Source: an uncultured Alphaproteobacteria bacterium (GTDB taxonomy: Bacteria; Pseudomonadota; Alphaproteobacteria; Bin95). Taken from it: a stretch of DNA of 62,716 nucleotides. The stretch lies in the NCBI GenBank assembly GCA_938083135.1, contig CALLKY010000041.1, positions 1 to 62,716 on the forward strand, written 5' to 3'. Shown in pieces: positions 1 to 62,716 of the stretch. The notes beneath the pieces were generated by a model, which was not told the origin of the DNA, ran no database searches, and saw only the letters and a list, made by a program, of their open reading frames with translations. The number at the start of each line of letters is the position of its first letter. Position 1 is the stretch's first letter. Made by a program: the position numbers and the translations under genes.

Positions 1-138
1 TCAGAAAAGCCGCCGCCCGTAATCTCCCAGATCTCTGGGACGCCATCCGAGACGCCATCGACGACCTCACGCCAAACGACTGCAGGAGCTACTTCACAGC
101 TGCAGGCTATGAACCAGAATGATGGGAATCTGCTCTAG
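1..138 (+). mobile_element. IS630-family element, right end (partial)
   Basis: These 138 bases are a perfect reverse complement of 62579-62716 at the other edge. They hold the last codons of a transposase (3-122), a short tail and a terminal CTAG at 135-138. IS630 elements are known to insert at CTAG/TA targets, which fits this boundary. The rest of the element lies outside the window. The element ends 70 bases before the RTX gene. Confidence 0.8.
3..122 (+). CDS. IS630 family transposase, C-terminal fragment
   Basis: The frame opens at the window edge and gives about 39 residues ending in TGA at 120-122. It contains LWDAIRDAIDDLTPNDC and ends YFTAAGYEPE, the typical C-terminus of IS630/DDE transposases (an LFTPxExxNYFxxAGY-like tail). 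The catalytic DDE residues are outside the window. The same fragment occurs on the minus strand at the other end. Confidence 0.75.
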   Translation, partial: RKAAARNLPDLWDAIRDAIDDLTPNDCRSYFTAAGYEPE

Positions 139-208
139 TTCGTTAAATATTTGTTCAGACGCTTGGGCCGTGCCCGCGCAACAATGGCAACTTCGCAGGT
201 AAGCGAAC

Positions 209-3109
209 ATGGCAATTTCTTCGACCTATTCAGTCTCCGACCTTTTCTTCTCAACATCTGGACAGAACCCGTTTGGCAATGGTGCCGGCGCGCAAAGTGC
301 AATTGCGCCACTGACTATTGGGTGGAACAATTCCCAGACGGTTGGATTGGATGACGGCCTAGCTTCTGCGATTTCCACAGGAGTCTCAGCGACGTTCTCA
401 ACGAGCGGCCGCGTCGGTGCAGAAGTCGGCGTGGTGTTTGATCCGGGTCAGGTTAGCGCTTCAGCTCGCTTTGATGCCAGCGCCGCCCTGCCCGACCGGT
501 TTACAATCGCCGCCGGAACGCCCTTCAACATCTCACCTGATGAGACAGTGAACGCGGCCGAATTTGAAGTCACACCACGCCTGTTCGATATCTTCTTTGA
601 TCTAATCTTCGAAGCTGCCGGTAGCGTGAGCGGCGGCGCAAAACTGGTTGGCGCTGATGTCGGGTCTTTTAGTCAGAGCCTGTTCGATTTCAAAGAATCC
701 GTCCGCATATTCTCAATTAACGGCACGGACCCGCTTCTTCCCGCACCAAATGTCGATTTCCTTGGCGTCACGACCCTACCTGCGCCCGCGAATACCCCAG
801 ACCTAAACTTTCTGGCAAAATTCAGTGTACCGGACAAAAAGCCAGAGCTCGATATCAACGGCATACCTGTTTTTCCCCTGCCGCCATCACCCGGCATATC
901 GGTTGAGGTCGGCAATTTGGCGCTTGAGTTCCCCGAAGGTGGGGCGAAAGGCGAACTGAGCAACGGGACCGTTGAAGCGCGTGTCACCAATCAGATCGCT
1001 GATTTAGACTTTGACCTGGATGGCCTCTTCACGCTCTTCAAAAATGTCCCGCTGGATTTCTCAGTCACGCTGATTCCCGTGGTGCTCGGGCTGAGCGGAA
1101 CGGTCATAGATGTTGATGCTGGTCCAACGGTCAGTCTGGAAGAAAAATACAGCTTTGACCCCAGGCTTGCTGTTGATTTGGCGTTTTCCGCCCCTGTGAT
1201 CATCAATAGCCAGACCGTGACGGAGTTCAGCGGCTTTTGGAACGTCCTGCCGAATATCGAATTGATTGAAGAAGTCACCACCATTACGCCAACGTTTCGC
1301 CAGGGTGGCGAGTTTGGCAATGACACTGATTTGAACTTTGGCCTTGATCTTTCTGTCAAGGCACTTTCCGCCTCACTTGGCGTCAATCTCAGCCCTATTT
1401 TCAATACGACACTTGGCGCTGGACCGGTGTTTCAAACCAACATCGGCAAGTCTGATTTCTTTTCCACAAACCTATTGAATACAGGGGGAGTCCTAGACGG
1501 ATTTGGAACGGTCACAGCGCCCAGCATCACGCTGGTGACTCCTGGCAGCCTGATTAACCCAGGCATTGATGATGGCGTGAATGATGCGCCCGAAGCCTTT
1601 GGCGACGAAGCAACAACTGACGAAGACACTGCCATTATATTCACGGACCGTGATCTCTTCAGCAATGATTTCGACATCGACGCCTTTGATATTTTGGACG
1701 TCACCGCCCTGGATCGAACAGATACAATTGGCAGTGTCACGCTTGGCGATGGTACTGTCACGTTTGACCCGCGCGGCCAGTTTGACTTTTTGAAAGCAGG
1801 CGAGAGCGTTGTCCAAACGTTTGACTACGTCCTGGAAGATGCAGGCGGCCTGCAATCCAGCGCAACGGTCTCCATCACAATCACTGGCGTTAACGACATT
1901 CCAGAAGACCTGGTAAGTGCAGGCGATATGGAACGGGCAGCGACAACTGTCAATACCAGCCGACAGCTCAATATCAATGATCAGGACGACCCGTCGAGCA
2001 ATATCCTCCTCACCGTCACGAGCGATCCCGCACACGGGACTCTGCTGCTAGACGGACAGGAGATCAGCGTTGGCGCGACATTCACCATGCAGGATGTGCT
2101 GAATGGTAAGCTTGCATACGCACACGACAATTCCTTACCCGGTCGCGACGGATTTGACTTCACTGCAGAGAATCCTGGCGACGCAGGAACGCTGATAACG
2201 GGCCGGTTTGACATGCAGATCGTCACGCCGCCCGGCGGACTGGATCTTATCGGTGACAATGGTGCCAATAGTCTCATCGGTAGTAAAGTTGCGGACAGAT
2301 TCATTGGTGCTAGCGGCGATGATCAGCTTGTAGGCAATGGTGGGGCAGACGCATTTAACGCAGGCCTAGGCAATGACCGCATATCTGGGGGTGCTGGCGA
2401 CGACTTCATTATCGCTTCACTCGGCAATGATGAAGTAACTGGCGACGCCGGGGATGATACGATCATAGGCGGACCTGGCGATGACCGTTTGTTTGGCAAT
2501 GACGGTGACGATCAGATCAACGCTGGTCCAGGCCAAAACCAGGCATTTGGCGGCAATGGCGACGACGAAATTCGGGGCGGTAACCAAGTCGATCAGATTT
2601 TCGGGGAAGCGGGTGATGACGATGTTGAGGCGCTCGGCGGCAATGACCGGGTTTTTGGCGGTGATGGCGATGACCGGCTGAACGGCGGCGCTGGGAATGA
2701 CCGGCTGTTCGGGGAGGCTGGATCAGATTTCCTGATTGGCGGTAGCGGTGCCGACGTCATATTCGGCGGCAATGACAATGACATTATCGTGGGCGGAGCC
2801 GGAAATGATCTGATGAATGGCGACGCTGGAAATGATCGTCTGCTCGGCTTGACCGGCAATGACGTCATGACAGGCGGCGCTGGACGGGACGTATTCGTGT
2901 TTGCTGCGGGGGGCGGCAATGATCAGATCGTCGATTTTCAGCAGGGCCAAGACCTGATCCGCATTAACGGTGCTGCGTTTACTTTCACTGATATTGTGTT
3001 CAATACCCTAAGCGGCAGTTTAGAAATCGTGCTGCCAACCACTGACACAATAACCCTACAAAACCTGGCAGGCATCACCCTGACGACGGCCGATTTTCTA
3101 TTGGCCTGA
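209..3109 (+). CDS. RTX calcium-binding, cadherin/CSPG-domain secreted protein
   Basis: A 966-residue secreted or surface protein. Residues 1 to about 455 are an acidic, beta-rich region I do not recognise. A cadherin/VCBS-like domain follows at about 457-565 (begins NDAPEAFGDEATTDEDT, ends ITGVNDIPED). A CSPG/RapA-like repeat lies at about 570-675. Then come about 25 glycine-aspartate RTX nonapeptides (GGxGxDxxx type) at about 680-905. The hydrophobic C-terminus (QNLAGITLTTADFLLA) and the lack of an N-terminal signal peptide suggest type I secretion. No ABC/MFP secretion genes are adjacent. An in-frame TAA at 200-202 fixes 209 as the earliest start; AGG at 197-199 is a weak RBS. A role in adhesion or biofilm is inference. 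Confidence 0.85.
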   Translation: MAISSTYSVSDLFFSTSGQNPFGNGAGAQSAIAPLTIGWNNSQTVGLDDGLASAISTGVSATFSTSGRVGAEVGVVFDPGQVSASARFDASAALPDRFTIAAGTPFNISPDETVNAAEFEVTPRLFDIFFDLIFEAAGSVSGGAKLVGADVGSFSQSLFDFKESVRIFSINGTDPLLPAPNVDFLGVTTLPAPANTPDLNFLAKFSVPDKKPELDINGIPVFPLPPSPGISVEVGNLALEFPEGGAKGELSNGTVEARVTNQIADLDFDLDGLFTLFKNVPLDFSVTLIPVVLGLSGTVIDVDAGPTVSLEEKYSFDPRLAVDLAFSAPVIINSQTVTEFSGFWNVLPNIELIEEVTTITPTFRQGGEFGNDTDLNFGLDLSVKALSASLGVNLSPIFNTTLGAGPVFQTNIGKSDFFSTNLLNTGGVLDGFGTVTAPSITLVTPGSLINPGIDDGVNDAPEAFGDEATTDEDTAIIFTDRDLFSNDFDIDAFDILDVTALDRTDTIGSVTLGDGTVTFDPRGQFDFLKAGESVVQTFDYVLEDAGGLQSSATVSITITGVNDIPEDLVSAGDMERAATTVNTSRQLNINDQDDPSSNILLTVTSDPAHGTLLLDGQEISVGATFTMQDVLNGKLAYAHDNSLPGRDGFDFTAENPGDAGTLITGRFDMQIVTPPGGLDLIGDNGANSLIGSKVADRFIGASGDDQLVGNGGADAFNAGLGNDRISGGAGDDFIIASLGNDEVTGDAGDDTIIGGPGDDRLFGNDGDDQINAGPGQNQAFGGNGDDEIRGGNQVDQIFGEAGDDDVEALGGNDRVFGGDGDDRLNGGAGNDRLFGEAGSDFLIGGSGADVIFGGNDNDIIVGGAGNDLMNGDAGNDRLLGLTGNDVMTGGAGRDVFVFAAGGGNDQIVDFQQGQDLIRINGAAFTFTDIVFNTLSGSLEIVLPTTDTITLQNLAGITLTTADFLLA

Positions 3110-3155
3110 CCTCACACGCATTCACCTTCAACGAAGGGGGCCGCGCGTGGACGCC

Positions 3156-4559
3156 CTACATATGCAGCGCGCGGCCATCCACCGCGAGTGCAGCTTCTTT
3201 AACTGCTTCGTTGAGCGTTGGGTGAGCGTGGCAGGTACGGGCGATATCTTCTGAAGACGCGCCGAACTCCATGCCGAGTGCGATCTCAGCGATCAGCGTG
3301 CCGGCATCTGGCCCGATGATATGAGCTCCCAGAACTTGATCCGTTTCCGCATCCGCCAAAATCTTCACGAAGCCCTCGCCACCGCCGCTTGCGCGCGCGC
3401 GGCTGTTTGCCTGGAAGGGGAACTTACCAACTTTGTAGGCAATCCCTTGCTCTTTCAGCTGCTCTTCAGTACGGCCGACTGAGGCCACTTCTGGCCATGT
3501 GTATACGACGCTCGGAATGCAGTCATAGTCGATGTGACCAGCCTGGCCTGCCATGATTTCGACAGCGACAGACCCTTCATCCTCAGCTTTGTGTGCCAGC
3601 ATGGGGCCATCCACAACGTCACCGATGGCCCATATGCCTTCAACATTCGTGCGGTAGTGGCTATCAATCTTGACCTTACCGCGATCCATCTCGACGCCAG
3701 CCTCTTCCAGCCCGAGCCCTTCAGTGTAAGGCCGCCGGCCAATGGCGACGAGGGCCACATTAGCCTTAATCTCTTCAGCATCCCCACCCTTGGCAGGCTC
3801 AACTGTGAGCGTGACACCGCTCCGTGTTGTCTTCGCGGCGGTAACTTTGGTTGAGAGGCGGAACGTGAACCCGGCTTTCTTCAGCGAGCGCTGCATGTGC
3901 TTGCCAAGCTCAAGATCCATGGTCGGCAGGATGCGATCGAGAAATTCAACAACCTCAACCTCAGCCCCCAACCTGCGCCATACGACGCCAAGTTCTAGCC
4001 CGATCACACCGCCGCCGATGATAACCATCTTCTTTGGTACTTTGGGCAGGTCCAGCGCACCAGTGGACGAGACGATCTTCTCCTCGTCAATCTCAATACC
4101 CGGCAGTGGCGTTGTCTCAGACCCCGTCGCGATCAGGATGTTCTTGGTCTTGAGCGTGGTTTCCTTGCCATCATCAGCAGTCGCAATGACAGTGCCCGCG
4201 CCCTTGATGGAACCACGACCGATCACATAATCGACCTTGTTCTTCTTGAACAAAAATTCGATACCCGAAGTGAGACCGTCAACGACCTCATCCTTCGATT
4301 TCAGCATCTGTTTTAGATCAAGCTCAAGCCCGGAGACCTTAACACCAAGGTTGGCGAAGGCATGGCCTGCTTCTTCATAGGCATGGCTGGCGTGCAGCAG
4401 ATGCTTGGAGGGAATGCAGCCAACATTCAGGCACGTTCCGCCCAGGCTGCCGCGCATCTCCACGCACGCTGTTTTCATGCCAAGCTGGGCCGCCCGAATA
4501 GCAGCGACATAGCCACCGGGGCCGCCGCCGATTACGACGAGATCATAAGCGTCGCTCAT
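3156..4559 (-). CDS. lpdA: Dihydrolipoyl dehydrogenase (E3)
   Basis: A 467-residue flavoprotein that reoxidises dihydrolipoamide with NAD+, here the E3 of the 2-oxoglutarate dehydrogenase complex. The FAD motif GGGPGG is at 11-16, the redox pair is C43/C48 in GGTCLNVGC, the NAD motif [10 protein letters not shown] lies near 183-192, and the C-terminal catalytic His-Pro is in [10 protein letters not shown]. Length is normal for the family. It is the last gene of the mdh-sucCDAB-lpd operon, 12 bases after odhB. Other E3 copies elsewhere in the genome cannot be excluded. Confidence 0.96.
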
Positions 4560-4571
4560 GGGGTCAGTCCC

Positions 4572-5843
4572 TTACATGTCCAGGAGAAGGCGGCGCGGAT
4601 CTTCAAGGCTTTCCTTCATCCGCACCAAGCATGTGACGGCCTCTGAGCCATCCACAATGCGGTGATCATATGAGAGCGCCAGATACATCATCGGGCGTGC
4701 CTCAATCGAACCATCAGGCATCACCATCGGGCGCATCTGCGTTTTGTGCATGCCCAGGATACCAGACTGCGGTGGGTTCAGAATCGGCGTCGACATCAGC
4801 GAGCCATAGACGCCACCGTTCGAGATGGTGAAGGTGCCGCCGGACATATCAGCCATGCTGAGCTTGCCGTCCCGGGCCTTCTTCGCAAAGCCACCAATAG
4901 CTTTCTCAATCCCGGCGAGGCTAAGCGTTTCAGCATTACGGATGATCGGCACAACGAGGCCGTTTTCCGTGCCGACAGCAACGCCGACATCATAGTAATT
5001 CTTGTAGACGACCTCATCGCCATCAATCTGAGCGTTGACGGCGGGAACGTCCCGCAGACCTTGGATAGCCGCCTTCACAAAGAAAGACATGAAGCCAAGG
5101 CGCACATCGTGGCGCTTCTCGAAGTCATCCTTGTATTCTTTGCGGGCCGCCAGGATCGCCGTCATATCCACCTCGTTGAAGGTGGTGAGCATGGCCGCGG
5201 TGTTCTGGGCTTCTTTGAGACGCTCAGCGATACGGCGGCGCAAGCGGGACATTTTCACCCGCTCTTCAGAACGATCAGCCTCAGGTTCAGCCAGGGCAAA
5301 CACATCTTTGCCGCCACTGGCCAGGAAATCGAGCACGTCGGCTTTGGTCAGGCGCCCGCCACGGCCAGAAGCTGGAATTGCATTCGGATCAAGTCCGTTC
5401 TCTGCCACAAGCTTCTTCACAGAGGGCGGCATCGGCGGCGCGCCGGCTGCAAGAGCTGCGGGAGACATAGATACAGCAGGCTGGGGCACCACTGCGGGCG
5501 CAGCAGGCGCTGGCTTTGGCGCTGCAGCGGCTGGCGCAGGTGCTTTGGCAGGTTCCGCCTTAGCGGCCTCCGCTTTGGGTGCCGCTTTCGCAGGTGCTGG
5601 TGTGCCGCTTTCATCGATGCTGGCAAGCAGTGCGCCAACTTCTACATTGTCGCCCTCAGCCACTTTGAGATCACCCAGAACACCACTTGCGGGTGCCGGG
5701 ACCTCTACTGTGACTTTATCCGTTTCAAGCTCAACAATTGGCTCATCCGCCTTAACGGCGTCGCCAGATTGCTTGATCCAACGGGCAATGGTCGCCTCTG
5801 TAACGGATTCGCCCAGTACGGGCACGACGATTTCGACAGCCAT
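4572..5843 (-). CDS. odhB: 2-oxoglutarate dehydrogenase E2, dihydrolipoamide succinyltransferase
   Basis: A 423-residue E2 core enzyme that transfers succinyl groups to CoA. It has one lipoyl domain with the lysine at K43 ([12 protein letters not shown]), then an Ala/Pro-rich linker at about 80-130. The E1/E3-binding domain follows at about 135-175 ([14 protein letters not shown]), then the acyltransferase domain with catalytic H394 and D398 in SYDHRIVDG. The motif and position between sucA and lpdA identify it as the succinyl rather than the acetyl enzyme. Also called sucB. Confidence 0.96.
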
Positions 5844-5890
5844 AATTCATTCCTACCTACGGGCGCGCACGCCCAGAGTTCTTTTCAAAC

Positions 5891-8791
5891 CTAGAGCGTT
5901 AGCGCGTCATCGACCAGCTTCGCCTGCTCTGCAATATGACGCTTCATAACGCCGGTCGCAGTAGAGGCCGCTTCTGCGCGGCCCACATAACGCGGGCGCG
6001 CGGCCTTCAGCTTCGGCGCTTCGGCCATTGCCGCTTCAAGCTTGCGATCAATGAAGCGCCAGGCACCCATATTTTCAGGCTCTTCCTGGCACCAAACAAT
6101 CTCCGCATTCGGATACTTCTTTAGCTCCGCACCGATAGATTTAATTGGGAACGGATAGAGCTGCTCAACCCGAAGGATCGCCACATCCTTGATCTCACGC
6201 TCATCACGGGCGGCTGCCAGGTCATAGTAGACCTTACCGGCGCACAGGACGACGCGTTTGACCTTGGAGTTCGCAACCAGCTTGCCTTCATCATGAATGA
6301 CACGATGGAAGGATGAGCCAGGGCCAAATTCTTTGATATCGGAAACGCAAGCCTTGTGCCGCAACAGTGACTTCGGCGTCATGACGATCAACGGCTTCCG
6401 GAAGTTCCGGCAGACCTGACGGCGCAGCATATGGAAGTAGTTGGCCGGAGTTGTCGGCACGCAAACCTGCATGTTGTCCTCAGCGCACATCTGCAGATAA
6501 CGCTCAAGCCGTGCGGAGGAATGCTCTGGCCCCTGCCCTTCATAGCCATGCGGCAGCAACATCGTGATGCCGGACATGCGCAGCCATTTAAGTTCACCGG
6601 ATGTGATGAATTGATCAATAATGACCTGAGCGCCGTTGGCAAAATCACCAAACTGCGCTTCCCACATCACGAGCGCCTTGGGCTCTGCCGTGGTGTATCC
6701 GTATTCGAAGCCGAGCACTGACATTTCGGCAAGCGGACTATCCAGAATATCGACCTTCGCCTGGTCTTCGCGGATGTGCTGGAGCGGCGTGAATTTCTCG
6801 CCGGTGTCCTGGTCCGTCAACGTCGCATGGCGTTGGGAGAACGTGCCGCGACCGCAATCCTGCCCGGACAGCCGAACTGGCGTACCTTCAATCGCGCAAC
6901 CGCCGAATGCCAAAGCTTCCGCCGTCGCCCAGTCAATCCCGGCCTTGCCTTGGATTGCTTCCCATTTTGCTTCGAACTGGCGGGCGATCTTTCGGTTCAG
7001 GTTAAAGCCTTCATCCACCGTCGTGATGCGCTTGCCAATCTCCAACAGCTCTTTCATCGAAAGCGCGGTATCGCCCCGGCGGTCATCACCCTTCGCGATA
7101 TCCATGCCGGTCCAAGCGCCTTCCAGCCAATCAGCTTTGTTCGGCTTGTAGCTTTGGGCGGCTTTGAAATCTTCTTCCAGATGCGCCTTGAAGTTATCGA
7201 CCAACTCATCGGCCTGCGCTTCAGTGATCGTGCCTTCCGCCACCAAACGGTCAGCATAGACCTTCCGGGTGGTCGGGTGCTTAGCGATGGCCGCGTACAT
7301 CTGCGGTTGGGTGAACGCGGGCTCATCGCCTTCATTATGGCCCTGACGGCGGTAGCAATACATGTCGATGACGATGTCTTGCTTGAAGTGATAGCGGAAT
7401 TCCGTCGCCAGCCGTGCCACATGCACAACCGCTTCCGGGTCATCACCATTCACGTGGAATACCGGTGCCTGAATGATTTTCGCCATTTCAGAACAATATG
7501 GGCCGGAACGCGCGTCTGTCGGTGAGGTGGTAAAACCGATCTGGTTGTTGATGACAACATGGATCGTGCCGCCGGTCTGGTAACCTTTCAGTTCCGAAAG
7601 CTCAAAGGTTTCAGCCACCAGACCCTGGCCAATAAACGCAGCATCACCATGAAGCAGGATGCCCATAACGCGGTTACGTTCTTTATCCTTGCGCTGGCGC
7701 TGCTTCGCGCGGACACGCCCGATGACAACTGGATTTACGACTTCCAAATGCGACGGGTTCGGCGTCAGCGAGAGATGGACGGTCTTGCCGTCAAATTCAC
7801 GATCAGATGAGGTGCCGAGGTGGTACTTCACATCGCCAGAGCCCTGCACATCTTCCGGGTTCGCTGGCGTGCCCTGGAACTCAGAGAAGATGTTCCGGAA
7901 TGGCTTATCGAACACGTTTGCAAGAAGGTTCAAGCGACCACGATGGGCCATGCCCATGACGAGTTCTTCGAGCCCTAACTGGCTACCGCGCTTGATAATT
8001 TGCTCAAGCAACGGGACCAAAGCCTCACCACCTTCAAGTCCGAACCGCTTGGCACCCACGAAACGCCGATCCAAGAACTGTTCGAAAGCCTCAGAAGCCG
8101 TCAAGCGCTCCAGAATTGCGAGCTTACCGCGATCTGTGAAGTCGGTGTGATTGCGCGGCTCTTCGATGCGGCGCTGGATCCAGGACTTTTGGTCCGGGTC
8201 CTGGATATGCATGAACTCAACGCCGATTTTATCGCAATATGTTGCCTGTACGGCATCCATGATCGTGCGAAGCGTCGCCGTTTCCATGCCCAAAACGTTG
8301 TCGATGAAAATCTCGCGATCTAGATCGCTTTCATCAAAGCCATAGGTCTTATAGTCGAGCTCAGGGTGGTACTCGATTTCGTGCAGGCCAAGCGGATCAA
8401 GTTCCGCATAGAGATGCCCGCGGATTCTGTAAGCGCGGATCAGCATCAGTGCTCGGATGGAATCCAACGTGGCTGCGCGGACAGATGCAGCGTCAACACC
8501 GGGTGCCGCAGCACCGTTGGTTTTAGCCGCCCCCTTGCCATTCGCTTTACCGTTTGCCCTGGCCTGCTTAGCTTCAATGCCCCAACCAGGGCCATCGACT
8601 TCTTCCAGGATGGCATCGGCATCGCCACGCAGATCAGCGAACAGCGTCGCCCAGCTGTCGTCCACGCTGGCAGGATCAGCCAGATATTGATCGTACAGTT
8701 CAGCAATATAGGCCCCGTTCGGCCCATACAGGTAACTGGTGCGATCAGCCGTCAGCCGATCGATGGTCATGCCGCTTACGTCGCTTGCCAT
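5891..8791 (-). CDS. sucA: 2-oxoglutarate dehydrogenase E1 component
   Basis: A 966-residue thiamine-diphosphate enzyme that decarboxylates 2-oxoglutarate and passes the succinyl group to OdhB. The N-terminal segment DRTSYLYGPNGAYIAELYDQ is family-typical, followed by an Ala/Lys/Asn-rich linker near 75-95. The core motifs are HRGRLNLLANV and GDAAFIGQG, and the C-terminal transketolase-like half contains EPENMGAWRF. It ends in TAG. The ATG at 8791 has no clear Shine-Dalgarno; the upstream sequence is A-rich and preceded by a hairpin (8802-8831). It lies between sucD and odhB. Confidence 0.96.
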   Translation of the reverse strand: MASDVSGMTIDRLTADRTSYLYGPNGAYIAELYDQYLADPASVDDSWATLFADLRGDADAILEEVDGPGWGIEAKQARANGKANGKGAAKTNGAAAPGVDAASVRAATLDSIRALMLIRAYRIRGHLYAELDPLGLHEIEYHPELDYKTYGFDESDLDREIFIDNVLGMETATLRTIMDAVQATYCDKIGVEFMHIQDPDQKSWIQRRIEEPRNHTDFTDRGKLAILERLTASEAFEQFLDRRFVGAKRFGLEGGEALVPLLEQIIKRGSQLGLEELVMGMAHRGRLNLLANVFDKPFRNIFSEFQGTPANPEDVQGSGDVKYHLGTSSDREFDGKTVHLSLTPNPSHLEVVNPVVIGRVRAKQRQRKDKERNRVMGILLHGDAAFIGQGLVAETFELSELKGYQTGGTIHVVINNQIGFTTSPTDARSGPYCSEMAKIIQAPVFHVNGDDPEAVVHVARLATEFRYHFKQDIVIDMYCYRRQGHNEGDEPAFTQPQMYAAIAKHPTTRKVYADRLVAEGTITEAQADELVDNFKAHLEEDFKAAQSYKPNKADWLEGAWTGMDIAKGDDRRGDTALSMKELLEIGKRITTVDEGFNLNRKIARQFEAKWEAIQGKAGIDWATAEALAFGGCAIEGTPVRLSGQDCGRGTFSQRHATLTDQDTGEKFTPLQHIREDQAKVDILDSPLAEMSVLGFEYGYTTAEPKALVMWEAQFGDFANGAQVIIDQFITSGELKWLRMSGITMLLPHGYEGQGPEHSSARLERYLQMCAEDNMQVCVPTTPANYFHMLRRQVCRNFRKPLIVMTPKSLLRHKACVSDIKEFGPGSSFHRVIHDEGKLVANSKVKRVVLCAGKVYYDLAAARDEREIKDVAILRVEQLYPFPIKSIGAELKKYPNAEIVWCQEEPENMGAWRFIDRKLEAAMAEAPKLKAARPRYVGRAEAASTATGVMKRHIAEQAKLVDDALTL

Positions 8792-8801
8792 CTAATTTTT
8801 T

Positions 8802-8831
8802 GGGCGCAGCCGAATGAGGCCTTATGCGCCC
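8802..8831 (-). other. Stem-loop just upstream of sucA
   Basis: GGGCGCA (8802-8808) pairs perfectly with TGCGCCC (8825-8831), with a small GCC/GGC inner helix. Read on the sucA strand, the stem is followed by a run of A, not T, so it is not an intrinsic terminator. It occupies the sucD-sucA gap beside the sucA start codon. A role in translation or mRNA processing is conjecture. Confidence 0.4.
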
Positions 8832-8883
8832 CCTCTTACCGTTGTGCCTGAAGTGTGTGGCATGAAGCCTTCAACCAATATGG

Positions 8884-9759
8884 TTAACGACCCATTGCTT
8901 TCAACATGGTTTCGCCAAGACCCGCTGGGCTTTCACTGACCGTGATGCCAGATTGACGGAAAGCCTCAAACTTTGCTTCCGCTGTCCCCTTGCCGCCGGC
9001 AATGATCGCACCTGCATGGCCCATCCGCTTACCGGGAGGCGCCGTAGCCCCTGCGATAAAGCCAACCATGGGTTTGGAGGATTTGGACTGGCGATAGAAT
9101 TCCGCCGCTTCTTCTTCCGCAGACCCGCCAATTTCACCAATCATGATGATGCCCTGGGTTTCTTCGTCAGCCAGGAACAGTTCTAGGCAATCAATGAAGT
9201 TGGTGCCGTTGACCGGATCGCCGCCGATGCCGATGCAGGTGGTCTGGCCAAGGCCAGCCGCCGTCGTCTGTGCGACCGCTTCATAGGTCAGCGTGCCAGA
9301 CCGGGACACAACGCCAATAATCCCACGCTTATGAATGTGACCGGGCATGATACCGATCTTGCATTCATCCGGCGTGATGACGCCCGGGCAGTTTGGCCCG
9401 ATCAGGCGGCTCTTGGAGCCTTCAAGCGCCCGCTTCACCTTCACCATGTCCACGACCGGAATGCCTTCGGTGATGCAAATCACCAGCGGCACTTCTGCGT
9501 CGATGGCCTCCAGGATGGCATCCGCCGCGAAGGGTGGCGGCACGTAGATCACGCTGGCATCAACGCCTGCCGTGTCCTGCGCTTCCTGAACCGTGTTGAA
9601 CACAGGCAGGCCCAAATGCGTCTGGCCACCTTTGCCGGGGGCGACGCCGCCGACCATGTTCGTGCCGTATTCAATGGCGGTGCCGGAGTGGAACGTGCCT
9701 TGGCTGCCAGTGAAGCCCTGGCAAATAACCCGGGTCGCCTTGTTGACTAGGACCGCCAT
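8884..9759 (-). CDS. sucD: Succinyl-CoA synthetase alpha subunit
   Basis: A 291-residue ADP/GDP-forming succinate-CoA ligase alpha subunit, which carries the phosphohistidine intermediate. The CoA-binding Rossmann region begins [13 protein letters not shown]. Acid motifs include GPNCPGVI, and the phosphorylated residue is H248 in [13 protein letters not shown]. Its ATG overlaps the sucC stop by one base (TAATG), giving coupled synthesis of the two subunits. Confidence 0.97.
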
Positions 9760-10928
9760 TAGGCTGCCTCCCGCATTGCTTTAACCACTTTCTCAGCCGC
9801 ATCGCCGAGATTGTCGGCAGACACGATATCAATGCCCGAATTCGCCATGATCTCTTTGCCCTGCTCCACATTCGTGCCTTCAAGGCGCACGACGAGCGGG
9901 ACGCTCAGGCCGACTTCTTTGGCCGCAGCAACCACGCCTTCTGCGATGATATCGCAGCGCATGATGCCGCCGAAGATGTTGACCAGAATGGCTTTCACAG
10001 ATGGATCGGACAGGATGATCTTGAAGGCCTTAATGACGCGATCTTTATCCGCCCCGCCGCCTACATCCAGGAAGTTGGCAGGCTCCGCGCCATTTAACTT
10101 GATGATGTCCATCGTTGCCATAGCCAGGCCAGCGCCATTCACCATGCAGCCGATTTCGCCATCGAGCGCCACGTAGTTCAGCTCAGCCTCTTCGGCCTCC
10201 CGTTCTACGGGGTTTTCTTCCGTGACGTCGCGCAGCGCTTCGATGTCCGGATGCCGGAATAGCGCGTTGTCATCGAAGTTCATCTTGGCGTCGAGCGCCA
10301 TAACGTCCCCAGCGCCTGTAACGACCAGCGGATTAATCTCAATCATGCTGGCGTCAAGCTCATTGAACGCTTGATAAAGGCTCTGCAGCAGCTTGACGGC
10401 GGAACCGACCTGCTTGCCTTCCATGCCCAGCGCAAACGCAATGCGGCGCGCTTGGAACCCGGACATGCCCACCAGGGGATCCAGAACGACGGTGTGGATT
10501 TTCTCTGGTGTGGCCTCAGCCACTTCCTCAATATCCATGCCCCCTTCCGTGGACGCCATGACGGTGACACGGCCAACACCACGATCTACCAGCATGGAGA
10601 GATACAGTTCACGGGCGATATCACAGCCGTCTTCGACATAGAGCCGACCGACTTCTTTGCCCTCAGGCCCTGTCTGATGCGTGATCAGCGTCATGCCGAG
10701 CATACGCTCAGCTTCCGCTTTCACATCCGCCACAGACTTGACGACCTTTACGCCGCCGCCTTTACCGCGACCGCCAGCATGGATCTGCGCCTTTACGACA
10801 TAGACCGGACCGCCAAGGTCTTCCGCGCCTTTAACGGCTTCGTCGACCGTAAAGGCCGGATGGCCCTTCGGTACAGACACGCCGTATTTGGCAAGCAGGC
10901 CCTTAGCCTGATGCTCGTGAACGTTCAT
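9759..10928 (-). CDS. sucC: Succinyl-CoA synthetase beta subunit
   Basis: A 389-residue ATP-grasp subunit that binds nucleotide and succinate and forms a heterodimer or heterotetramer with SucD. The N-terminal motif [17 protein letters not shown], the ATP-grasp loop [16 protein letters not shown] and the C-terminal [10 protein letters not shown] segment are diagnostic. A good RBS (AAGGGGG) precedes the ATG. It is the second gene of the TCA operon, 40 bases after mdh. Confidence 0.97.
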
Positions 10929-10968
10929 ATCGCCCCCTTATGTGGGTTGATTGAAAAAGATGTCAGGC

Positions 10969-11994
<1,026 letters not shown>

Positions 11995-12023
11995 TTACTA
12001 CTCTCATTCCTAACGAGTCGCAA
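11995..12023 (-). promoter_or_regulatory. Candidate promoter of the mdh-suc operon
   Basis: On the minus strand TTGCGA (12018-12023) and TAGTAA (11995-12000) are separated by 17 bases, 67 bases before the mdh start. The match to the housekeeping consensus is partial (4/6 and 3/6). The 131-base gap (11929-12059) after zapE is the only sizeable non-coding stretch ahead of the operon. Confidence 0.35.
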
Positions 12024-12059
12024 GGAAAACGCCGATTTCCTAGATTATTTTGCGATTTA

Positions 12060-13217
12060 TCAGATCACGCCATGCACGTGCGGAATGCGCATGTAGTCTT
12101 CTGCCTGCATTTCTATTAGCCGTGAGGCGCAGCGGCGGAATTCGAATTCGCCCACACCTTTGACATAGAGATCGTCCGGCTTGGCTTCCGCTGAGCAGAT
12201 CACGTTCACCCTATGCTCATAACAAGCGTCAATGCAGGTCACGAGGCGGCGCGCTTCATTCCGATCATCGGGCTTCATCACGGGGATGCCAGAGATGATT
12301 AGCGTGTGAAAAACCTCCGTCATTGCGAGGTAGTCCGCAGGGCCGTACGGGCGTTTGCAAAGCTCCTCAAACGTGAACCAAGCGACGCCGCGGGCGGCCT
12401 TGGGCGCTTCGATCTTCCTGCCACGAACTGTGATCTCGAACGGTTCCGGTGCTGCGTCATCTGTTAAATCCGCGAAAGCTTTGGCGAGCGCCGCCTCTGC
12501 CTCTGGCCCAGGCGGCACATGATAAACGGACTGGCCTTTTAGGCGGTCCAGGCGGTAATCGGCACCGCCATCCAATTCCATCACTTCAACATGTTCGGCG
12601 AAGATATCCAGGAATGGCAGAAAGCGGTCCCGCTGCAATCCGTCCTTATAGAGATCGGTCGGGGCCGCATTTGATGTTGCCACCACAACAACGCCCTGAT
12701 CAAAAAGCCCTTCAAACAGGCGACCAAGGGTCATTGCATCAGCAATATTGTCCACCTGAAACTCATCAAACGCGAGCAGCCAGGCCGTATCGGCGACCTC
12801 TTTGGCAATCGCGGGAATCGGGTCCCCATCTTTGCCAGACTGCCGCCGGGCATGGGCCAGCTTCTGCACATCCTGCATGAACGCATGGAAATGAACACGG
12901 CGCTTGCGAGCGACATCGGCATGATCGAACACAAGATCCATCAACATCGACTTGCCGCGCCCCACGGGGCCGAACACATACAGGCCCTTTGGCGGTGCCT
13001 GAGCGTCGCCAGAACCGCCATTCAAGCCGAACCGGGCCAGAAACCCACTGGATTTTTTCTGCTTCGGTTGCGGCTTATACCCCTTAAGGCGGTCGGTTAG
13101 TGCTTCTAGCCGTTCCGCCGCTTTTAGCTGCATCGGATCGGGGCGCATTTCGCCGCTCGCGACCATGGCCTTCAAGGCAGCGACTGGGCCGTCCGGGTGG
13201 ATATGACTGCTCGACAC
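12060..13217 (-). CDS. zapE: AFG1/ZapE family P-loop ATPase
   Basis: A 385-residue AFG1-like ATPase (PF03969), associated with cell-division control under stress in bacteria and with mitochondrial protein quality control. Walker A GPVGRGKS is at 83-90, Walker B is LLAFDEFQVDN, and the sensor region VVVATSNAAP follows. The start is GTG, one base after the CoA-transferase stop. Location just upstream of mdh is frequent in alphaproteobacteria. Confidence 0.93.
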   Translation of the reverse strand: MSSSHIHPDGPVAALKAMVASGEMRPDPMQLKAAERLEALTDRLKGYKPQPKQKKSSGFLARFGLNGGSGDAQAPPKGLYVFGPVGRGKSMLMDLVFDHADVARKRRVHFHAFMQDVQKLAHARRQSGKDGDPIPAIAKEVADTAWLLAFDEFQVDNIADAMTLGRLFEGLFDQGVVVVATSNAAPTDLYKDGLQRDRFLPFLDIFAEHVEVMELDGGADYRLDRLKGQSVYHVPPGPEAEAALAKAFADLTDDAAPEPFEITVRGRKIEAPKAARGVAWFTFEELCKRPYGPADYLAMTEVFHTLIISGIPVMKPDDRNEARRLVTCIDACYEHRVNVICSAEAKPDDLYVKGVGEFEFRRCASRLIEMQAEDYMRIPHVHGVI

Positions 13218-13218
13218 G

Positions 13219-14418
13219 TCAGGCTGATCCCAATTTCACGGCACCGCTTGCGGCTAAGCCAGCAATCTCTTCAGCGGTAAATCCAGCTTCCGCAAGCGCT
13301 TCCGCAGTATGCTCACCTGGTTCAGGTGGTTGACGGCGGAGACCAAAATCATGGTTGCCAACTTCAATCGGCAAGCGCGGCAGCTTTGTCATGGCACCGG
13401 TCGGCATCCGGACGTTCAACATGCGACCGCCTGCATTCAGCTGTGGATCATCATATAGGTCTGACGGTTTGGCCACCGGAGAAAACGGCACCTCGATTGC
13501 TTCCAGCAGCGCCAACATCTCATCATGATCATACTGTTTCATGATCGCGGCGATCATTGGCAGCGTGACTGGACGCATCGCCACGCGCGCTTCGTTCGAC
13601 GCGTAGTTCGGATCGTCCTTCAGGTGGTCCAGGCCGAATTTATCCCTAAATCGGTTCCAGTGATTGTCACTGGTGAGGCCCAGAAACACATGACGCCCGT
13701 CCTTAGTCTCGAAAGGCTCATACACGGCCCAAGCGCCCAAGCGTGCGGGCATAGGCGGTGTCTCATTGCCGGTAATGGCTTCACCGGCCAGATGCTGTGT
13801 CATTAAGAAGGCCGTCGATTCGAACAACGCGCTTTGCACGTGCTGCCCCTCACCTGTCGCCTCCCGATCTTTGAGCGCGCACATGATGCCAATGACAGCA
13901 TATGTGCCGCCCATGATGTCGATAATGCTGGCCCCAGCCCGCAGCGGACGGCCTGGCGGGCCTGTCATGTAGGCCATGCCAGCCATAAACTGCACAACCT
14001 CATCCAGTGCCAAGCGATGCTCATACGGCCCAGATAGGAACCCTTTCAGCGCACAAAAAACGACACGCGGGTTCACTGCTTTCAGTGTCTCATAATCGCA
14101 ACCAAGTTTCGCCATTGTGCCCGGTGCATAGTTTTCGATCACGACGTCTGCCGTCTCAACCAGCTTATGCGCTGCCGCCTGCCCTTCTGGGGACTTCAGA
14201 TTCAGCGCCACGGATCGCTTGTTGCGGTTAAATCCAGCAAAAAACCCGGCGGCAAAACCAGGCAAGCGGCGTGTCTTATCGCCATCTGGCGCGGGTTCGA
14301 TCTTGATCACATCGGCCCCAAGGTCTGCCATGAGCATCCCAGCAGTCGGCCCCATGATGGTTTGGCAGAATTCTAAAACGCGCACGCCTGCAAGCGGCAA
14401 CGGGGCAGCTTTAGCCAT
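13219..14418 (-). CDS. CaiB/BaiF family CoA-transferase
   Basis: A 399-residue family III CoA-transferase, or alpha-methylacyl-CoA racemase-like enzyme. LAGVRVLEFCQTIMGP is the family N-terminus and D167 in GASIIDIMGG is the expected acyl-accepting aspartate. I chose the ATG at 14418, which overlaps the rppH stop by eight bases (ATGGCTAA); a longer frame to 14505 lacks family residues. The substrate is unknown. A frc/caiB assignment would be over-reading. Confidence 0.9.
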   Translation of the reverse strand: MAKAAPLPLAGVRVLEFCQTIMGPTAGMLMADLGADVIKIEPAPDGDKTRRLPGFAAGFFAGFNRNKRSVALNLKSPEGQAAAHKLVETADVVIENYAPGTMAKLGCDYETLKAVNPRVVFCALKGFLSGPYEHRLALDEVVQFMAGMAYMTGPPGRPLRAGASIIDIMGGTYAVIGIMCALKDREATGEGQHVQSALFESTAFLMTQHLAGEAITGNETPPMPARLGAWAVYEPFETKDGRHVFLGLTSDNHWNRFRDKFGLDHLKDDPNYASNEARVAMRPVTLPMIAAIMKQYDHDEMLALLEAIEVPFSPVAKPSDLYDDPQLNAGGRMLNVRMPTGAMTKLPRLPIEVGNHDFGLRRQPPEPGEHTAEALAEAGFTAEEIAGLAASGAVKLGSA

Positions 14419-14932
14419 CAATCGAACGTCCCTCAATAATCGCTTTGGCCGGGGCGGCGAAGTCGTCGAGCATACAGCGATAAACTTCGCGTTTGAAATC
14501 CACAATCAGACCCAGCACTTCATCGACTTGGCCCCAGCGCCAGCTATCGAACTCCACCTGGTGCCGTGCCAGATCAATGGCGCTATCCGGCCCCTCATAG
14601 CGCAGCAGGTACCATTTCTGGGTTTGCCCGATCCAACGGGTGCGACGGCCAAGCGCCCATGCAGGCAGGTCATAATTCAGCCAGTCTGGATGTGTGCGGA
14701 CGATGCTTGCGTCCTCCAGCCCGGTTTCTTCTTCAAGCTCCCGCATGGCGGCTTCGATGGGCGTTTCGCCGGGGTCAATCCCGCCTTGCGGCATCTGCCA
14801 GCCATTCGGAACTCCAACACGCTCGCCAATGAAAACACCACGCCCCGGTGCCACGACCATTAGGCCAACGCATGGCCGGTAACCTCGCTGCACATCAGGC
14901 GGCAAGCCGGTATCGGCGGAGGCGGCATTCAT
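14411..14932 (-). CDS. rppH: RNA pyrophosphohydrolase (Nudix)
   Basis: A 173-residue Nudix hydrolase that removes 5' pyrophosphate from mRNA or hydrolyses dinucleoside polyphosphates. The segment RGYRPCVGLMVV, the pattern GVPNGWQMPQGGID and the Nudix box G50-L72 (GxxxxxETxxxAxxRELxEETGL) match the RppH/IalA subfamily. It lies 14 bases after the deacetylase gene and is coupled to the CoA-transferase. Confidence 0.94.
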   Translation of the reverse strand: MNAASADTGLPPDVQRGYRPCVGLMVVAPGRGVFIGERVGVPNGWQMPQGGIDPGETPIEAAMRELEEETGLEDASIVRTHPDWLNYDLPAWALGRRTRWIGQTQKWYLLRYEGPDSAIDLARHQVEFDSWRWGQVDEVLGLIVDFKREVYRCMLDDFAAPAKAIIEGRSIDG

Positions 14933-14945
14933 TCAATGGGTCCAA

Positions 14946-15992
14946 TCATGGGTCCAGCCGCCGGGCAACGCCGGTCAGTGGGGTTAAGACAAAGCCGCGC
15001 TCGTCCAAGCTTGCCGCCCAGGCGCGCAGACGTTCGATGCTGACGGGATAGGGCGAGGCAAGGCCAACGGCAAACCCTCGGCGCTGTGCAATCGCCTCCA
15101 ACTCCCCCAACCGTTTGTCGATTTCGTCACGGGATGGCACGTCGTCAATGAAACGGTCATTCAGTGCAACATGGAGATCAACCGTCGGCGCAAGGGCAGA
15201 AACAGCACTGTCTGGACCGGACCGGCTATCGAGGAAAATCAAGCCCTTGTCTGCCGTTGCAGCCAGGATGGGGCGTAGCCTGTCTGGGTTCGCTAGAAAC
15301 CGCGAGCCCATATGGGACAGCAAGCCAACATAACCGCTGAGCCCCGAAAGCGCTTTTTCAAGACGCGAGAGATTCTCTAGATCATCCAGGTCTATGAGCA
15401 GTGGTTTTGGACCTGGGTCATGGCGGGGATAGTCAATTGGTTCCATCGGGATTGCCAACAGCGTTTCGTGGCCATTGGCGCGCGCGTCCCGAATCCATGC
15501 AGCGGCGCTGTCAGAATAAGCCGCAATGGCGAATGGAACCTGCGGCGGCAAGCGCTCAATCGCGTGGCGAGACCGGGCATTACCGATTCCGATCTGCCCC
15601 ATAACGATGGCAATCCGGGGCCGCCCATCATCCACTGGCTTGGCCGCTGCAAACGCAACCCGTGGCGGTGCTGGACGGGTGGCAGGTGTCGGCGTGGGCG
15701 TTAGTTGAGCTGTGCGCGCCGTTGACGTGCTAGGTGGCTTCGCAGGTGCCTGGACCACAGCTTCAGCCTGTCCTGCAGGCCCTGTGCCCACCGCTTCAGC
15801 ACCAACGATCGCAGCGCCGCGGTCTGATCCCGTGGCGTTAGCATCGGGTTCAATTACCGTCCCTGTCGCCGCTGATCCAGGAGCAGCAGAACCACCGGAC
15901 AATCCATCATAGCTAAGTTCAGCCCAGAGGATCACGCCGCCGAGTAACAGCAGCACGCAAACCCAAGCAAGCGTTAAGGCGCGGTTATGCAA
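14946..15992 (-). CDS. Divergent polysaccharide deacetylase family protein
   Basis: A 348-residue membrane-anchored periplasmic protein (YibQ/DUF610-type divergent polysaccharide deacetylase). An N-terminal transmembrane segment (about 7-24, LAWVCVLLLLGGVILWA) leads to an Ala/Pro/Thr-rich linker to about 120. A deacetylase-like barrel starts RPRIAIVMGQIGIGNARS and contains the motifs AIPMEPIDYPRHDPGP and LLSHMGSRF. Its position after ctpA and the envC-like gene is conserved in alphaproteobacteria, suggesting an envelope role. Confidence 0.9.
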   Translation of the reverse strand: MHNRALTLAWVCVLLLLGGVILWAELSYDGLSGGSAAPGSAATGTVIEPDANATGSDRGAAIVGAEAVGTGPAGQAEAVVQAPAKPPSTSTARTAQLTPTPTPATRPAPPRVAFAAAKPVDDGRPRIAIVMGQIGIGNARSRHAIERLPPQVPFAIAAYSDSAAAWIRDARANGHETLLAIPMEPIDYPRHDPGPKPLLIDLDDLENLSRLEKALSGLSGYVGLLSHMGSRFLANPDRLRPILAATADKGLIFLDSRSGPDSAVSALAPTVDLHVALNDRFIDDVPSRDEIDKRLGELEAIAQRRGFAVGLASPYPVSIERLRAWAASLDERGFVLTPLTGVARRLDP

Positions 15993-16069
15993 TGCGCCTC
16001 TCCTTTTGCCATTCGATCAAACGTGCGCGCTCTCTTTTACGGCGGAGCGGTCCGCATTCCAAGCGCTTG

Positions 16070-17389
16070 CTACTTCTGCTCTGTCGTTGATTGGCGGTAG
16101 ATCGCAATGCCCCGCAGCACATCAATCGCGCGAATGAGCTGATAGTCCTTCTGCGCCGCAGCGGCCTCAGCAGCCGCACGCTCCGCTTTCGGGTCAGGCT
16201 TCACGTCTTCGTCTTTATCCTCGTCAGGATCTTCATTCTGAAGCGCGCCGCTAAGGTCGGCCTCACGGCGACGGCCTGTTACGTCGATTTCCTCAATCTT
16301 GGCAGGCTTCACAGCGATATCTGGCTCAATGCCCGTCGCCTGGATCGATCCACCAGATGGCGTGTAGTAGCGAGCGATGGTCAGGCGCACGGCACCATGG
16401 CCAGGAATGCGCTGGACCGTCTGCACGGAGCCCTTGCCGAAGGTTTTCTGGCCAACCAGGATCGCCCGGCCATGATCCTGTAGCGCACCCGCTACAATTT
16501 CAGAGGCAGAAGCGGAGCCGCCGTTGATGAGCACGACAATCGGCAAACCGCCCGTCAGATCCCCTGGGTTGGCGTTATGGCGTTGGGCTTTCTTCTTATC
16601 CCGGCCGCGAGTCGAAACAATTTCACCTTTGTCCAAGAACGCATCTGTTACCGCGATCGCCTGATCCAACAGACCGCCCGGGTTATTGCGCAGGTCAATA
16701 ATGAAGCCTTCAAGCTTATCGCCAAGTTCACCTTTCAGCTTGTCGATGGCTTTCGCCAGATTTGGTTCTGTTTGGCGACTGAAGCTGGTGATTCGAACAT
16801 AGCCAATATTGCCTTCTGCGCGCGAGCGAACCGGGCTGACCTTAATAACGTCACGAACGACATCCACATCAAACGGCGCTTGGTCGCCCCGGCGGATCGT
16901 CAGCACGATCTTCTCGCCGACTTTGCCGCGCATATGCTCAACAGCTTTTGCCAATGACATGCCGCGAACTGGCTTTCCGTCCAGCGCCACAATCAGGTCA
17001 TTGGGCTGCAAGCCAGCCTTGGCTGCCGGCGTATCATCAATCGGCGATACGACTTTGACGTAGCCGCCTTCCATAGTGACCTCAATGCCGAGGCCACCGA
17101 ACTCACCTTTTGTATCAACGTCGAGCCGCTCCCGGCCCTTCTCATCAAGATATGAGGAATGGGGATCAAGTGATGTCAGCATGCCGTTGATGGCGGCTTT
17201 GATCAGCTCTTCGTCGCTGACCTCCTCCACATAATCGGCGCGGATGCGTTCAAGCACGGTCCCGAAGAGTTCCAGCTGCTTATACGTATCAGCGCTCGTT
17301 TCCTTCTTGGCGGCGTCTTGCGCTAAGGCGGGCGCAGAGCCAGCCAAACCGAGTGCGAGAATGGCGGCAGCGAGAGAGATTTTACCCAT
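16070..17389 (-). CDS. ctpA: S41 family C-terminal processing protease
   Basis: A 439-residue periplasmic tail-specific protease. A signal peptide (about 1-23, cleavage after ALA) precedes a PDZ domain at about 95-165 (GGLGIEVTMEGGYVKV). The S41 domain follows, with the serine in GGSASASEIVAGAL (291-304) and K315 in GQKTFGKGSV. A charged, Asp/Lys-rich C-terminal tail begins near 370. It lies 15 bases downstream of the EnvC-like activator, which suggests joint action on the peptidoglycan machinery. Confidence 0.95.
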   Translation of the reverse strand: MGKISLAAAILALGLAGSAPALAQDAAKKETSADTYKQLELFGTVLERIRADYVEEVSDEELIKAAINGMLTSLDPHSSYLDEKGRERLDVDTKGEFGGLGIEVTMEGGYVKVVSPIDDTPAAKAGLQPNDLIVALDGKPVRGMSLAKAVEHMRGKVGEKIVLTIRRGDQAPFDVDVVRDVIKVSPVRSRAEGNIGYVRITSFSRQTEPNLAKAIDKLKGELGDKLEGFIIDLRNNPGGLLDQAIAVTDAFLDKGEIVSTRGRDKKKAQRHNANPGDLTGGLPIVVLINGGSASASEIVAGALQDHGRAILVGQKTFGKGSVQTVQRIPGHGAVRLTIARYYTPSGGSIQATGIEPDIAVKPAKIEEIDVTGRRREADLSGALQNEDPDEDKDEDVKPDPKAERAAAEAAAAQKDYQLIRAIDVLRGIAIYRQSTTEQK

Positions 17390-17404
17390 GGCGCAGTGGC
17401 GTCC

Positions 17405-18781
17405 TCATGTTCGGCGAACGAACCATGGTCCTGGATCGACCGGCTCGCCGTTTTTTCTTAGTTCCACATATAGCTTAGGCGCCCCGGCCCCGGAACCCCT
17501 ACGACCCGCTTTCCTACCAACGCCTTGGCCAAGAGCACCCAACGGTTCCCCGCCAAGCACCCAATCGCCAACGGTAACGTCAATTCGATCGAGCCCGGTC
17601 AAAAGCGTGTGATACCCTCGCCCATGGTCAATTAACGCCACCTTGCCATAGCCTCGAAAGGGTCCGGCATAGGCGATTTTGCCGTCAAACGGCGCAAATA
17701 CATCAGCGCCTGCGACGGCTGCATAGACCAACCCACGGGACATCACCCCCTCGCCTTGCCCAAATCGGGCGACAATCTGCCCGGCAACGGGTGGGGCAAG
17801 ATCGTTCTTTTTGCCAGCAAGGCCCGTCAAAGTGAGCGGTGGTCCAGTGAGTGCCGCTACAGGCGGTTCACGCCCTGCCCGCTGGGGTGGCGGCGCTTCT
17901 GGGGCCGGGATCGCTGCCCTGCGGTTGGACGGCTCCGGCGTTGGTTGTGGCCTCCGGGCAAGGGCCTGTCGTCGCGCACGTTCCGCCCGCTCACGCTTCA
18001 GCTCTTCGCGATATCGCCTGGTCTCCGCAGCCTGTCTGGCCGCTATCGCCCGACGCGCGGATGCCACTGCAGCCTCCCGCGCCGTCAATGCAGAAATAAA
18101 ACTATCCAGTGATCGCGCTTGCCCGGCCAATTTTGTTACCTCGCGGCCAAGGTTTTCTTCTTGTGTCTCATTCTGGCGGATTAAGCGCCGCTTTTCCTGA
18201 ACGGTCTGATGTAGCGCCTTTCGTTCATCAGCGAGCGCCCTGGCCGCAAGGCTTGCGCTCTCCCGACGGTCTAGATGTTGCTGACGCAATCGCGCAACAG
18301 CTTCCAACGCCTGCCGCGCTGCTTCAATCCGGCGCTCAACTTCCGGCAGCAGAGCTTTGAACGCCAGGCTGGCGCGCGCGGCTTCTGCTGGGCCGTCTTG
18401 CAGTGCAGCCAACGCCTCTGGCGGACGAAGCGACAAGCGAGCCATGGCACCAACCAATGCGGCGAGTTCCTGGCGACGGAGGTCAATTTCCGCTTCAGCA
18501 GCTTCTGCTGCATCAGCCGCGTCAGCGGCGGCATCTTCAGCAGCTGCGGCTTCACGTGTGCGGGCGCGCATGGCGTTACTGGCCTTGCGCAGCTCTTCCC
18601 GCAGGCGATTGAGATCCTGCTCGAGCCGGGCAGCGCGGGTTTTAACAACGGCCTGTTGACCGGTACGAAGGTCAATCGTGCGGTTTACGTCCTTACGTTG
18701 CTGCTCCGCCTCATCCCGCTCACCTGCTGCATAGGCAGGCGACGCAGCGGCGAGTGCCAGAATGAGGGCGAACCAGCGCAT
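17405..18781 (-). CDS. EnvC-like murein hydrolase activator (degenerate M23)
   Basis: A 458-residue periplasmic protein with a signal peptide (1 to about 18, AAASPAYA), a long Arg/Ala/Glu-rich coiled coil (about 20-270), a Pro-rich linker and a LytM/M23 domain (about 330-455). The zinc ligands expected in active M23 enzymes are replaced: no His in the RFGQGEGVMSRG segment, and PKLYVELRKNG instead of HxH. It is therefore predicted to activate amidases rather than cut peptidoglycan. This is typical of the EnvC group. Confidence 0.9.
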   Translation of the reverse strand: MRWFALILALAAASPAYAAGERDEAEQQRKDVNRTIDLRTGQQAVVKTRAARLEQDLNRLREELRKASNAMRARTREAAAAEDAAADAADAAEAAEAEIDLRRQELAALVGAMARLSLRPPEALAALQDGPAEAARASLAFKALLPEVERRIEAARQALEAVARLRQQHLDRRESASLAARALADERKALHQTVQEKRRLIRQNETQEENLGREVTKLAGQARSLDSFISALTAREAAVASARRAIAARQAAETRRYREELKRERAERARRQALARRPQPTPEPSNRRAAIPAPEAPPPQRAGREPPVAALTGPPLTLTGLAGKKNDLAPPVAGQIVARFGQGEGVMSRGLVYAAVAGADVFAPFDGKIAYAGPFRGYGKVALIDHGRGYHTLLTGLDRIDVTVGDWVLGGEPLGALGQGVGRKAGRRGSGAGAPKLYVELRKNGEPVDPGPWFVRRT

Positions 18782-18789
18782 ATCTGCTG

Positions 18790-20262
18790 TTAGCCTTTCG
18801 GCGCCAAATCAGTGCCACGACGCAGCGCCCGTCCAGGCTTTGCGCCCGTCGCAGAGCCTGACCGCCAGACAAATGCACCATTGGTCATAACAGCATCAAC
18901 GCCACCGGCTGGCTCCATCGGCGTATCGAAATTAGCACGGTCGATCACAGTCTCTGGGTCAAAAATAACCAGATCGGCAAAGGCACCTTCACGCAAATAC
19001 CCCCGATCCTTCAGGCCAAACACATCCGCCGGAACCCCAGTCATACGCCGAACGGCTTCCTCCAGCGGCATCAAGCCAATGTCACGGCTATAATGACCCA
19101 GCACGCGCGGGAATGTTCCCCAGAGGCGTGGGTGTGGACGTTCGTCATGGGGAATGCCGTCGGAGCCTATCATAGCGTCTTCAAACGCCAATACATCGCG
19201 CACGTCATCTTCCGCCATCGAGAAATAAATCGCGCCTGCAGGAAGCAAGCGATCCACCATCTCCTCCGGCTTGATCTGATATTCCATGGCCATCTCAGCC
19301 AGGTCCCTGCCCGCTGCTTCCGGCATGGGCTCAGACCAAGTGATCAGAACCTTGGACGAATCCGCCACACGCTCCTTCAGCAACACAGTGGAACTGGCGA
19401 TATAGGGGTAGACGTCCAACGCTACTTTCTGAGTCTTCCGCGCTTCCCGGATCATGGGCAGTGACTGGCGGACCATGCCGTGATTTTCCACGCCAGAGGC
19501 TTTGTGATGTGACAACAGAACCGGCATGTCGCCATGCCGCCCAATCTCCAACGCCTCTTCAACGGATTTCAGAAGGTCTGGCCCTTCATTGCGAAGATGC
19601 GTCGCGTAAATACCGCCAGCGGCACCTGCGACTTCTGCAACCCGCGCCACCTCATCTGTCGATGCAGCCCGTGCAGGCGGATAGAACAGGCCTGTGGAGA
19701 ACCCTGCGGCCCCCGCTGCCATCGCTTCGGCCACACCAGCGCGCATGGCATCGATCTCGGCGTCTGTCGCTGTGCGGTCCAGGTCTGAAACCTCTGTGAT
19801 GCGCAGCGTTTGGTGGCCAACCAGGAAGATCGCATTGGCCGCTGCTGGCTGCTTATCCACTTGGTCAATGAAAGCGGCGAAAGTTGGAAATCGCACAGGA
19901 TCAAGGCCGAATATCAGATCGAGCGGCGGCTTCGGGCGGCCGGCGGTGGCGAAGGGTGCCAAGCTAACGCCGCAATTGCCAACCACGACTGTCGTGACAC
20001 CCTGGCTCGTCTTCGGCCGCATAGCTGGATCGACAAAGAGCAAACGGTCGTCATGGGTATGCACATCGACGAAGCCAGGCGTCACGGCTCTACCAGCGGC
20101 GTCAATCCGCTCATCGGCTTGGGCTTCCGAGAGATCGCCGATGGCGGCAATCCTATCGCCAGTAATTCCAACATCAGCGCGAACGCGGTCGCCGCCAGTC
20201 CCGTCGATAACATCGCCACCGGCGATCACCAGATCAAAGCGTTGCGGTTCATCCATGGTCAT
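18790..20262 (-). CDS. N-acyl-D-amino-acid deacylase-like amidohydrolase
   Basis: A 490-residue amidohydrolase-superfamily enzyme of the D-aminoacylase branch. The metal motif is VDVHTHDD and the family segment GNCGVSLAPF follows. LLSHHKASGVENHG supplies later metal ligands, and ADLVIFDPETV is the C-terminal beta-domain signature. Its ATG overlaps the stop of the Sua5-like gene (TGATG). It probably hydrolyses N-acyl-D-amino acids or related amides; the actual substrate cannot be told. Confidence 0.88.
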   Translation of the reverse strand: MTMDEPQRFDLVIAGGDVIDGTGGDRVRADVGITGDRIAAIGDLSEAQADERIDAAGRAVTPGFVDVHTHDDRLLFVDPAMRPKTSQGVTTVVVGNCGVSLAPFATAGRPKPPLDLIFGLDPVRFPTFAAFIDQVDKQPAAANAIFLVGHQTLRITEVSDLDRTATDAEIDAMRAGVAEAMAAGAAGFSTGLFYPPARAASTDEVARVAEVAGAAGGIYATHLRNEGPDLLKSVEEALEIGRHGDMPVLLSHHKASGVENHGMVRQSLPMIREARKTQKVALDVYPYIASSTVLLKERVADSSKVLITWSEPMPEAAGRDLAEMAMEYQIKPEEMVDRLLPAGAIYFSMAEDDVRDVLAFEDAMIGSDGIPHDERPHPRLWGTFPRVLGHYSRDIGLMPLEEAVRRMTGVPADVFGLKDRGYLREGAFADLVIFDPETVIDRANFDTPMEPAGGVDAVMTNGAFVWRSGSATGAKPGRALRRGTDLAPKG

Positions 20263-20966
20263 CAGTCCTGAATACGAAGCGGTTGCGGAGCGTTGGGCAG
20301 CGGCACGCCAAAGCGGCGCTGCATCGTGTCCTGGATCAACTCATAACTAGAGCCGTAACGCACGACTTCAAACGTCGATAGATCCAGAAGTGTGGAGGAT
20401 GCACGATAGGGCCAACATTTCCGCAAACCATGATCGATCACAATATCGGCGACATCCCTGATCTCTGGCTCAATATCAACGGCCTGGAACTTTGTGCCAG
20501 CAAGACTGAGGTTGGCGGAAGAGCCAAATAGCGCGTGCCCCGCCTCCCGGCTGCGGCGGGAAATGGCGGCATGAAACGGGCCTGCATTGGTAAGCATGCA
20601 GAGCGTGCCATCCTTGGTGCTCATGCTGAGCGCATCAGGCTCCATCGTGGCCAAGATTGGATGATCCATCCGGCATGGGCCGATGACACCAAGCGGCAGG
20701 TCATCATCGACCGTAATCGCATCAAACGCGGCCCAGCCTTCATCGGGGAGCACGTACAGCTCCCGCGCGAGATCATTATCGCCGATCATGGCGTTGAACT
20801 TGGTTGGCTGGCGCCGCTTGGCATCAAAAATGCGGCGCAGCGCGGCATATGAGCCGCCTATGGCGGAGTATCCGACGTCCATTGGCATGATCGCGACGCC
20901 GCCTGATTTCAGCACAGCGAACGCGCGGTCCGCTTCTTGAGCCATAAAAGGGGTTTCTTGGTGCAT
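20262..20966 (-). CDS. Sua5/YciO/YrdC-family protein, divergent
   Basis: A 234-residue YrdC-fold protein. The fold is recognisable from KSGGVAIMPMDVGYSAIG (canonical: GGxxxxPTDTxYGL), then RRIFDAKRRQPTKFNAMI (canonical: IFxxKxRPxxxP) and GSSANLSLAGT (canonical: SSANxSGxP). The PTDT substrate motif is changed to PMDV, so it is unlikely to be the genome's main threonylcarbamoyl-AMP synthase. It may act on another carbamoyl or nucleotide substrate. The start could also be the ATG at 20945. It is coupled to the amidohydrolase gene. Confidence 0.8.
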   Translation of the reverse strand: MHQETPFMAQEADRAFAVLKSGGVAIMPMDVGYSAIGGSYAALRRIFDAKRRQPTKFNAMIGDNDLARELYVLPDEGWAAFDAITVDDDLPLGVIGPCRMDHPILATMEPDALSMSTKDGTLCMLTNAGPFHAAISRRSREAGHALFGSSANLSLAGTKFQAVDIEPEIRDVADIVIDHGLRKCWPYRASSTLLDLSTFEVVRYGSSYELIQDTMQRRFGVPLPNAPQPLRIQD

Positions 20967-20980
20967 TCCGAATCAGTCCT

Positions 20981-22369
20981 TCAAGTAGAGCGCCGCATTG
21001 TCCAGGCCAGGATAGCGCCTGCCGCTGCCGCCGTCGCGGCTATCGCGAACGCCAGCGCGTAGGCCTGGCTAAATGCTTGCTCTGGCCCAGCACCCGCCGC
21101 AAGCGCTGAAGATTCTGATGCACCGAACAACAATGTCAGCATGGATGCAGCTGCGACGACGCCAATGGTTCGCGTCGCCATTGCCAGGCCGCCCGCAACG
21201 CCGCGATCTGATTCTGGCAATCCAGCGGTCACGCCATCCAAATATGCTGTTTGAAAAAACCCGAGACCTATGCCTGCCAAAGCTAAAGTCGCAATGACCT
21301 CAGCCAAAGAACTAGCACCATCCACCTGTCCGATCAGAATCAATCCAGCAGCAGCGGTGGCAGCACCCAGTGCAGCAACACTTTGGCTAGACATAGTCTT
21401 CAACATCCACCCCGCCATCGCCGCAGCAATAGTCGTGCCAACAGCCCCGCTTGCCAGCGCCAACCCGCCAGTCGCGGCATCAAACCCGGCATACCGTGTC
21501 AGGAAAAACGGCGTGAACAGGAGCGGTGTGAAGGAGGCGCTGGAGACCACAATGTTCAATGCATTCAACAGTGCAAACCGGGGACTACGGAACGCATCCA
21601 ACCTAAGAACAGGATCAGGCGCGCGGTGCTCCGTTCGAATAAATCCAGCGGCTGCAGTGATACCCAGCAACGCAATGATAAGCGCGGCTGCACCTTCCCC
21701 GCGCCGAACAAGGCTGAGCGTTGCTGCCAGAGAGATCAGCGCGATCACCAGCAAGAGAGCGCCCAGAATGTCGAACGGCTTGCCTTCGGACGTTTGCGGC
21801 TTGTCCTGGGGCAATAGCCAAGAGAGCGCCAGCACCAGTCCCGCCAGCGGGATGCGGAACCAGAATACGCCTTGCCAGCCCAATGCATCTGTCAGCACAC
21901 CACCGACGACAGGCCCGACCGCACCCGCAGCAGCAAACATCGCTGCGTAATAGCCAATAATTCTGGGCCGCTCTGATTCTGGATAGAGTGATGTTGCAAG
22001 CGCTGGACCGCAGGCGATGGCAAGCGCTGTGCCAAGCCCCTGCGCCACTCGCGCTGGCAACAACAACTCAAAACTCGGTGCCATTGAGCATGCAGCAAGG
22101 CCCACGCAACTGACCGTCAGGCCAATTTTGAAGATGCGCCGCCGCCCGTAACGGTCGCCCAGCTTTCCGGCAACCAGCATCAAGCTTGAATAGGTCAGTA
22201 CATAGCAGATGATGATCCATTGGATCATCTCTAGCGGCAAACCAAACGAGCCGACAATTGCCGGGAACGCAATATTGACCGCCGTATCAAGTGGGCCGAC
22301 AGCGACGCCGAGGCCGACGACTGTCAGCCCGGCAGCAGCCCTGGCACCCCCGGTCGGTGCCTGCGTCAG
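20981..22369 (-). CDS. MFS transporter (DHA2-like drug/metabolite exporter)
   Basis: A major facilitator of about 462 residues with 12-14 predicted helices. Motif A is GKLGDRYGRRRIFKIG. The first helix and the signature LDTAVNIAFPAIVG are encoded upstream of the first TTG (22240) and of any ATG. The open frame runs back to a TGA just before 22376 and offers only CTG codons. I place the start at CTG 22369, which overlaps the ytoQ stop (CTGA). The start is inferred; the family assignment is secure. Confidence 0.82.
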   Translation of the reverse strand: MTQAPTGGARAAAGLTVVGLGVAVGPLDTAVNIAFPAIVGSFGLPLEMIQWIIICYVLTYSSLMLVAGKLGDRYGRRRIFKIGLTVSCVGLAACSMAPSFELLLPARVAQGLGTALAIACGPALATSLYPESERPRIIGYYAAMFAAAGAVGPVVGGVLTDALGWQGVFWFRIPLAGLVLALSWLLPQDKPQTSEGKPFDILGALLLVIALISLAATLSLVRRGEGAAALIIALLGITAAAGFIRTEHRAPDPVLRLDAFRSPRFALLNALNIVVSSASFTPLLFTPFFLTRYAGFDAATGGLALASGAVGTTIAAAMAGWMLKTMSSQSVAALGAATAAAGLILIGQVDGASSLAEVIATLALAGIGLGFFQTAYLDGVTAGLPESDRGVAGGLAMATRTIGVVAAASMLTLLFGASESSALAAGAGPEQAFSQAYALAFAIAATAAAAGAILAWTMRRST

Positions 22370-22818
22370 GGCAGCGTGCCTTCAATAACGTATGTGAGGA
22401 TTTCAACCGCCTGGCTTGGCTGCTCAATCACAGCCAGCGCCGCACCGTCTACCTCTTTAAGGGCATGGGCGTGGTCGGGGCCGTGCATTACGATCAAGGA
22501 CTTGCCGAGCGCAGCCGCCATGCCCGCATCGAACGCGGCATTCCACTGCTTATACTTGTCGCCAAAGCGCACGATCACGATGTCCGCCTGCTCAATTTGT
22601 CGGCGCGTGCGGATTGCGTTCAGCTTGGCACCCTTATGATCATGCCAGAATTTATTCGGTTCCGCGCCCATGATCGTCACGCCGCAATCGTCCGATGCGT
22701 CATGATCCGTCACAGGTGCTGCGAACGAAACATCGAGCCCTTTTGCAGCTACGGCAGATGTGATTTCGTTCCGCCAGTCCGTGTGAATTTCGCCGGAAAG
22801 GTATACGCGCCAAGTCAT
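22366..22818 (-). CDS. YtoQ family protein (nucleoside 2-deoxyribosyltransferase-like)
   Basis: A 150-residue protein that begins MTWRVYLSGEIHTDWR, the hallmark of YtoQ (PF11071, nucleoside deoxyribosyltransferase-like fold). Further conserved pieces are FAAPVTDHDASDDCG and ADIVIVRFGDKYKQWNAAFDAG. The ATG at 22818 has GGAG eight bases upstream. The frame extends 26 residues further upstream without family similarity. The enzymatic role is not established for this family. Its stop overlaps the likely CTG start of the MFS gene. Confidence 0.9.
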   Translation of the reverse strand: MTWRVYLSGEIHTDWRNEITSAVAAKGLDVSFAAPVTDHDASDDCGVTIMGAEPNKFWHDHKGAKLNAIRTRRQIEQADIVIVRFGDKYKQWNAAFDAGMAAALGKSLIVMHGPDHAHALKEVDGAALAVIEQPSQAVEILTYVIEGTLP

Positions 22819-22837
22819 CAGATATTCTCCGTTGGTG

Positions 22838-24223
22838 TCATTCTGCGGCCGCGACGGTTGCGCCTGCCAGCCATGATTTGATTTCGGCCTTCGCACGCTC
22901 TGTCATAAGTCGCCGCCGCTCTACACGGCCTTTGCGACCACGGGGTGCTGCTTCTGTCAGCGGCGGTAGCAGGCCGAAATTCACATTCATGGGTTGGTAG
23001 GCGAGTTTGGAAGCGCCCTCCCCCGTCATGTGGCCACCCGTGACATGGGCCAGCATGCACCCGAGCGCAGTCGTATCGGCTGGCGCTGGCAGTGTCTGAC
23101 CAAGCGCTTCAGCCGCTGCGAACCGGCCAGCAAGTAAGCCAAGGCCTGCACTTTCAACATAGCCCTCAACGCCTGCGATCTGGCCCGCGAAGCGGATATG
23201 TGGGCTGCTCTTCAGCCGAAGTTCACCATCCAGCAGTTTGGGGCTTTCGATGAAGGTATTTCGGTGAATGCCACCAAGGCGCGCAAACTCCGCTTTCTCC
23301 AAACCGGGAATCATGCGGAAGACATTCGCCTGCGCGCCGTGTCGCAACTTGGTTTGAAAGCCGACGATATTATAGATCGTTCCCTGCAGATTATCCTGCC
23401 GGAGCTGCACCACTGCATGGGCGCGCTTGCCAGTGGCAGGGTTGGTAAGGCCAACTGGTTTCATAGGGCCAAACCGCAGAGTTTCCGGCCCGCGCTCCGC
23501 CATAACTTCGATGGGAAGGCAGCCTTCGAAATAGGGCGTGTCCTTTTCCCAATCCTGGAACTCAGTCTTATCACCGGTCACCAATGCATGGATGAACGCC
23601 TCATACTGCTCCTTATCCATCGGGCAGTTGATATAGTCCGCGCCGTCCCCGCCTGGGCCTTTTTTGTCGTAGCGGGACTGGCGCCAGGCCACGTCCATAT
23701 TGATGCTGTCGAGATAGACAATCGGCGCAATGGCATCGAAGAATGCAAGTGCATCAGCACCCGTTTCTGCCTGGATTGCTTCCGCCAAAGGTGTGCTTGT
23801 CAGTGGGCCGGTCGCGATAATCGTTTGGCCCCAATCTTCGGGCGGCAGGCCGGACACTTCCTCGCGGCGGATTTCGACCAGTGGCTCATCTTCAAGCGCT
23901 TTAGTGATCGCGGCTGAGAATACATCCCGGTCCACGGCGAGCGCATCGCCGGCTGGTACTTTCGCCTGTTCCGCGGCCTGCATCATCAAGGAGTTCGCAG
24001 CGCGCATTTCCCAATGCAGCAAGCCGACAGCGTTGTGTTCCGAATCGTCAGACCGGAATGAGTTCGAGCACACAAGCTCCGCCAACCCCTCCGTTTGATG
24101 TGCCGGGGATGTTTTATGGGGCCGCATTTCATGGATAATCGCCGGAACGCCCGCCCGCGCGAGTTGCCACGCTGCTTCCGTTCCAGCCAGTCCGCCGCCG
24201 ATGATGTGCACAGGTTTTGTCAT
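22838..24223 (-). CDS. trmFO: Methylenetetrahydrofolate-tRNA-(uracil-5-)-methyltransferase
   Basis: A 461-residue folate- and FAD-dependent enzyme that makes m5U54 in tRNA. The N-terminal FAD motif [14 protein letters not shown], catalytic-region C52 in [27 protein letters not shown] and the C-terminal [12 protein letters not shown] tail are TrmFO features. It is followed after 19 bases by ytoQ. A 6-bp inverted repeat (24227-24243) lies directly upstream. Confidence 0.96.
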
Positions 24224-24226
24224 GCT

Positions 24227-24243
24227 CTGATCAATATGATCAG
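24227..24243. repeat. Inverted repeat upstream of trmFO
   Basis: CTGATC (24227-24232) and GATCAG (24238-24243) form a perfect inverted repeat with a five-base AATAT spacer. It lies four bases before the trmFO start, in the 61-base gap after the cNMP-FHA gene. It could be an operator or a weak hairpin. It does not match the FNR consensus. Confidence 0.35.
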
Positions 24244-24284
24244 CGCGCTGCTATCACAAGGCCTCAGAACATGAATTAGCCGTG

Positions 24285-25073
24285 TTAAGCGGCGTTCACG
24301 ACCAGCATCGCCCGCTTGATCCTTATAATAAACCGGACTTTGGATATAGCCCCGCCAGCGACAATCTCATTCTCACCAATATGCAAACGGGTGGCACCTG
24401 CCATGGAGCCCCTGCTGAAAACGCTGATCTCAGCGCCGTTCACTATGGAGCCAAGCCGATCCTGAAGATCAAAAACAACCACATGGCCTTCATCATCCAC
24501 ATCAATCCGCAGATGCCTATCCGCGATGACGCCGCCTTCCCGGAATGGCAGCCCTAGCCGACCCGGCGTTCTTTCTGTCGTCAGGCCAAGTGCCAACCCA
24601 ATGGTGAACGGGAATTGATCGATGACATGGCCTTTTGGCCCAATAAACCCTTTTGTCTGCGGCGAACCGCCGAGAATGCGAACCTGCTGTAAATCCGGAC
24701 CACCAACAATGCCCGGTGGAATATTTCCATGCGCCACCGATTTGATGTCACACATGCGTTTGCAGATCATTTTGAGCAGGCTAACCCCAAGACCGTCCTC
24801 GCCACCGAACGCCTTAAGGAAGGTTTTCCGGTCTAATGCGGCCAATACGGAATTCTCTACAGCGACTGTTGTTGTAGACCGTGGCACGCCGTTAATGACG
24901 CCCATCTCGCCCAAAATCTCACCACGCCCCAATACGGCAACAGGAACGGGGTCTCCGCCAGTGTTATCCGCGCGGCGGACCTCGATCTCTCCGGATTCTA
25001 CGAAATAGACGCAATCACTGGCTTCACCCACGCTATAAAGGGTATCGCCTTCTTTCAGCAGAATTGTCTGCAT
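24285..25073 (-). CDS. Cyclic-nucleotide-binding protein with C-terminal FHA-like domain (copy A)
   Basis: A 262-residue protein. Residues 1 to about 115 form a CRP-type cNMP-binding domain, with the phosphate-binding cassette GEMGVINGVPRSTTT. There is no helix-turn-helix. Residues about 155-255 resemble an FHA fold: FPFTIGLALG, then RHLRIDVDDEGHVVVFDL, a Gly-Ser-x-x-NG turn (LGSIVNGAEI), then LHIGENEIVAGG and a final strand. The phosphothreonine-reading Arg and Ser of true FHA domains are not evident, so the FHA call is inference. It is 115 bases downstream of a paralogue. Confidence 0.75.
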   Translation of the reverse strand: MQTILLKEGDTLYSVGEASDCVYFVESGEIEVRRADNTGGDPVPVAVLGRGEILGEMGVINGVPRSTTTVAVENSVLAALDRKTFLKAFGGEDGLGVSLLKMICKRMCDIKSVAHGNIPPGIVGGPDLQQVRILGGSPQTKGFIGPKGHVIDQFPFTIGLALGLTTERTPGRLGLPFREGGVIADRHLRIDVDDEGHVVVFDLQDRLGSIVNGAEISVFSRGSMAGATRLHIGENEIVAGGAISKVRFIIRIKRAMLVVNAA

Positions 25074-25188
25074 CGCAAGTCCGCCTCCGCCAGGGTTTCC
25101 ATGAGCCCTAATAGAGGACGCCGCCCATCCCTAAGAGCGCGTTAAATGGCGATCAGTCACCCTGTGGATGATTTCAAAATGCGAGAAC

Positions 25189-25965
25189 TTACGCCGCCGC
25201 CTCACCTGCCATTGCGCGGCTCAGGCGGAGGGTGAAGCGGACAGGCGACCATTGCCCGCCCGCCACGATCTCATTGTCGCCAGCATGCAGGTTCGCAATA
25301 GCGCCAGCTTCAAACCGTTCGAAGGTCGAAATGCGACGCCCGTTGACGACACTGCCAAGCCAGCTTTCAAGATCACGTACAATTAATGCACCATCTGGCC
25401 CTGCTTCGATCTGGAAATGGTCTTCGCCAAGCTGGCCCGCAGCCGCCATCGGCAGCCCCAACCGGTTTGGCTTGATTTCAACTGACGTGCTTTCGGACAA
25501 GCCAACGACAAACGGCAGGCTTTGGATGACAATGCCCCCCACTCCCAGCAGCGATTGCAGTTCTGGCGATGCGCCAAGCAGGTGCATGCCAGATACGGAA
25601 CCAGAATGTGCCGGATCACCCGTCACATGGGCCGCTTCAGTCGTAGTGCAAAGCCTGTCACAGATCATGCGGAGAAGCTTTAGGCCAACGCCCTTCTCAC
25701 CGCCGAACGCTTCCTTGAATTCAGCCGTATCGATCGACGCCAGCGTCAGCGGCGTAGCAGCGACAATCGTTGTTGACCGGACACAATTTCGGACAACGCC
25801 CATTTCACCTAGCATTTGGCCTTTACCAAGCGTCGCCACCGTGACTTCCTGATGATCCATCACTCGGCGAACTTCAACCTCGCCAGCCTCAATGAAATAC
25901 ACTTTGTCACTGATGTCGCCAGCGCGGTAGAGCACCTCACCCGCCTGCAGTTTGATTGTCTGCAT
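25189..25965 (-). CDS. Cyclic-nucleotide-binding protein with C-terminal FHA-like domain (copy B)
   Basis: A 258-residue paralogue of the neighbouring gene, with the same layout. The cNMP domain (QTIKLQAGEVLYRAGD, cassette GEMGVVRNCVRSTTI) is followed by an FHA-like domain: LPFVVGLSES, EDHFQIEAGPDGALIVRD, GSVVNGRRIS, LHAGDNEIVAGG. The ATG at 25965 was preferred to a TTG at 25983 because it aligns with MQTILL of copy A. The two proteins probably sense a nucleotide and a partner protein, but no cyclase or kinase is encoded nearby. Confidence 0.75.
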   Translation of the reverse strand: MQTIKLQAGEVLYRAGDISDKVYFIEAGEVEVRRVMDHQEVTVATLGKGQMLGEMGVVRNCVRSTTIVAATPLTLASIDTAEFKEAFGGEKGVGLKLLRMICDRLCTTTEAAHVTGDPAHSGSVSGMHLLGASPELQSLLGVGGIVIQSLPFVVGLSESTSVEIKPNRLGLPMAAAGQLGEDHFQIEAGPDGALIVRDLESWLGSVVNGRRISTFERFEAGAIANLHAGDNEIVAGGQWSPVRFTLRLSRAMAGEAAA

Positions 25966-26015
25966 CGCCTGAATATCCCGCAATAAAACTGGACTTCAGT
26001 CTAAGCGATCCATCG

Positions 26016-27278
26016 CTAAGGCGGCGTTAAGGGGATACTCTGCTTGGCTGTCTTACGTACGCCCGTTGCCACCCAATACCAGAGCGCTGCAACGCACTGT
26101 AACGCGAGGACAGCGCCAAATATCACCGCGTATGCCTCTGCCGGCCGCTGACCATCTTCCATTGGCCAACTTTCCAACGCCGAACCGATGCCGAACTGAA
26201 GACCAGCTGCCATTGCAAACAGCATTAAATTGAGCGCGGTATTAGCGCGTCCCGCGAGCGCTGGTCCAAAATGCTCCGCCAAATGCGCGTTCGCCAATAC
26301 GCCAAGCTGCCCCGTCAGCGCGAATGTCAGCCATAGCGCCCAGGTCCACTCGACATAGCCCATGACAATAAAGAACTGGCAGACCAGAAACGCAGCCAGC
26401 GCAAAATGCATAACAAACAGCGGGCCTTTGCCGCGCCGGCGGGCGAAATCTGCGGCTGCACCCCCGCCCAGTATCCCAGCCAGGAAGGCGACTGCCATGC
26501 CGGTCAGCACTGTTGCGACGCCATCCCGACCAAGACCAGCCACATCGGCTAACCAAGGTGCGGCCCACAGCGTCTGCAAGGCAATGTGCGCGCCGCCTGT
26601 TACGACGACATAAGGCGCAATTCGCCAGAACTCGAACGAGCTATAGACCTGCGCCAGACCGCCAAGCGCTTGGCCGAGCGTCGTCCCTTCTTCCGCCTCA
26701 CCCCGGCGCGGAACGGCCAGAAAAATGAAGCACGCTGCGAGCGCCGTCACGACGGCCAGCATGAAGAACAAACCACGCCAGCCCAGGATTTCAGCCGTGA
26801 CATAGGCCGGATATGAGGCCGCCAGCACGCCAACGCCGCCAAAGGCCATCACCCATGAATTCAGCAGTGGAATGCGGCCCGCTGGTGCAAAAATGGCGAC
26901 GGCTTTGAAGCTGGCCATCAATCCACCAGCAAAACCCAGGCCGATCATGCCGCGCGCCAGCACCAGAACGGTTTCATTCTGCGCGAACCCGAATAGCGCC
27001 GCTCCAGCCGCTGCAACCAACAGCAATGCGGCTTGCACTCGGCGCGGGCCGTATTTGTCGAGCAAGATCCCAAGGGATGGCTGGAATGCAGCGAATGCGA
27101 TCAGGTAAGCAGCCGTTAGCAGCCCAAGGCCTTCTGTGGTGAGGCCGACATCACGGATTAGATCGGGCGCGACGACAGCATTCACCGCACGGAAAAGGTA
27201 CGAAAGGAAATAACCGCAGCCGAACGGCAATAAGACCGTCGCCGCTATCCGGCCAAGCGACAATTGGGGATGGTTCAT
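26016..27278 (-). CDS. MFS transporter
   Basis: A 420-residue, 12-helix major facilitator. The N-terminal helix LPFGCGYFLSYLFRAVNAVV and the motif GILLDKYGPRRVQAAL (motif A position) are visible. The second half contains GILGGGAAADFARRRGKG, the repeat of motif A. It resembles the nitrate/oxalate/organic-anion type of MFS in layout, but the substrate is unknown. It is the last gene of the 26016-32927 metabolic cluster, 16 bases after the dioxygenase. Confidence 0.88.
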   Translation of the reverse strand: MNHPQLSLGRIAATVLLPFGCGYFLSYLFRAVNAVVAPDLIRDVGLTTEGLGLLTAAYLIAFAAFQPSLGILLDKYGPRRVQAALLLVAAAGAALFGFAQNETVLVLARGMIGLGFAGGLMASFKAVAIFAPAGRIPLLNSWVMAFGGVGVLAASYPAYVTAEILGWRGLFFMLAVVTALAACFIFLAVPRRGEAEEGTTLGQALGGLAQVYSSFEFWRIAPYVVVTGGAHIALQTLWAAPWLADVAGLGRDGVATVLTGMAVAFLAGILGGGAAADFARRRGKGPLFVMHFALAAFLVCQFFIVMGYVEWTWALWLTFALTGQLGVLANAHLAEHFGPALAGRANTALNLMLFAMAAGLQFGIGSALESWPMEDGQRPAEAYAVIFGAVLALQCVAALWYWVATGVRKTAKQSIPLTPP

Positions 27279-27293
27279 GGTATGATGTCGCCC

Positions 27294-28325
27294 TTAATAG
27301 CGCTTCGTAACGCCGCCGCGCCCGCCCGTGTTCAGGCGATCTGCAAATTCAGGCGCGAGCGGCCTGCCGTTTGGAATATTCAGCCAGAGGCGGAGCAATA
27401 ACCGCCGCTCCTCCGGCATATCCCAATCCACATATCCGCCCCGGCTGTGCAGGGTCGTGTGATTATTCAGAAGCTGAATGTCACCGGGCTCGAACGCCAT
27501 TGGCAGCAACAGGTCTTCTGACAGCGCCAAATCTTCAACCAAGGTGATCGCTTCGATCTGCGCTGGCGTTAGAGTGATCCCAAGCTTCCCTGCACCCAGT
27601 TCGATCTGCTGCTTGTTAAAACGGCAGGAGAGCAAGCCTTCAAACCAGCTATAAACCGGCACCTGATTCTGCGTCAGCTCATCCGCCGTGCGGCCTTTGC
27701 CAACAAGATCATAGCGGAAGCCTTCCATCAACGGTGCCAGCAAGTCTGGCCGTTCCGTCAAAATGCGGTTGTAGACGCTGATGGACGAGGCGATCCAACT
27801 CTCCCCGCCCTCTTTGGCTGGGCGGACACAGAGCAATCCCACCACATCCGCTGAATCCGAATGCGGTGCAAGAAATGCGTTGGTGCGATGACCGCGCACG
27901 CCTTCCTCATAATAGCCGCCCTTGGCGTATTTTCCGCTTTCCATATCCGTGACACGGCCCAGCATATCGCCCTGGCTGTTCTGAGAAATCACCTGGCCCA
28001 GATGCGCGCCGAGCCCCCAATAGAGCAGCGACAAGTGATCCAGCCCATAATTGGCAACATCCAATCCGCGTAGCAATACGAAGCCGCGGCCATATTCAAT
28101 GTCTTCCAGCAAACGCTTCAGCTTTGGCCCAAGCGATGGAAGCGGAAAGTCATCCTGGCCGAATTCAAGTGGCCCCAATCCACGCGCCGCTAGATCCGCG
28201 GTCGCGCGCTCCAATTCACCTAAGTCAGTTGGCGTGAAATGGAAAATCCAGGACTGATCCTGCTCCATTTCTGGGCGGGTCCATGCGGATGGGCCAGTGG
28301 CGATGGGTGGAAGCGTCGTCGGCAT
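27294..28325 (-). CDS. TauD/TfdA family Fe(II)/2-oxoglutarate dioxygenase
   Basis: A 343-residue non-heme iron dioxygenase (PF02668). The iron-binding HxD is in APHSDSADVVG, and the distal His and 2-oxoglutarate Arg lie in LLNNHTTLHSRGG and MPEERRLLLRLWLN. Family-typical GFVLLRGLDV is near the N-terminus. I chose the ATG at 28325; the frame extends to 28409 without family residues. The GRPLAPEFADR tail is close to the gamma-butyrobetaine/taurine dioxygenase-like group found with transporters. Substrate unknown. Confidence 0.88.
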   Translation of the reverse strand: MPTTLPPIATGPSAWTRPEMEQDQSWIFHFTPTDLGELERATADLAARGLGPLEFGQDDFPLPSLGPKLKRLLEDIEYGRGFVLLRGLDVANYGLDHLSLLYWGLGAHLGQVISQNSQGDMLGRVTDMESGKYAKGGYYEEGVRGHRTNAFLAPHSDSADVVGLLCVRPAKEGGESWIASSISVYNRILTERPDLLAPLMEGFRYDLVGKGRTADELTQNQVPVYSWFEGLLSCRFNKQQIELGAGKLGITLTPAQIEAITLVEDLALSEDLLLPMAFEPGDIQLLNNHTTLHSRGGYVDWDMPEERRLLLRLWLNIPNGRPLAPEFADRLNTGGRGGVTKRY

Positions 28326-28395
28326 TGATTTCACGGGCCTTAGAAGTTTGGCACCCTCGCAATGTAGCGGAGGGCTGCCCCGAAGGGAAAGCGCA

Positions 28396-29355
28396 TTACG
28401 GAATAGCATTTTCCGGGGTATGGCCAGCGAAGATGGCCTTCAATCCCGCAACCAATGCGTTCGCCATAGCCACCCGGGTCTCCACCGTAGAGCTGCCGAT
28501 ATGCGGAAGCATAAACACGTTCGGCAGGTCCATGTAACGAAGATCAAACGCTGGTTCGCCCGCAAGGACATCAAGCCCGGCCGCATAGATCCGCCCGTCC
28601 TGGAGCGCAGGGATCAGCGCGTTATCATCAATGATGTCGCCGCGCCCAACGTTCAAAACAACCGCAGTCGGGCGCATCAGCGCAATGCGCTGGTCGTTCA
28701 GGAAATGATGGGTTTCGGGTGTGAGGGGGCTGGCAAGCAGCAACACATCGATCTCTGCCAGAAACGCATCTGCATCAGCAATAAAGCGGGCACCATCCTC
28801 AATCTCCGGCGCTAAGCGGCGGCGGTTATGGTAGGCGATGGTCATGCCGAACGCCCGCGCCCGCGCTGCTGCAGCAAGCCCGATCCGCCCCATGCCGAAT
28901 ACCCCAAACGTCTTGCCCGCAAGGCCTTGGCCAATGAGTTGGCGTGAATGCCAGCCACCCCATTCACCGGAGCGAATAAGCTTGATCGATTCTGTCGCCC
29001 GGCGCGTGGCCCCCATCATCAGCAGAATCGCAGTGTCGGCAACGGCGTCTGTCAGCACATCGGGCGTAAAAAGCGCTGCCCTGCCACTCGCCTTGATCGC
29101 CGGCACATCCAGATGATCCATACCGACAGAATAGGTGCCAACGGCGCGGATAGAGCCTGGCAGCGCCTTGACCACATCCCCCTTCACCTGGATCGGTGGG
29201 GTCACGATCAGCGCTTCCGTACCATTTAACACCGCCAAGTCACGCGGCAGCGCGCCCTCGAGAAATGTTGTGTCGAATGCGGCCTGGAATGCAGCTTCTG
29301 CCGCTTCCGGCAGCCGGAACGCGACCGTGATGGCGTGTCGGTCAGCCACGCGCAC
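28396..29355 (-). CDS. D-isomer-specific 2-hydroxyacid dehydrogenase
   Basis: A 319-residue NAD(P)-dependent dehydrogenase of the D-glycerate/hydroxypyruvate/glyoxylate reductase type. The dinucleotide motif is GMGRIGLAAAARAR. Catalytic Arg, Glu and His are found in the NVGRGDIIDDNAL segment, in DVLAGEP and in MLPHIGSST. The start is GTG at 29355, six bases after the HAD gene. It likely reduces or oxidises a small 2-keto/2-hydroxy acid in the same pathway as its neighbours. Confidence 0.9.
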   Translation of the reverse strand: MRVADRHAITVAFRLPEAAEAAFQAAFDTTFLEGALPRDLAVLNGTEALIVTPPIQVKGDVVKALPGSIRAVGTYSVGMDHLDVPAIKASGRAALFTPDVLTDAVADTAILLMMGATRRATESIKLIRSGEWGGWHSRQLIGQGLAGKTFGVFGMGRIGLAAAARARAFGMTIAYHNRRRLAPEIEDGARFIADADAFLAEIDVLLLASPLTPETHHFLNDQRIALMRPTAVVLNVGRGDIIDDNALIPALQDGRIYAAGLDVLAGEPAFDLRYMDLPNVFMLPHIGSSTVETRVAMANALVAGLKAIFAGHTPENAIP

Positions 29356-29361
29356 CTACCA

Positions 29362-30225
29362 TCACCAAGCCAGCGCTGGCATGAAAAAATCTGGTGCGGG
29401 GTGCTGTTCTTCCTTCGCTTTGGCGATAACCGCTTCAGGCTTAGGATCAGGGGTGCCGAAGCCATCCACATAAATGCCAGATGCCAGAAATAGCGCATCG
29501 CACCCAGCAGCCTTGGCACCTGCAACATCTGTGCGGATCGCATCGCCAATGCCAAGGACACGCTTTGGTTCCGGCATCCCCAATGTCTCAAAACACATGG
29601 CATAGACCGAGGGGTAGGGCTTGCCGTGATACGCAACATCGCCGCCAAGCGCTTCGTAGCGTTGTGCGATAAGGCCAGCACAGATCGTAAGATCATCGCC
29701 GATATGCACGACCAGATCAGGGTTGGCGCAAACCATGGGTAGTTTGAATTTCAGCGCTTCCTGCAGTCTGTCTTCGTAATCATCCAGAACGTCCGCATTG
29801 TCATAAGTGCCGGTGTTTACGATGAAATCGGCTTCTGAAAGCTTGGTCACGAGTTCGAGCCCAGCATCCTGGCGCACAGAATCGTCGCGGTCCGGCCCCA
29901 GGTGATAGCAACGCCGCCCTAGCGCCTTGTGCCAAGCGTCTGACGGGCTGGATAGCGCACGCCATGTTGCTTCACCGGATGTAACAACATGTTGATACAC
30001 ATCGCGCGGCACGCCCATCTCATCCAGGCGCTTCACGATGGCAGACACCCGCCTTGGGCCATTCGATAGCAAGCATACGGTGACGCCTGCTGCAGTCGCG
30101 CGGCTCAGCGCATCCACAGCTGCTGGAAACGGCTCCACACCATTGTGGACGCAGCCCCATAGGTCCACCAGGAGCGCATCATAATTGCCGATAATGGCGC
30201 CAAGGCCAGAGAGACGTTGCGTCAT
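29362..30225 (-). CDS. HAD superfamily IIA hydrolase (TIGR01459-like)
   Basis: A 287-residue haloacid dehalogenase-type phosphatase. The nucleophile motif is LLVDLWGCVHNG (DxWG instead of DxDG). LLSNGPRR is motif II, GKPYPSVYAMC carries the lysine of motif III, and GIGDAIRTDVAGAKAAGCDA is motif IV. Matches the alphaproteobacterial HAD-IIA subfamily known only by sequence. The altered DxWG keeps the first Asp but loses the general-acid Asp, so activity could be weak or different. Confidence 0.88.
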   Translation of the reverse strand: MTQRLSGLGAIIGNYDALLVDLWGCVHNGVEPFPAAVDALSRATAAGVTVCLLSNGPRRVSAIVKRLDEMGVPRDVYQHVVTSGEATWRALSSPSDAWHKALGRRCYHLGPDRDDSVRQDAGLELVTKLSEADFIVNTGTYDNADVLDDYEDRLQEALKFKLPMVCANPDLVVHIGDDLTICAGLIAQRYEALGGDVAYHGKPYPSVYAMCFETLGMPEPKRVLGIGDAIRTDVAGAKAAGCDALFLASGIYVDGFGTPDPKPEAVIAKAKEEQHPAPDFFMPALAW

Positions 30226-30233
30226 GGTTCGTC

Positions 30234-31691
30234 CTAACTGTTTCTATGCGCGGCATGGGCACCGGCGGCGCGGCCAAATACAGCCCCGCGCATGACCGAT
30301 GTAGAGCCGGTATAGGTTCTGAAATAAACCCCCGATGTTTCGCCAGCGGCATAAAGCCCCGGAATTGGCTGGCCGTCATGGTCAAGCACGCGGGCGGACG
30401 CATCGATTTTCAATCCGCCGAATGTGAAGCACGTGGCAGCAATAATTGGCCATGCGCGAAACGGCCCCTGCGTTAAGGGCCGCGCCCAATGGCTGCGACG
30501 CGGGCTCACGCCGGATGTCGCCAATCCATCCGGGCGAAGCGGATCGAATCGCCCATCAACTGGGCAAGCGTTATTGAATGTCGCAATCGTCTCCGCCGCC
30601 TGCCCTGCATCAATATCAAGCTGGGCCAGCAAGCCATCAAGCGTATCCGCTTCAAAAGCTGGCTGGTCGGTGCGGATGGCTTTTTGCCAATTCGGAATAT
30701 CCTCCACCGCGCCATCCAATATGCACCAGGCAAGGCCTTGGGATTGCTGAAGGATATCCCGTGCCGTCGTTTCGTATGTTGCGTCCACAGTTGCGGGTGC
30801 CTCATCAGTGAAGCGACGGCCTTCGCGGTTCAAAAGAACGCCATAGGTGTAGATCAGCACCACCGGCTCCGCCTCGCCTGAACGCGGATCAACCGGCTGG
30901 GCGTGGAAGCTGCCGAAATCACCGCCGGGGGCAGCACCGGCGGATAAGCCCATCACCACCCCTTCGCCACGATTGTAGTAACCGCCCCGTGCAATCGGGC
31001 GGGTCCATTGGGCGGCAGGGCCGATATAGCGGGTCATCATTTCCGCATTGCCCTGGAATCCGCCTGTTGCCAGCACGACATTCGGCGCACGCAACGCCTC
31101 CCGCTCACCGCCGATGGGTTTGACAATCAAACCTTCGATCCCGCCATCCCGGCGACGCAACAGGGATTCGGCTGTGGTTTCGAACCGATAATCGATCCGA
31201 TCTGCCATCGCCTCAGCCTTCGTGGCCAGCGCTTCAACAATGGCCCGACCGCCACCCACGGGGCTCATCCGTGTCGTGGATTCGGTGATGAAATAGTTTG
31301 GTAGGAAATCAAACGATAGGCCGTGGCTTTCAAGCCAGGCCAACGCGTCCGGCGCACCATCGGCCCAGGCACCGATTAATTCCGGGTCCAGGCCAGGACT
31401 GGCGCGGAGGATTGCGGGCCAGTCCTCAGGCGTCCTGATCCAGTCCTTCGTGATCTCTGGATCGTGCCACCCGGCGGCATTCCCCGCCAGCGCATCCGCG
31501 AAATCTTCTGAGACCTCATTCTTTGACTGCATGCGCCAGAAGGATTCGGTGTAGCGGGTATTGCCGCCGCGTTCTTCCCTGGGCGCGCGCTCCAAAAGGG
31601 CGACATTGGCCCCAGCCTCAGCTGCGGTAAGCGCCGCCGACAGCCCAGCAACGCCAGACCCGGCTACGATGACATCATAGGATCGTCCCAT
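30234..31691 (-). CDS. FAD-dependent oxidoreductase, tricarballylate dehydrogenase (TcuA)-like
   Basis: A 485-residue flavoprotein of the fumarate reductase/succinate dehydrogenase flavoprotein family. The FAD motif VAGSGVAGLSAALTAAEAG is at 9-27, followed by GGNTRYTESFWRMQS, which resembles TcuA. VLATGGFQGNAEM and the C-terminal YAAGETSGVYFRTYTGS are family segments. No partner tcuB/tcuC is adjacent, so tricarballylate as substrate is a guess by similarity only. It lies 15 bases after the aminotransferase. Confidence 0.85.
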   Translation of the reverse strand: MGRSYDVIVAGSGVAGLSAALTAAEAGANVALLERAPREERGGNTRYTESFWRMQSKNEVSEDFADALAGNAAGWHDPEITKDWIRTPEDWPAILRASPGLDPELIGAWADGAPDALAWLESHGLSFDFLPNYFITESTTRMSPVGGGRAIVEALATKAEAMADRIDYRFETTAESLLRRRDGGIEGLIVKPIGGEREALRAPNVVLATGGFQGNAEMMTRYIGPAAQWTRPIARGGYYNRGEGVVMGLSAGAAPGGDFGSFHAQPVDPRSGEAEPVVLIYTYGVLLNREGRRFTDEAPATVDATYETTARDILQQSQGLAWCILDGAVEDIPNWQKAIRTDQPAFEADTLDGLLAQLDIDAGQAAETIATFNNACPVDGRFDPLRPDGLATSGVSPRRSHWARPLTQGPFRAWPIIAATCFTFGGLKIDASARVLDHDGQPIPGLYAAGETSGVYFRTYTGSTSVMRGAVFGRAAGAHAAHRNS

Positions 31692-31706
31692 GGATACGGA
31701 ACCAGC

Positions 31707-32927
31707 CTATCCGGCAACATTCGCCCGGCGGAGCGGCACGCCAAATTCCCGCTGACAAATCTCAGCCAGTTTCGCGACACCTTCCCGGATTTCCTGATGG
31801 CTGGTGTTCGCAAAGCAAAGCCGCATGCGGTTGGCACCGTAAGTATCGTCCGTTGCCCATTCGCGCCCCGGGTTGATCGCAATGCCTTCCGCTCCGGCTG
31901 CCTTGAATAGCTTTGAGGTATCAACCTCCTTCGGCAGCGTCACCCACAGGAAAATTCCGGCTTCCGGCTTTGGGAATTCCGCTGCTTCGCCAAAGTTCGC
32001 TTCTAGCGCCTCAACCAACACATCCGCTTTGCCTTTCAGCATCACGTTAAGCTCATCCACATGGGCGTCGAATGCCTCGGGGATATATCCCGCCAACGCC
32101 ATCTGCTCGATAGCGCCGCTGCCAGCATCGTTTTTCAGCGGCAGAATGCGACTCATGACCTCCCAATCCGCCACCAGATACCCAACGCGCAAAGCGGGGG
32201 CGATGGACTTGGAGAATGAGCCGCAATAGACGACCCGGCCATCTTCATCCAGCGCCCGGAAGGCTGGTGGACGCCCGCCCTCAAAGATCAGGTCGGCGTA
32301 GCAATCATCTTCAAAAATCGCCAGATCGTGCGCCTTAGCAATGCTCAAAATTTCCCGGCGACGCTCTACAGGCATGACGCTTGCTGACGGGTTCTGCACG
32401 GTTGGTATGAGGTAGAGATATTTAACACGCTGGCCCGCCGCCTTGCAGGCTGCCAGTGCCGCTTCAAGCTTGGCTGGGATCATACCGTCATCATCAAGCT
32501 CCACCCCGACATAATCGGCACCCATGCCCCTGATCCGCGTGAGCGCGCCGCCATAGCAAGCTTGTTCGACGATCACGATATCGCCCGGCTCTAAGAACAG
32601 AGCATTCACCAAGTCCATGGCCTGCAGCGAACCGGATGTAACCAGGACCTGGTCTGGCGTCGTCGCCATCTGGGTCCGCCGTTGCAGCATGTCCGCAATG
32701 GCTTCACGAAACGGCAGATAGCCCTGGGGACCGCTGGTCAGGCCATAGGTAGCGAGTGTGTTGCCCTCTGCTTTCAGCGCAGCCGCAACAGCATCCGCCA
32801 ATGGGCCGGCCGGCACTGTGTCGCCATCAATATTTCCGCCAACGAAATTATAGGTCGGGAAGGCTTTCCACGCTGTCGCGGGTGCGGGCGGATTGCTGCG
32901 GAATGATTGGCTGATGTCGAATGGCAT
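31707..32927 (-). CDS. PLP-dependent aminotransferase (fold type I, 2-aminoadipate transaminase-like)
   Basis: A 406-residue aminotransferase. The PLP-binding lysine is in YCGSFSKSIAPALRVGYLV. ALFLEPGDIVIVEQACYGG, IPTVQNPSASVM and FEDDCYADLIFEG are shared with LysN/KAT-II and MocR-type domains, but there is no GntR DNA-binding domain. It is the first gene of the minus-strand cluster. The amino donor and acceptor are unknown. Confidence 0.9.
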   Translation of the reverse strand: MPFDISQSFRSNPPAPATAWKAFPTYNFVGGNIDGDTVPAGPLADAVAAALKAEGNTLATYGLTSGPQGYLPFREAIADMLQRRTQMATTPDQVLVTSGSLQAMDLVNALFLEPGDIVIVEQACYGGALTRIRGMGADYVGVELDDDGMIPAKLEAALAACKAAGQRVKYLYLIPTVQNPSASVMPVERRREILSIAKAHDLAIFEDDCYADLIFEGGRPPAFRALDEDGRVVYCGSFSKSIAPALRVGYLVADWEVMSRILPLKNDAGSGAIEQMALAGYIPEAFDAHVDELNVMLKGKADVLVEALEANFGEAAEFPKPEAGIFLWVTLPKEVDTSKLFKAAGAEGIAINPGREWATDDTYGANRMRLCFANTSHQEIREGVAKLAEICQREFGVPLRRANVAG

Positions 32928-33125
32928 TGGGCACGGTCCTTGAGCGAGGTCAGAATACGCTTGTCAGCATAAGCGCCCTGACCTTCCACGCAAAGCCGCT
33001 CACATGCACGTGATCAGACCTTAGAAATTTGTTAATGCGCCCTTGCAACGGCCATCAGGCACACCACGTTTGTGTGACGAAACGCACATTCTGCAAACAT
33101 TTACGTCTGAAAAGGAATTAGTCCC

Positions 33126-33269
33126 ATGAGCGCCCAGCTCGCAAAAGCTCAAGCGTCCGTTCGTCGGGTCCGCCGCAACTTTGATGTGGACGCCGTCACC
33201 ATTTGGCTCGGCGTTATGGGCCTGTATGTGGCGATTACTGCGGTATTCCTGATCGGCCATTCAGCCTAA
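33126..33269 (+). CDS. Small predicted membrane protein (47 aa)
   Basis: A 47-residue ORF with a strong RBS (AAGGAA, nine bases before ATG). The N-terminal half is basic ([12 protein letters not shown]). The C-terminal half is a single hydrophobic helix with an acid residue at its start ([20 protein letters not shown]) and ends FLIGHSA. Its stop overlaps the rlmN stop on the other strand by three bases. No family recognised. The 198-base gap at 32928-33125 upstream could hold divergent promoters but I see no clear boxes. Confidence 0.6.
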
Positions 33270-34390
33270 TCAGCCGCCACCGCAGGTGCTGTTTTAGTGC
33301 GGCGCTTGCGCTCTGTCGCTGACTTGAGCTGACCACACGCGGCCTGAATATCTTCACCACGTGGCGTGCGGACTGGGCTTGGATAGCCAGCATCCATCAT
33401 AATGTTGGCAAACCGCTGGATGCGCTCATCCGTAGACCGCTCAAACTCTGCGCCTGGCCACTTATTAAACGGTATCAGATTTATCTTGGACGGGATGTCT
33501 TTCAGCATGCGTGCCAGGGCGTGCGCATGCTCGTCCAGATCATTCACATCCTTGAGCATCACATATTCAAACGTGATCCGCCGCGCGTTATTAAGTGTCG
33601 GATAATCACGGCAGGCCTGGATCAACTGCTCAATCGGGTATTTCCGGTTGATAGGAACGATTCGGTCCCTGATTTCATCATTGGTAGCATGCAGGGAGAT
33701 CGCCAAGTTCACACCGATTTCTGAGCCTGCGCGCTCAATCATCGGCACCACGCCAGCGGTAGAGAGCGTAATTCGCCGACGGGACAACCCAAGGCCCGTA
33801 TCGCTCATCGCCGTCAGCAGGGCCTTCTTGACGTTTTCAAAATTATAAAGCGGCTCCCCCATTCCCATCATCACGATATTGGTGAGTTTCCGGTCTGGCC
33901 TGGGTGCTGGCCAGTCATTGAGTGCGTCTTTGGCTGTAAGGATCTGGCCCAGAATTTCTGCCGCTGTCAGATTGCGCACCAGCATCTGTGTGCCTGTATG
34001 GCAGAACCGGCAATTCAGCGTGCACCCAACCTGGGATGAAACGCACAGCGTTCCCCGGTCTTTCTCGGGGATATACACAGTCTCAACCTGCGAACCATCC
34101 TCCAGCTTAAACAGCCATTTCGTCGTGCCGTCTTTAGAAACTTCCGTCGTGGAAGCTTCCAAACGCCCCAGCGAAAAGCGTTCAGCCAAATCAACACGTA
34201 GCGTCTTGGCCAAAGTGGTCATGGACGCGAAATCAGGTGCTCCCAGGCGATACATCTGCTGCCAGAGCTGGCCCAAGCGAAATGAACGCAGGTTCAGCGG
34301 TGCCAGAGTTTCCTCCAGCTCCGCCAAATCAAGACCAATCAGATTGGTCTTTGCCGTCTGGTCCGGCGCAATCGCTATACTGTCCATCAT
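33266..34390 (-). CDS. rlmN: Dual-specificity 23S rRNA/tRNA m2A methyltransferase
   Basis: A 374-residue radical SAM enzyme that methylates C2 of A2503 in 23S rRNA and A37 in some tRNAs. The 4Fe-4S cluster cysteines are in [12 protein letters not shown] (CxxxCxxC). [27 protein letters not shown] and ISLHATND follow in the usual order, and the C-terminal Cys is in QAACGQL. It ends in TAG. It lies 13 bases after the IalB-like gene. Confidence 0.97.
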
Positions 34391-34403
34391 CGCTCTTTGC
34401 TCA

Positions 34404-34916
34404 TTACCTTGAAGGGCAAGCCCGTGCGGTCGCTTTTAGTGCAGCCGTGACGCCGCGCAGTGAGAATTCATCAACCGTGCGGGTGCCCCGTGCAGACGTG
34501 CCCAATAGTTCCAGCGTCGCCCCGCCGCGCATGGCGTTCACGAGTTTGCGATTATCCTTCTTGCGCGGCCATGCGACTTCACCCGCACCTTCCGCGACGA
34601 AGCGTCGCTTACCGACACGGAACTCCGGGCGGCTGCCCTTTTGGTATTGATAGCCTGCAATCGCGCTGGCCTCATCATACACCTTATCCGCAGGCCGACG
34701 GGCGATCATCAACAGAACGGGGTCACGCTTAGAATATTTGCCCTCAGATTTCTTCGGCGAGCTCACAGCATAGCACACCTTGCCGCCGCCGTCTGACGCA
34801 ACAAACGCCTCCCAATCCCTGAATTGCCCTAGTGATTTCGGTTCTGCAGCTGATGCAGCGCCGGATATAAGCAGGGATACAAGGGCGACGGCAGTACTGA
34901 TTCGCAGGCTTCGCAT
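34404..34916 (-). CDS. Invasion-associated locus B (IalB) family protein
   Basis: A 170-residue exported protein. The signal peptide is about 1-23 ([15 protein letters not shown]). The mature part has [37 protein letters not shown] and a C-terminal [15 protein letters not shown], the pattern of PF06776. The family is named from Bartonella but occurs in free-living alphaproteobacteria; its molecular role is not known. It is divergent from rpsF and probably cotranscribed with rlmN. Confidence 0.85.
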
Positions 34917-34970
34917 TGTCGAATTCCGTCCACTTCTATTCAGTTTTATGTTCGGGCGACGGGCTGCTTA

Positions 34971-35108
34971 TATAATAGCGAAGCCCAGCGCCGCCAGGGT
35001 CCGCCGCCATTTTCCCTGACGCTGACACCAATAAGGCGTAAGAATGTGGCGATTTCTGGTTATTCCAACAGCCACAACGCTTGCATCCCGCTGGCTGATA
35101 TGTATAAA
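34971..35108 (+). promoter_or_regulatory. Candidate promoter elements and leader of rpsF-rpsR-rplI
   Basis: The 284-base gap before rpsF has a perfect -10-like TATAAT at 34971-34976, with a poor -35 region. There is also a TTGCAT (35081-35086)/TATAAA (35103-35108) pair with a 16-base spacer. Either could start an rpsF transcript with a 90-220-base leader. No known S6:S18 leader motif was recognised. Confidence 0.35.
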
Positions 35109-35200
35109 GGCCGCTTGATCGCTGGGACCGCCCGCAATCTACAGCGCGGGGGGCTGCCCGGCGCTATGTTTTTCCAACAGCGCGTAGGTGCTAACCGGCC

Positions 35201-35671
35201 ATGCCGTATTATGAGAACGTGTTCATTGGACGACAGGATCTGTCGTCCGCGCAAGTCGAAGCGCTAACGGACAGCTATGCCGCCATTATTGAAGAGCAGG
35301 GTGGCAAAGTCCTGAAGCGGGAACATTGGGGCCTTAAGTCCCTGGCTTATCGGATCAAGAAGAACCGTAAAGGCCATTATGTGATGCTCGATGTAGAGGC
35401 CGAATGGCCCGCATTGGCTGAAGTTGAGCGCCAGATGCGCCTCAGCGAAGATATCATTCGCTTCCTCACCGTGCGCGTTGAAGAAGTAACCGAAGAACCC
35501 TCCCCCATGATGACCCGCCGGGACCGCGATGAACGTCGCCCGCGCCGGGATGATCGCGGCGGCGACAGGGGTGGTGATAGTGGCGGTGACCGCGGTGGTC
35601 GTGATGACCGTCCGCCGCGCCGCGAAGAAAATAGCGAAGCTGCACCGGCTGCAGCTGGAGGAACTGAATAA
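35201..35671 (+). CDS. rpsF: 30S ribosomal protein S6
   Basis: A 156-residue S6. The core (1 to about 95) contains [35 protein letters not shown] and [14 protein letters not shown]. The tail (about 105-156) is Arg/Asp/Gly-rich with RGGD-like repeats, longer than the compact S6 of gammaproteobacteria but usual in this class. It starts the rpsF-rpsR-rplI operon; its TAA overlaps the rpsR ATG (TAATG). Confidence 0.97.
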
Positions 35672-35919
35672 TGGCTATGGGCGCTGCAGGCGGCGGTCGT
35701 CGTCCTTTTTTCCGTCGCAAGAAATCTTGCCCTTTCTCTGGCCCGAACGCGCCTGCGATTGATTATCGCGATGTGCGCTTGCTGCAACGGTTCTTGACCG
35801 ACCGCGGCAAAATCGTGCCGAGCCGCATTTCCGCTGTCTCAGCCAAGAAGCAGCGCGCCCTCGCCCAAGCGATCAAGCGCGCACGTCATCTTGGCCTGCT
35901 GCCTTACCTGATCCGCTAG
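35671..35919 (+). CDS. rpsR: 30S ribosomal protein S18
   Basis: An 82-residue S18, which binds 16S rRNA together with S6. [33 protein letters not shown] and the C-terminal [11 protein letters not shown] are invariant family segments. It overlaps rpsF by one base and is followed after 18 bases by rplI, with the RBS AGGAGG at about 35921-35926. Confidence 0.98.
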
Positions 35920-35937
35920 CCCAGGAGGTTCTGACCA

Positions 35938-36549
35938 ATGGATGTTATCCTGCTTGAGCGGGTCGAGAGTCTCGGCCAAATGGGCGAAGTCGTCACCGTA
36001 AAGAACGGTTACGCTCGCAACTACTTACTGCCGCAGAAAAAAGCCTTGCGCGCCTCTAAAGAAAGCCTTGTGTATTTTGAAACACAGAAGGCTCAGCTTG
36101 AAGCGCAGAACCTGCAGCGGAAATCTGAAGCTGAAACCGTCGGCGAGAGCATGGCGGGTATGATCGTAGTCCTGATTCGTCAGGCCGGTGATACGGGTCA
36201 GCTTTATGGGTCTGTTTCAAGCCGTGACGTCTCTGAAGCTGTGACAGAGGCTGGCTCCACGGTTGATCGCCGTCAGGTATTGCTTGAAAAGCCGATCAAA
36301 GAGCTTGGCATGCACGAAATTAGCCTGCGCCTCCACCCGGAAGTCGATATTGGGATCACGGTGAATGTCGCGCGCAGCGTCGACGAAGCCGAAGCACAGG
36401 CACGTGGCGAAAACGTACTGACGCGCGCTGATGAATTCGAATTCGACGATGAAGATGACGCAGAACTCGACGCACTCTTGGGCGAGGCCCCAGACCGTGA
36501 CGGCGATCTGGAAGACACAGCCAGTGACGAAGGCGAGAAGGCAGACTAG
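35938..36549 (+). CDS. rplI: 50S ribosomal protein L9
   Basis: A 203-residue L9. [19 protein letters not shown] and the [18 protein letters not shown] signature (L9 N-domain) are followed by a central helix. The C-domain includes [11 protein letters not shown]. The last 40 residues are very acidic ([15 protein letters not shown]), an extension common in alphaproteobacterial L9. It ends in TAG and is followed by a strong intrinsic terminator. Confidence 0.97.
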
Positions 36550-36579
36550 GCCTCTCACCAGCCTCCTAGGCGATTCTGC

Positions 36580-36616
36580 AAAGCCCGGTTCCGCAATGAT
36601 TTGCGGGCCGGGCTTT
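36580..36616 (+). terminator. Rho-independent terminator of the rpsF-rpsR-rplI operon
   Basis: AAAGCCCGG (36580-36588) pairs with CCGGGCTTT (36608-36616), with a second helix CCGCAA/TTGCGG (36591-36596/36601-36606) inside. The stem runs into TTTTT (36614-36618). It starts 31 bases after the rplI stop. Confidence 0.85.
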
Positions 36617-36730
36617 TTGCTGTTTTGAGCATTCATCCGCGCGAGCCGAATCAGGCGCAAAAAGCGAATTCGCGCCTCAACAGCCTCTCAATAAAGGCTT
36701 GCAGCAAAATATTGATTTTATTTGGGAAAG

Positions 36731-36806
<76 letters not shown>

Positions 36807-36836
36807 TGACGCCTTGAATCGGGGCCAGCGGAGCGC

Positions 36837-36865
36837 ACCCTATGGGTGGCGGCGGCGCGGGTCAA
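36837..36865 (-). promoter_or_regulatory. Candidate tRNA-Lys promoter
   Basis: On the minus strand TTGACC (36860-36865) and TAGGGT (36837-36842) have a 17-base spacer. The expected start is about 36829, 23 bases before the mature tRNA. The strong -35 and the position support the call. The rest of 36866-37050 shows no gene. Confidence 0.55.
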
Positions 36866-37050
36866 GATGCATTTTTCACTCAATTCAAAATCAGGTCCAA
36901 AGCGTTCAGATTGCCGCAGTGGGCGCACAGAAAATCACCCAGTTTCTGGTATCTCTCAGACACCCAAACCCGATAGCGTGATCAGGATACCCACCCTTGC
37001 CCTACCTCCAGAACCTTTGCGCGATCGCTGGTGTCTAGAGCATATTCGGC

Positions 37051-37636
37051 TCAGTCCACCACCGCAGCGCCACTTGGTCCTGTTAGATGGAACGAGAGCG
37101 CAGCCTCTCCCTCAACAACATCTGCCAGGTGGCCGACCTGCAGCGTATCAAGCGCCTGGCGGCAGGACGCAGGGTCTGGATGGCTGATTTGCACCTTATC
37201 TAGGCGAACCCCCAAATCCTGCTGCGCTGCGCTTGGGTGCGGCCCTGGGGACCATTCAATGAATGCCGGCAGAAGACCGCCCCAAGGCAAGTGGCCGTCA
37301 GCCGGCACCGTCAAACGCCAGGAGCGGTCGCCACGGGTGAAATGGACGACCTCACCGAGGTCAACAGGACTGGCTGCAACAACCGCGTCGAGGTCATCGG
37401 TACCAACAACCCAGCATAAAGCCCGCGCGCGCACGGCCGGGCGGCGGGGCACCTGGGTCAATCGCGAGGATCTCAAGAAACGATTCGGCCCCAGCCTGCA
37501 TCACACAGTTATGGGTCCCCATGGTGTCATGCTTGCCACCACGGGGCGTCTCTACGCCGAGCAACTTCTGCACCGCGTTGACACCCGCTTCAAGCGACGC
37601 TGCGCCGATGCCAAAATGGTCAATCTAATTGTTCAT
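37051..37636 (-). pseudogene. VOC/glyoxalase-like protein (PF13468 type), disrupted
   Basis: Two frames together make one VOC protein. The N-terminal frame (37394-37636) begins at ATG 37636 behind GAGG, but codon 4 is TAG. It then reads IDHFGIGAASLEAGVNAV, GVETPRGGKHDTMGTHN and AESFLEILAIDPGAPPPGRA. The C-terminal frame (37051-37476) continues WVVGTDDLDAVVAASP, LPAFIEWSPGPHPS and a final GPSGAAVVD. The frameshift lies near 37410-37425, probably with a small deletion. With a stop and a frameshift it should be non-functional; sequencing error is a lesser possibility. 37637-37787 holds nothing obvious. Confidence 0.8.
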
Positions 37637-37787
37637 CACCAACCTCAAAGTTTGTATCCATACGAATCAAGCTACAGGTTAGCAGCGGGCGCGAACAGAA
37701 ATTTGAAGTGTGGCAATGAAATAGCAGACGCGTGCAGAAGCATCAGCCGATTGGTAACAAGGATCCGGGCAAAGGCGCGAGTTCGCC

Positions 37788-38330
37788 TCAGTAAGCCTTA
37801 GATGCAGCCCCTGCCTCAACCTTGCCACCGCCATTGAGGCGTGCGGCCAATGCAGCTTTGACATGAGGCGGCACAAACGTCGTGATGTCACCGTTGAGCG
37901 CAGCAATCTCTTTCACGAAACGCGATGAGATATATTGGCACCGCTCGGACGCCATCAAAAACACTGTCTCGATAGAATTATCGAGGCGGCTGTTCATGCC
38001 CGTCATCTGGAATTCGTAGTCAAAGTCCGACACGGCACGCAGCCCACGGACAATGACATTGGCGCCGACATCTTTGGCGTAGTGAACCAGCAGGCCTTCC
38101 ATTGTCTGGACCGTAATTCGATTCGCAAGGTCGCGGTCCTCAAGACCGGCAATCCACTCCTCTACCATCGCCACCCGGTCATCAATACCGAACAGCGGGC
38201 CTTTGCCTGCGTTGATCGCGACGCCGACAACCAGTTCTTCCACCACCCGCGCGCCGCGCAGGATGATGTCGAAATGCCCATTCGTCGGCGGGTCAAAAGT
38301 GCCTGGATACAGGCCGACCACCCTCGCCAT
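37788..38330 (-). CDS. coaD: Pantetheine-phosphate adenylyltransferase
   Basis: A 180-residue enzyme of CoA synthesis (4'-phosphopantetheine + ATP to dephospho-CoA). The nucleotidyltransferase motif is YPGTFDPPTNGHFDII (TxxGH type), and VIVRGLRAVSDFDYEFQM and YISSRFVKEIAALNGD are CoaD-specific. It starts 12 bases after gyrA and is likely its cotranscript. The C-terminus has an extra 10-15 residues (RLNGGGKVEAGAASKAY). Confidence 0.97.
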   Translation of the reverse strand: MARVVGLYPGTFDPPTNGHFDIILRGARVVEELVVGVAINAGKGPLFGIDDRVAMVEEWIAGLEDRDLANRITVQTMEGLLVHYAKDVGANVIVRGLRAVSDFDYEFQMTGMNSRLDNSIETVFLMASERCQYISSRFVKEIAALNGDITTFVPPHVKAALAARLNGGGKVEAGAASKAY

Positions 38331-38342
38331 AGTCTCTTGCTC

Positions 38343-41057
38343 CTATTCGGAAGCGTCGTTGCCACCCTCATCCGGGCCAACATCCGCCGCTCCATCTTCA
38401 TCCATGTCTTCGTCGCCGGAGCCATCGTCATTCAGTCGTGTGACGCTGACAACCCGGTCCCCCTCAGACACATTGAAGATTTTTACGCCCCGCGTCGAGC
38501 GGCGCGCCATACGCACGCCACCCACTGGGCAGCGGATCAATTGACCACCATTGGTGACCAGCACGAGACCGTCCGAATCCTCGACCGGAAAGGCACCGAC
38601 AACTTCAACGTCGCCGTCCGCCAAGCCCATCAATTCAATGCCTTTACCGCCGCGTTTCGTAACCCGGTAATCATAGGCGGAGGTGCGCTTGCCAAGACCG
38701 TTGTCGGCGAGGGTGAGGATAAATTGTTCACCGTTCTGGTATTCCTCGAAGATTTCCGGCGGCAGCCCGCCCTCTTCCATCTCCTCACCCCGACGCAGCG
38801 CCGTTGACTGCTTGAGATAGAGATCGCGCTCCGCTGTCTCGAATTCCGCACCGCCGAGGATCGACATGGAGATCACACGATCGCCCTTGGCCAGATCAAT
38901 ACCCCGGTTACCCGTTGAATTACGGCCAGCGAATACGCGAACGTCCTCAACGGAGAAGCGGATGCAGCGGGCCTTCGCCGTTGCCAGCAACACATGATGG
39001 CCTGGCTCACAAATCTCGACGCCAATCAGCGAATCGTCCTCACCAAGTTTCATGGCGATCTTGCCGTTCGACATGACGTTCGAGAAATCAGACAGCAGGT
39101 TCCGTCGGACATTGCCGGAGCGGGTGGCGAACATCACGTTCATCTGCTCCCACTCAGCCGGATCTTCCGGCAGTGGCAGGACGGCGGAAATCGTTTCGCC
39201 TTCTTGCAACGGCAGCAATTGCACCAATGGGCGCCCGCGTGATTGCGGGGAGCCAAGCGGCAATTTGTAGACCTTTAGCTTGTAGGCAATGCCACGGGTC
39301 GTGAAGAACAGCACTGGCGCATGGGTGGACGCGGCAAATACGTCACGCACGACATCTTCATCCCGCGTCGCCATGCCAGAGCGGCCTTTGCCGCCGCGGC
39401 GCTGTGACCGGTAGTCGGACAGCGCCGTGCGCTTCACATAGCCATTGGCCGAAACTGTAACGACCATTTCTTCGCGCTGAATCAGGTCCTCATCATCTTG
39501 GTCCGCATCAGCGGCTTCAAGCATGGTGCGGCGCGGAACAGCGAACCGCTCCTTCACCGTCAGCAGCTCTTTCCGCATCAACTCATAAAGTTTTTCGCGG
39601 GAGCCCAAAATTTCAAGATATTCGCGAATCTTGCCAGCAGTCTCATCCAATTCATCTTGGATTTTGTCTTGCTCAAGGCCAGTCAGGCGGTGCAAGCGGA
39701 GGTCCAAGATCGCACGCGCTTGAATTTCAGACAGCGTGTAACCACCGTCTGTCAGGGCACCGGAAGCACTATCACCGACAAGTTCGATCAGTGGCGCGAT
39801 ATCGCCAGCAGGCCATGCACGCGCCATCAACGCCGCACGGGCTTCAGTGGGATCAGGGGCAGCGCGAATAAGTGCAATCACGTCGTCAATATTGGCGACA
39901 GCGACGACGAGGCCGAGCAACACATGGCCCCGGTCCCTGGCTTTTGCCAATTCATGCTGCGTGCGCCTGGCGATCACTTCCTCGCGGAAGGTGACGAAGG
40001 CGTCCAACACGGCTTTCAGCGACAGTAGCTCAGGCCGGCCACCGTTCAGCGCCAACATATTGACGCCAAAGCTCGTCTGCAGGGCTGTGTGGCGGTAAAG
40101 CTGGTTCAGCACCACTTCCGCATTGGCGTCCCGCTTGAGGTCGACAACGATCCGCACGCCATGGCGATCCGACTCGTCGCGCAGCTCAGAAATGCCCTCA
40201 ACCATTTTCGCGGCAAAGACTTCTGCGATGCGTTCAACCAGGCGGGATTTATTAACTTGATAGGGAATCTCGTGGATCAAAATTGCGTTGCGGCGAAGGT
40301 CAATCTCCGCCTTAGCCCGTGTCACGATCGATCCGCGTCCTGTCGCGTAGGCAGAGCGAATGCCGCCGCGGCCCATGATCGTGGCACCCGTCGGGAAGTC
40401 CGGCCCTGGAATAATTTCCAGCAGCGCTTCCATATCAATGTCGGGGTTATCAATTACGGCCAGCGCCGCATCAATCACTTCGCCCAAGTTATGCGGCGGA
40501 ATATTCGTCGCCATACCAACGGCAATGCCGCCGGCACCATTCACCAGCAGATGCGGGAATTCGGCTGGCAGGACAACAGGTTCGCTGTCGGACTCATCGT
40601 AGTTTGGCTGGAAATCGACCGTGCTTTTGTCGATGTCAGCGATCAGCGCTTCAGATGCGTTGGCAAGCCGGGCTTCCGTGTAGCGCATGGCTGCTGGCGG
40701 ATCGCCATCCATGGAGCCAAAATTGCCTTGGCCGGAAATCAACGGCAGGCTCATGGAGAAGTCCTGCGCCATCCGAACCAGCGCGTCATAAATCGCCGAG
40801 TCGCCGTGCGGATGGTACTTACCCATCACGTCACCGACGATACGGGCTGACTTTCGGAATGGACGATTCCAATCGTATCCGCCCTCGCGCATCGCATAGA
40901 GAATGCGGCGATGAACTGGCTTCAAACCATCCCTGACATCGGGGATCGCGCGGGCGACAATCACGCTCATCGCATAGTCGAGGTATGAGCGCTGCATCTC
41001 CTCTTCGATGGAGACGGATTGAATGTCATCTGACCGTGGCGGCGACGTATCGGACAC
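38343..41057 (-). CDS. gyrA: DNA gyrase subunit A
   Basis: A 904-residue type IIA topoisomerase subunit. The catalytic tyrosine is in [10 protein letters not shown], and the quinolone-resistance region reads [17 protein letters not shown] with the sensitive-type Ser and Asp. The GyrA box QRRGGKG is present in the C-terminal beta-pinwheel. The acidic end ([18 protein letters not shown]) is typical. The start is GTG at 41057 with AGGAGA in front. A terminator-like hairpin lies at 41071-41096 in the leader. Confidence 0.98.
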
Positions 41058-41070
41058 CAGGATTCTCCTA

Positions 41071-41096
41071 ATAAAATGGCGGCTTTACGAGCCGCC
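41071..41096 (-). terminator. Terminator-like hairpin in the gyrA leader
   Basis: On the minus strand GGCGGCT (from 41096) pairs with AGCCGCC (to 41078), with a five-base loop and an ATTTTAT tail (41077-41071). It lies between the stop of the secreted-protein gene (41163) and the gyrA RBS. It may end ssb-operon transcripts or act as a leader hairpin. A weak -10 (TATAGT, 41110-41115) upstream would put it inside the gyrA mRNA. Confidence 0.5.
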
Positions 41097-41162
41097 TGAT
41101 TCGTCAAAAACTATAGCTGTTTCAAAGGAAAACTGAAACCTTCAGTCGCATGAAATCTCTGT

Positions 41163-41867
41163 CTATCCGCGCTTATATTCGGCGAGCGAACAAGCTTCGA
41201 TAACCCGCCCTTCCCGCTTGCGCTCAATCCTGAGCGCGAGGCCGAGTTTTGGCGCATAGGAGACCGTCGCGACTTCGGTCACATCAAACCCGGCAGCGGC
41301 TTCAGAGAGCGCTAGCGGGTTCTGCTGTGCATCCACATATCGGGTGCGCTGTTCTTCAATCTGAACAATTGTGACTTCGCCGAGACCACTCGGCGCAAAG
41401 CTGGCGGCGCGGCCTTTGACACGCACGTCATAGCGCCATTCCAGCGGTACTGTTGAGCCGTCGAGCGGCGCTTCAGCATAGTTTGCTGAGATGAGCCCAG
41501 GCTTGAGTTCCTGTAGCAAACGCAGTGATCCCGTGAGGCGGCGGAATTTTGCTGCCCCCTGCCCGCTCACCCGCTCCCGATAGAGGGTCGCCGTCGCCAG
41601 CTGCCAGGGATAGCGCGATGTCAGCCGGTCACGCCCACCCAGACTTTCTTCAATCCGGTGCTGACCATCGTCGAATCCAGTGAAGCTAAATCGAACGGTT
41701 GCTGCATCACCGACAGCGCAGCGGTACATGCCGGTAACGCCGGTTGGATTCACGCGATCGGCAACTGCATCTGCTGGTGCCAGAGGCGAATCGTCCGCCG
41801 CAGCAGGCGTTACCGCCAAGCAAAGTGCAGTTAACGCAACGAACCGGAATGTCTGGCGGCCTTGCAT
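41163..41867 (-). CDS. Secreted protein of unknown function
   Basis: A 234-residue exported protein I do not recognise. The start at 41867, five bases after the ssb stop, gives a clean signal peptide (FRFVALTALCLAVTPAAA). The longer frame to 42077 only runs through ssb. The mature part is beta-rich, with a GMYRCAVGDAATVRFSFTG segment, RRLTGSLRLLQELKPGL and a Cys near the end (IEACSLAEYKRG). Two cysteines could form a disulfide. The DUF3108-like pattern (long polar beta strands) is only suggestive. Probably cotranscribed with ssb. Confidence 0.75.
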   Translation of the reverse strand: MQGRQTFRFVALTALCLAVTPAAADDSPLAPADAVADRVNPTGVTGMYRCAVGDAATVRFSFTGFDDGQHRIEESLGGRDRLTSRYPWQLATATLYRERVSGQGAAKFRRLTGSLRLLQELKPGLISANYAEAPLDGSTVPLEWRYDVRVKGRAASFAPSGLGEVTIVQIEEQRTRYVDAQQNPLALSEAAAGFDVTEVATVSYAPKLGLALRIERKREGRVIEACSLAEYKRG

Positions 41868-41871
41868 AAGC

Positions 41872-42420
41872 TTAGAACGGAATGTCGTCGTCGAGGTCCA
41901 TCGGCGCTGCGCGGGTTTCATCCCGGCCGCCACCGCCGCTGCTTGAGCGTTGCTGCCCACCGCCAGAGGATCTCTGTCCCCCGCCGCTGCTGCCGTAATC
42001 GTTACCATCACCACCGCCGCTCGAGCTGCCGTAGTCGCCACCGCCGCCGCTGCCGGATTCGCCGTCCTGACGGCCATCCAACATTGTCAACTCGCCACGG
42101 AACCGGCCCAATACCACTTCAGTGGAATAGCGATCATTGCCGGACTGGTCTTGCCATTTGCGCGTTTGCAGTTGGCCTTCAATGTAAACCTTGGAGCCTT
42201 TGCGTAGAAAGCGCTCCGCCACATCAACGAGATTCTCATTGAAGATGACGACACGATGCCATTCGGTCTGCTCACGGCGTTCGCCGGAGCCGCGATCCCG
42301 CCAGCGTTCGGACGTAGCGATAGACAGGCGACCAAATCGACGCCCATCCTGTGTTTGAGTGAATTCAGGGTCACGGCCCAGATTACCAACCAGAATGACC
42401 TTATTGACGCTGCCGGACAT
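41872..42420 (-). CDS. ssb: Single-stranded DNA-binding protein
   Basis: A 182-residue SSB. The OB fold (1 to about 110) begins [19 protein letters not shown] and has [10 protein letters not shown] and [14 protein letters not shown] Gly/Ser-rich linker leads to the acidic tip DLDDDIPF, the protein-interaction tail. The start at 42420 has a good RBS (GGAGATAAGG); the frame continues upstream to 42576 but is not SSB. It is divergent from uvrA, with an SOS box between them. Confidence 0.97.
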
Positions 42421-42464
42421 AGCCTTATCTCCAACCCTGGAACGCGATCGCTCCACAGGGAATC

Positions 42465-42479
42465 GTTCAAATAATGTTC
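42465..42479 (+). promoter_or_regulatory. LexA/SOS box between ssb and uvrA
   Basis: GTTC (42465-42468), seven bases, GTTC (42476-42479) is an exact match to the alphaproteobacterial LexA site GTTC-N7-GTTC. It lies 45 bases before ssb and 127 before uvrA on the other side, so it could repress either or both. uvrA is a known LexA target in the class. Confidence 0.8.
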
Positions 42480-42605
42480 TGGCTGAAGTGTAACCCTGCT
42501 CCCGGGGACGCGCTAGCGGACATTCTTGACTTGTCCACAACGAAGACGCTTGGAACCAGCAGCGTGATCCGTCCATATAACGGGCCGCAAAGGAGCTCTA
42601 TTGGC

Positions 42606-45491
42606 ATGGCGAAAAAATCCGCCGCGAACGATCAACCATCCAGCCTGAAGACAATCTCTGTCCGGGGCGCGCGGGAACATAACCTGCAGAATGTGGATGT
42701 TGATCTTCCACGCGATCAGCTCGTGGTGATCACAGGCCTGTCAGGCTCCGGCAAGTCCAGCCTAGCGTTCGACACCATCTATGCCGAGGGCCAGCGCCGC
42801 TATGTAGAAAGCCTGTCCGCCTACGCCCGCCAGTTCCTAGAGCTGATGAGCAAGCCGGATGTAGACTTGATCGAAGGCCTATCGCCCGCGATTTCCATTG
42901 AGCAGAAGACCACCAGCCGTAATCCGCGTTCCACCGTCGGCACGGTCACTGAAATTTACGACTATATGCGCCTGCTCTGGGCGCGGACGGGTATTCCGTA
43001 TTCTCCTGCCACCGGCCTGCCAATTGAGAGCCAGACCATCAGCCAAATGGCAGATCGTGTGCTGGAAATGGATGAAGGCACGCGGCTATTGCTCCTGGCG
43101 CCCATCGTGCGCGGTCGCAAAGGCGAATTCCGCAAAGAGCTGGCGGAATTGTCCCGCAAAGGCTTTCAGCGCGTCAAAATCGACGGTGACGTGATGCTGA
43201 TCGAAGATGCGCCCGCGCTCAAGAAAAACTTCAAGCATGACATTGATGTGGTGGTGGATCGGTTCGTTGTTCGCGCCGATGCGGGCGACCGCCTTGCCGA
43301 CTCGCTGGAAACGGCGATTGGTCTAACGGACGGCCTCGCTGTCGCTGAAAATGCCGATGACGGCGCACAGACGATTTTCTGCAGTCGCTTCGCCTGCCCT
43401 GTCTCTGGCTTTACGATCCCGGAGATTGAGCCGCGCCTGTTCTCGTTCAACAACCCATTCGGCGCATGCCCAGCCTGCGACGGCCTTGGCGTTGAGCAGC
43501 ATTGCGACCCGCAGCTCATTATTCCAAACCCATTGCTGAGCCTGAAAGATGGCGCGGTGGCACCCTGGTCCGGCTCCAGCTCCTCTTATTATGAGCAAAC
43601 GCTGGAAGGCATCTGTCGGCACTATAAGCAGTCCATGAAAACACCTTTTGGCGAATTGCCGGAAGATATGCGGGACACCGTCCTCTATGGCTCCGGCTTA
43701 ACGCCTATCGCAATTAAATATGATGACGGCCTACGCTCATACAAAGTAGAGAAGCCGTTTGAGGGTGTTGCGAACAATCTGGAGCGCCGCTTCAGCGAGA
43801 CTGATAGCGCCTGGGCGCGCGAAGAGATTTCCAAATATATGTCAGCCGCGCCCTGCCACGTCTGCGATGGCAAGCGCCTGAAGCCCGAGGCGTTGGCTGT
43901 AAAGGTCGCGATGGAAGATATTTCTGGTGTCGCCACTCTTTCTGTACTCGCGGCCCGTGACTGGTTTAAGGCACTGCCGGAGAGCCTCAATCAGAAGCAA
44001 CTTGAGATCGGTGAGCGCATTCTTCGGGAGATCAACGACAGGCTGGGCTTTTTGGTTGATGTTGGCCTAGGGTACCTCACGCTTTCCCGTGGGTCTGGCA
44101 CTTTGTCCGGCGGTGAAAGCCAGCGCATCCGCCTTGCATCCCAGATCGGTTCTGGACTGACAGGCGTTCTGTATGTGTTGGATGAGCCATCCATTGGCCT
44201 GCATCAAAAAGACAATGAGCGCCTGCTTGGCACGCTGACGCGGCTGCGTGATCTGGGCAATACGGTCATTGTTGTTGAGCATGATGAGGATGCCATCCGG
44301 CAAGCGGACTATGTGGTCGATATGGGACCAGCCGCTGGGATCCATGGCGGCCATGTCGTTGCCTTCGGAACGCCGGAAGACATCATGGCCTCGCCGGATA
44401 GCCTGACAGGGCAATACCTGACGGGGATGAAACAGATTCCAGTCCCGAACAAGCGCCGCAAAGGCAATGGCAAAGCGCTGAAGGTGGTGGGCGCTAGCGG
44501 CAATAACCTGAAAAACGTCAACGCGACATTCCCGCTTGGCGTTCTGACCTGCGTCACAGGCGTTTCAGGGGGTGGCAAGTCGTCCTTAGTGGTGGACACA
44601 CTCTACAAAGCACTGGCCCGCAGGGTTATGGGCTCCCGGGCTGCACCGGCCCCCCATGATGATATCAAGGGCGTTGAATATCTCGACAAGGTTATTGATA
44701 TCGACCAGTCGCCGATTGGCCGCACACCACGCTCTAACCCTGCAACCTATACCGGCGCATTCACACCGATCCGCGATTGGTTCGCGGGACTGCCCGAAGC
44801 CAAAACGCGCGGCTATAAGCCGGGTCGCTTCAGCTTTAATGTGAAAGGCGGGCGCTGCGAAGCCTGCCAGGGCGACGGCGTTATCAAAATTGAGATGCAC
44901 TTCCTGCCCGATGTCTATGTCGAATGCGATGTGTGCAAAGGCAAACGCTATAATCGGGAAACGCTAGAGGTTAAGTATCGCGGTAGGTCCATCGCCGATA
45001 TACTTGATTTAACAGTAGAAGAAGGTGCCAAAGAATTCAGCGCCGTGCCGTCGATCCGCGACAAGCTGGTGACGCTGGAACGCGTTGGACTTGGCTATGT
45101 AAAGATTGGCCAACAGGCGACGACCCTCTCTGGCGGTGAAGCGCAGCGCGTGAAACTGGCCAAGGAACTCTCCAAACGCGCCACCGGACGGACGGTCTAT
45201 ATCCTGGATGAGCCAACAACCGGATTGCACTTTGAGGATGTCCGTAAACTGCTAGAAGTGCTGGCGGCCCTGGTTGACCAGGGGAATACCGTCATCGTCA
45301 TTGAGCATAATCTGGAAGTCATTAAGACGGCAGATTGGGTGATTGACCTTGGCCCCGAAGGGGGCGATGGCGGTGGCGAGGTTGTGGCATCTGGCACACC
45401 GGAAGAGATCGCAGGTGCGGAAGGCAGCTACACCGGCCATTTCCTCTCAGCATATGTGAAACCGAAGAAAAGCCGCAGGAAGTCCGCTTAA
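42606..45491 (+). CDS. uvrA: Excinuclease ABC subunit A
   Basis: A 961-residue damage-recognition ATPase of nucleotide excision repair. Two ABC modules have Walker [13 protein letters not shown] and [11 protein letters not shown] and signatures [12 protein letters not shown] and [12 protein letters not shown]. Zinc cysteines lie in CPACDGLG and in CEACQGDG plus [11 protein letters not shown] chose the ATG at 42606, which is preceded by AAAGGAGC; an open frame reaches back to 42474 through the SOS region. Confidence 0.97.
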
Positions 45492-45494
45492 ATT

Positions 45495-45890
45495 TTAAGC
45501 GCTGGCCTCAATCGCCTCCATGTCATCGTCCGATAAGCCAAAATGGTGGCCAATTTCGTGGATCAGGACATGGGCGACGACGTGGGACAGTGACTCCGCT
45601 GTCTCGCACCAGTAATCCAGGATCGGTCGGCGATAGAGAAAAATTCGGTCGAGGTCCTCTGACGCAGCTGCCCCTGATTTTGAGGCTAGATCAACGCCAT
45701 GATAGAGGCCCATGATGTCAAACGGGCTTTCTAACGCCATCGCCTGCATCACATCTGAGGCCGGAAAGTCTTCAACGATGATCGGGACATGGCGGATCGG
45801 GTCCGCAAAATGTGCGGGTAAGCGATCGAGCGCGGTAGCGGCGAGCACTGCGATGTCGTCTAATGATGGCGGAAGGTCGGGATCTGTCAT
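45495..45890 (-). CDS. Zincin-like metallopeptidase family protein (PF06262)
   Basis: A 131-residue protein of the minimal-metalloprotease group. The zinc motif is HVLIHEIGHHFGLSDDDME (HExxH plus a third acid or His). It starts LPPSLDDIAVLAATALDRLP and has PFDIMGLYHGVDL in the middle, all typical. It lies opposite to and just beyond uvrA (tail to tail). Family members have no established substrate. Confidence 0.92.
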   Translation of the reverse strand: MTDPDLPPSLDDIAVLAATALDRLPAHFADPIRHVPIIVEDFPASDVMQAMALESPFDIMGLYHGVDLASKSGAAASEDLDRIFLYRRPILDYWCETAESLSHVVAHVLIHEIGHHFGLSDDDMEAIEASA

Positions 45891-45928
45891 TCTGGCCCTG
45901 CCAAGCTGCGCGGAAGGTGGGATATAGC

Positions 45929-46219
45929 ATGCCGGATAAGCTTACAGCAGAGGCGGTCGAAACGGCGGTGACGTCCCTGGATGGCTGGGCTGGCGTTGAA
46001 GGCCGCGAGGCAATTCACCGTGAGTTCAAATTCAAGACATTCGTGGAAGCCTTTGGTTTCATGACACAATCTGCGCTAATGGCCGAACGCATGGACCATC
46101 ACCCTGAATGGTCTAATGTCTACAGCACAGTCAATGTCACGCTGACGACCCATAGCGTTGGCGGCGTTACAGACTTGGATATTCGGTTAGCCAAATTTAT
46201 GGATCGAATCGCTGTATAA
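45929..46219 (+). CDS. 4a-hydroxytetrahydrobiopterin dehydratase (PCD)
   Basis: A 96-residue pterin-4a-carbinolamine dehydratase. The signature MDHHPEWSNVYSTVNVTLTTH, and FKFKTFVEAFGFM before it, are diagnostic. In bacteria it recycles pterins for aromatic amino acid hydroxylases or serves in Moco/pterin chemistry. The start at 45929 has AAGGTGGG eight bases upstream; the frame begins earlier at 45863 inside the divergent peptidase gene. Confidence 0.93.
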   Translation: MPDKLTAEAVETAVTSLDGWAGVEGREAIHREFKFKTFVEAFGFMTQSALMAERMDHHPEWSNVYSTVNVTLTTHSVGGVTDLDIRLAKFMDRIAV

Positions 46220-46291
46220 TCGCCGCATAGCCCTAGGCTGCGCTTTAGGCTAAAAACTGCCGCAATCCACGTGAATGAAGGAACAATGCCC

Positions 46292-46723
46292 ATGGCTTCC
46301 GCTGGCGGCTATTTCATCGAAGACCTAACCGTCGGCCAGACGGAGAGCTTTGCCAAGACGGTGACGGACGCGGATATCACGCTGTATGCAGGCATTTCCG
46401 GCGATACGAACCCTGTCCATTTGGATGATGAGTTTGCCGCTGAATCCATGTTCAAGGGCCGGATCGCCCATGGAATGCTGTCGGCGGCTTTCATCTCCGC
46501 TGTACTAGGCGCACGGATGCCCGGCCCCGGTGCGATCTATCTTTCCCAGACACTCCGCTTCAAAGCCCCCGTTCGCCCTGGCGATACGGTGACGGCGGTT
46601 GCGGAAGTGACTGATATCAATCTTGAAAAACGCCGCGTCACGCTAAAAACCACCTGCCTCGTCAAAGGCAAACCTGTGGTCGAAGGCGAGGCGATGGTTA
46701 TGCCGCCCTCCCGCAACGCCTGA
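46292..46723 (+). CDS. MaoC family dehydratase
   Basis: A 143-residue hot-dog enzyme related to (R)-specific enoyl-CoA hydratase PhaJ. The hydratase motif is YAGISGDTNPVHLDDEFA (catalytic Asp/His), followed by RIAHGMLSAAFISAVLG. The GTG at 46271 and ATG at 46286 are in frame, but the RBS GAAGGA fits the ATG at 46292 best. It lies 19 bases before ribF. Confidence 0.9.
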   Translation: MASAGGYFIEDLTVGQTESFAKTVTDADITLYAGISGDTNPVHLDDEFAAESMFKGRIAHGMLSAAFISAVLGARMPGPGAIYLSQTLRFKAPVRPGDTVTAVAEVTDINLEKRRVTLKTTCLVKGKPVVEGEAMVMPPSRNA

Positions 46724-46742
46724 AGGCTGCAATAGCGTTCCC

Positions 46743-47684
46743 ATGATCGAAGTCTTCCACAGCCTGGATGAAGTTTCGGCTGCCCGTCGCGGCGGCGCTG
46801 TCGCCATTGGAAATTTTGACGGCGTCCACAAAGGCCATGTCGCTGTTATCCAAGCCGCAGCCGCAGCTGCACGCTCCCGCGGCATTGCGCTTGGCGTGCT
46901 GACGTTTGAGCCGCATCCGCGCTCCGTCCTCGGGCCCCAGGATGCGCCGCCATTCCGCTTGTCAGACTGGCGCGGCAAGGCCCGTGGCCTGGAAGCGCTT
47001 GGCGTTGATTTCCTGGCGATCTGCCAGTTCAATCGTGACTTGGCGAGCCTGACGGCTGAAGATTTCGTCCGCGCCGCACTCGTAGACGCGCTATCAGCGA
47101 AACATGTGGCCGTCGGCGAAGATTTCCGTTTCGGCAATGATCGTGCAGGCGATACCGGCTTGCTGGTCGATATTGGCGGCGAGCATGGCTTTAGCGTCAC
47201 ATCTGTGCCGGAAATGGCTGGCGCAGATGGCCTCGCGTTTTCGTCCAGCGCCATTCGCAAGGCCTTGCAGGCTGGGGATGTTCATCGTGCTGCAGAGCTG
47301 CTGGGCCGCCTATGGGAAGTAGAAGGTGTCGTCGCGCACGGTGATAAGCGCGGCCGCACCATTGGCTTCCCGACGCTTAACGTAGCCCTTGGTGATCTCG
47401 TGCGCCCGGCGCTTGGCGTCTACACGGTGCAGATACAATTCGAGGGCGAGGATCGCTGGTATGGCGGCGTCGCCAATATCGGCAAACGCCCAACTGTGGA
47501 CGGTACGGATGAGCGCATGGAAGCCCATGTGTTTGATTTCGACCAGGACGTCTACGGCAAACGGGTGCGAATTAGGTTGGCCGATTTCATTCGGCCCGAA
47601 CAAAAATTCGAAGGGCTAGATGCCCTGAAAGCCCAAATCGCAGCGGACGCAGAGTCCGCGCGCACATTCCTCAATCGAGGCTAA
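46743..47684 (+). CDS. ribF: Bifunctional riboflavin kinase/FAD synthetase
   Basis: A 313-residue enzyme that makes FMN and FAD. The N-terminal FAD synthetase domain has VAIGNFDGVHKGHVAVI and FRFGNDRAGDTGLL. The C-terminal flavokinase domain (about 185-310) has GRTIGFPTLNVAL and GVYTVQIQ. It directly precedes ileS, a common order (ribF-ileS-lspA) in proteobacteria. Confidence 0.97.
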   Translation: MIEVFHSLDEVSAARRGGAVAIGNFDGVHKGHVAVIQAAAAAARSRGIALGVLTFEPHPRSVLGPQDAPPFRLSDWRGKARGLEALGVDFLAICQFNRDLASLTAEDFVRAALVDALSAKHVAVGEDFRFGNDRAGDTGLLVDIGGEHGFSVTSVPEMAGADGLAFSSSAIRKALQAGDVHRAAELLGRLWEVEGVVAHGDKRGRTIGFPTLNVALGDLVRPALGVYTVQIQFEGEDRWYGGVANIGKRPTVDGTDERMEAHVFDFDQDVYGKRVRIRLADFIRPEQKFEGLDALKAQIAADAESARTFLNRG

Positions 47685-47689
47685 GACCC

Positions 47690-50593
47690 ATGAATACCCC
47701 GAAGAAGCCAAAAGCGCCGAAACCCGGTGATGAATATCGCGAGACCGTTTTCCTACCGAAGACGGATTTCCCCATGCGCGGCGGCCTGCCGAAGAAAGAG
47801 CCGGAAATCCTGAAGCGTTGGGAGGACATGGACCTCTACAAGACGCTTCGTGAGGATTCCAAAGACCGTGAGCAGTACATCCTACATGATGGCCCGCCCT
47901 ATGCGAACGGCAACCTACACATCGGTCATGCGCTGAACAAAATCCTCAAAGATGTTATCAACAAATCCTGGCAAATGTCCGGATTTGATGCAAATTATGT
48001 TCCAGGCTGGGATTGCCACGGCCTGCCTATCGAATGGAAGATCGAGGAATCCTACCGCGAGCAGGGCAAGGACAAAGACGCTGTGCCTGTGCTGGAATTC
48101 CGGCAAGAATGCCGGGAATTCGCACAGCATTGGGTTGGCGTTCAGTCAGAAGAATTCAAGCGCCTCGGCGTCGTCGGCGACTGGGATGATCCCTATCTCA
48201 CGATGAAGCTCGCGTCCGAAGCGCGGATCGCAGGCGAAATCGCGCGCTTTGCAATGAATGGCGGCCTATATCGCGGCCAGCGCCCCGTCATGTGGTCCTG
48301 TGTTGAGAAGACCGCATTGGCTGACGCCGAGGTCGAATATGAAGATCACGTCTCGCCAACAGTCCATATCGGCTTCCCCGTCGTAACACCTGGCCCGGCG
48401 AGCAAGCTGGAAGCTGGCGATTGTGTCGTCATCTGGACAACGACCCCGTGGACCCTCCCCTCCAACCGCGCCATCGCCGCTGCGGCTGAGGAAGCCTATG
48501 TGCGCATCCTGGTTGATGAAACCCAGGACGAAAGCTTCATCAAGGCTGGCCAGACAATCTTACTTGGCAAGGCTTTGGTTGAAGCCGCCTGCAAATCCAT
48601 GCGGATCGAAGCGCACACAGTACTGGCAGAGATGACGGGCGAGGAACTGCTTGGAACCATCGCAGCGCATCCCTTGCGTGGCCTGGGATATGACTACGAT
48701 GTTCCAGTGCTGAACGGTGATTTCGTGACCATGGATGCGGGCACTGGCTTCGTGCATATCGCCCCAGGCCATGGTGCCGATGACTTCCAGCTTGGCAAAG
48801 CCCACGGCCTTGAAGTGACGGACTATGTCGCCCCAGACGGCGCCTACCGGGACTTCGTGCCGCTGTTTGCTGGCAAGCGCGTGCTGAATGAAGACGGCAG
48901 CGAAGGTGATGCCAACGCCGCTGTTATGGACGCCATGCAGGTCGCAGCCATGAGCGGCAAAGGCGGATTATTCGGGCGCGGGCGTCTCAAGCACAGCTAC
49001 CCGCATTCCTGGCGCTCCAAAGCCCCATTGATCTTCCGCAACACGGCCCAGTGGTTCATCTCCATGGAGACGAATGATCTGCGCGAAACAGCACTGCAGG
49101 CAATCAATGATACGCGCTTTGTGCCGCCCCAGGGCCGCAACCGGCTGTATTCAATGGTCGAACAACGGCCAGACTGGTGCATCTCCCGCCAACGGGCTTG
49201 GGGCGTGCCAATCCCACTATTCGTCCACATCGAGTCTGGCGAAGTTCTGAAAGACCAAGCGGTGTTTGACCGGATCGTCGATGCTTTCAAGGAAGAAGGC
49301 GGCGACGCTTGGTTCTCATCCCCACCCGAACGTTTCCTTGGCGATCAATATGACTTGAAGGATTACGAGCAAGTCACAGACATTGTTGAAGTTTGGTTCG
49401 AATCTGGCTGCACTCACGCTTTCGTTTTAGAAGACCGTGACGACCTGAAATCGCCCGCTGCTCTCTACCTTGAAGGCACTGATCAGCATCGCGGCTGGTT
49501 CCATTCCTCTTTGCTCGAAAGCGCTGGCACCCGTGGTCGGGCACCCTATGACACTGTGCTGACCCACGGTTTCGTGCTGGACGACAAAGGCCGCAAGATG
49601 TCCAAGTCTCTTGGCAATACAACGGCACCGCAGGATGTGATTGAGCAATATGGCGCGGATATCTTGCGTATCTGGGTCGTATCCTCGAACTACGCTGAGG
49701 ACCTGCGCATCGGCGGTGAAATCCTGAAGCATCAGGCAGACTTATACCGCCGCGTCCGGAACACTCTGCGCTATCTATTGGGCGCGCTCGAAGGCTTCTC
49801 TGACGCAGAACGAGTCGATGCGGCAGACATGCCAGAGCTTGACCGCTGGGCGCTGCATCGTTTGGCGGAGATGGATACGCTCGTTAGAAAATCCATCGAA
49901 GACTATGATTTCCATGGTCTTTGGACGTCATTGCACACATTTTGCGCTGTTGATCTGTCGGCGTTCTATTTTGATATCCGCAAGGATACGCTCTATTGCG
50001 AACACCCCGATAGCCTGGCGCGCCGGGCTAACCGCACGGTGATGGACGCAATCTTCACCCGCCTCGCAACGTGGCTGGCACCCGTACTGTGCTTCACTGC
50101 GGAAGAAGCGTGGCTGGCCCGCTTCGGTGATGCTGCGGGCGTCAGCGTTCACCGCCAGACGTTCCCTGACACACCTGCTAGCTGGCAAGATGAAGTACTT
50201 GGCAAACGCTGGGCTGACATCCGCGATATTCGCCGTGTCGTAACCGGTGCCATTGAAGGTGAGCGGGCTGAAAAGCGTATCCGCAGTAGCCTGGAAGCCG
50301 CCCCGGTTGTTTGGCTTTCCACAGATCGGATGCAGCAGATCGAAGGTGTGGATATGGCCGAGATTGCCATCTCATCCGCTATCACCATTGAATCCGGTGA
50401 AGGGCCAGCGGACGCATTTCGGATGGAAGACGCCCCTGGCATTGCCGTCCAGCCCAGTCGGACGGATGCCGAAAAATGCGTTCGGTGTTGGAAACAACCG
50501 GGTGACGTTGGATCAGATGCGTCTGCGCCCCTGCTCTGCGGGCGATGCGCTGAGGTCGTCGGGCGTTTGCCTAAGACCCTGCCTGTCGCATGA
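47690..50593 (+). CDS. ileS: Isoleucyl-tRNA synthetase
   Basis: A 967-residue class I synthetase. HIGH motif GNLHIGHALNKILKD, GWDCHGLPIEWK, editing-domain segment CVVIWTTTPWTLPSNRA and KMSKS motif GRKMSKSLGNT appear in order. The C-terminal zinc finger is CVRCWKQPGDVG...CGRCAEVV. No T-box leader is visible, as expected for this phylum. Its stop overlaps the lspA start (ATGA). Confidence 0.98.
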   Translation: MNTPKKPKAPKPGDEYRETVFLPKTDFPMRGGLPKKEPEILKRWEDMDLYKTLREDSKDREQYILHDGPPYANGNLHIGHALNKILKDVINKSWQMSGFDANYVPGWDCHGLPIEWKIEESYREQGKDKDAVPVLEFRQECREFAQHWVGVQSEEFKRLGVVGDWDDPYLTMKLASEARIAGEIARFAMNGGLYRGQRPVMWSCVEKTALADAEVEYEDHVSPTVHIGFPVVTPGPASKLEAGDCVVIWTTTPWTLPSNRAIAAAAEEAYVRILVDETQDESFIKAGQTILLGKALVEAACKSMRIEAHTVLAEMTGEELLGTIAAHPLRGLGYDYDVPVLNGDFVTMDAGTGFVHIAPGHGADDFQLGKAHGLEVTDYVAPDGAYRDFVPLFAGKRVLNEDGSEGDANAAVMDAMQVAAMSGKGGLFGRGRLKHSYPHSWRSKAPLIFRNTAQWFISMETNDLRETALQAINDTRFVPPQGRNRLYSMVEQRPDWCISRQRAWGVPIPLFVHIESGEVLKDQAVFDRIVDAFKEEGGDAWFSSPPERFLGDQYDLKDYEQVTDIVEVWFESGCTHAFVLEDRDDLKSPAALYLEGTDQHRGWFHSSLLESAGTRGRAPYDTVLTHGFVLDDKGRKMSKSLGNTTAPQDVIEQYGADILRIWVVSSNYAEDLRIGGEILKHQADLYRRVRNTLRYLLGALEGFSDAERVDAADMPELDRWALHRLAEMDTLVRKSIEDYDFHGLWTSLHTFCAVDLSAFYFDIRKDTLYCEHPDSLARRANRTVMDAIFTRLATWLAPVLCFTAEEAWLARFGDAAGVSVHRQTFPDTPASWQDEVLGKRWADIRDIRRVVTGAIEGERAEKRIRSSLEAAPVVWLSTDRMQQIEGVDMAEIAISSAITIESGEGPADAFRMEDAPGIAVQPSRTDAEKCVRCWKQPGDVGSDASAPLLCGRCAEVVGRLPKTLPVA

Positions 50594-51084
50594 CAACGGG
50601 CCGAATAATGCCAGGTGCGCTCAGGCTTGGCCTGATTATTATCGCGATCTCTATCATCGTAGATCAGGCGACCAAGCAGGTTGCGCTGGCATATTTCAAG
50701 ACCCATGATGCCGTCACGGTTTTGCCATTTTTGGACTTCACTTTGGCATGGAACCGGGGCGTTAGCTTCGGGATGTTTGGCGACGGTGGCGTGCCAGCTT
50801 GGGTGCTCGCCCTCGTCTCTTTGGCGATTGCTGGGTTTCTGACCTGGCAAATGCTGCGCTCAACGTCCCGGACAGGCGTTATTGGTTTCGCGCTGATTAT
50901 TGGCGGCGCGCTCGGGAATGTGATCGACCGAGGCGTATATGGCGCTGTGGTCGACTTCATATTGCTACATTATGAGCGCTACAGTTGGCCAGTTTTCAAC
51001 ATTGCTGATACGGCCATCACAATTGGTGTGGTTCTTATTCTTATCGATTCCTTGTGGTCGAAGCCTGCATCAACTACATCATAG
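50590..51084 (+). CDS. lspA: Lipoprotein signal peptidase (signal peptidase II)
   Basis: A 164-residue integral membrane aspartyl protease with four helices. The catalytic Asp residues are in GNVIDRGVYGAVVDF and FNIADTAITIGV, and ALAYFKTHDAV and WNRGVSFGMF are conserved loops. It processes lipoproteins such as the DUF3035 product encoded next. The four-base overlap with ileS implies coupling. Confidence 0.97.
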   Translation: MTTGRIMPGALRLGLIIIAISIIVDQATKQVALAYFKTHDAVTVLPFLDFTLAWNRGVSFGMFGDGGVPAWVLALVSLAIAGFLTWQMLRSTSRTGVIGFALIIGGALGNVIDRGVYGAVVDFILLHYERYSWPVFNIADTAITIGVVLILIDSLWSKPASTTS

Positions 51085-51114
51085 GGGAATGAAACCGTTG
51101 GAGGATCGCTGGCA

Positions 51115-51876
51115 ATGACCCGCACTTTCCGCATCCTCGCGCTTGCCGCAGCAGGCGCAATGGTCGCTGGCTGTAGCGGCGGCGTGCAAGAGAGCTTAGG
51201 CCTAAAAAAGAAGGCCCCAGATGAATTTGCTGTCGTCCGCAATGCACCACTGAGCTTGCCGCCAAACTTTAGCCTGCGCCCGCCTAAACCGGGTGCGGTT
51301 GGCGAAGGCCGAGAGCCGCAACGCGACCAGGCGCGCGCCTTGTTGGTTGGCCGAAGTGCCACGTCACCGAATTCATCACAATTGGCGGCTGCGCGCGCGC
51401 AGGCTGAATTAGCAAATAGCACGCCTGCGTCGGCCCCTGTTCAGTTTGCATTCCACCCTGGCAGGCTGGATCAAGCCCTTGGCGATTTGCGCGACTATCG
51501 ATTGAACGGGGCTGGGAATGGCCGGGTGATTCAAGCCTCAGCGCGGCGCTCTGGCGCTACCCAAGCGGCTCGCACCCCTGTCACGGCACCAGGAGAAAGC
51601 GCATTGCTGGCTAACCTTGGCGCAGCGAATGTTAACCCCAATATCCGCCGCCAAGTTGATGAAGAGAGCGCGCTTCTAGCAGAGGATGATCGTAATATCG
51701 TTGAACAAATGATGTTTTGGCGGAAACTTAACCCGCCGGGCGTTATTGTAGAAGCGACAGGCGAGCGGCGCCGAATTAACGAAAATTCAGCGCTGGGCAA
51801 GCCAGTTACCGATGGCGAGACGCCTGAAATTCGCGTCGAACGCCTTTCTGAATTCAAAGGGTTCAACCTATTTTGA
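51115..51876 (+). CDS. DUF3035 lipoprotein (BamF-like)
   Basis: A 253-residue outer-membrane lipoprotein. The lipobox AAGAMVAGC puts the acylated Cys near residue 20. PDEFAVVRNAPLSLPPNFSL is the conserved DUF3035 segment, described in alphaproteobacteria as BamF of the beta-barrel assembly machine. The rest is polar, with ESALLAEDDRNIVEQMMFWR near residue 190. It sits between lspA and the M16 pair, as is usual in the class; the BamF role is from family knowledge. Confidence 0.85.
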   Translation: MTRTFRILALAAAGAMVAGCSGGVQESLGLKKKAPDEFAVVRNAPLSLPPNFSLRPPKPGAVGEGREPQRDQARALLVGRSATSPNSSQLAAARAQAELANSTPASAPVQFAFHPGRLDQALGDLRDYRLNGAGNGRVIQASARRSGATQAARTPVTAPGESALLANLGAANVNPNIRRQVDEESALLAEDDRNIVEQMMFWRKLNPPGVIVEATGERRRINENSALGKPVTDGETPEIRVERLSEFKGFNLF

Positions 51877-53222
51877 TGCGCCGAATTAACGCCTGCCTCG
51901 CCGCCCTGTCCATCAGCTGCGGCTTGGCGGCGACGCCGGCTGCAGCGGAGGTCTTTTCCCCAAGCCGATACGTGCTTGATAACGGCCTAGAGCTCATTGT
52001 TATCGAAGATCATCGGCGTGCTGCAGTAGCCCATTTCGCCTATTACAAAGTCGGCGCGATTGATGAGGAGCCGGGAAAAACTGGCCTCGCCCATTTTCTT
52101 GAGCATCTGATGTTCAAGGGCACAGACAATCTCGACCCAGGTGAATTCTCTCGCGTGGTCGCCCGCAATGGCGGCCGGGACAACGCGTTCACATCTGCCA
52201 ATTACACCGGCTATTTCCAAGTCATCGCAGCAGACCGCCTCAGTCTGATCATGCAGATGGAAGCGGATCGCATGACGGGTCTCAAGCTGGATGACGCCAT
52301 TGTCCTGCCAGAGCGTGATGTTGTGCTTGAAGAGCGCTTAAGCCGGGTCGAAAACCGCCCGTCCGCCCTGCTTGGCGAGGCGATGCGTGCCAACCTCTAC
52401 CTCGCCCATCCGTATCGCCGCCCGATTATCGGCTGGCCGACAGAGGTAAAGCGCCTGACAACAGAGGACGCGCTTGATTTTTACCGCAAATGGTATGCGC
52501 CGAATAATGTCGTTGTTGTCGTGGCGGGTGATGTAAATCCGGATGATGTTCTGGCACTGGCGAAACAGCATTACGGTGCCGTTGCTGCACGGAAACTGCC
52601 GGAGCGACCGCCTTTCTATGAACCAGATCAACGCGCCCCCCGCCGCGTAGTATTCACGGACCCGCGCGTGCGCCAGGAAGACTGGCGACGCATGTATGTG
52701 GCACCCGCTTATGAAGGCGCTGCCCCCGGACCTTACGCCCTAAATGTGCTTGCTGAAATCATAGGTGGCGAGACAGGACGCCTGCATAACGCACTGGTCG
52801 AAAATCAGAAAATCGCCCTTGGCGTCTCATTTTGGTATGATGGCAACGGTCGTGATTTTGGCTCTGCAGGCCTGTATGGCCGCCCCGTTCCAGGTGTTGC
52901 AACGGCCGATATGGAGGCCGCGTTTGATGCTGAAATCGCCCGTTTGCTGAAGGAAGGCGTAACGGAAACAGAAGTCACTGACGCCAAGCGCCGCCTTGCC
53001 GCAAGCGCAATCTTTGCCCGCGATAGTCTGGACGGCCCGGCCCGCATCCTTGGCGGTGCCGTCGCGAATGGCCAACGCATCGAGGACGTTGAAGACTGGC
53101 CTGAACGGATTGCCGCTGTCGACAAGGCCGCAATAGACGCTGCCGCCCGCGCGCTCTTCAACATTAACTGGTCAGTTACCGGTATTTTGCGGCCTGCGCC
53201 GAAAGATGAGGCGCCGTCATGA
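51876..53222 (+). CDS. M16 family zinc peptidase (catalytic)
   Basis: A 448-residue pitrilysin-like peptidase with a signal peptide (LSISCGLAATPAAA). The inverted zinc motif HFLEHLMFKGT (HxxEH) and the downstream Glu in ERDVVLEERL are present. The product is expected to pair with the next gene's non-catalytic M16 protein to form a periplasmic clamshell. The ATG at 51876 overlaps the previous stop by one base (TGATG). Confidence 0.93.
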   Translation: MRRINACLAALSISCGLAATPAAAEVFSPSRYVLDNGLELIVIEDHRRAAVAHFAYYKVGAIDEEPGKTGLAHFLEHLMFKGTDNLDPGEFSRVVARNGGRDNAFTSANYTGYFQVIAADRLSLIMQMEADRMTGLKLDDAIVLPERDVVLEERLSRVENRPSALLGEAMRANLYLAHPYRRPIIGWPTEVKRLTTEDALDFYRKWYAPNNVVVVVAGDVNPDDVLALAKQHYGAVAARKLPERPPFYEPDQRAPRRVVFTDPRVRQEDWRRMYVAPAYEGAAPGPYALNVLAEIIGGETGRLHNALVENQKIALGVSFWYDGNGRDFGSAGLYGRPVPGVATADMEAAFDAEIARLLKEGVTETEVTDAKRRLAASAIFARDSLDGPARILGGAVANGQRIEDVEDWPERIAAVDKAAIDAAARALFNINWSVTGILRPAPKDEAPS

Positions 53223-54574
53223 TCCGATTGAAAACGCTTGCCGCCAGCGCGGCTGCTGCTTGCTTCTGTGCCATTGCTTTGTTGCCAGCCCAAGCGGATG
53301 TCGCGGTTGTTAAAGCTGCTGGCGTTGATGCTTGGCTTGAGTCTGACGGCACGGTCCCAGTGGCCGCCATAGCATTTCGCATTGAAGGTGGTGCTGCCTT
53401 TGACCCACCTGCCCTGCAGGGCCGCGCCCGCATGGCTGCTACATTGCTGACCGAAGGTGCTGGACCTTACGACGCCGCTGCTTTCAAAAAGAAGCTGGCG
53501 GACTTATCCGCCTCTATCGAGATTCAGGCGACGCAGGATGCTGTCGTCGGCAACCTCTACGCACTCACCGATACAATTGAAGAGGCCGCGGAACTTCTGG
53601 GCTTAGCCCTTACCGAACCCCGGTTTGATCCGGACCCGCTGGAACGCGCCCGCGCATCCTACATCTCCTCGCTTGAGCGGATGCGTTCGGAACCGAGCCG
53701 CAAGGCTTATCGCGCCTGGCTTGAAACGGCTTTCGCCAATCACCCCTATGCACGCTCAACCAGGGGCCTCAAGTCGACCCTAGCCGTCATCCAGCGCGAG
53801 GACTTAACCGCTTTCACGCAAGAACGCTTTGGCCGGGACCGCTTGATTGTTGCCGCCGCCGGCGATCTGACAGACGCGAAACTGGCCCGCGTGATGGAAC
53901 TGGCCTTCGGCAGCCTCCCTGAAGTTGCAGAGGGCGGTCCGGCGGACCTGCCAGCCGTGAGCTTGCCTGAACAACCCCTACGCCTCCTGGCCTCAATGCC
54001 AGCGCCGCAGTCGACAATCGTGTTTGGCGGTCCTGGCATCCGTCGCATTGATCCAGATTGGCGTGCCGCCACTGTGCTGATGCAGATTATGGGCGGCGGG
54101 TTTGGCGCGCGTTTGATGGAAGAAGTGCGCGAAAAACGCGGCCTCGTCTACGGTATTGGCGCGGACTTAAACGAGCTTGATGCTGTCCCAATTGTCATTG
54201 GCACTGCTGCGACAGCCAATAGCACCGTTGCTGAAACCGTTGCCGTGGTTGAGGCTGAATGGGCACGCATGGCCAAGGAAGGCCCAACTGCCGATGAACT
54301 CTCCGACGCTAAGGCCTATCTCACCGGTTCGCTGCCTTTAGCGCTCGATTCGACGACTGCGATTGCAGATACGCTGCTTGCAATGCGCCGCTTTGATTTG
54401 CCTAAAGACTATCTCGACCAACGCGCTAGCTTGATTGAGGCTGTCACTTTGCAGGACGTTCAACGCGTTTCTAAGCGCCTCTTTGATACTGGCCGCTTCA
54501 TGGTAGCTGTCGCTGGTGCCCCTGAGAAATTGGAGGGCTGGAAGCCGACGACTGTGGCAGATGACAAGGAATGA
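53219..54574 (+). CDS. M16 family peptidase, non-catalytic partner
   Basis: A 451-residue M16 protein with a signal peptide (AASAAAACFCAIALLPAQA). The HxxEH motif is absent (the matching segment reads ARMAATLLTEGAGPYD). The substrate-binding RGLVYGIGADLN (R...Y pair) is retained. Such B-type subunits support the catalytic partner, here the product of the gene upstream (ATGA overlap). Confidence 0.93.
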   Translation: MIRLKTLAASAAAACFCAIALLPAQADVAVVKAAGVDAWLESDGTVPVAAIAFRIEGGAAFDPPALQGRARMAATLLTEGAGPYDAAAFKKKLADLSASIEIQATQDAVVGNLYALTDTIEEAAELLGLALTEPRFDPDPLERARASYISSLERMRSEPSRKAYRAWLETAFANHPYARSTRGLKSTLAVIQREDLTAFTQERFGRDRLIVAAAGDLTDAKLARVMELAFGSLPEVAEGGPADLPAVSLPEQPLRLLASMPAPQSTIVFGGPGIRRIDPDWRAATVLMQIMGGGFGARLMEEVREKRGLVYGIGADLNELDAVPIVIGTAATANSTVAETVAVVEAEWARMAKEGPTADELSDAKAYLTGSLPLALDSTTAIADTLLAMRRFDLPKDYLDQRASLIEAVTLQDVQRVSKRLFDTGRFMVAVAGAPEKLEGWKPTTVADDKE

Positions 54575-54581
54575 AGCAGCC

Positions 54582-54815
54582 ATGGACGCGGCCTATCCCA
54601 CGCAAGGTCCGGTAGACACGGGCCAGAGCCCTCAACTGAGGCCCTTGAGCGATACTCTTCTGTACAGTTCAGACTTGGCAGCTGACTATGTAGAGACACG
54701 GATCAAGAGCGGTCGTCCGACGCGGCTTCTGAAGTTTGCCGCTTTCGACCGGCCTGCAGTTGAGGAAGGCAAGGAATTGGCTGGACGCTATCCTTCCGCC
54801 AAACAACGGCGATGA
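54582..54815 (+). CDS. Hypothetical protein (77 aa)
   Basis: A 77-residue ORF wedged between the M16 gene and mutL. The RBS AAGGAA is about nine bases before ATG 54582, and its stop overlaps the mutL ATG (ATGA). The protein is soluble and charged: MDAAYPTQGPVDTGQSPQ, DTLLYSSDLAADYVETRI and a basic end, GRYPSAKQRR. An earlier ATG at 54561 would overlap the M16 stop. No family recognised. The overlap pattern suggests a genuine gene coupled to mutL. Confidence 0.55.
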   Translation: MDAAYPTQGPVDTGQSPQLRPLSDTLLYSSDLAADYVETRIKSGRPTRLLKFAAFDRPAVEEGKELAGRYPSAKQRR

Positions 54816-56620
54816 GCAAGAACGGTGTCCTGCTGCGCCGCCTGCCCTCTGGTCTGGTCAACCGGATCGCTGCTGGTGAGGTGGTTGAGCGGCCTGCCGC
54901 CGTCGTCAAAGAACTTGTTGAAAACGCGCTGGACGCAGGGGCCACCCGTATTGATGTAACGCTTGGCGAAGGTGGCCGAACACTCGTCAGCGTCGCTGAC
55001 GACGGTATTGGCATGGGGCCAGATGAACTGGCCCTTGCCATTGAACGTCACGCAACGTCCAAATTGCCCGATGATGACCTTGTGCACATCGGAACGCTTG
55101 GTTTTCGCGGCGAGGCTCTGCCATCCATCGGCGCGGTCGCTCGCTTGACACTAACCAGTCGCCAACGTGATGGGGATGCGGCTTGGCGGATCCGTGTGGA
55201 TGGTGGCGCTGTCACTGGCCCTGAACCGGCGTCCCGCGCCCCTGGCACAACTGCCGAAGCGCGCGATTTGTTTTTTGCTACCCCTGCCCGCCTGAAGTTC
55301 TTAAGAAGCGCCCGCAGCGAGTCCCAAGCCTCTGCAGACATCTTGCGCCGCCTTGCCCTTGCCCGCGCCGAGATTGCATTCCGGCTGGAAGACTCCGGCC
55401 GCCAGATGTTGAATCTACCTGCTGACAATGGCGATCTGTTTTCAGCCCGGCTAAACCGCGCGACCGCTGTGATCGGGCGGGAATTCGGTGCCCACGCCTT
55501 GCCGATAGACGCAGAGCGCGAAGGTATTCAACTGACGGGGCATGCCAGCGCGCCCGGATATGATCGTGGGAATGGACTGGCGCAGTATTTCTTTGTGAAC
55601 GGCAGGCCGGTCCGTGATCCCGTCCTGCTCGGTGCGGCCCGCGCTGCCTATGCCGATATCCTGCCGCGCGGTCGGTTTCCTGGCCTAGCCTTGTTCCTAG
55701 ACGTGCCGCCGGAAGCCGTAGACGTCAACGTCCATCCTGCCAAGACGGAGGTCCGCTTTCGGGAACCAGGCATGGTGCGGGGCATGGTGATTTCCGCCTT
55801 GAAACACGCGCTGGCCGCCGCTGGGTTCGCGACAAGCGCTACTGCCAGCGAGGCTGCTCTTGGCGCTTGGCGGGCACCTATGCCGGGACAGTCGGCGGGA
55901 TATAGTGGCTACCGACCACAGCACCCTTCGGCTGGACTGGCAGAAAGTGCAGCACATTTTCAGCAGCCGCTGGATCAGACCGCCGCCTTCCCGCCAACCG
56001 CGCGCATGGATGAACCGTCCGTCGACGAACCAGTGGGTGATCATCCGCTTGGGGCTGCGCGTGCGCAATTGCACAGCGCCTATATCGTCGCCCAAACCTC
56101 ACGCGGCATCGTGCTGGTGGATCAACATGCGGCCCATGAACGGTTGGTCTATGAACGCCTGAAAGCCGCACGAGCCGCTGGTGGGGTTAACCGGCAGATG
56201 CTGTTGATCCCGGAAGTTGTTGAGCTGGATCAGGTGGCCGCAGCAGCTTTACTTGAAGAAGCGCCAGCATTGGCTGAACTTGGTCTTGTGCTTGAAGCCT
56301 TTGGTCCTGGCGCATTGCTTGTGCGCGAAACGCCTGCATTGCTGGGTGAGGTCGACGCCCAGGCGCTTGTCCGTAATCTGGCAGATGAAGTGCAATCGGC
56401 AGGCGGTGCGGAACCGTTGTTAGAGCGTCTGGACCATGTAGCGGCGACGATGGCGTGCCATGGTAGTGTGCGAGCAGGGCGCACGCTCAATCAGGCAGAA
56501 ATGGACGCACTTCTTCGAGAAATGGAAGTGACGCCGAATGCCGGGCGATGCAATCATGGCCGACCGACCTATATTGAGCTAGACCTAGCCGATATTGAGC
56601 GCCTGTTTCACCGGCGCTAA
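54812..56620 (+). CDS. mutL: DNA mismatch repair protein MutL
   Basis: A 602-residue GHKL ATPase. ATPase motifs are ELVENALDAGA, DDGIGM and GFRGEALPS. The C-terminal half carries DQHAAHERLVYE, an exact DQHAx2Ex4E endonuclease motif. CHGSVRAG and CNHGRPT complete the metal site. An endonuclease-type MutL fits organisms without MutH. Coupled to the 77-residue ORF upstream. Confidence 0.96.
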   Translation: MSKNGVLLRRLPSGLVNRIAAGEVVERPAAVVKELVENALDAGATRIDVTLGEGGRTLVSVADDGIGMGPDELALAIERHATSKLPDDDLVHIGTLGFRGEALPSIGAVARLTLTSRQRDGDAAWRIRVDGGAVTGPEPASRAPGTTAEARDLFFATPARLKFLRSARSESQASADILRRLALARAEIAFRLEDSGRQMLNLPADNGDLFSARLNRATAVIGREFGAHALPIDAEREGIQLTGHASAPGYDRGNGLAQYFFVNGRPVRDPVLLGAARAAYADILPRGRFPGLALFLDVPPEAVDVNVHPAKTEVRFREPGMVRGMVISALKHALAAAGFATSATASEAALGAWRAPMPGQSAGYSGYRPQHPSAGLAESAAHFQQPLDQTAAFPPTARMDEPSVDEPVGDHPLGAARAQLHSAYIVAQTSRGIVLVDQHAAHERLVYERLKAARAAGGVNRQMLLIPEVVELDQVAAAALLEEAPALAELGLVLEAFGPGALLVRETPALLGEVDAQALVRNLADEVQSAGGAEPLLERLDHVAATMACHGSVRAGRTLNQAEMDALLREMEVTPNAGRCNHGRPTYIELDLADIERLFHRR

Positions 56621-56640
56621 AGCGTTGAATGGAGCGAGAC

Positions 56641-56943
56641 ATGCCGACAAACCTAGACGACCAAACCCGCCTCGAACTCGAAGCCGCCGCATTCCGCACA
56701 CTCGTGGATCACATGCGTGAGCGGACCGATGTGCAAAACATTGACCTGATGAACCTAGCCGGGTTCTGCCGGAACTGCCTATCCAAATGGTACACGGCGG
56801 CAGCGAAGGAAAAGGGCCTTGATCTAGGCTACGAAGATGCCCGCGAAATTGTGTACGGCATGCCGTATCCCGAATGGAAAGCAAAGCACCAGACGGAAGC
56901 GAGCGCCGAACAAAAGGCTGCGTTCGATAAGAGCCATGGCTAA
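56641..56943 (+). CDS. DUF1244 domain-containing protein
   Basis: A 100-residue protein of PF06844, found mainly in alpha- and gammaproteobacteria. LVDHMRERTDVQNIDLMNLA and GFCRNCLSKWYTAAA, with its two cysteines, are diagnostic; EIVYGMPYPEWKAKHQ follows. ATG 56641 has GGAG seven bases before it; an in-frame ATG at 56629 is less likely. Its TAA is the first arm of the long palindrome that ends this operon. Confidence 0.92.
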   Translation: MPTNLDDQTRLELEAAAFRTLVDHMRERTDVQNIDLMNLAGFCRNCLSKWYTAAAKEKGLDLGYEDAREIVYGMPYPEWKAKHQTEASAEQKAAFDKSHG

Positions 56944-56978
56944 GGCGAGCGGCGGTCAGGTGACCGCCGCTCGCCTTA
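56941..56978. terminator. Bidirectional palindrome between convergent genes
   Basis: A perfect inverted repeat of 18 bp per arm around a two-base GG centre. It begins exactly with the TAA of the DUF1244 gene and ends exactly with the TAA (read on minus) of dctM. It should form a very stable hairpin on both transcripts. There is no T-run, so it may act by mRNA 3'-end stabilisation or Rho-assisted termination. Confidence 0.65.
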
Positions 56979-58571
56979 GCCGCCTGCGACGGTGCCGTAG
57001 ATCATCCGCGGTAGCCAAAGCGTCAATTCTGGGAAGGCTGCCAGGATGCCGAGCATAATAAGCTGCAGCCCAACAAACGGGATGATGCCGCGATATATGT
57101 CCCGCGTCAGCACACTTGGTGGCGCCACACCGCGCAAGTAGAACAGCGCGAAGCCGAACGGCGGCGTCAAGAACGACGTTTGCAGGTTCACGGCGATCAT
57201 GATGCCGAGCCAAACGGGGTTCAGGTCCATCAGCAGCAGAATGGGTGCCACGATCGGAACAACGACGAACGTGATTTCGATGAAGTCCAGGAAAAAGCCC
57301 ATCACGAACATGATAAGCATCACAAAGAACATAGCCCCGGCAGCACCGCCAGGCAGGTCTTTCAGGAATTCATGCACCACGTCATCGCCATGCAGCCCCC
57401 GGAATACGAGGCTGAAAAGCTGTGCGCCTATGACGATACCGAACACCATCGCGCTGATCTTTGCGGTCTGCTGAGAGACTTCGCCAAGGGTGCCGTCTGA
57501 ATTGATCCGAAGCAGCGCTGTACCGAGGCCCCAAATGATCCCGATACAGGCTATGGCCGCCAGAATAATGCCAATCTGCTCACCACTGCTGACTTCGTCC
57601 CGGCCGAGGCGCAGGTCAACGAATCCGGTCAGCACCAGCACTAGAATCAAGCACGCTGCAGCTACATAGATCGGGCGACCTGACTTATTGGATATCCGAA
57701 GCCCACCTAGGAAAGCCGCGCCAACGGCGCCGACAGCGGCCGCTTCCGTCGGCGTCGCAACGCCTGCCAGGATAGATCCCAACACAGCGACGATCAGCAC
57801 AACTGGCGCAACCAGCGCCTTCAACATTCGGCCAATCACAGGACCACTGCCACCAGAACCGGTGATTGCCTCACGCGGCACTGGTGGGGCACCTGCGGGA
57901 TTCATAATCGCGCGGAACATGATGTAGGCGATATAGAGACCAACCAGCATCAAGCCCGGTATGAGCGCGCCCGCGAACAGATCACCGACAGACACAGGAT
58001 CCGGCGCAAAGTTGCCGAGCTGGCGCTGCGCATCCTGGTATGCATTCGAAATCTGGTCACCCAACACCACGAGCACGATGGACGGCGGGATGATTTGGCC
58101 AAGGGTGCCTGATGCGCAGATGGCACCTGTCGCCAGTTTCGGATCATAGCCCCGGTTCAGCATCGTCGGCAGCGAAAGCAGCCCCATGGTGACAACCGTG
58201 GCCCCCACAATGCCCGTGGATGCCGCCAGCAATGCGCCGACGATACACACCGCAATGCCAAGCCCGCCGGGCAGCGAGGAAAATGCAGCACCCATGGCTT
58301 CCAGTAGCTCTTCCGCCACCTTTGAGCGTTCTAGCATCACGCCCATGAAGACGAAAAGCGGCACGGCGATCAGCACTTCATTGGTCATCACACCAAAAAT
58401 GCGATTGGAAACGAAGCCTAAAAACGAGAGATCAAATGCACCGATGAAGGAGCCACCGATTGCAAATAACAGCGATACCCCGCCAAGGGTGAACGCAACG
58501 GGGAAGCCCGCCATCAGGGTTAGACAGACGGTTCCGAACAGCAGCAGGCCTAGGGTTTCATATAGGCTCAT
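56976..58571 (-). CDS. dctM: TRAP transporter large permease (DctM)
   Basis: A 531-residue membrane protein with about 13 hydrophobic segments. Typical DctM pieces: LTLMAGFPVAFTLGGVSLLF, VPLFVFMGVMLERS, GALLAASTGIVGATVVTMG, FALFYLRGVAPPSV. It is about 100 residues longer than standard DctM, with an extra hydrophobic section near 290-360, as in the TakM-like subgroup. Its ATG overlaps dctQ (ATGA). Confidence 0.94.
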   Translation of the reverse strand: MSLYETLGLLLFGTVCLTLMAGFPVAFTLGGVSLLFAIGGSFIGAFDLSFLGFVSNRIFGVMTNEVLIAVPLFVFMGVMLERSKVAEELLEAMGAAFSSLPGGLGIAVCIVGALLAASTGIVGATVVTMGLLSLPTMLNRGYDPKLATGAICASGTLGQIIPPSIVLVVLGDQISNAYQDAQRQLGNFAPDPVSVGDLFAGALIPGLMLVGLYIAYIMFRAIMNPAGAPPVPREAITGSGGSGPVIGRMLKALVAPVVLIVAVLGSILAGVATPTEAAAVGAVGAAFLGGLRISNKSGRPIYVAAACLILVLVLTGFVDLRLGRDEVSSGEQIGIILAAIACIGIIWGLGTALLRINSDGTLGEVSQQTAKISAMVFGIVIGAQLFSLVFRGLHGDDVVHEFLKDLPGGAAGAMFFVMLIMFVMGFFLDFIEITFVVVPIVAPILLLMDLNPVWLGIMIAVNLQTSFLTPPFGFALFYLRGVAPPSVLTRDIYRGIIPFVGLQLIMLGILAAFPELTLWLPRMIYGTVAGG

Positions 58572-59110
58572 ACGCCCTGCCCTCCGGCTTCTGCTTCATT
58601 CGGCGGCGGTGTCTTACCCGTTAGAACCATCCACGATTTCACTGCGAGAGAAAGACCCTGCAACGCCACCAGAAGAGCGAACGCCAGGATCATCGACTTC
58701 AATAGGAAAACGCCAGGAATACCGTTTTGCCCTTCAGGCGAGCCTTCAAGAACCCGCCATGAGGACATGACATAGGGAAACGCCAATACGAAAATCGCGG
58801 TAGACATGGGCAGTAGCAAGCAAAGCGACCCCAAAAGATCAACCCGCGCCCTGGCCCTTGGCGAGGCAGAGCCGTAATAAATATCAACGCGCACATGGCC
58901 ATCATGACGAAGCGTATAGCCTGCCAAGCCTAAAAACACCGCAGCATGCATGTAAACAATCGCTTCCTGCGCCGCGATCCAACCAATCCCAAAAACATAG
59001 CGAAACAACACAATCGCGAACTGCAACAGCACCATGAGCAATGTCAGCCAGGAAACCCACCGGCCAACCCGCTCATTCAAACCATCGATCGCGCCTATCA
59101 ACCCTTGCAT
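58568..59110 (-). CDS. dctQ: TRAP transporter small permease (DctQ)
   Basis: A 180-residue four-helix membrane protein of a tripartite ATP-independent periplasmic transporter. LLQFAIVLFRYVFGIGWIAA and YMHAAVFLGLAGYTLRHDGHV are family motifs; the C-terminal tail is soluble. The ATG at 59110 with GGAG ten bases before is preferred to a TTG at 59140. It precedes and overlaps dctM; a hairpin separates it from dctP. Confidence 0.92.
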   Translation of the reverse strand: MQGLIGAIDGLNERVGRWVSWLTLLMVLLQFAIVLFRYVFGIGWIAAQEAIVYMHAAVFLGLAGYTLRHDGHVRVDIYYGSASPRARARVDLLGSLCLLLPMSTAIFVLAFPYVMSSWRVLEGSPEGQNGIPGVFLLKSMILAFALLVALQGLSLAVKSWMVLTGKTPPPNEAEAGGQGV

Positions 59111-59147
59111 CCACGCATACTCCAGCCGCAACAGGCCCAAAGAACAA

Positions 59148-59179
59148 CGGCGCTGACCCCAGGGATGGAGCCAGCGCCG
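59148..59179 (-). other. dctP-dctQ intergenic hairpin
   Basis: CGGCGCTG (59148-59155) pairs perfectly with CAGCGCCG (59172-59179). On the minus strand the stem is followed by TTGTTCTTT (59147-59139). Such hairpins after the binding-protein gene are common in transporter operons, where they favour higher dctP than permease expression. Confidence 0.5.
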
Positions 59180-59204
59180 CGTTATTTACAAACGCCAGAC
59201 TAGC

Positions 59205-60284
59205 TCAGCCAGATCGGGCATTCATGTAGCCTTGTTCCGCAACCTTCGCCCACTCCATCGTAGTCTTCTGGTACGCGGTATAGCTTTCGTAGATTTTCTT
59301 GGTGATGGCATCGGTATTGCCGACTTCATCAATCACGCCGCCCGCAACTTTGCGGACTTCGGCCAGAAGCTCATCACTATAGCGCTTCAGCTCAACCCCA
59401 TGCTTGGCCACCAAAATATCCAGCGAGCCCTGGTTACGGGCCTGGAATTCGGCACCTTGGGTGTGGGCTTCGGCTTCGCAGACAATCCGGATCATCTCCT
59501 GATCTTCTTTGGACATGCCATCGAACAGCTTCTTGTTCATGCCGACAGAAGCCACTGTGCCTGGCTCATGGAAGCCTGGATAGTAGTATTTCTTAGTGAC
59601 TTTGTAGAAGCCGAACGCCAAGTCATGCCAAGGACCAACCCATTCCGTCGCATCAATCGCGCCGGACTGAAGGGCTGGATAAATTTCACCAACCGGCAGG
59701 TTAATCGGGTTAGCGCCAAGTGCGCGCAACACTTCGCCGCCAAGGCCCGGCATGCGCATTTTCAGGCCTTTGAAATCATCGACCGTGTTCATGTCTTTGC
59801 GGAACCACCCGCCCATCTGCACGCCCGTGCTGGCAACCGGGAAGCCCTTGAGGCCAAAGCCCGCCGCCAGTTCATCCCAGAGCTCCTGACCACCGCCATA
59901 GCGGATCCAAGCATGGGTTTCAGGGCCGGTCATGCCATACGGCACGGCGGTCATAAAATTGTAGCCCTTAGACTTACCCTGCCAATAATATTCAGCAGCG
60001 TGGTAGATATCTGCGTCGCCAGCAGCGACAGCATCAAACTACTGGAAGGCTGGGACCAGCTCACCAGCGCCATAGAGCTTCACCGTCAGGCGGCCACCGG
60101 ACAGCATCGTGATCCGGTCTGCGATCCGCTGGGCGGAGGTGCCGAGACCTGGCGAATTCTTCGGCCAGGTCATAACCATTTTCAGTTCCCGCTTGCCTGT
60201 AGCAATTGCGGGGGCGGCGAGCGTGCTGGCCGCTGTAGCGGCACCGGCGATTGCAGCGCCCTTAATAAAGTCGCGACGTTCCAT
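59205..60284 (-). pseudogene. dctP: TRAP transporter substrate-binding protein (DctP/TakP-like) interrupted by TAG
   Basis: A 359-codon frame, normal for a TRAP binding protein, with a single in-frame amber codon at position 82 (60039-60041). Before it: twin-arginine leader ERRDFIKGAAIAGAATAA, then KMVMTWPKNSPGLGTSAQR and KLYGAGELVPAFQ. After it the same frame continues FDAVAAGDADIYHAAEYYWQ, GLGGEVLRALGANPINLPVG and EWVGPWHDLAFGFYK to a normal end. Nothing else is broken. It may be a recent nonsense mutation, a suppressed amber or a base error. The TakP group imports 2-oxo or other carboxylic acids; the substrate is unknown here. Confidence 0.85.
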
Positions 60285-60489
60285 TGTGTAAGACTCCCTG
60301 AAAGAAGTTTGTTTCAGACATAGTTGGCCCGGACTCATGGCTAACGGACCGGCTTAACCTGAAGCCTAATACTGGTATCGCCTGCACCGCAAGCAGAGCG
60401 TACGAAATTTTGGGTACAATGCGTGGGGTAGATCGCAGTACTCCAGAGCGGTATCACCGCACTTCCCGCAGAATGAAAGCACCGTATCC

Positions 60490-61275
60490 ATGAACCGCGC
60501 CCAACTCCTGGACGATCTCGCAATCTTGGCCGAGGAAGCCGGCGACGCGATCATGCCGTACTTCCATGCAGATGAAGTCGCGACCAGGCAAAAAGACGAT
60601 GCCCGCCGCAGCCAGGTTTCAGACGCCGACGTGGCGGCGGAAGCTGTCATCCTAAAAGGCCTCGCGCGCCTCACCCCGGATATTCCGATCGTGGCTGAAG
60701 AAGAAGTCGCCGCAGGCCGCATCCCGGATGTTTCCGGCGGGCGGTTCTGGTTGGTTGATGCGCTGGACGGCACGAAAGAGTTCCTGAAGAAAATTCCTGA
60801 ATTCACCGTCAACATCGGCTTGATTGAGGATGGTGTGCCGACGATGGGCGTCGTCTATGTCCCGGTTTCTGGTGATACCTATGCTGGTGCGGTTGGCGGC
60901 CCTACATGGATGCGCGAAAACAACGGTGAGCGAGAACCGTTGCAGGTCCGCGACTTCCCGGATGAAGGCATCATCGTCACCCTCAGCCGCACATATGGCC
61001 AATCCACAGACGTCCGCCGCTTCCTTGAACGCTACGATGTAACGAAGCAGCTGGATGCCGGGTCCTCCCTCAAATTCTGCTTGATTGCGAAGGGCGAAGC
61101 GGATGTTTACCCGCGCTATGGTGGCTCCATGGAATGGGACACAGCAGCGGCTCACGCGGTGCTGCGTGCCGCCGGCGGGGCTGTCAAAGAAATCAATGAT
61201 GGTCCCGAACTCGCTTACGGTAAGAAGGATTTCCGCAACCCATATTTCATCGCCTGGGGCGGGGCACACCGCTGA
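60490..61275 (+). CDS. cysQ: 3'(2'),5'-bisphosphate nucleotidase CysQ
   Basis: A 261-residue inositol-monophosphatase-fold enzyme that removes phosphate from PAP/PAPS in sulfur assimilation. The metal motifs are PIVAEEEVAAG and WLVDALDGTKEFLK (DxxDGT); the second signature is MEWDTAAAHAVLRAAGG. Divergent from dctP. In the 205-base gap a -10-like TACAAT lies at 60415-60420 but the -35 is poor. Confidence 0.95.
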   Translation: MNRAQLLDDLAILAEEAGDAIMPYFHADEVATRQKDDARRSQVSDADVAAEAVILKGLARLTPDIPIVAEEEVAAGRIPDVSGGRFWLVDALDGTKEFLKKIPEFTVNIGLIEDGVPTMGVVYVPVSGDTYAGAVGGPTWMRENNGEREPLQVRDFPDEGIIVTLSRTYGQSTDVRRFLERYDVTKQLDAGSSLKFCLIAKGEADVYPRYGGSMEWDTAAAHAVLRAAGGAVKEINDGPELAYGKKDFRNPYFIAWGGAHR

Positions 61276-61318
61276 GTGCTGCACCGGCACATGGCCCCCC
61301 AAAAAAACTTCGGCCCGC

Positions 61319-61332
61319 TTGATTTAGGTCAA
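61319..61332 (+). promoter_or_regulatory. FNR/FixK-type box upstream of the universal stress gene
   Basis: TTGAT (61319-61323), four bases, GTCAA (61328-61332) matches the FNR/FixK consensus TTGAT-N4-RTCAA. It lies 59 bases upstream of the ATG, compatible with a class II site centred near -41.5. Oxygen control of the downstream gene is inferred. Confidence 0.65.
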
Positions 61333-61391
61333 ACCGCTTACCTCCGCCCTGCCCCACCTATTGAGGACACAGGCAACCAGCGGAGGCCATT

Positions 61392-62210
61392 ATGTCCCTA
61401 TCCTCAATTCTCGCCCTCGTCGATCCGAAGCATGGTGCGGCGACCTTATCGACAGCCAGCCGCGCGGCAGAGAAGTTAGACGCACCCATAGATGTGCTGA
61501 TCGCCCGGCGCGACCCGGCAGACGCTATTCCGATGGTCGGCGAAGGTTTGTCCGGCGCACTCGTTGATCAGATTATGAATGCGGCAGCCGCAGACGCCGC
61601 CACGGACGCCGCTGCCTGCCAAACGCTGATAGAAGCATGGCCCGGCAATGCAGGTGCCAACGTCCTCGATCTCATTGGCTCCAGGCGCAGTCTGATTGCC
61701 GAGACAGGCCGGACCTATGGCATGACGGTCCTGCCCTGCCCGAACGGCCCAGAAGGCGGCGGGTTTGATGGCATTGTCGATGCCGCACTCTTCGAAACCG
61801 GCAGGCCGATCCTGATCGCGCCTTTGCAGGAGGTGAAATCGCTTGGTGACAGGGTTGCGATCTTCTGGAATGACAGTGCGGAGTCAGCCCGGGCCGTATG
61901 GGGCGCAGTGCCGCTTCTGCGTCAAGCCGGGACAGTGAATATCTTCACAGTTGGTGAAGGCTTCAATCCAGAATCGGCGCTGGCCAGGATCAGCGCAGGG
62001 CTCAACAGGGCCGGTATTAGAGCCGAAGCCCATGCAATTCCGCCCAAGGGAATGGCGCAAGATCAGCTGATAGATGCGGCCGCAGCAATGGATGCAGACC
62101 TTGTCGTGATGGGCGCATTCACCCATAGCCGCCTCAGGGAGCTCGTGCTCGGCGGCGTCACCCAACACATGCTTGAAGTCCTCGCCCGCCCCACGTTCAT
62201 GGCCCACTAA
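61392..62210 (+). CDS. Universal stress protein family protein
   Basis: A 272-residue UspA-like protein with two tandem Usp folds, the first degenerate. The C-terminal half shows RVAIFWNDSAESARAVWGAVPLL and DLVVMGAFTHSRLRELVLGGVTQHML (Gly-rich nucleotide loop variant). The pattern matches the GxFxHSRxREMxxGGVT group found behind FNR boxes. The RBS is a plain GGAGG-like GGAGGCC at about 61381-61387. Confidence 0.88.
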   Translation: MSLSSILALVDPKHGAATLSTASRAAEKLDAPIDVLIARRDPADAIPMVGEGLSGALVDQIMNAAAADAATDAAACQTLIEAWPGNAGANVLDLIGSRRSLIAETGRTYGMTVLPCPNGPEGGGFDGIVDAALFETGRPILIAPLQEVKSLGDRVAIFWNDSAESARAVWGAVPLLRQAGTVNIFTVGEGFNPESALARISAGLNRAGIRAEAHAIPPKGMAQDQLIDAAAAMDADLVVMGAFTHSRLRELVLGGVTQHMLEVLARPTFMAH

Positions 62211-62218
62211 TCATGCCG

Positions 62219-62256
62219 CTGCAGGCGGGACCGAGCTTCCATTCTCCCGCTTGCAG
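62219..62256 (+). other. Hairpin after the Usp gene
   Basis: CTGCAGGCGGGA (62219-62230) pairs with TCCCGCTTGCAG (62245-62256), 12 bp with one G-T pair, nine bases after the Usp stop. No T-run follows, so intrinsic termination is doubtful. Its second arm contains the -35 of the tRNA-Pro promoter. Confidence 0.45.
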
Positions 62257-62279
62257 CCCCCGTGATTACCAGCTATACG
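62251..62279 (+). promoter_or_regulatory. Candidate tRNA-Pro promoter
   Basis: TTGCAG (62251-62256) and TATACG (62274-62279) are spaced by 17 bases, 14 bases before the mature tRNA start. Both hexamers match the housekeeping consensus in four of six positions. Confidence 0.45.
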
Positions 62280-62292
62280 AACCGCCGCGACG

Positions 62293-62369
62293 CGGAGTGT
62301 AGCTCAGCCTGGTAGAGCACTGTCTTCGGGAGGCAGGGGCCGCAAGTTCAAATCTTGCCACTCCGACCA
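62293..62369 (+). tRNA. tRNA-Pro (anticodon CGG)
   Basis: A complete 77-base cloverleaf: acceptor CGGAGTG/CACTCCG, D arm GCTC/GAGC, anticodon stem-loop CTGTCTTCGGGAGGCAG (anticodon CGG), T arm GCAAG-TTCAAAT-CTTGC, discriminator A and encoded CCA. It reads CCG codons. Confidence 0.97.
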
Positions 62370-62417
62370 CGCGTTTTTCAAATATGGCAATCCGTATCTG
62401 CGGCCCCAAATCGCCCG

Positions 62418-62579
62418 CTATTCAGCATCAAACACCATGATCAAGGTTTGGCTGAAGCGTGGTGTGAGTTTGCTGATCAATCGGCTGAATGCCAGTAATT
62501 GGCGCTGCATCCATGTGATCCGTTCGTACCGCACATTGGCGTAAAAGACGCCGCTTTCACGAAATCCATATCGCGCGGC
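62418..62579 (-). pseudogene. 3' fragment of a gene cut by IS630
   Basis: The last 53 codons of an unrecognised protein. The frame begins at the CTAG of the IS end, reads AARYGFRESGVFYANVRYER, then WMQRQLLAFSRLISKLTP, and ends MVFDAE with TAG at 62420-62418. The 'YGF...GVFYANVRYE' pattern has the look of a methyltransferase or acetyltransferase C-terminus, but this is not certain. Nothing else is seen in 62370-62417. Confidence 0.6.
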
Positions 62580-62716
62580 TAGAGCAGATTCCCATCATTC
62601 TGGTTCATAGCCTGCAGCTGTGAAGTAGCTCCTGCAGTCGTTTGGCGTGAGGTCGTCGATGGCGTCTCGGATGGCGTCCCAGAGATCTGGGAGATTACGG
62701 GCGGCGGCTTTTCTGA
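62579..62716 (-). mobile_element. IS630-family element, right end (second partial copy)
   Basis: A perfect 138-base reverse complement of 1-138, with the same CTAG junction (62579-62582). The transposase C-terminus is at 62595-62714 on the minus strand. The body of the element lies beyond the window. It truncates the gene at 62418-62579. Confidence 0.8.
62595..62714 (-). CDS. IS630 family transposase, C-terminal fragment (second copy)
   Basis: About 39 residues identical to the fragment at 3-122, ending AGYEPE with TGA at 62597-62595. The remainder of the gene is outside the window. Confidence 0.75.
   Translation of the reverse strand, partial: RKAAARNLPDLWDAIRDAIDDLTPNDCRSYFTAAGYEPE

Follow-up and report, generated by a model that had tools for sequence, protein, structure and literature searches.

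The window analysed here is a stretch of 62,716 nucleotides, in which two adjacent genes on the minus strand encode small proteins that combine a cNMP-binding (CNB) domain with an FHA-like domain. Gene A (positions 24285-25073, 262 aa) was delimited by the ORF call, Pfam and a structure model, and gene B (25189-25965, 258 aa), its tandem paralogue of the same architecture, by the ORF call and Pfam; an alternative TTG start of gene B is possible at position 25983. The two proteins share 45% identity over 257 residues (E = 1.6e-64), which bears out the earlier sequence-only reading of this DNA, in which they had been regarded as adjacent paralogues in tandem. They are separated by 115 bp (25074-25188, minus strand), a gap that has the same length in the sister species. 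A scan of the pair for promoters and terminators revealed nothing above the shuffled background, and no sigma-70-like promoter was found in the 115-bp gap. Downstream of A lies a gene for a GidA-family (TrmFO-like) protein (22838-24223, minus strand; Pfam GIDA, 7e-99), and upstream of B a gene for an MFS transporter (26016-27278, minus strand; Pfam MFS_1, 4.7e-32), and the order of these two genes around the pair is the same in the sister-species genomes G003 and G002. The neighbouring genes were considered as a source of a functional partner and rejected, as the trmFO-like, MFS and TauD-like genes adjoin the pair only within the genus. Comparison of positions 22838-25965 with the sister species (locus L042) gave unequal dS values, namely 0.82 for A, 0.29 for B and 0.48 for the trmFO-like gene, possibly as a result of recombination or gene conversion at B. 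Pfam detected no enzyme domain in A or B and, even at E <= 1, no helix-turn-helix (HTH), the latter as had been claimed earlier.

The N-terminal half of both proteins matched the Pfam cNMP_binding family (PF00027; E = 1.8e-18 for A and 9.8e-20 for B). In A, residues 1-108 (24750-25073, minus strand) comprise the CNB domain, the hinge and the start of the C-helix (helix 95-114), and residue alignment placed the phosphate-binding cassette, E56..R65-S66..T68, within GEMGVINGVPRSTT (24870-24908, minus strand). Together with the base-cap R106, all the pocket residues of A (E56, R65-S66, R106) are present. The CNB domain of B occupies residues 1-106 (25648-25965, minus strand), with the pocket E54/R63/S64 and the base-cap R104, so the CRP-type nucleotide pocket that had been recognized from the letters alone is found in both proteins. 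In the model of whole A the pLDDT of the CNB domain was mostly 90-95, the C-terminal domain was beta-rich, and the linker between them (about residues 111-126) was of low confidence and is probably flexible; as the pTM of the whole protein was only 0.52, the model leaves the domain arrangement loose. The structural matches of the CNB part of A were Bd1971, CRP/GlxR and PKA/PKG domains, with Z of 15.9 both to CRP and to the cNMP sensor of Bd1971, and with an rmsd of 0.9 Å over 84 residues to the cAMP-bound PKA RIalpha (3pna); the PDB sequence matches of the B domain were the CNB domains of PKG/PKA and, again, Bd1971. In Bd1971 the nucleotide is contacted by Glu58, Arg67/Ser68 and the base-capping Arg108, and in CRP by Glu72, Arg82/Ser83 and Arg123 (PMC6717892); the pocket residues of A and B appear to match these contacts, in a register deduced from the first and last positions of the structural alignment. 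By fold, hinge, C-helix, cassette and base-cap Arg, A and B are members of the CNB superfamily. A genome search for related genes, which had been proposed earlier, revealed a third paralogue missed at the first reading (C97, encoded elsewhere in the same genome, 37% identity), and the Glu, the Arg-Ser pair and the base-cap Arg are intact in A, B, C97 and the G002 orthologue. Judging by these residues, the phosphate cassette looks competent to bind a nucleotide, and cAMP or cGMP would be the expected ligand, while c-di-AMP is an unlikely ligand of a CRP/PKA-type pocket.

It might be argued that the CNB domain senses another small ligand, or that it is a structural dimerization module. Such reuse has precedents, haem among them (PMC2246266), and the pocket seems dispensable in part of the family, given that in the members linked to hslV (see below) the cassette Arg is lost in 8 of 12 and the base-cap Arg in 11 of 12. 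In A and B, however, none of the main nucleotide-contact residues is missing or out of register, and constraint on the CNB part is strong (dN/dS versus the G003 orthologues of 0.047 in A and 0.036 in B). Considering this, we judge another role of the domain unlikely, if not negligibly so, and retain cAMP or cGMP as the expected input.

The C-terminal half of both proteins matched Pfam FHA below the threshold (E = 0.016 for A and 0.018 for B). The same profile was found at E <= 0.1 in 17/17 aligned members of the CNB-FHA family defined below (best E = 2e-11), and therefore the weak scores of A and B reflect divergence of the domain, not its absence. It extends over residues 128-256 of A (24306-24692, minus strand), as follows from the model of whole A and homology to the modelled B domain, and over residues 123-250 of B (25216-25599, minus strand), for which its own model and PDB matches are available. 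The PDB matches listed for the whole model of A were CNB domains, and for this reason the FHA region was given a model and a search of its own. Folded separately by AlphaFold, the C-terminal domain of B reached pLDDT 87.4 and pTM 0.83; Foldseek matched it to FHA structures (CT664, OdhI, GarA, EmbR, Rad53, RNF8) at probability 1.00, and VIA-align gave Z up to 12.6 to FHA structures, the SMAD MH2 domains, which have a related fold, appearing further down the list. The FHA-like fold proposed from the sequence thus withstood the structural check, the domain being an FHA beta-sandwich and not a winged helix.

In Rad53 the phosphothreonine site comprises R70, S85 and N107. Their equivalents are L160/A184/L207 in A and L156/G180/L203 in B, that is, the Arg of the GR motif, the Ser of SxxH and the Asn of NGT are all replaced and neither protein has the residues of a phosphothreonine reader. 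The histidine of SxxH and the asparagine of VNG are kept in both, and because of this histidine some residual peptide binding by the domain is possible. The lack of the phosphothreonine-reading residues had been noticed before and is true of A and B, but it is a derived trait of their lineage and not a property of the architecture, as most relatives retain the Arg and the Ser. The exchange of Asn for Leu is common across the CNB-FHA family; losses of Arg and Ser are uncommon, that of Arg being limited to the window clade and a few other lineages. Within this clade (A, B, the G002 copy and C97) the Arg is Leu in 4/4 members and the Ser is Ala or Gly in 3/4, C97 having retained the Ser and reaching the Pfam FHA cut-off.

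These residues also bear on the proposal that phosphothreonine or phospho-peptides continue to be recognized by the domain, with non-canonical residues, and that A and B integrate cNMP with Ser/Thr kinase signals. The maintained fold and SxxH histidine, the two Ser/Thr kinases of the genome that exceed the Pfam cut-off, the state of C97 and the retention of Arg and Ser by most of the family are all compatible with it. Against it stand the replacement of the phosphate-binding Arg throughout the clade and that of the Ser in three of the four members; leucine cannot stand in for the phosphate contact of the FHA Arg. We consider such reading by A and B improbable and prefer a domain that docks independently of phosphothreonine. 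Much less probable still is that A and B are transcription regulators of the CRP/FNR kind with a swapped DNA-binding domain: the N-terminal half and the C-helix are indeed CRP-like, but Pfam found no HTH at E <= 1 and the C-terminal domain is the FHA beta-sandwich.

In the phylogenetic tree A, B, the G002 copy and C97 formed one group (SH-aLRT 96), in which A and B were nearest each other (support 88). In G002 the interval between the trmFO-like and MFS genes contains one copy. The grouping and this lone gene are in accord with a duplication in tandem within the genus, by which the pair probably originated from a gene that is present once at the corresponding locus of G002. Both frames are open over the full length. 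In comparison with G003, dN/dS was 0.031 for A (0.018 for its FHA part) and 0.073 for B (0.115 for its FHA part), the trmFO-like neighbour giving 0.019. Both domains are under purifying selection, which makes it most likely that the FHA-like domain has a function in spite of its alterations. That A and B are functionless duplicates heading for loss is hardly credible in view of the fully open frames and low dN/dS between the two species, in spite of the frameshift in C97 in the sister-species assembly and of two other genus members in which the genome search found no full-length copy. In the G003 orthologue of C97 (L043:3380-4232, contig C12) a 14-base gap shifts the frame near codon 80, which may be either a real loss or an assembly error.

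No match to the cyclase (PF00211) or Ser/Thr kinase (PF00069) families was found on the window contig. The earlier remark that neither lies nearby is thus correct for the contig, but nine class III cyclases above the curated cut-off and two Ser/Thr kinases above theirs are encoded in the genome as a whole. With nine cyclases in the genome and none on the contig, the cyclic nucleotide is probably available to A and B from a distance. At another locus of the same genome (L040:5499-9083, contig C11) the gene of a cNMP-binding protein is divergent from that of a class III cyclase, 33 bases apart, and the two are likely a sensor-producer pair. Two proteins of the genome exceed the Pfam FHA cut-off, one of them being C97; the other (L223:5175-7195, contig C59) begins like a histidine kinase and contains a canonical match to FHA, and its ORF overlaps the start of an ORF for a PP2C-like phosphatase.

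Taken together, these data lead us to favour, with a confidence slightly above even, the interpretation of A and B as dimeric adaptors that are switched by cyclic nucleotides and dock, through the FHA-like domain, independently of phosphothreonine. The proteins would dimerize (as A-A, B-B or A-B) through the C-helix, which is long and resembles the helix that serves for dimerization in CRP and Bd1971, and cAMP or cGMP made by the cyclases encoded elsewhere in the genome would bind the CNB domain. Nucleotide binding would then be passed on by the linker as a change in orientation of the FHA-like domains. The latter may capture, retain or let go of a partner protein via a phosphothreonine-independent surface, as GarA and OdhI do with metabolic enzymes. 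The suggestion of hitherto undescribed nucleotide-dependent adaptors, made from the sequence, holds insofar as the proteins possess no catalytic or DNA-binding domain, both their domains are constrained and no published description was found; the ligand binding, oligomeric state and partner are what we infer.

Among known systems, Bd1971 of Bdellovibrio bacteriovorus, a cNMP-EAL protein (PDB 6HQ2-6HQ7), is the best structural match of the CNB domain of A (Foldseek E = 7.5e-11, full protein) and resembles A and B in the contact residues and in having a CNB domain with a non-HTH output in cis. Its CNB dimer drives this output by large domain motions (PMC6717892), but the output is a c-di-GMP phosphodiesterase, whereas that of A and B is of the FHA fold. 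The transcription factors CRP, GlxR and CAP share with A and B the CNB fold, the phosphate cassette and the C-helix but end in a helix-turn-helix, which A and B lack, having another C-terminal domain. GarA and OdhI, the regulators of 2-oxoglutarate metabolism, are, like A and B, small FHA proteins without a catalytic domain, belong to the nearest PDB folds and can bind enzymes without phosphothreonine. In both of them, however, the phosphothreonine site is retained, and the switch is phosphorylation of the N-terminus and not a CNB domain. GarA binds unphosphorylated enzymes in a phospho-independent manner (PMC4393303), and PDB complexes of this phospho-independent FHA-enzyme type (8p5x, 8p5r, 6i2q) were among the fold matches. 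The Pfam profile Yop-YscD_cpl matched 8/17 family members at E <= 0.1. Cytoplasmic FHA-like domains of the YscD/PrgH type often lack the phosphothreonine residues as well; the YscD/PrgH proteins are, unlike A and B, membrane-anchored parts of secretion systems and have no CNB domain.

A and B belong to a broader family, which we defined by CNB and FHA domains in one chain, mostly of 250-300 aa, and by the motif G-x-N-E-[IV]-x-A-G..S..F near its end. In the class-wide sample a strong match was present in 31 of 385 genomes and 26 of 276 genera (~9%), most of the matches spanning both domains, and members were also found beyond the Alphaproteobacteria in the phylum-wide sample. Named contigs with members include those of Desulfobacterota and Verrucomicrobia, and the family thus reaches a few other phyla. 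The members on Azospirillum plasmids carry no annotation beyond 'cyclic nucleotide-binding domain-containing protein' and reside in unrelated neighbourhoods. In the open-licence papers searched, neither the CNB-FHA architecture nor an association of CNB proteins with hslV was found described. The classification of 30 CNB families lists fusions to kinases, channels, CBS domains, AAA ATPases and histidine kinases, and FHA is absent from its text (PMC2246266). Apparently, these are ordinary domains in an undescribed combination.

At 12 sampled loci of five family-level groups (L046, L162, L170, L172, L173, L176, L179, L180-L183, L220) the CNB-FHA gene lies directly upstream of hslV on the same strand, followed by hslU, with a gap of about 7-166 bp to hslV, and is divergent from the his gene cluster. 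All 8 loci examined with NCBIfam equivalog models were confirmed for HslV; HslU and HisB were confirmed at one locus. All 12 proteins have kept the FHA Arg and Ser, and their pockets are eroded as mentioned above; the window clade shows the reverse, with the pocket intact in 4/4 and the Arg plus Ser pair in 0/4. The opposite erosion is a contrast of two clades and not a family-wide rule, and across the family the tendency of an intact CNB site to exclude an intact FHA site was not significant (Fisher p = 0.10), so that this idea was rejected. As the tree needs two changes, a single origin of the hslV position without loss is unsupported. A and B stand outside the hslV-linked subfamily: they are flanked by the trmFO-like and MFS genes and no longer have the Arg and Ser of the FHA site. 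The hslV link is not transferable to them, since hisB directly adjoins hslV in the genome that encodes them, with no CNB-FHA gene between.

Probably, the ancestral family joined cyclic nucleotide with phosphothreonine signalling, and the window lineage kept the nucleotide input only. The hslV-linked protein is possibly an adaptor of HslVU. A more far-reaching scheme, which we put forward tentatively and with considerable doubt, is that CNB-FHA proteins are unrecognized integrators of cNMP and phosphothreonine that have specialized in opposite directions, the window lineage keeping the nucleotide sensor at the expense of phosphothreonine reading, and the hslV-linked one keeping the FHA reader, largely abandoning the nucleotide sensor, and regulating or adapting HslVU. 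Non-transcriptional effectors of cAMP and cGMP are few in bacteria, and a broadly distributed family in which a seemingly competent CNB sensor is joined to a docking domain of the FHA fold would constitute a new class of cyclic-nucleotide output. Two lineages with opposite erosion of the binding sites offer a natural experiment on the role of each domain, and the recurrent place before hslV-hslU suggests, for some members, a partner with which tests can begin. This family-wide result, in which two lineages are worn at opposite sites and one is linked to hslVU, outweighs the A/B pair itself.

Several further loci of the family may be mentioned. Another family contains a CNB-FHA tandem pair (genome G028, contig C3, L045:9337-11105) beside a phoB-type regulator and pst-like genes, which is separate from the window pair in the tree. 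As both C97 and the G028 pair lie near phoU/phoB-type genes, a linkage to the Pst-Pho system was considered; it is not repeated at the other loci and was treated as a coincidence. At L163:1551-3296 the CNB-FHA region makes up only part of a 581-aa ORF, which may either include an additional fused domain or have been extended too far.
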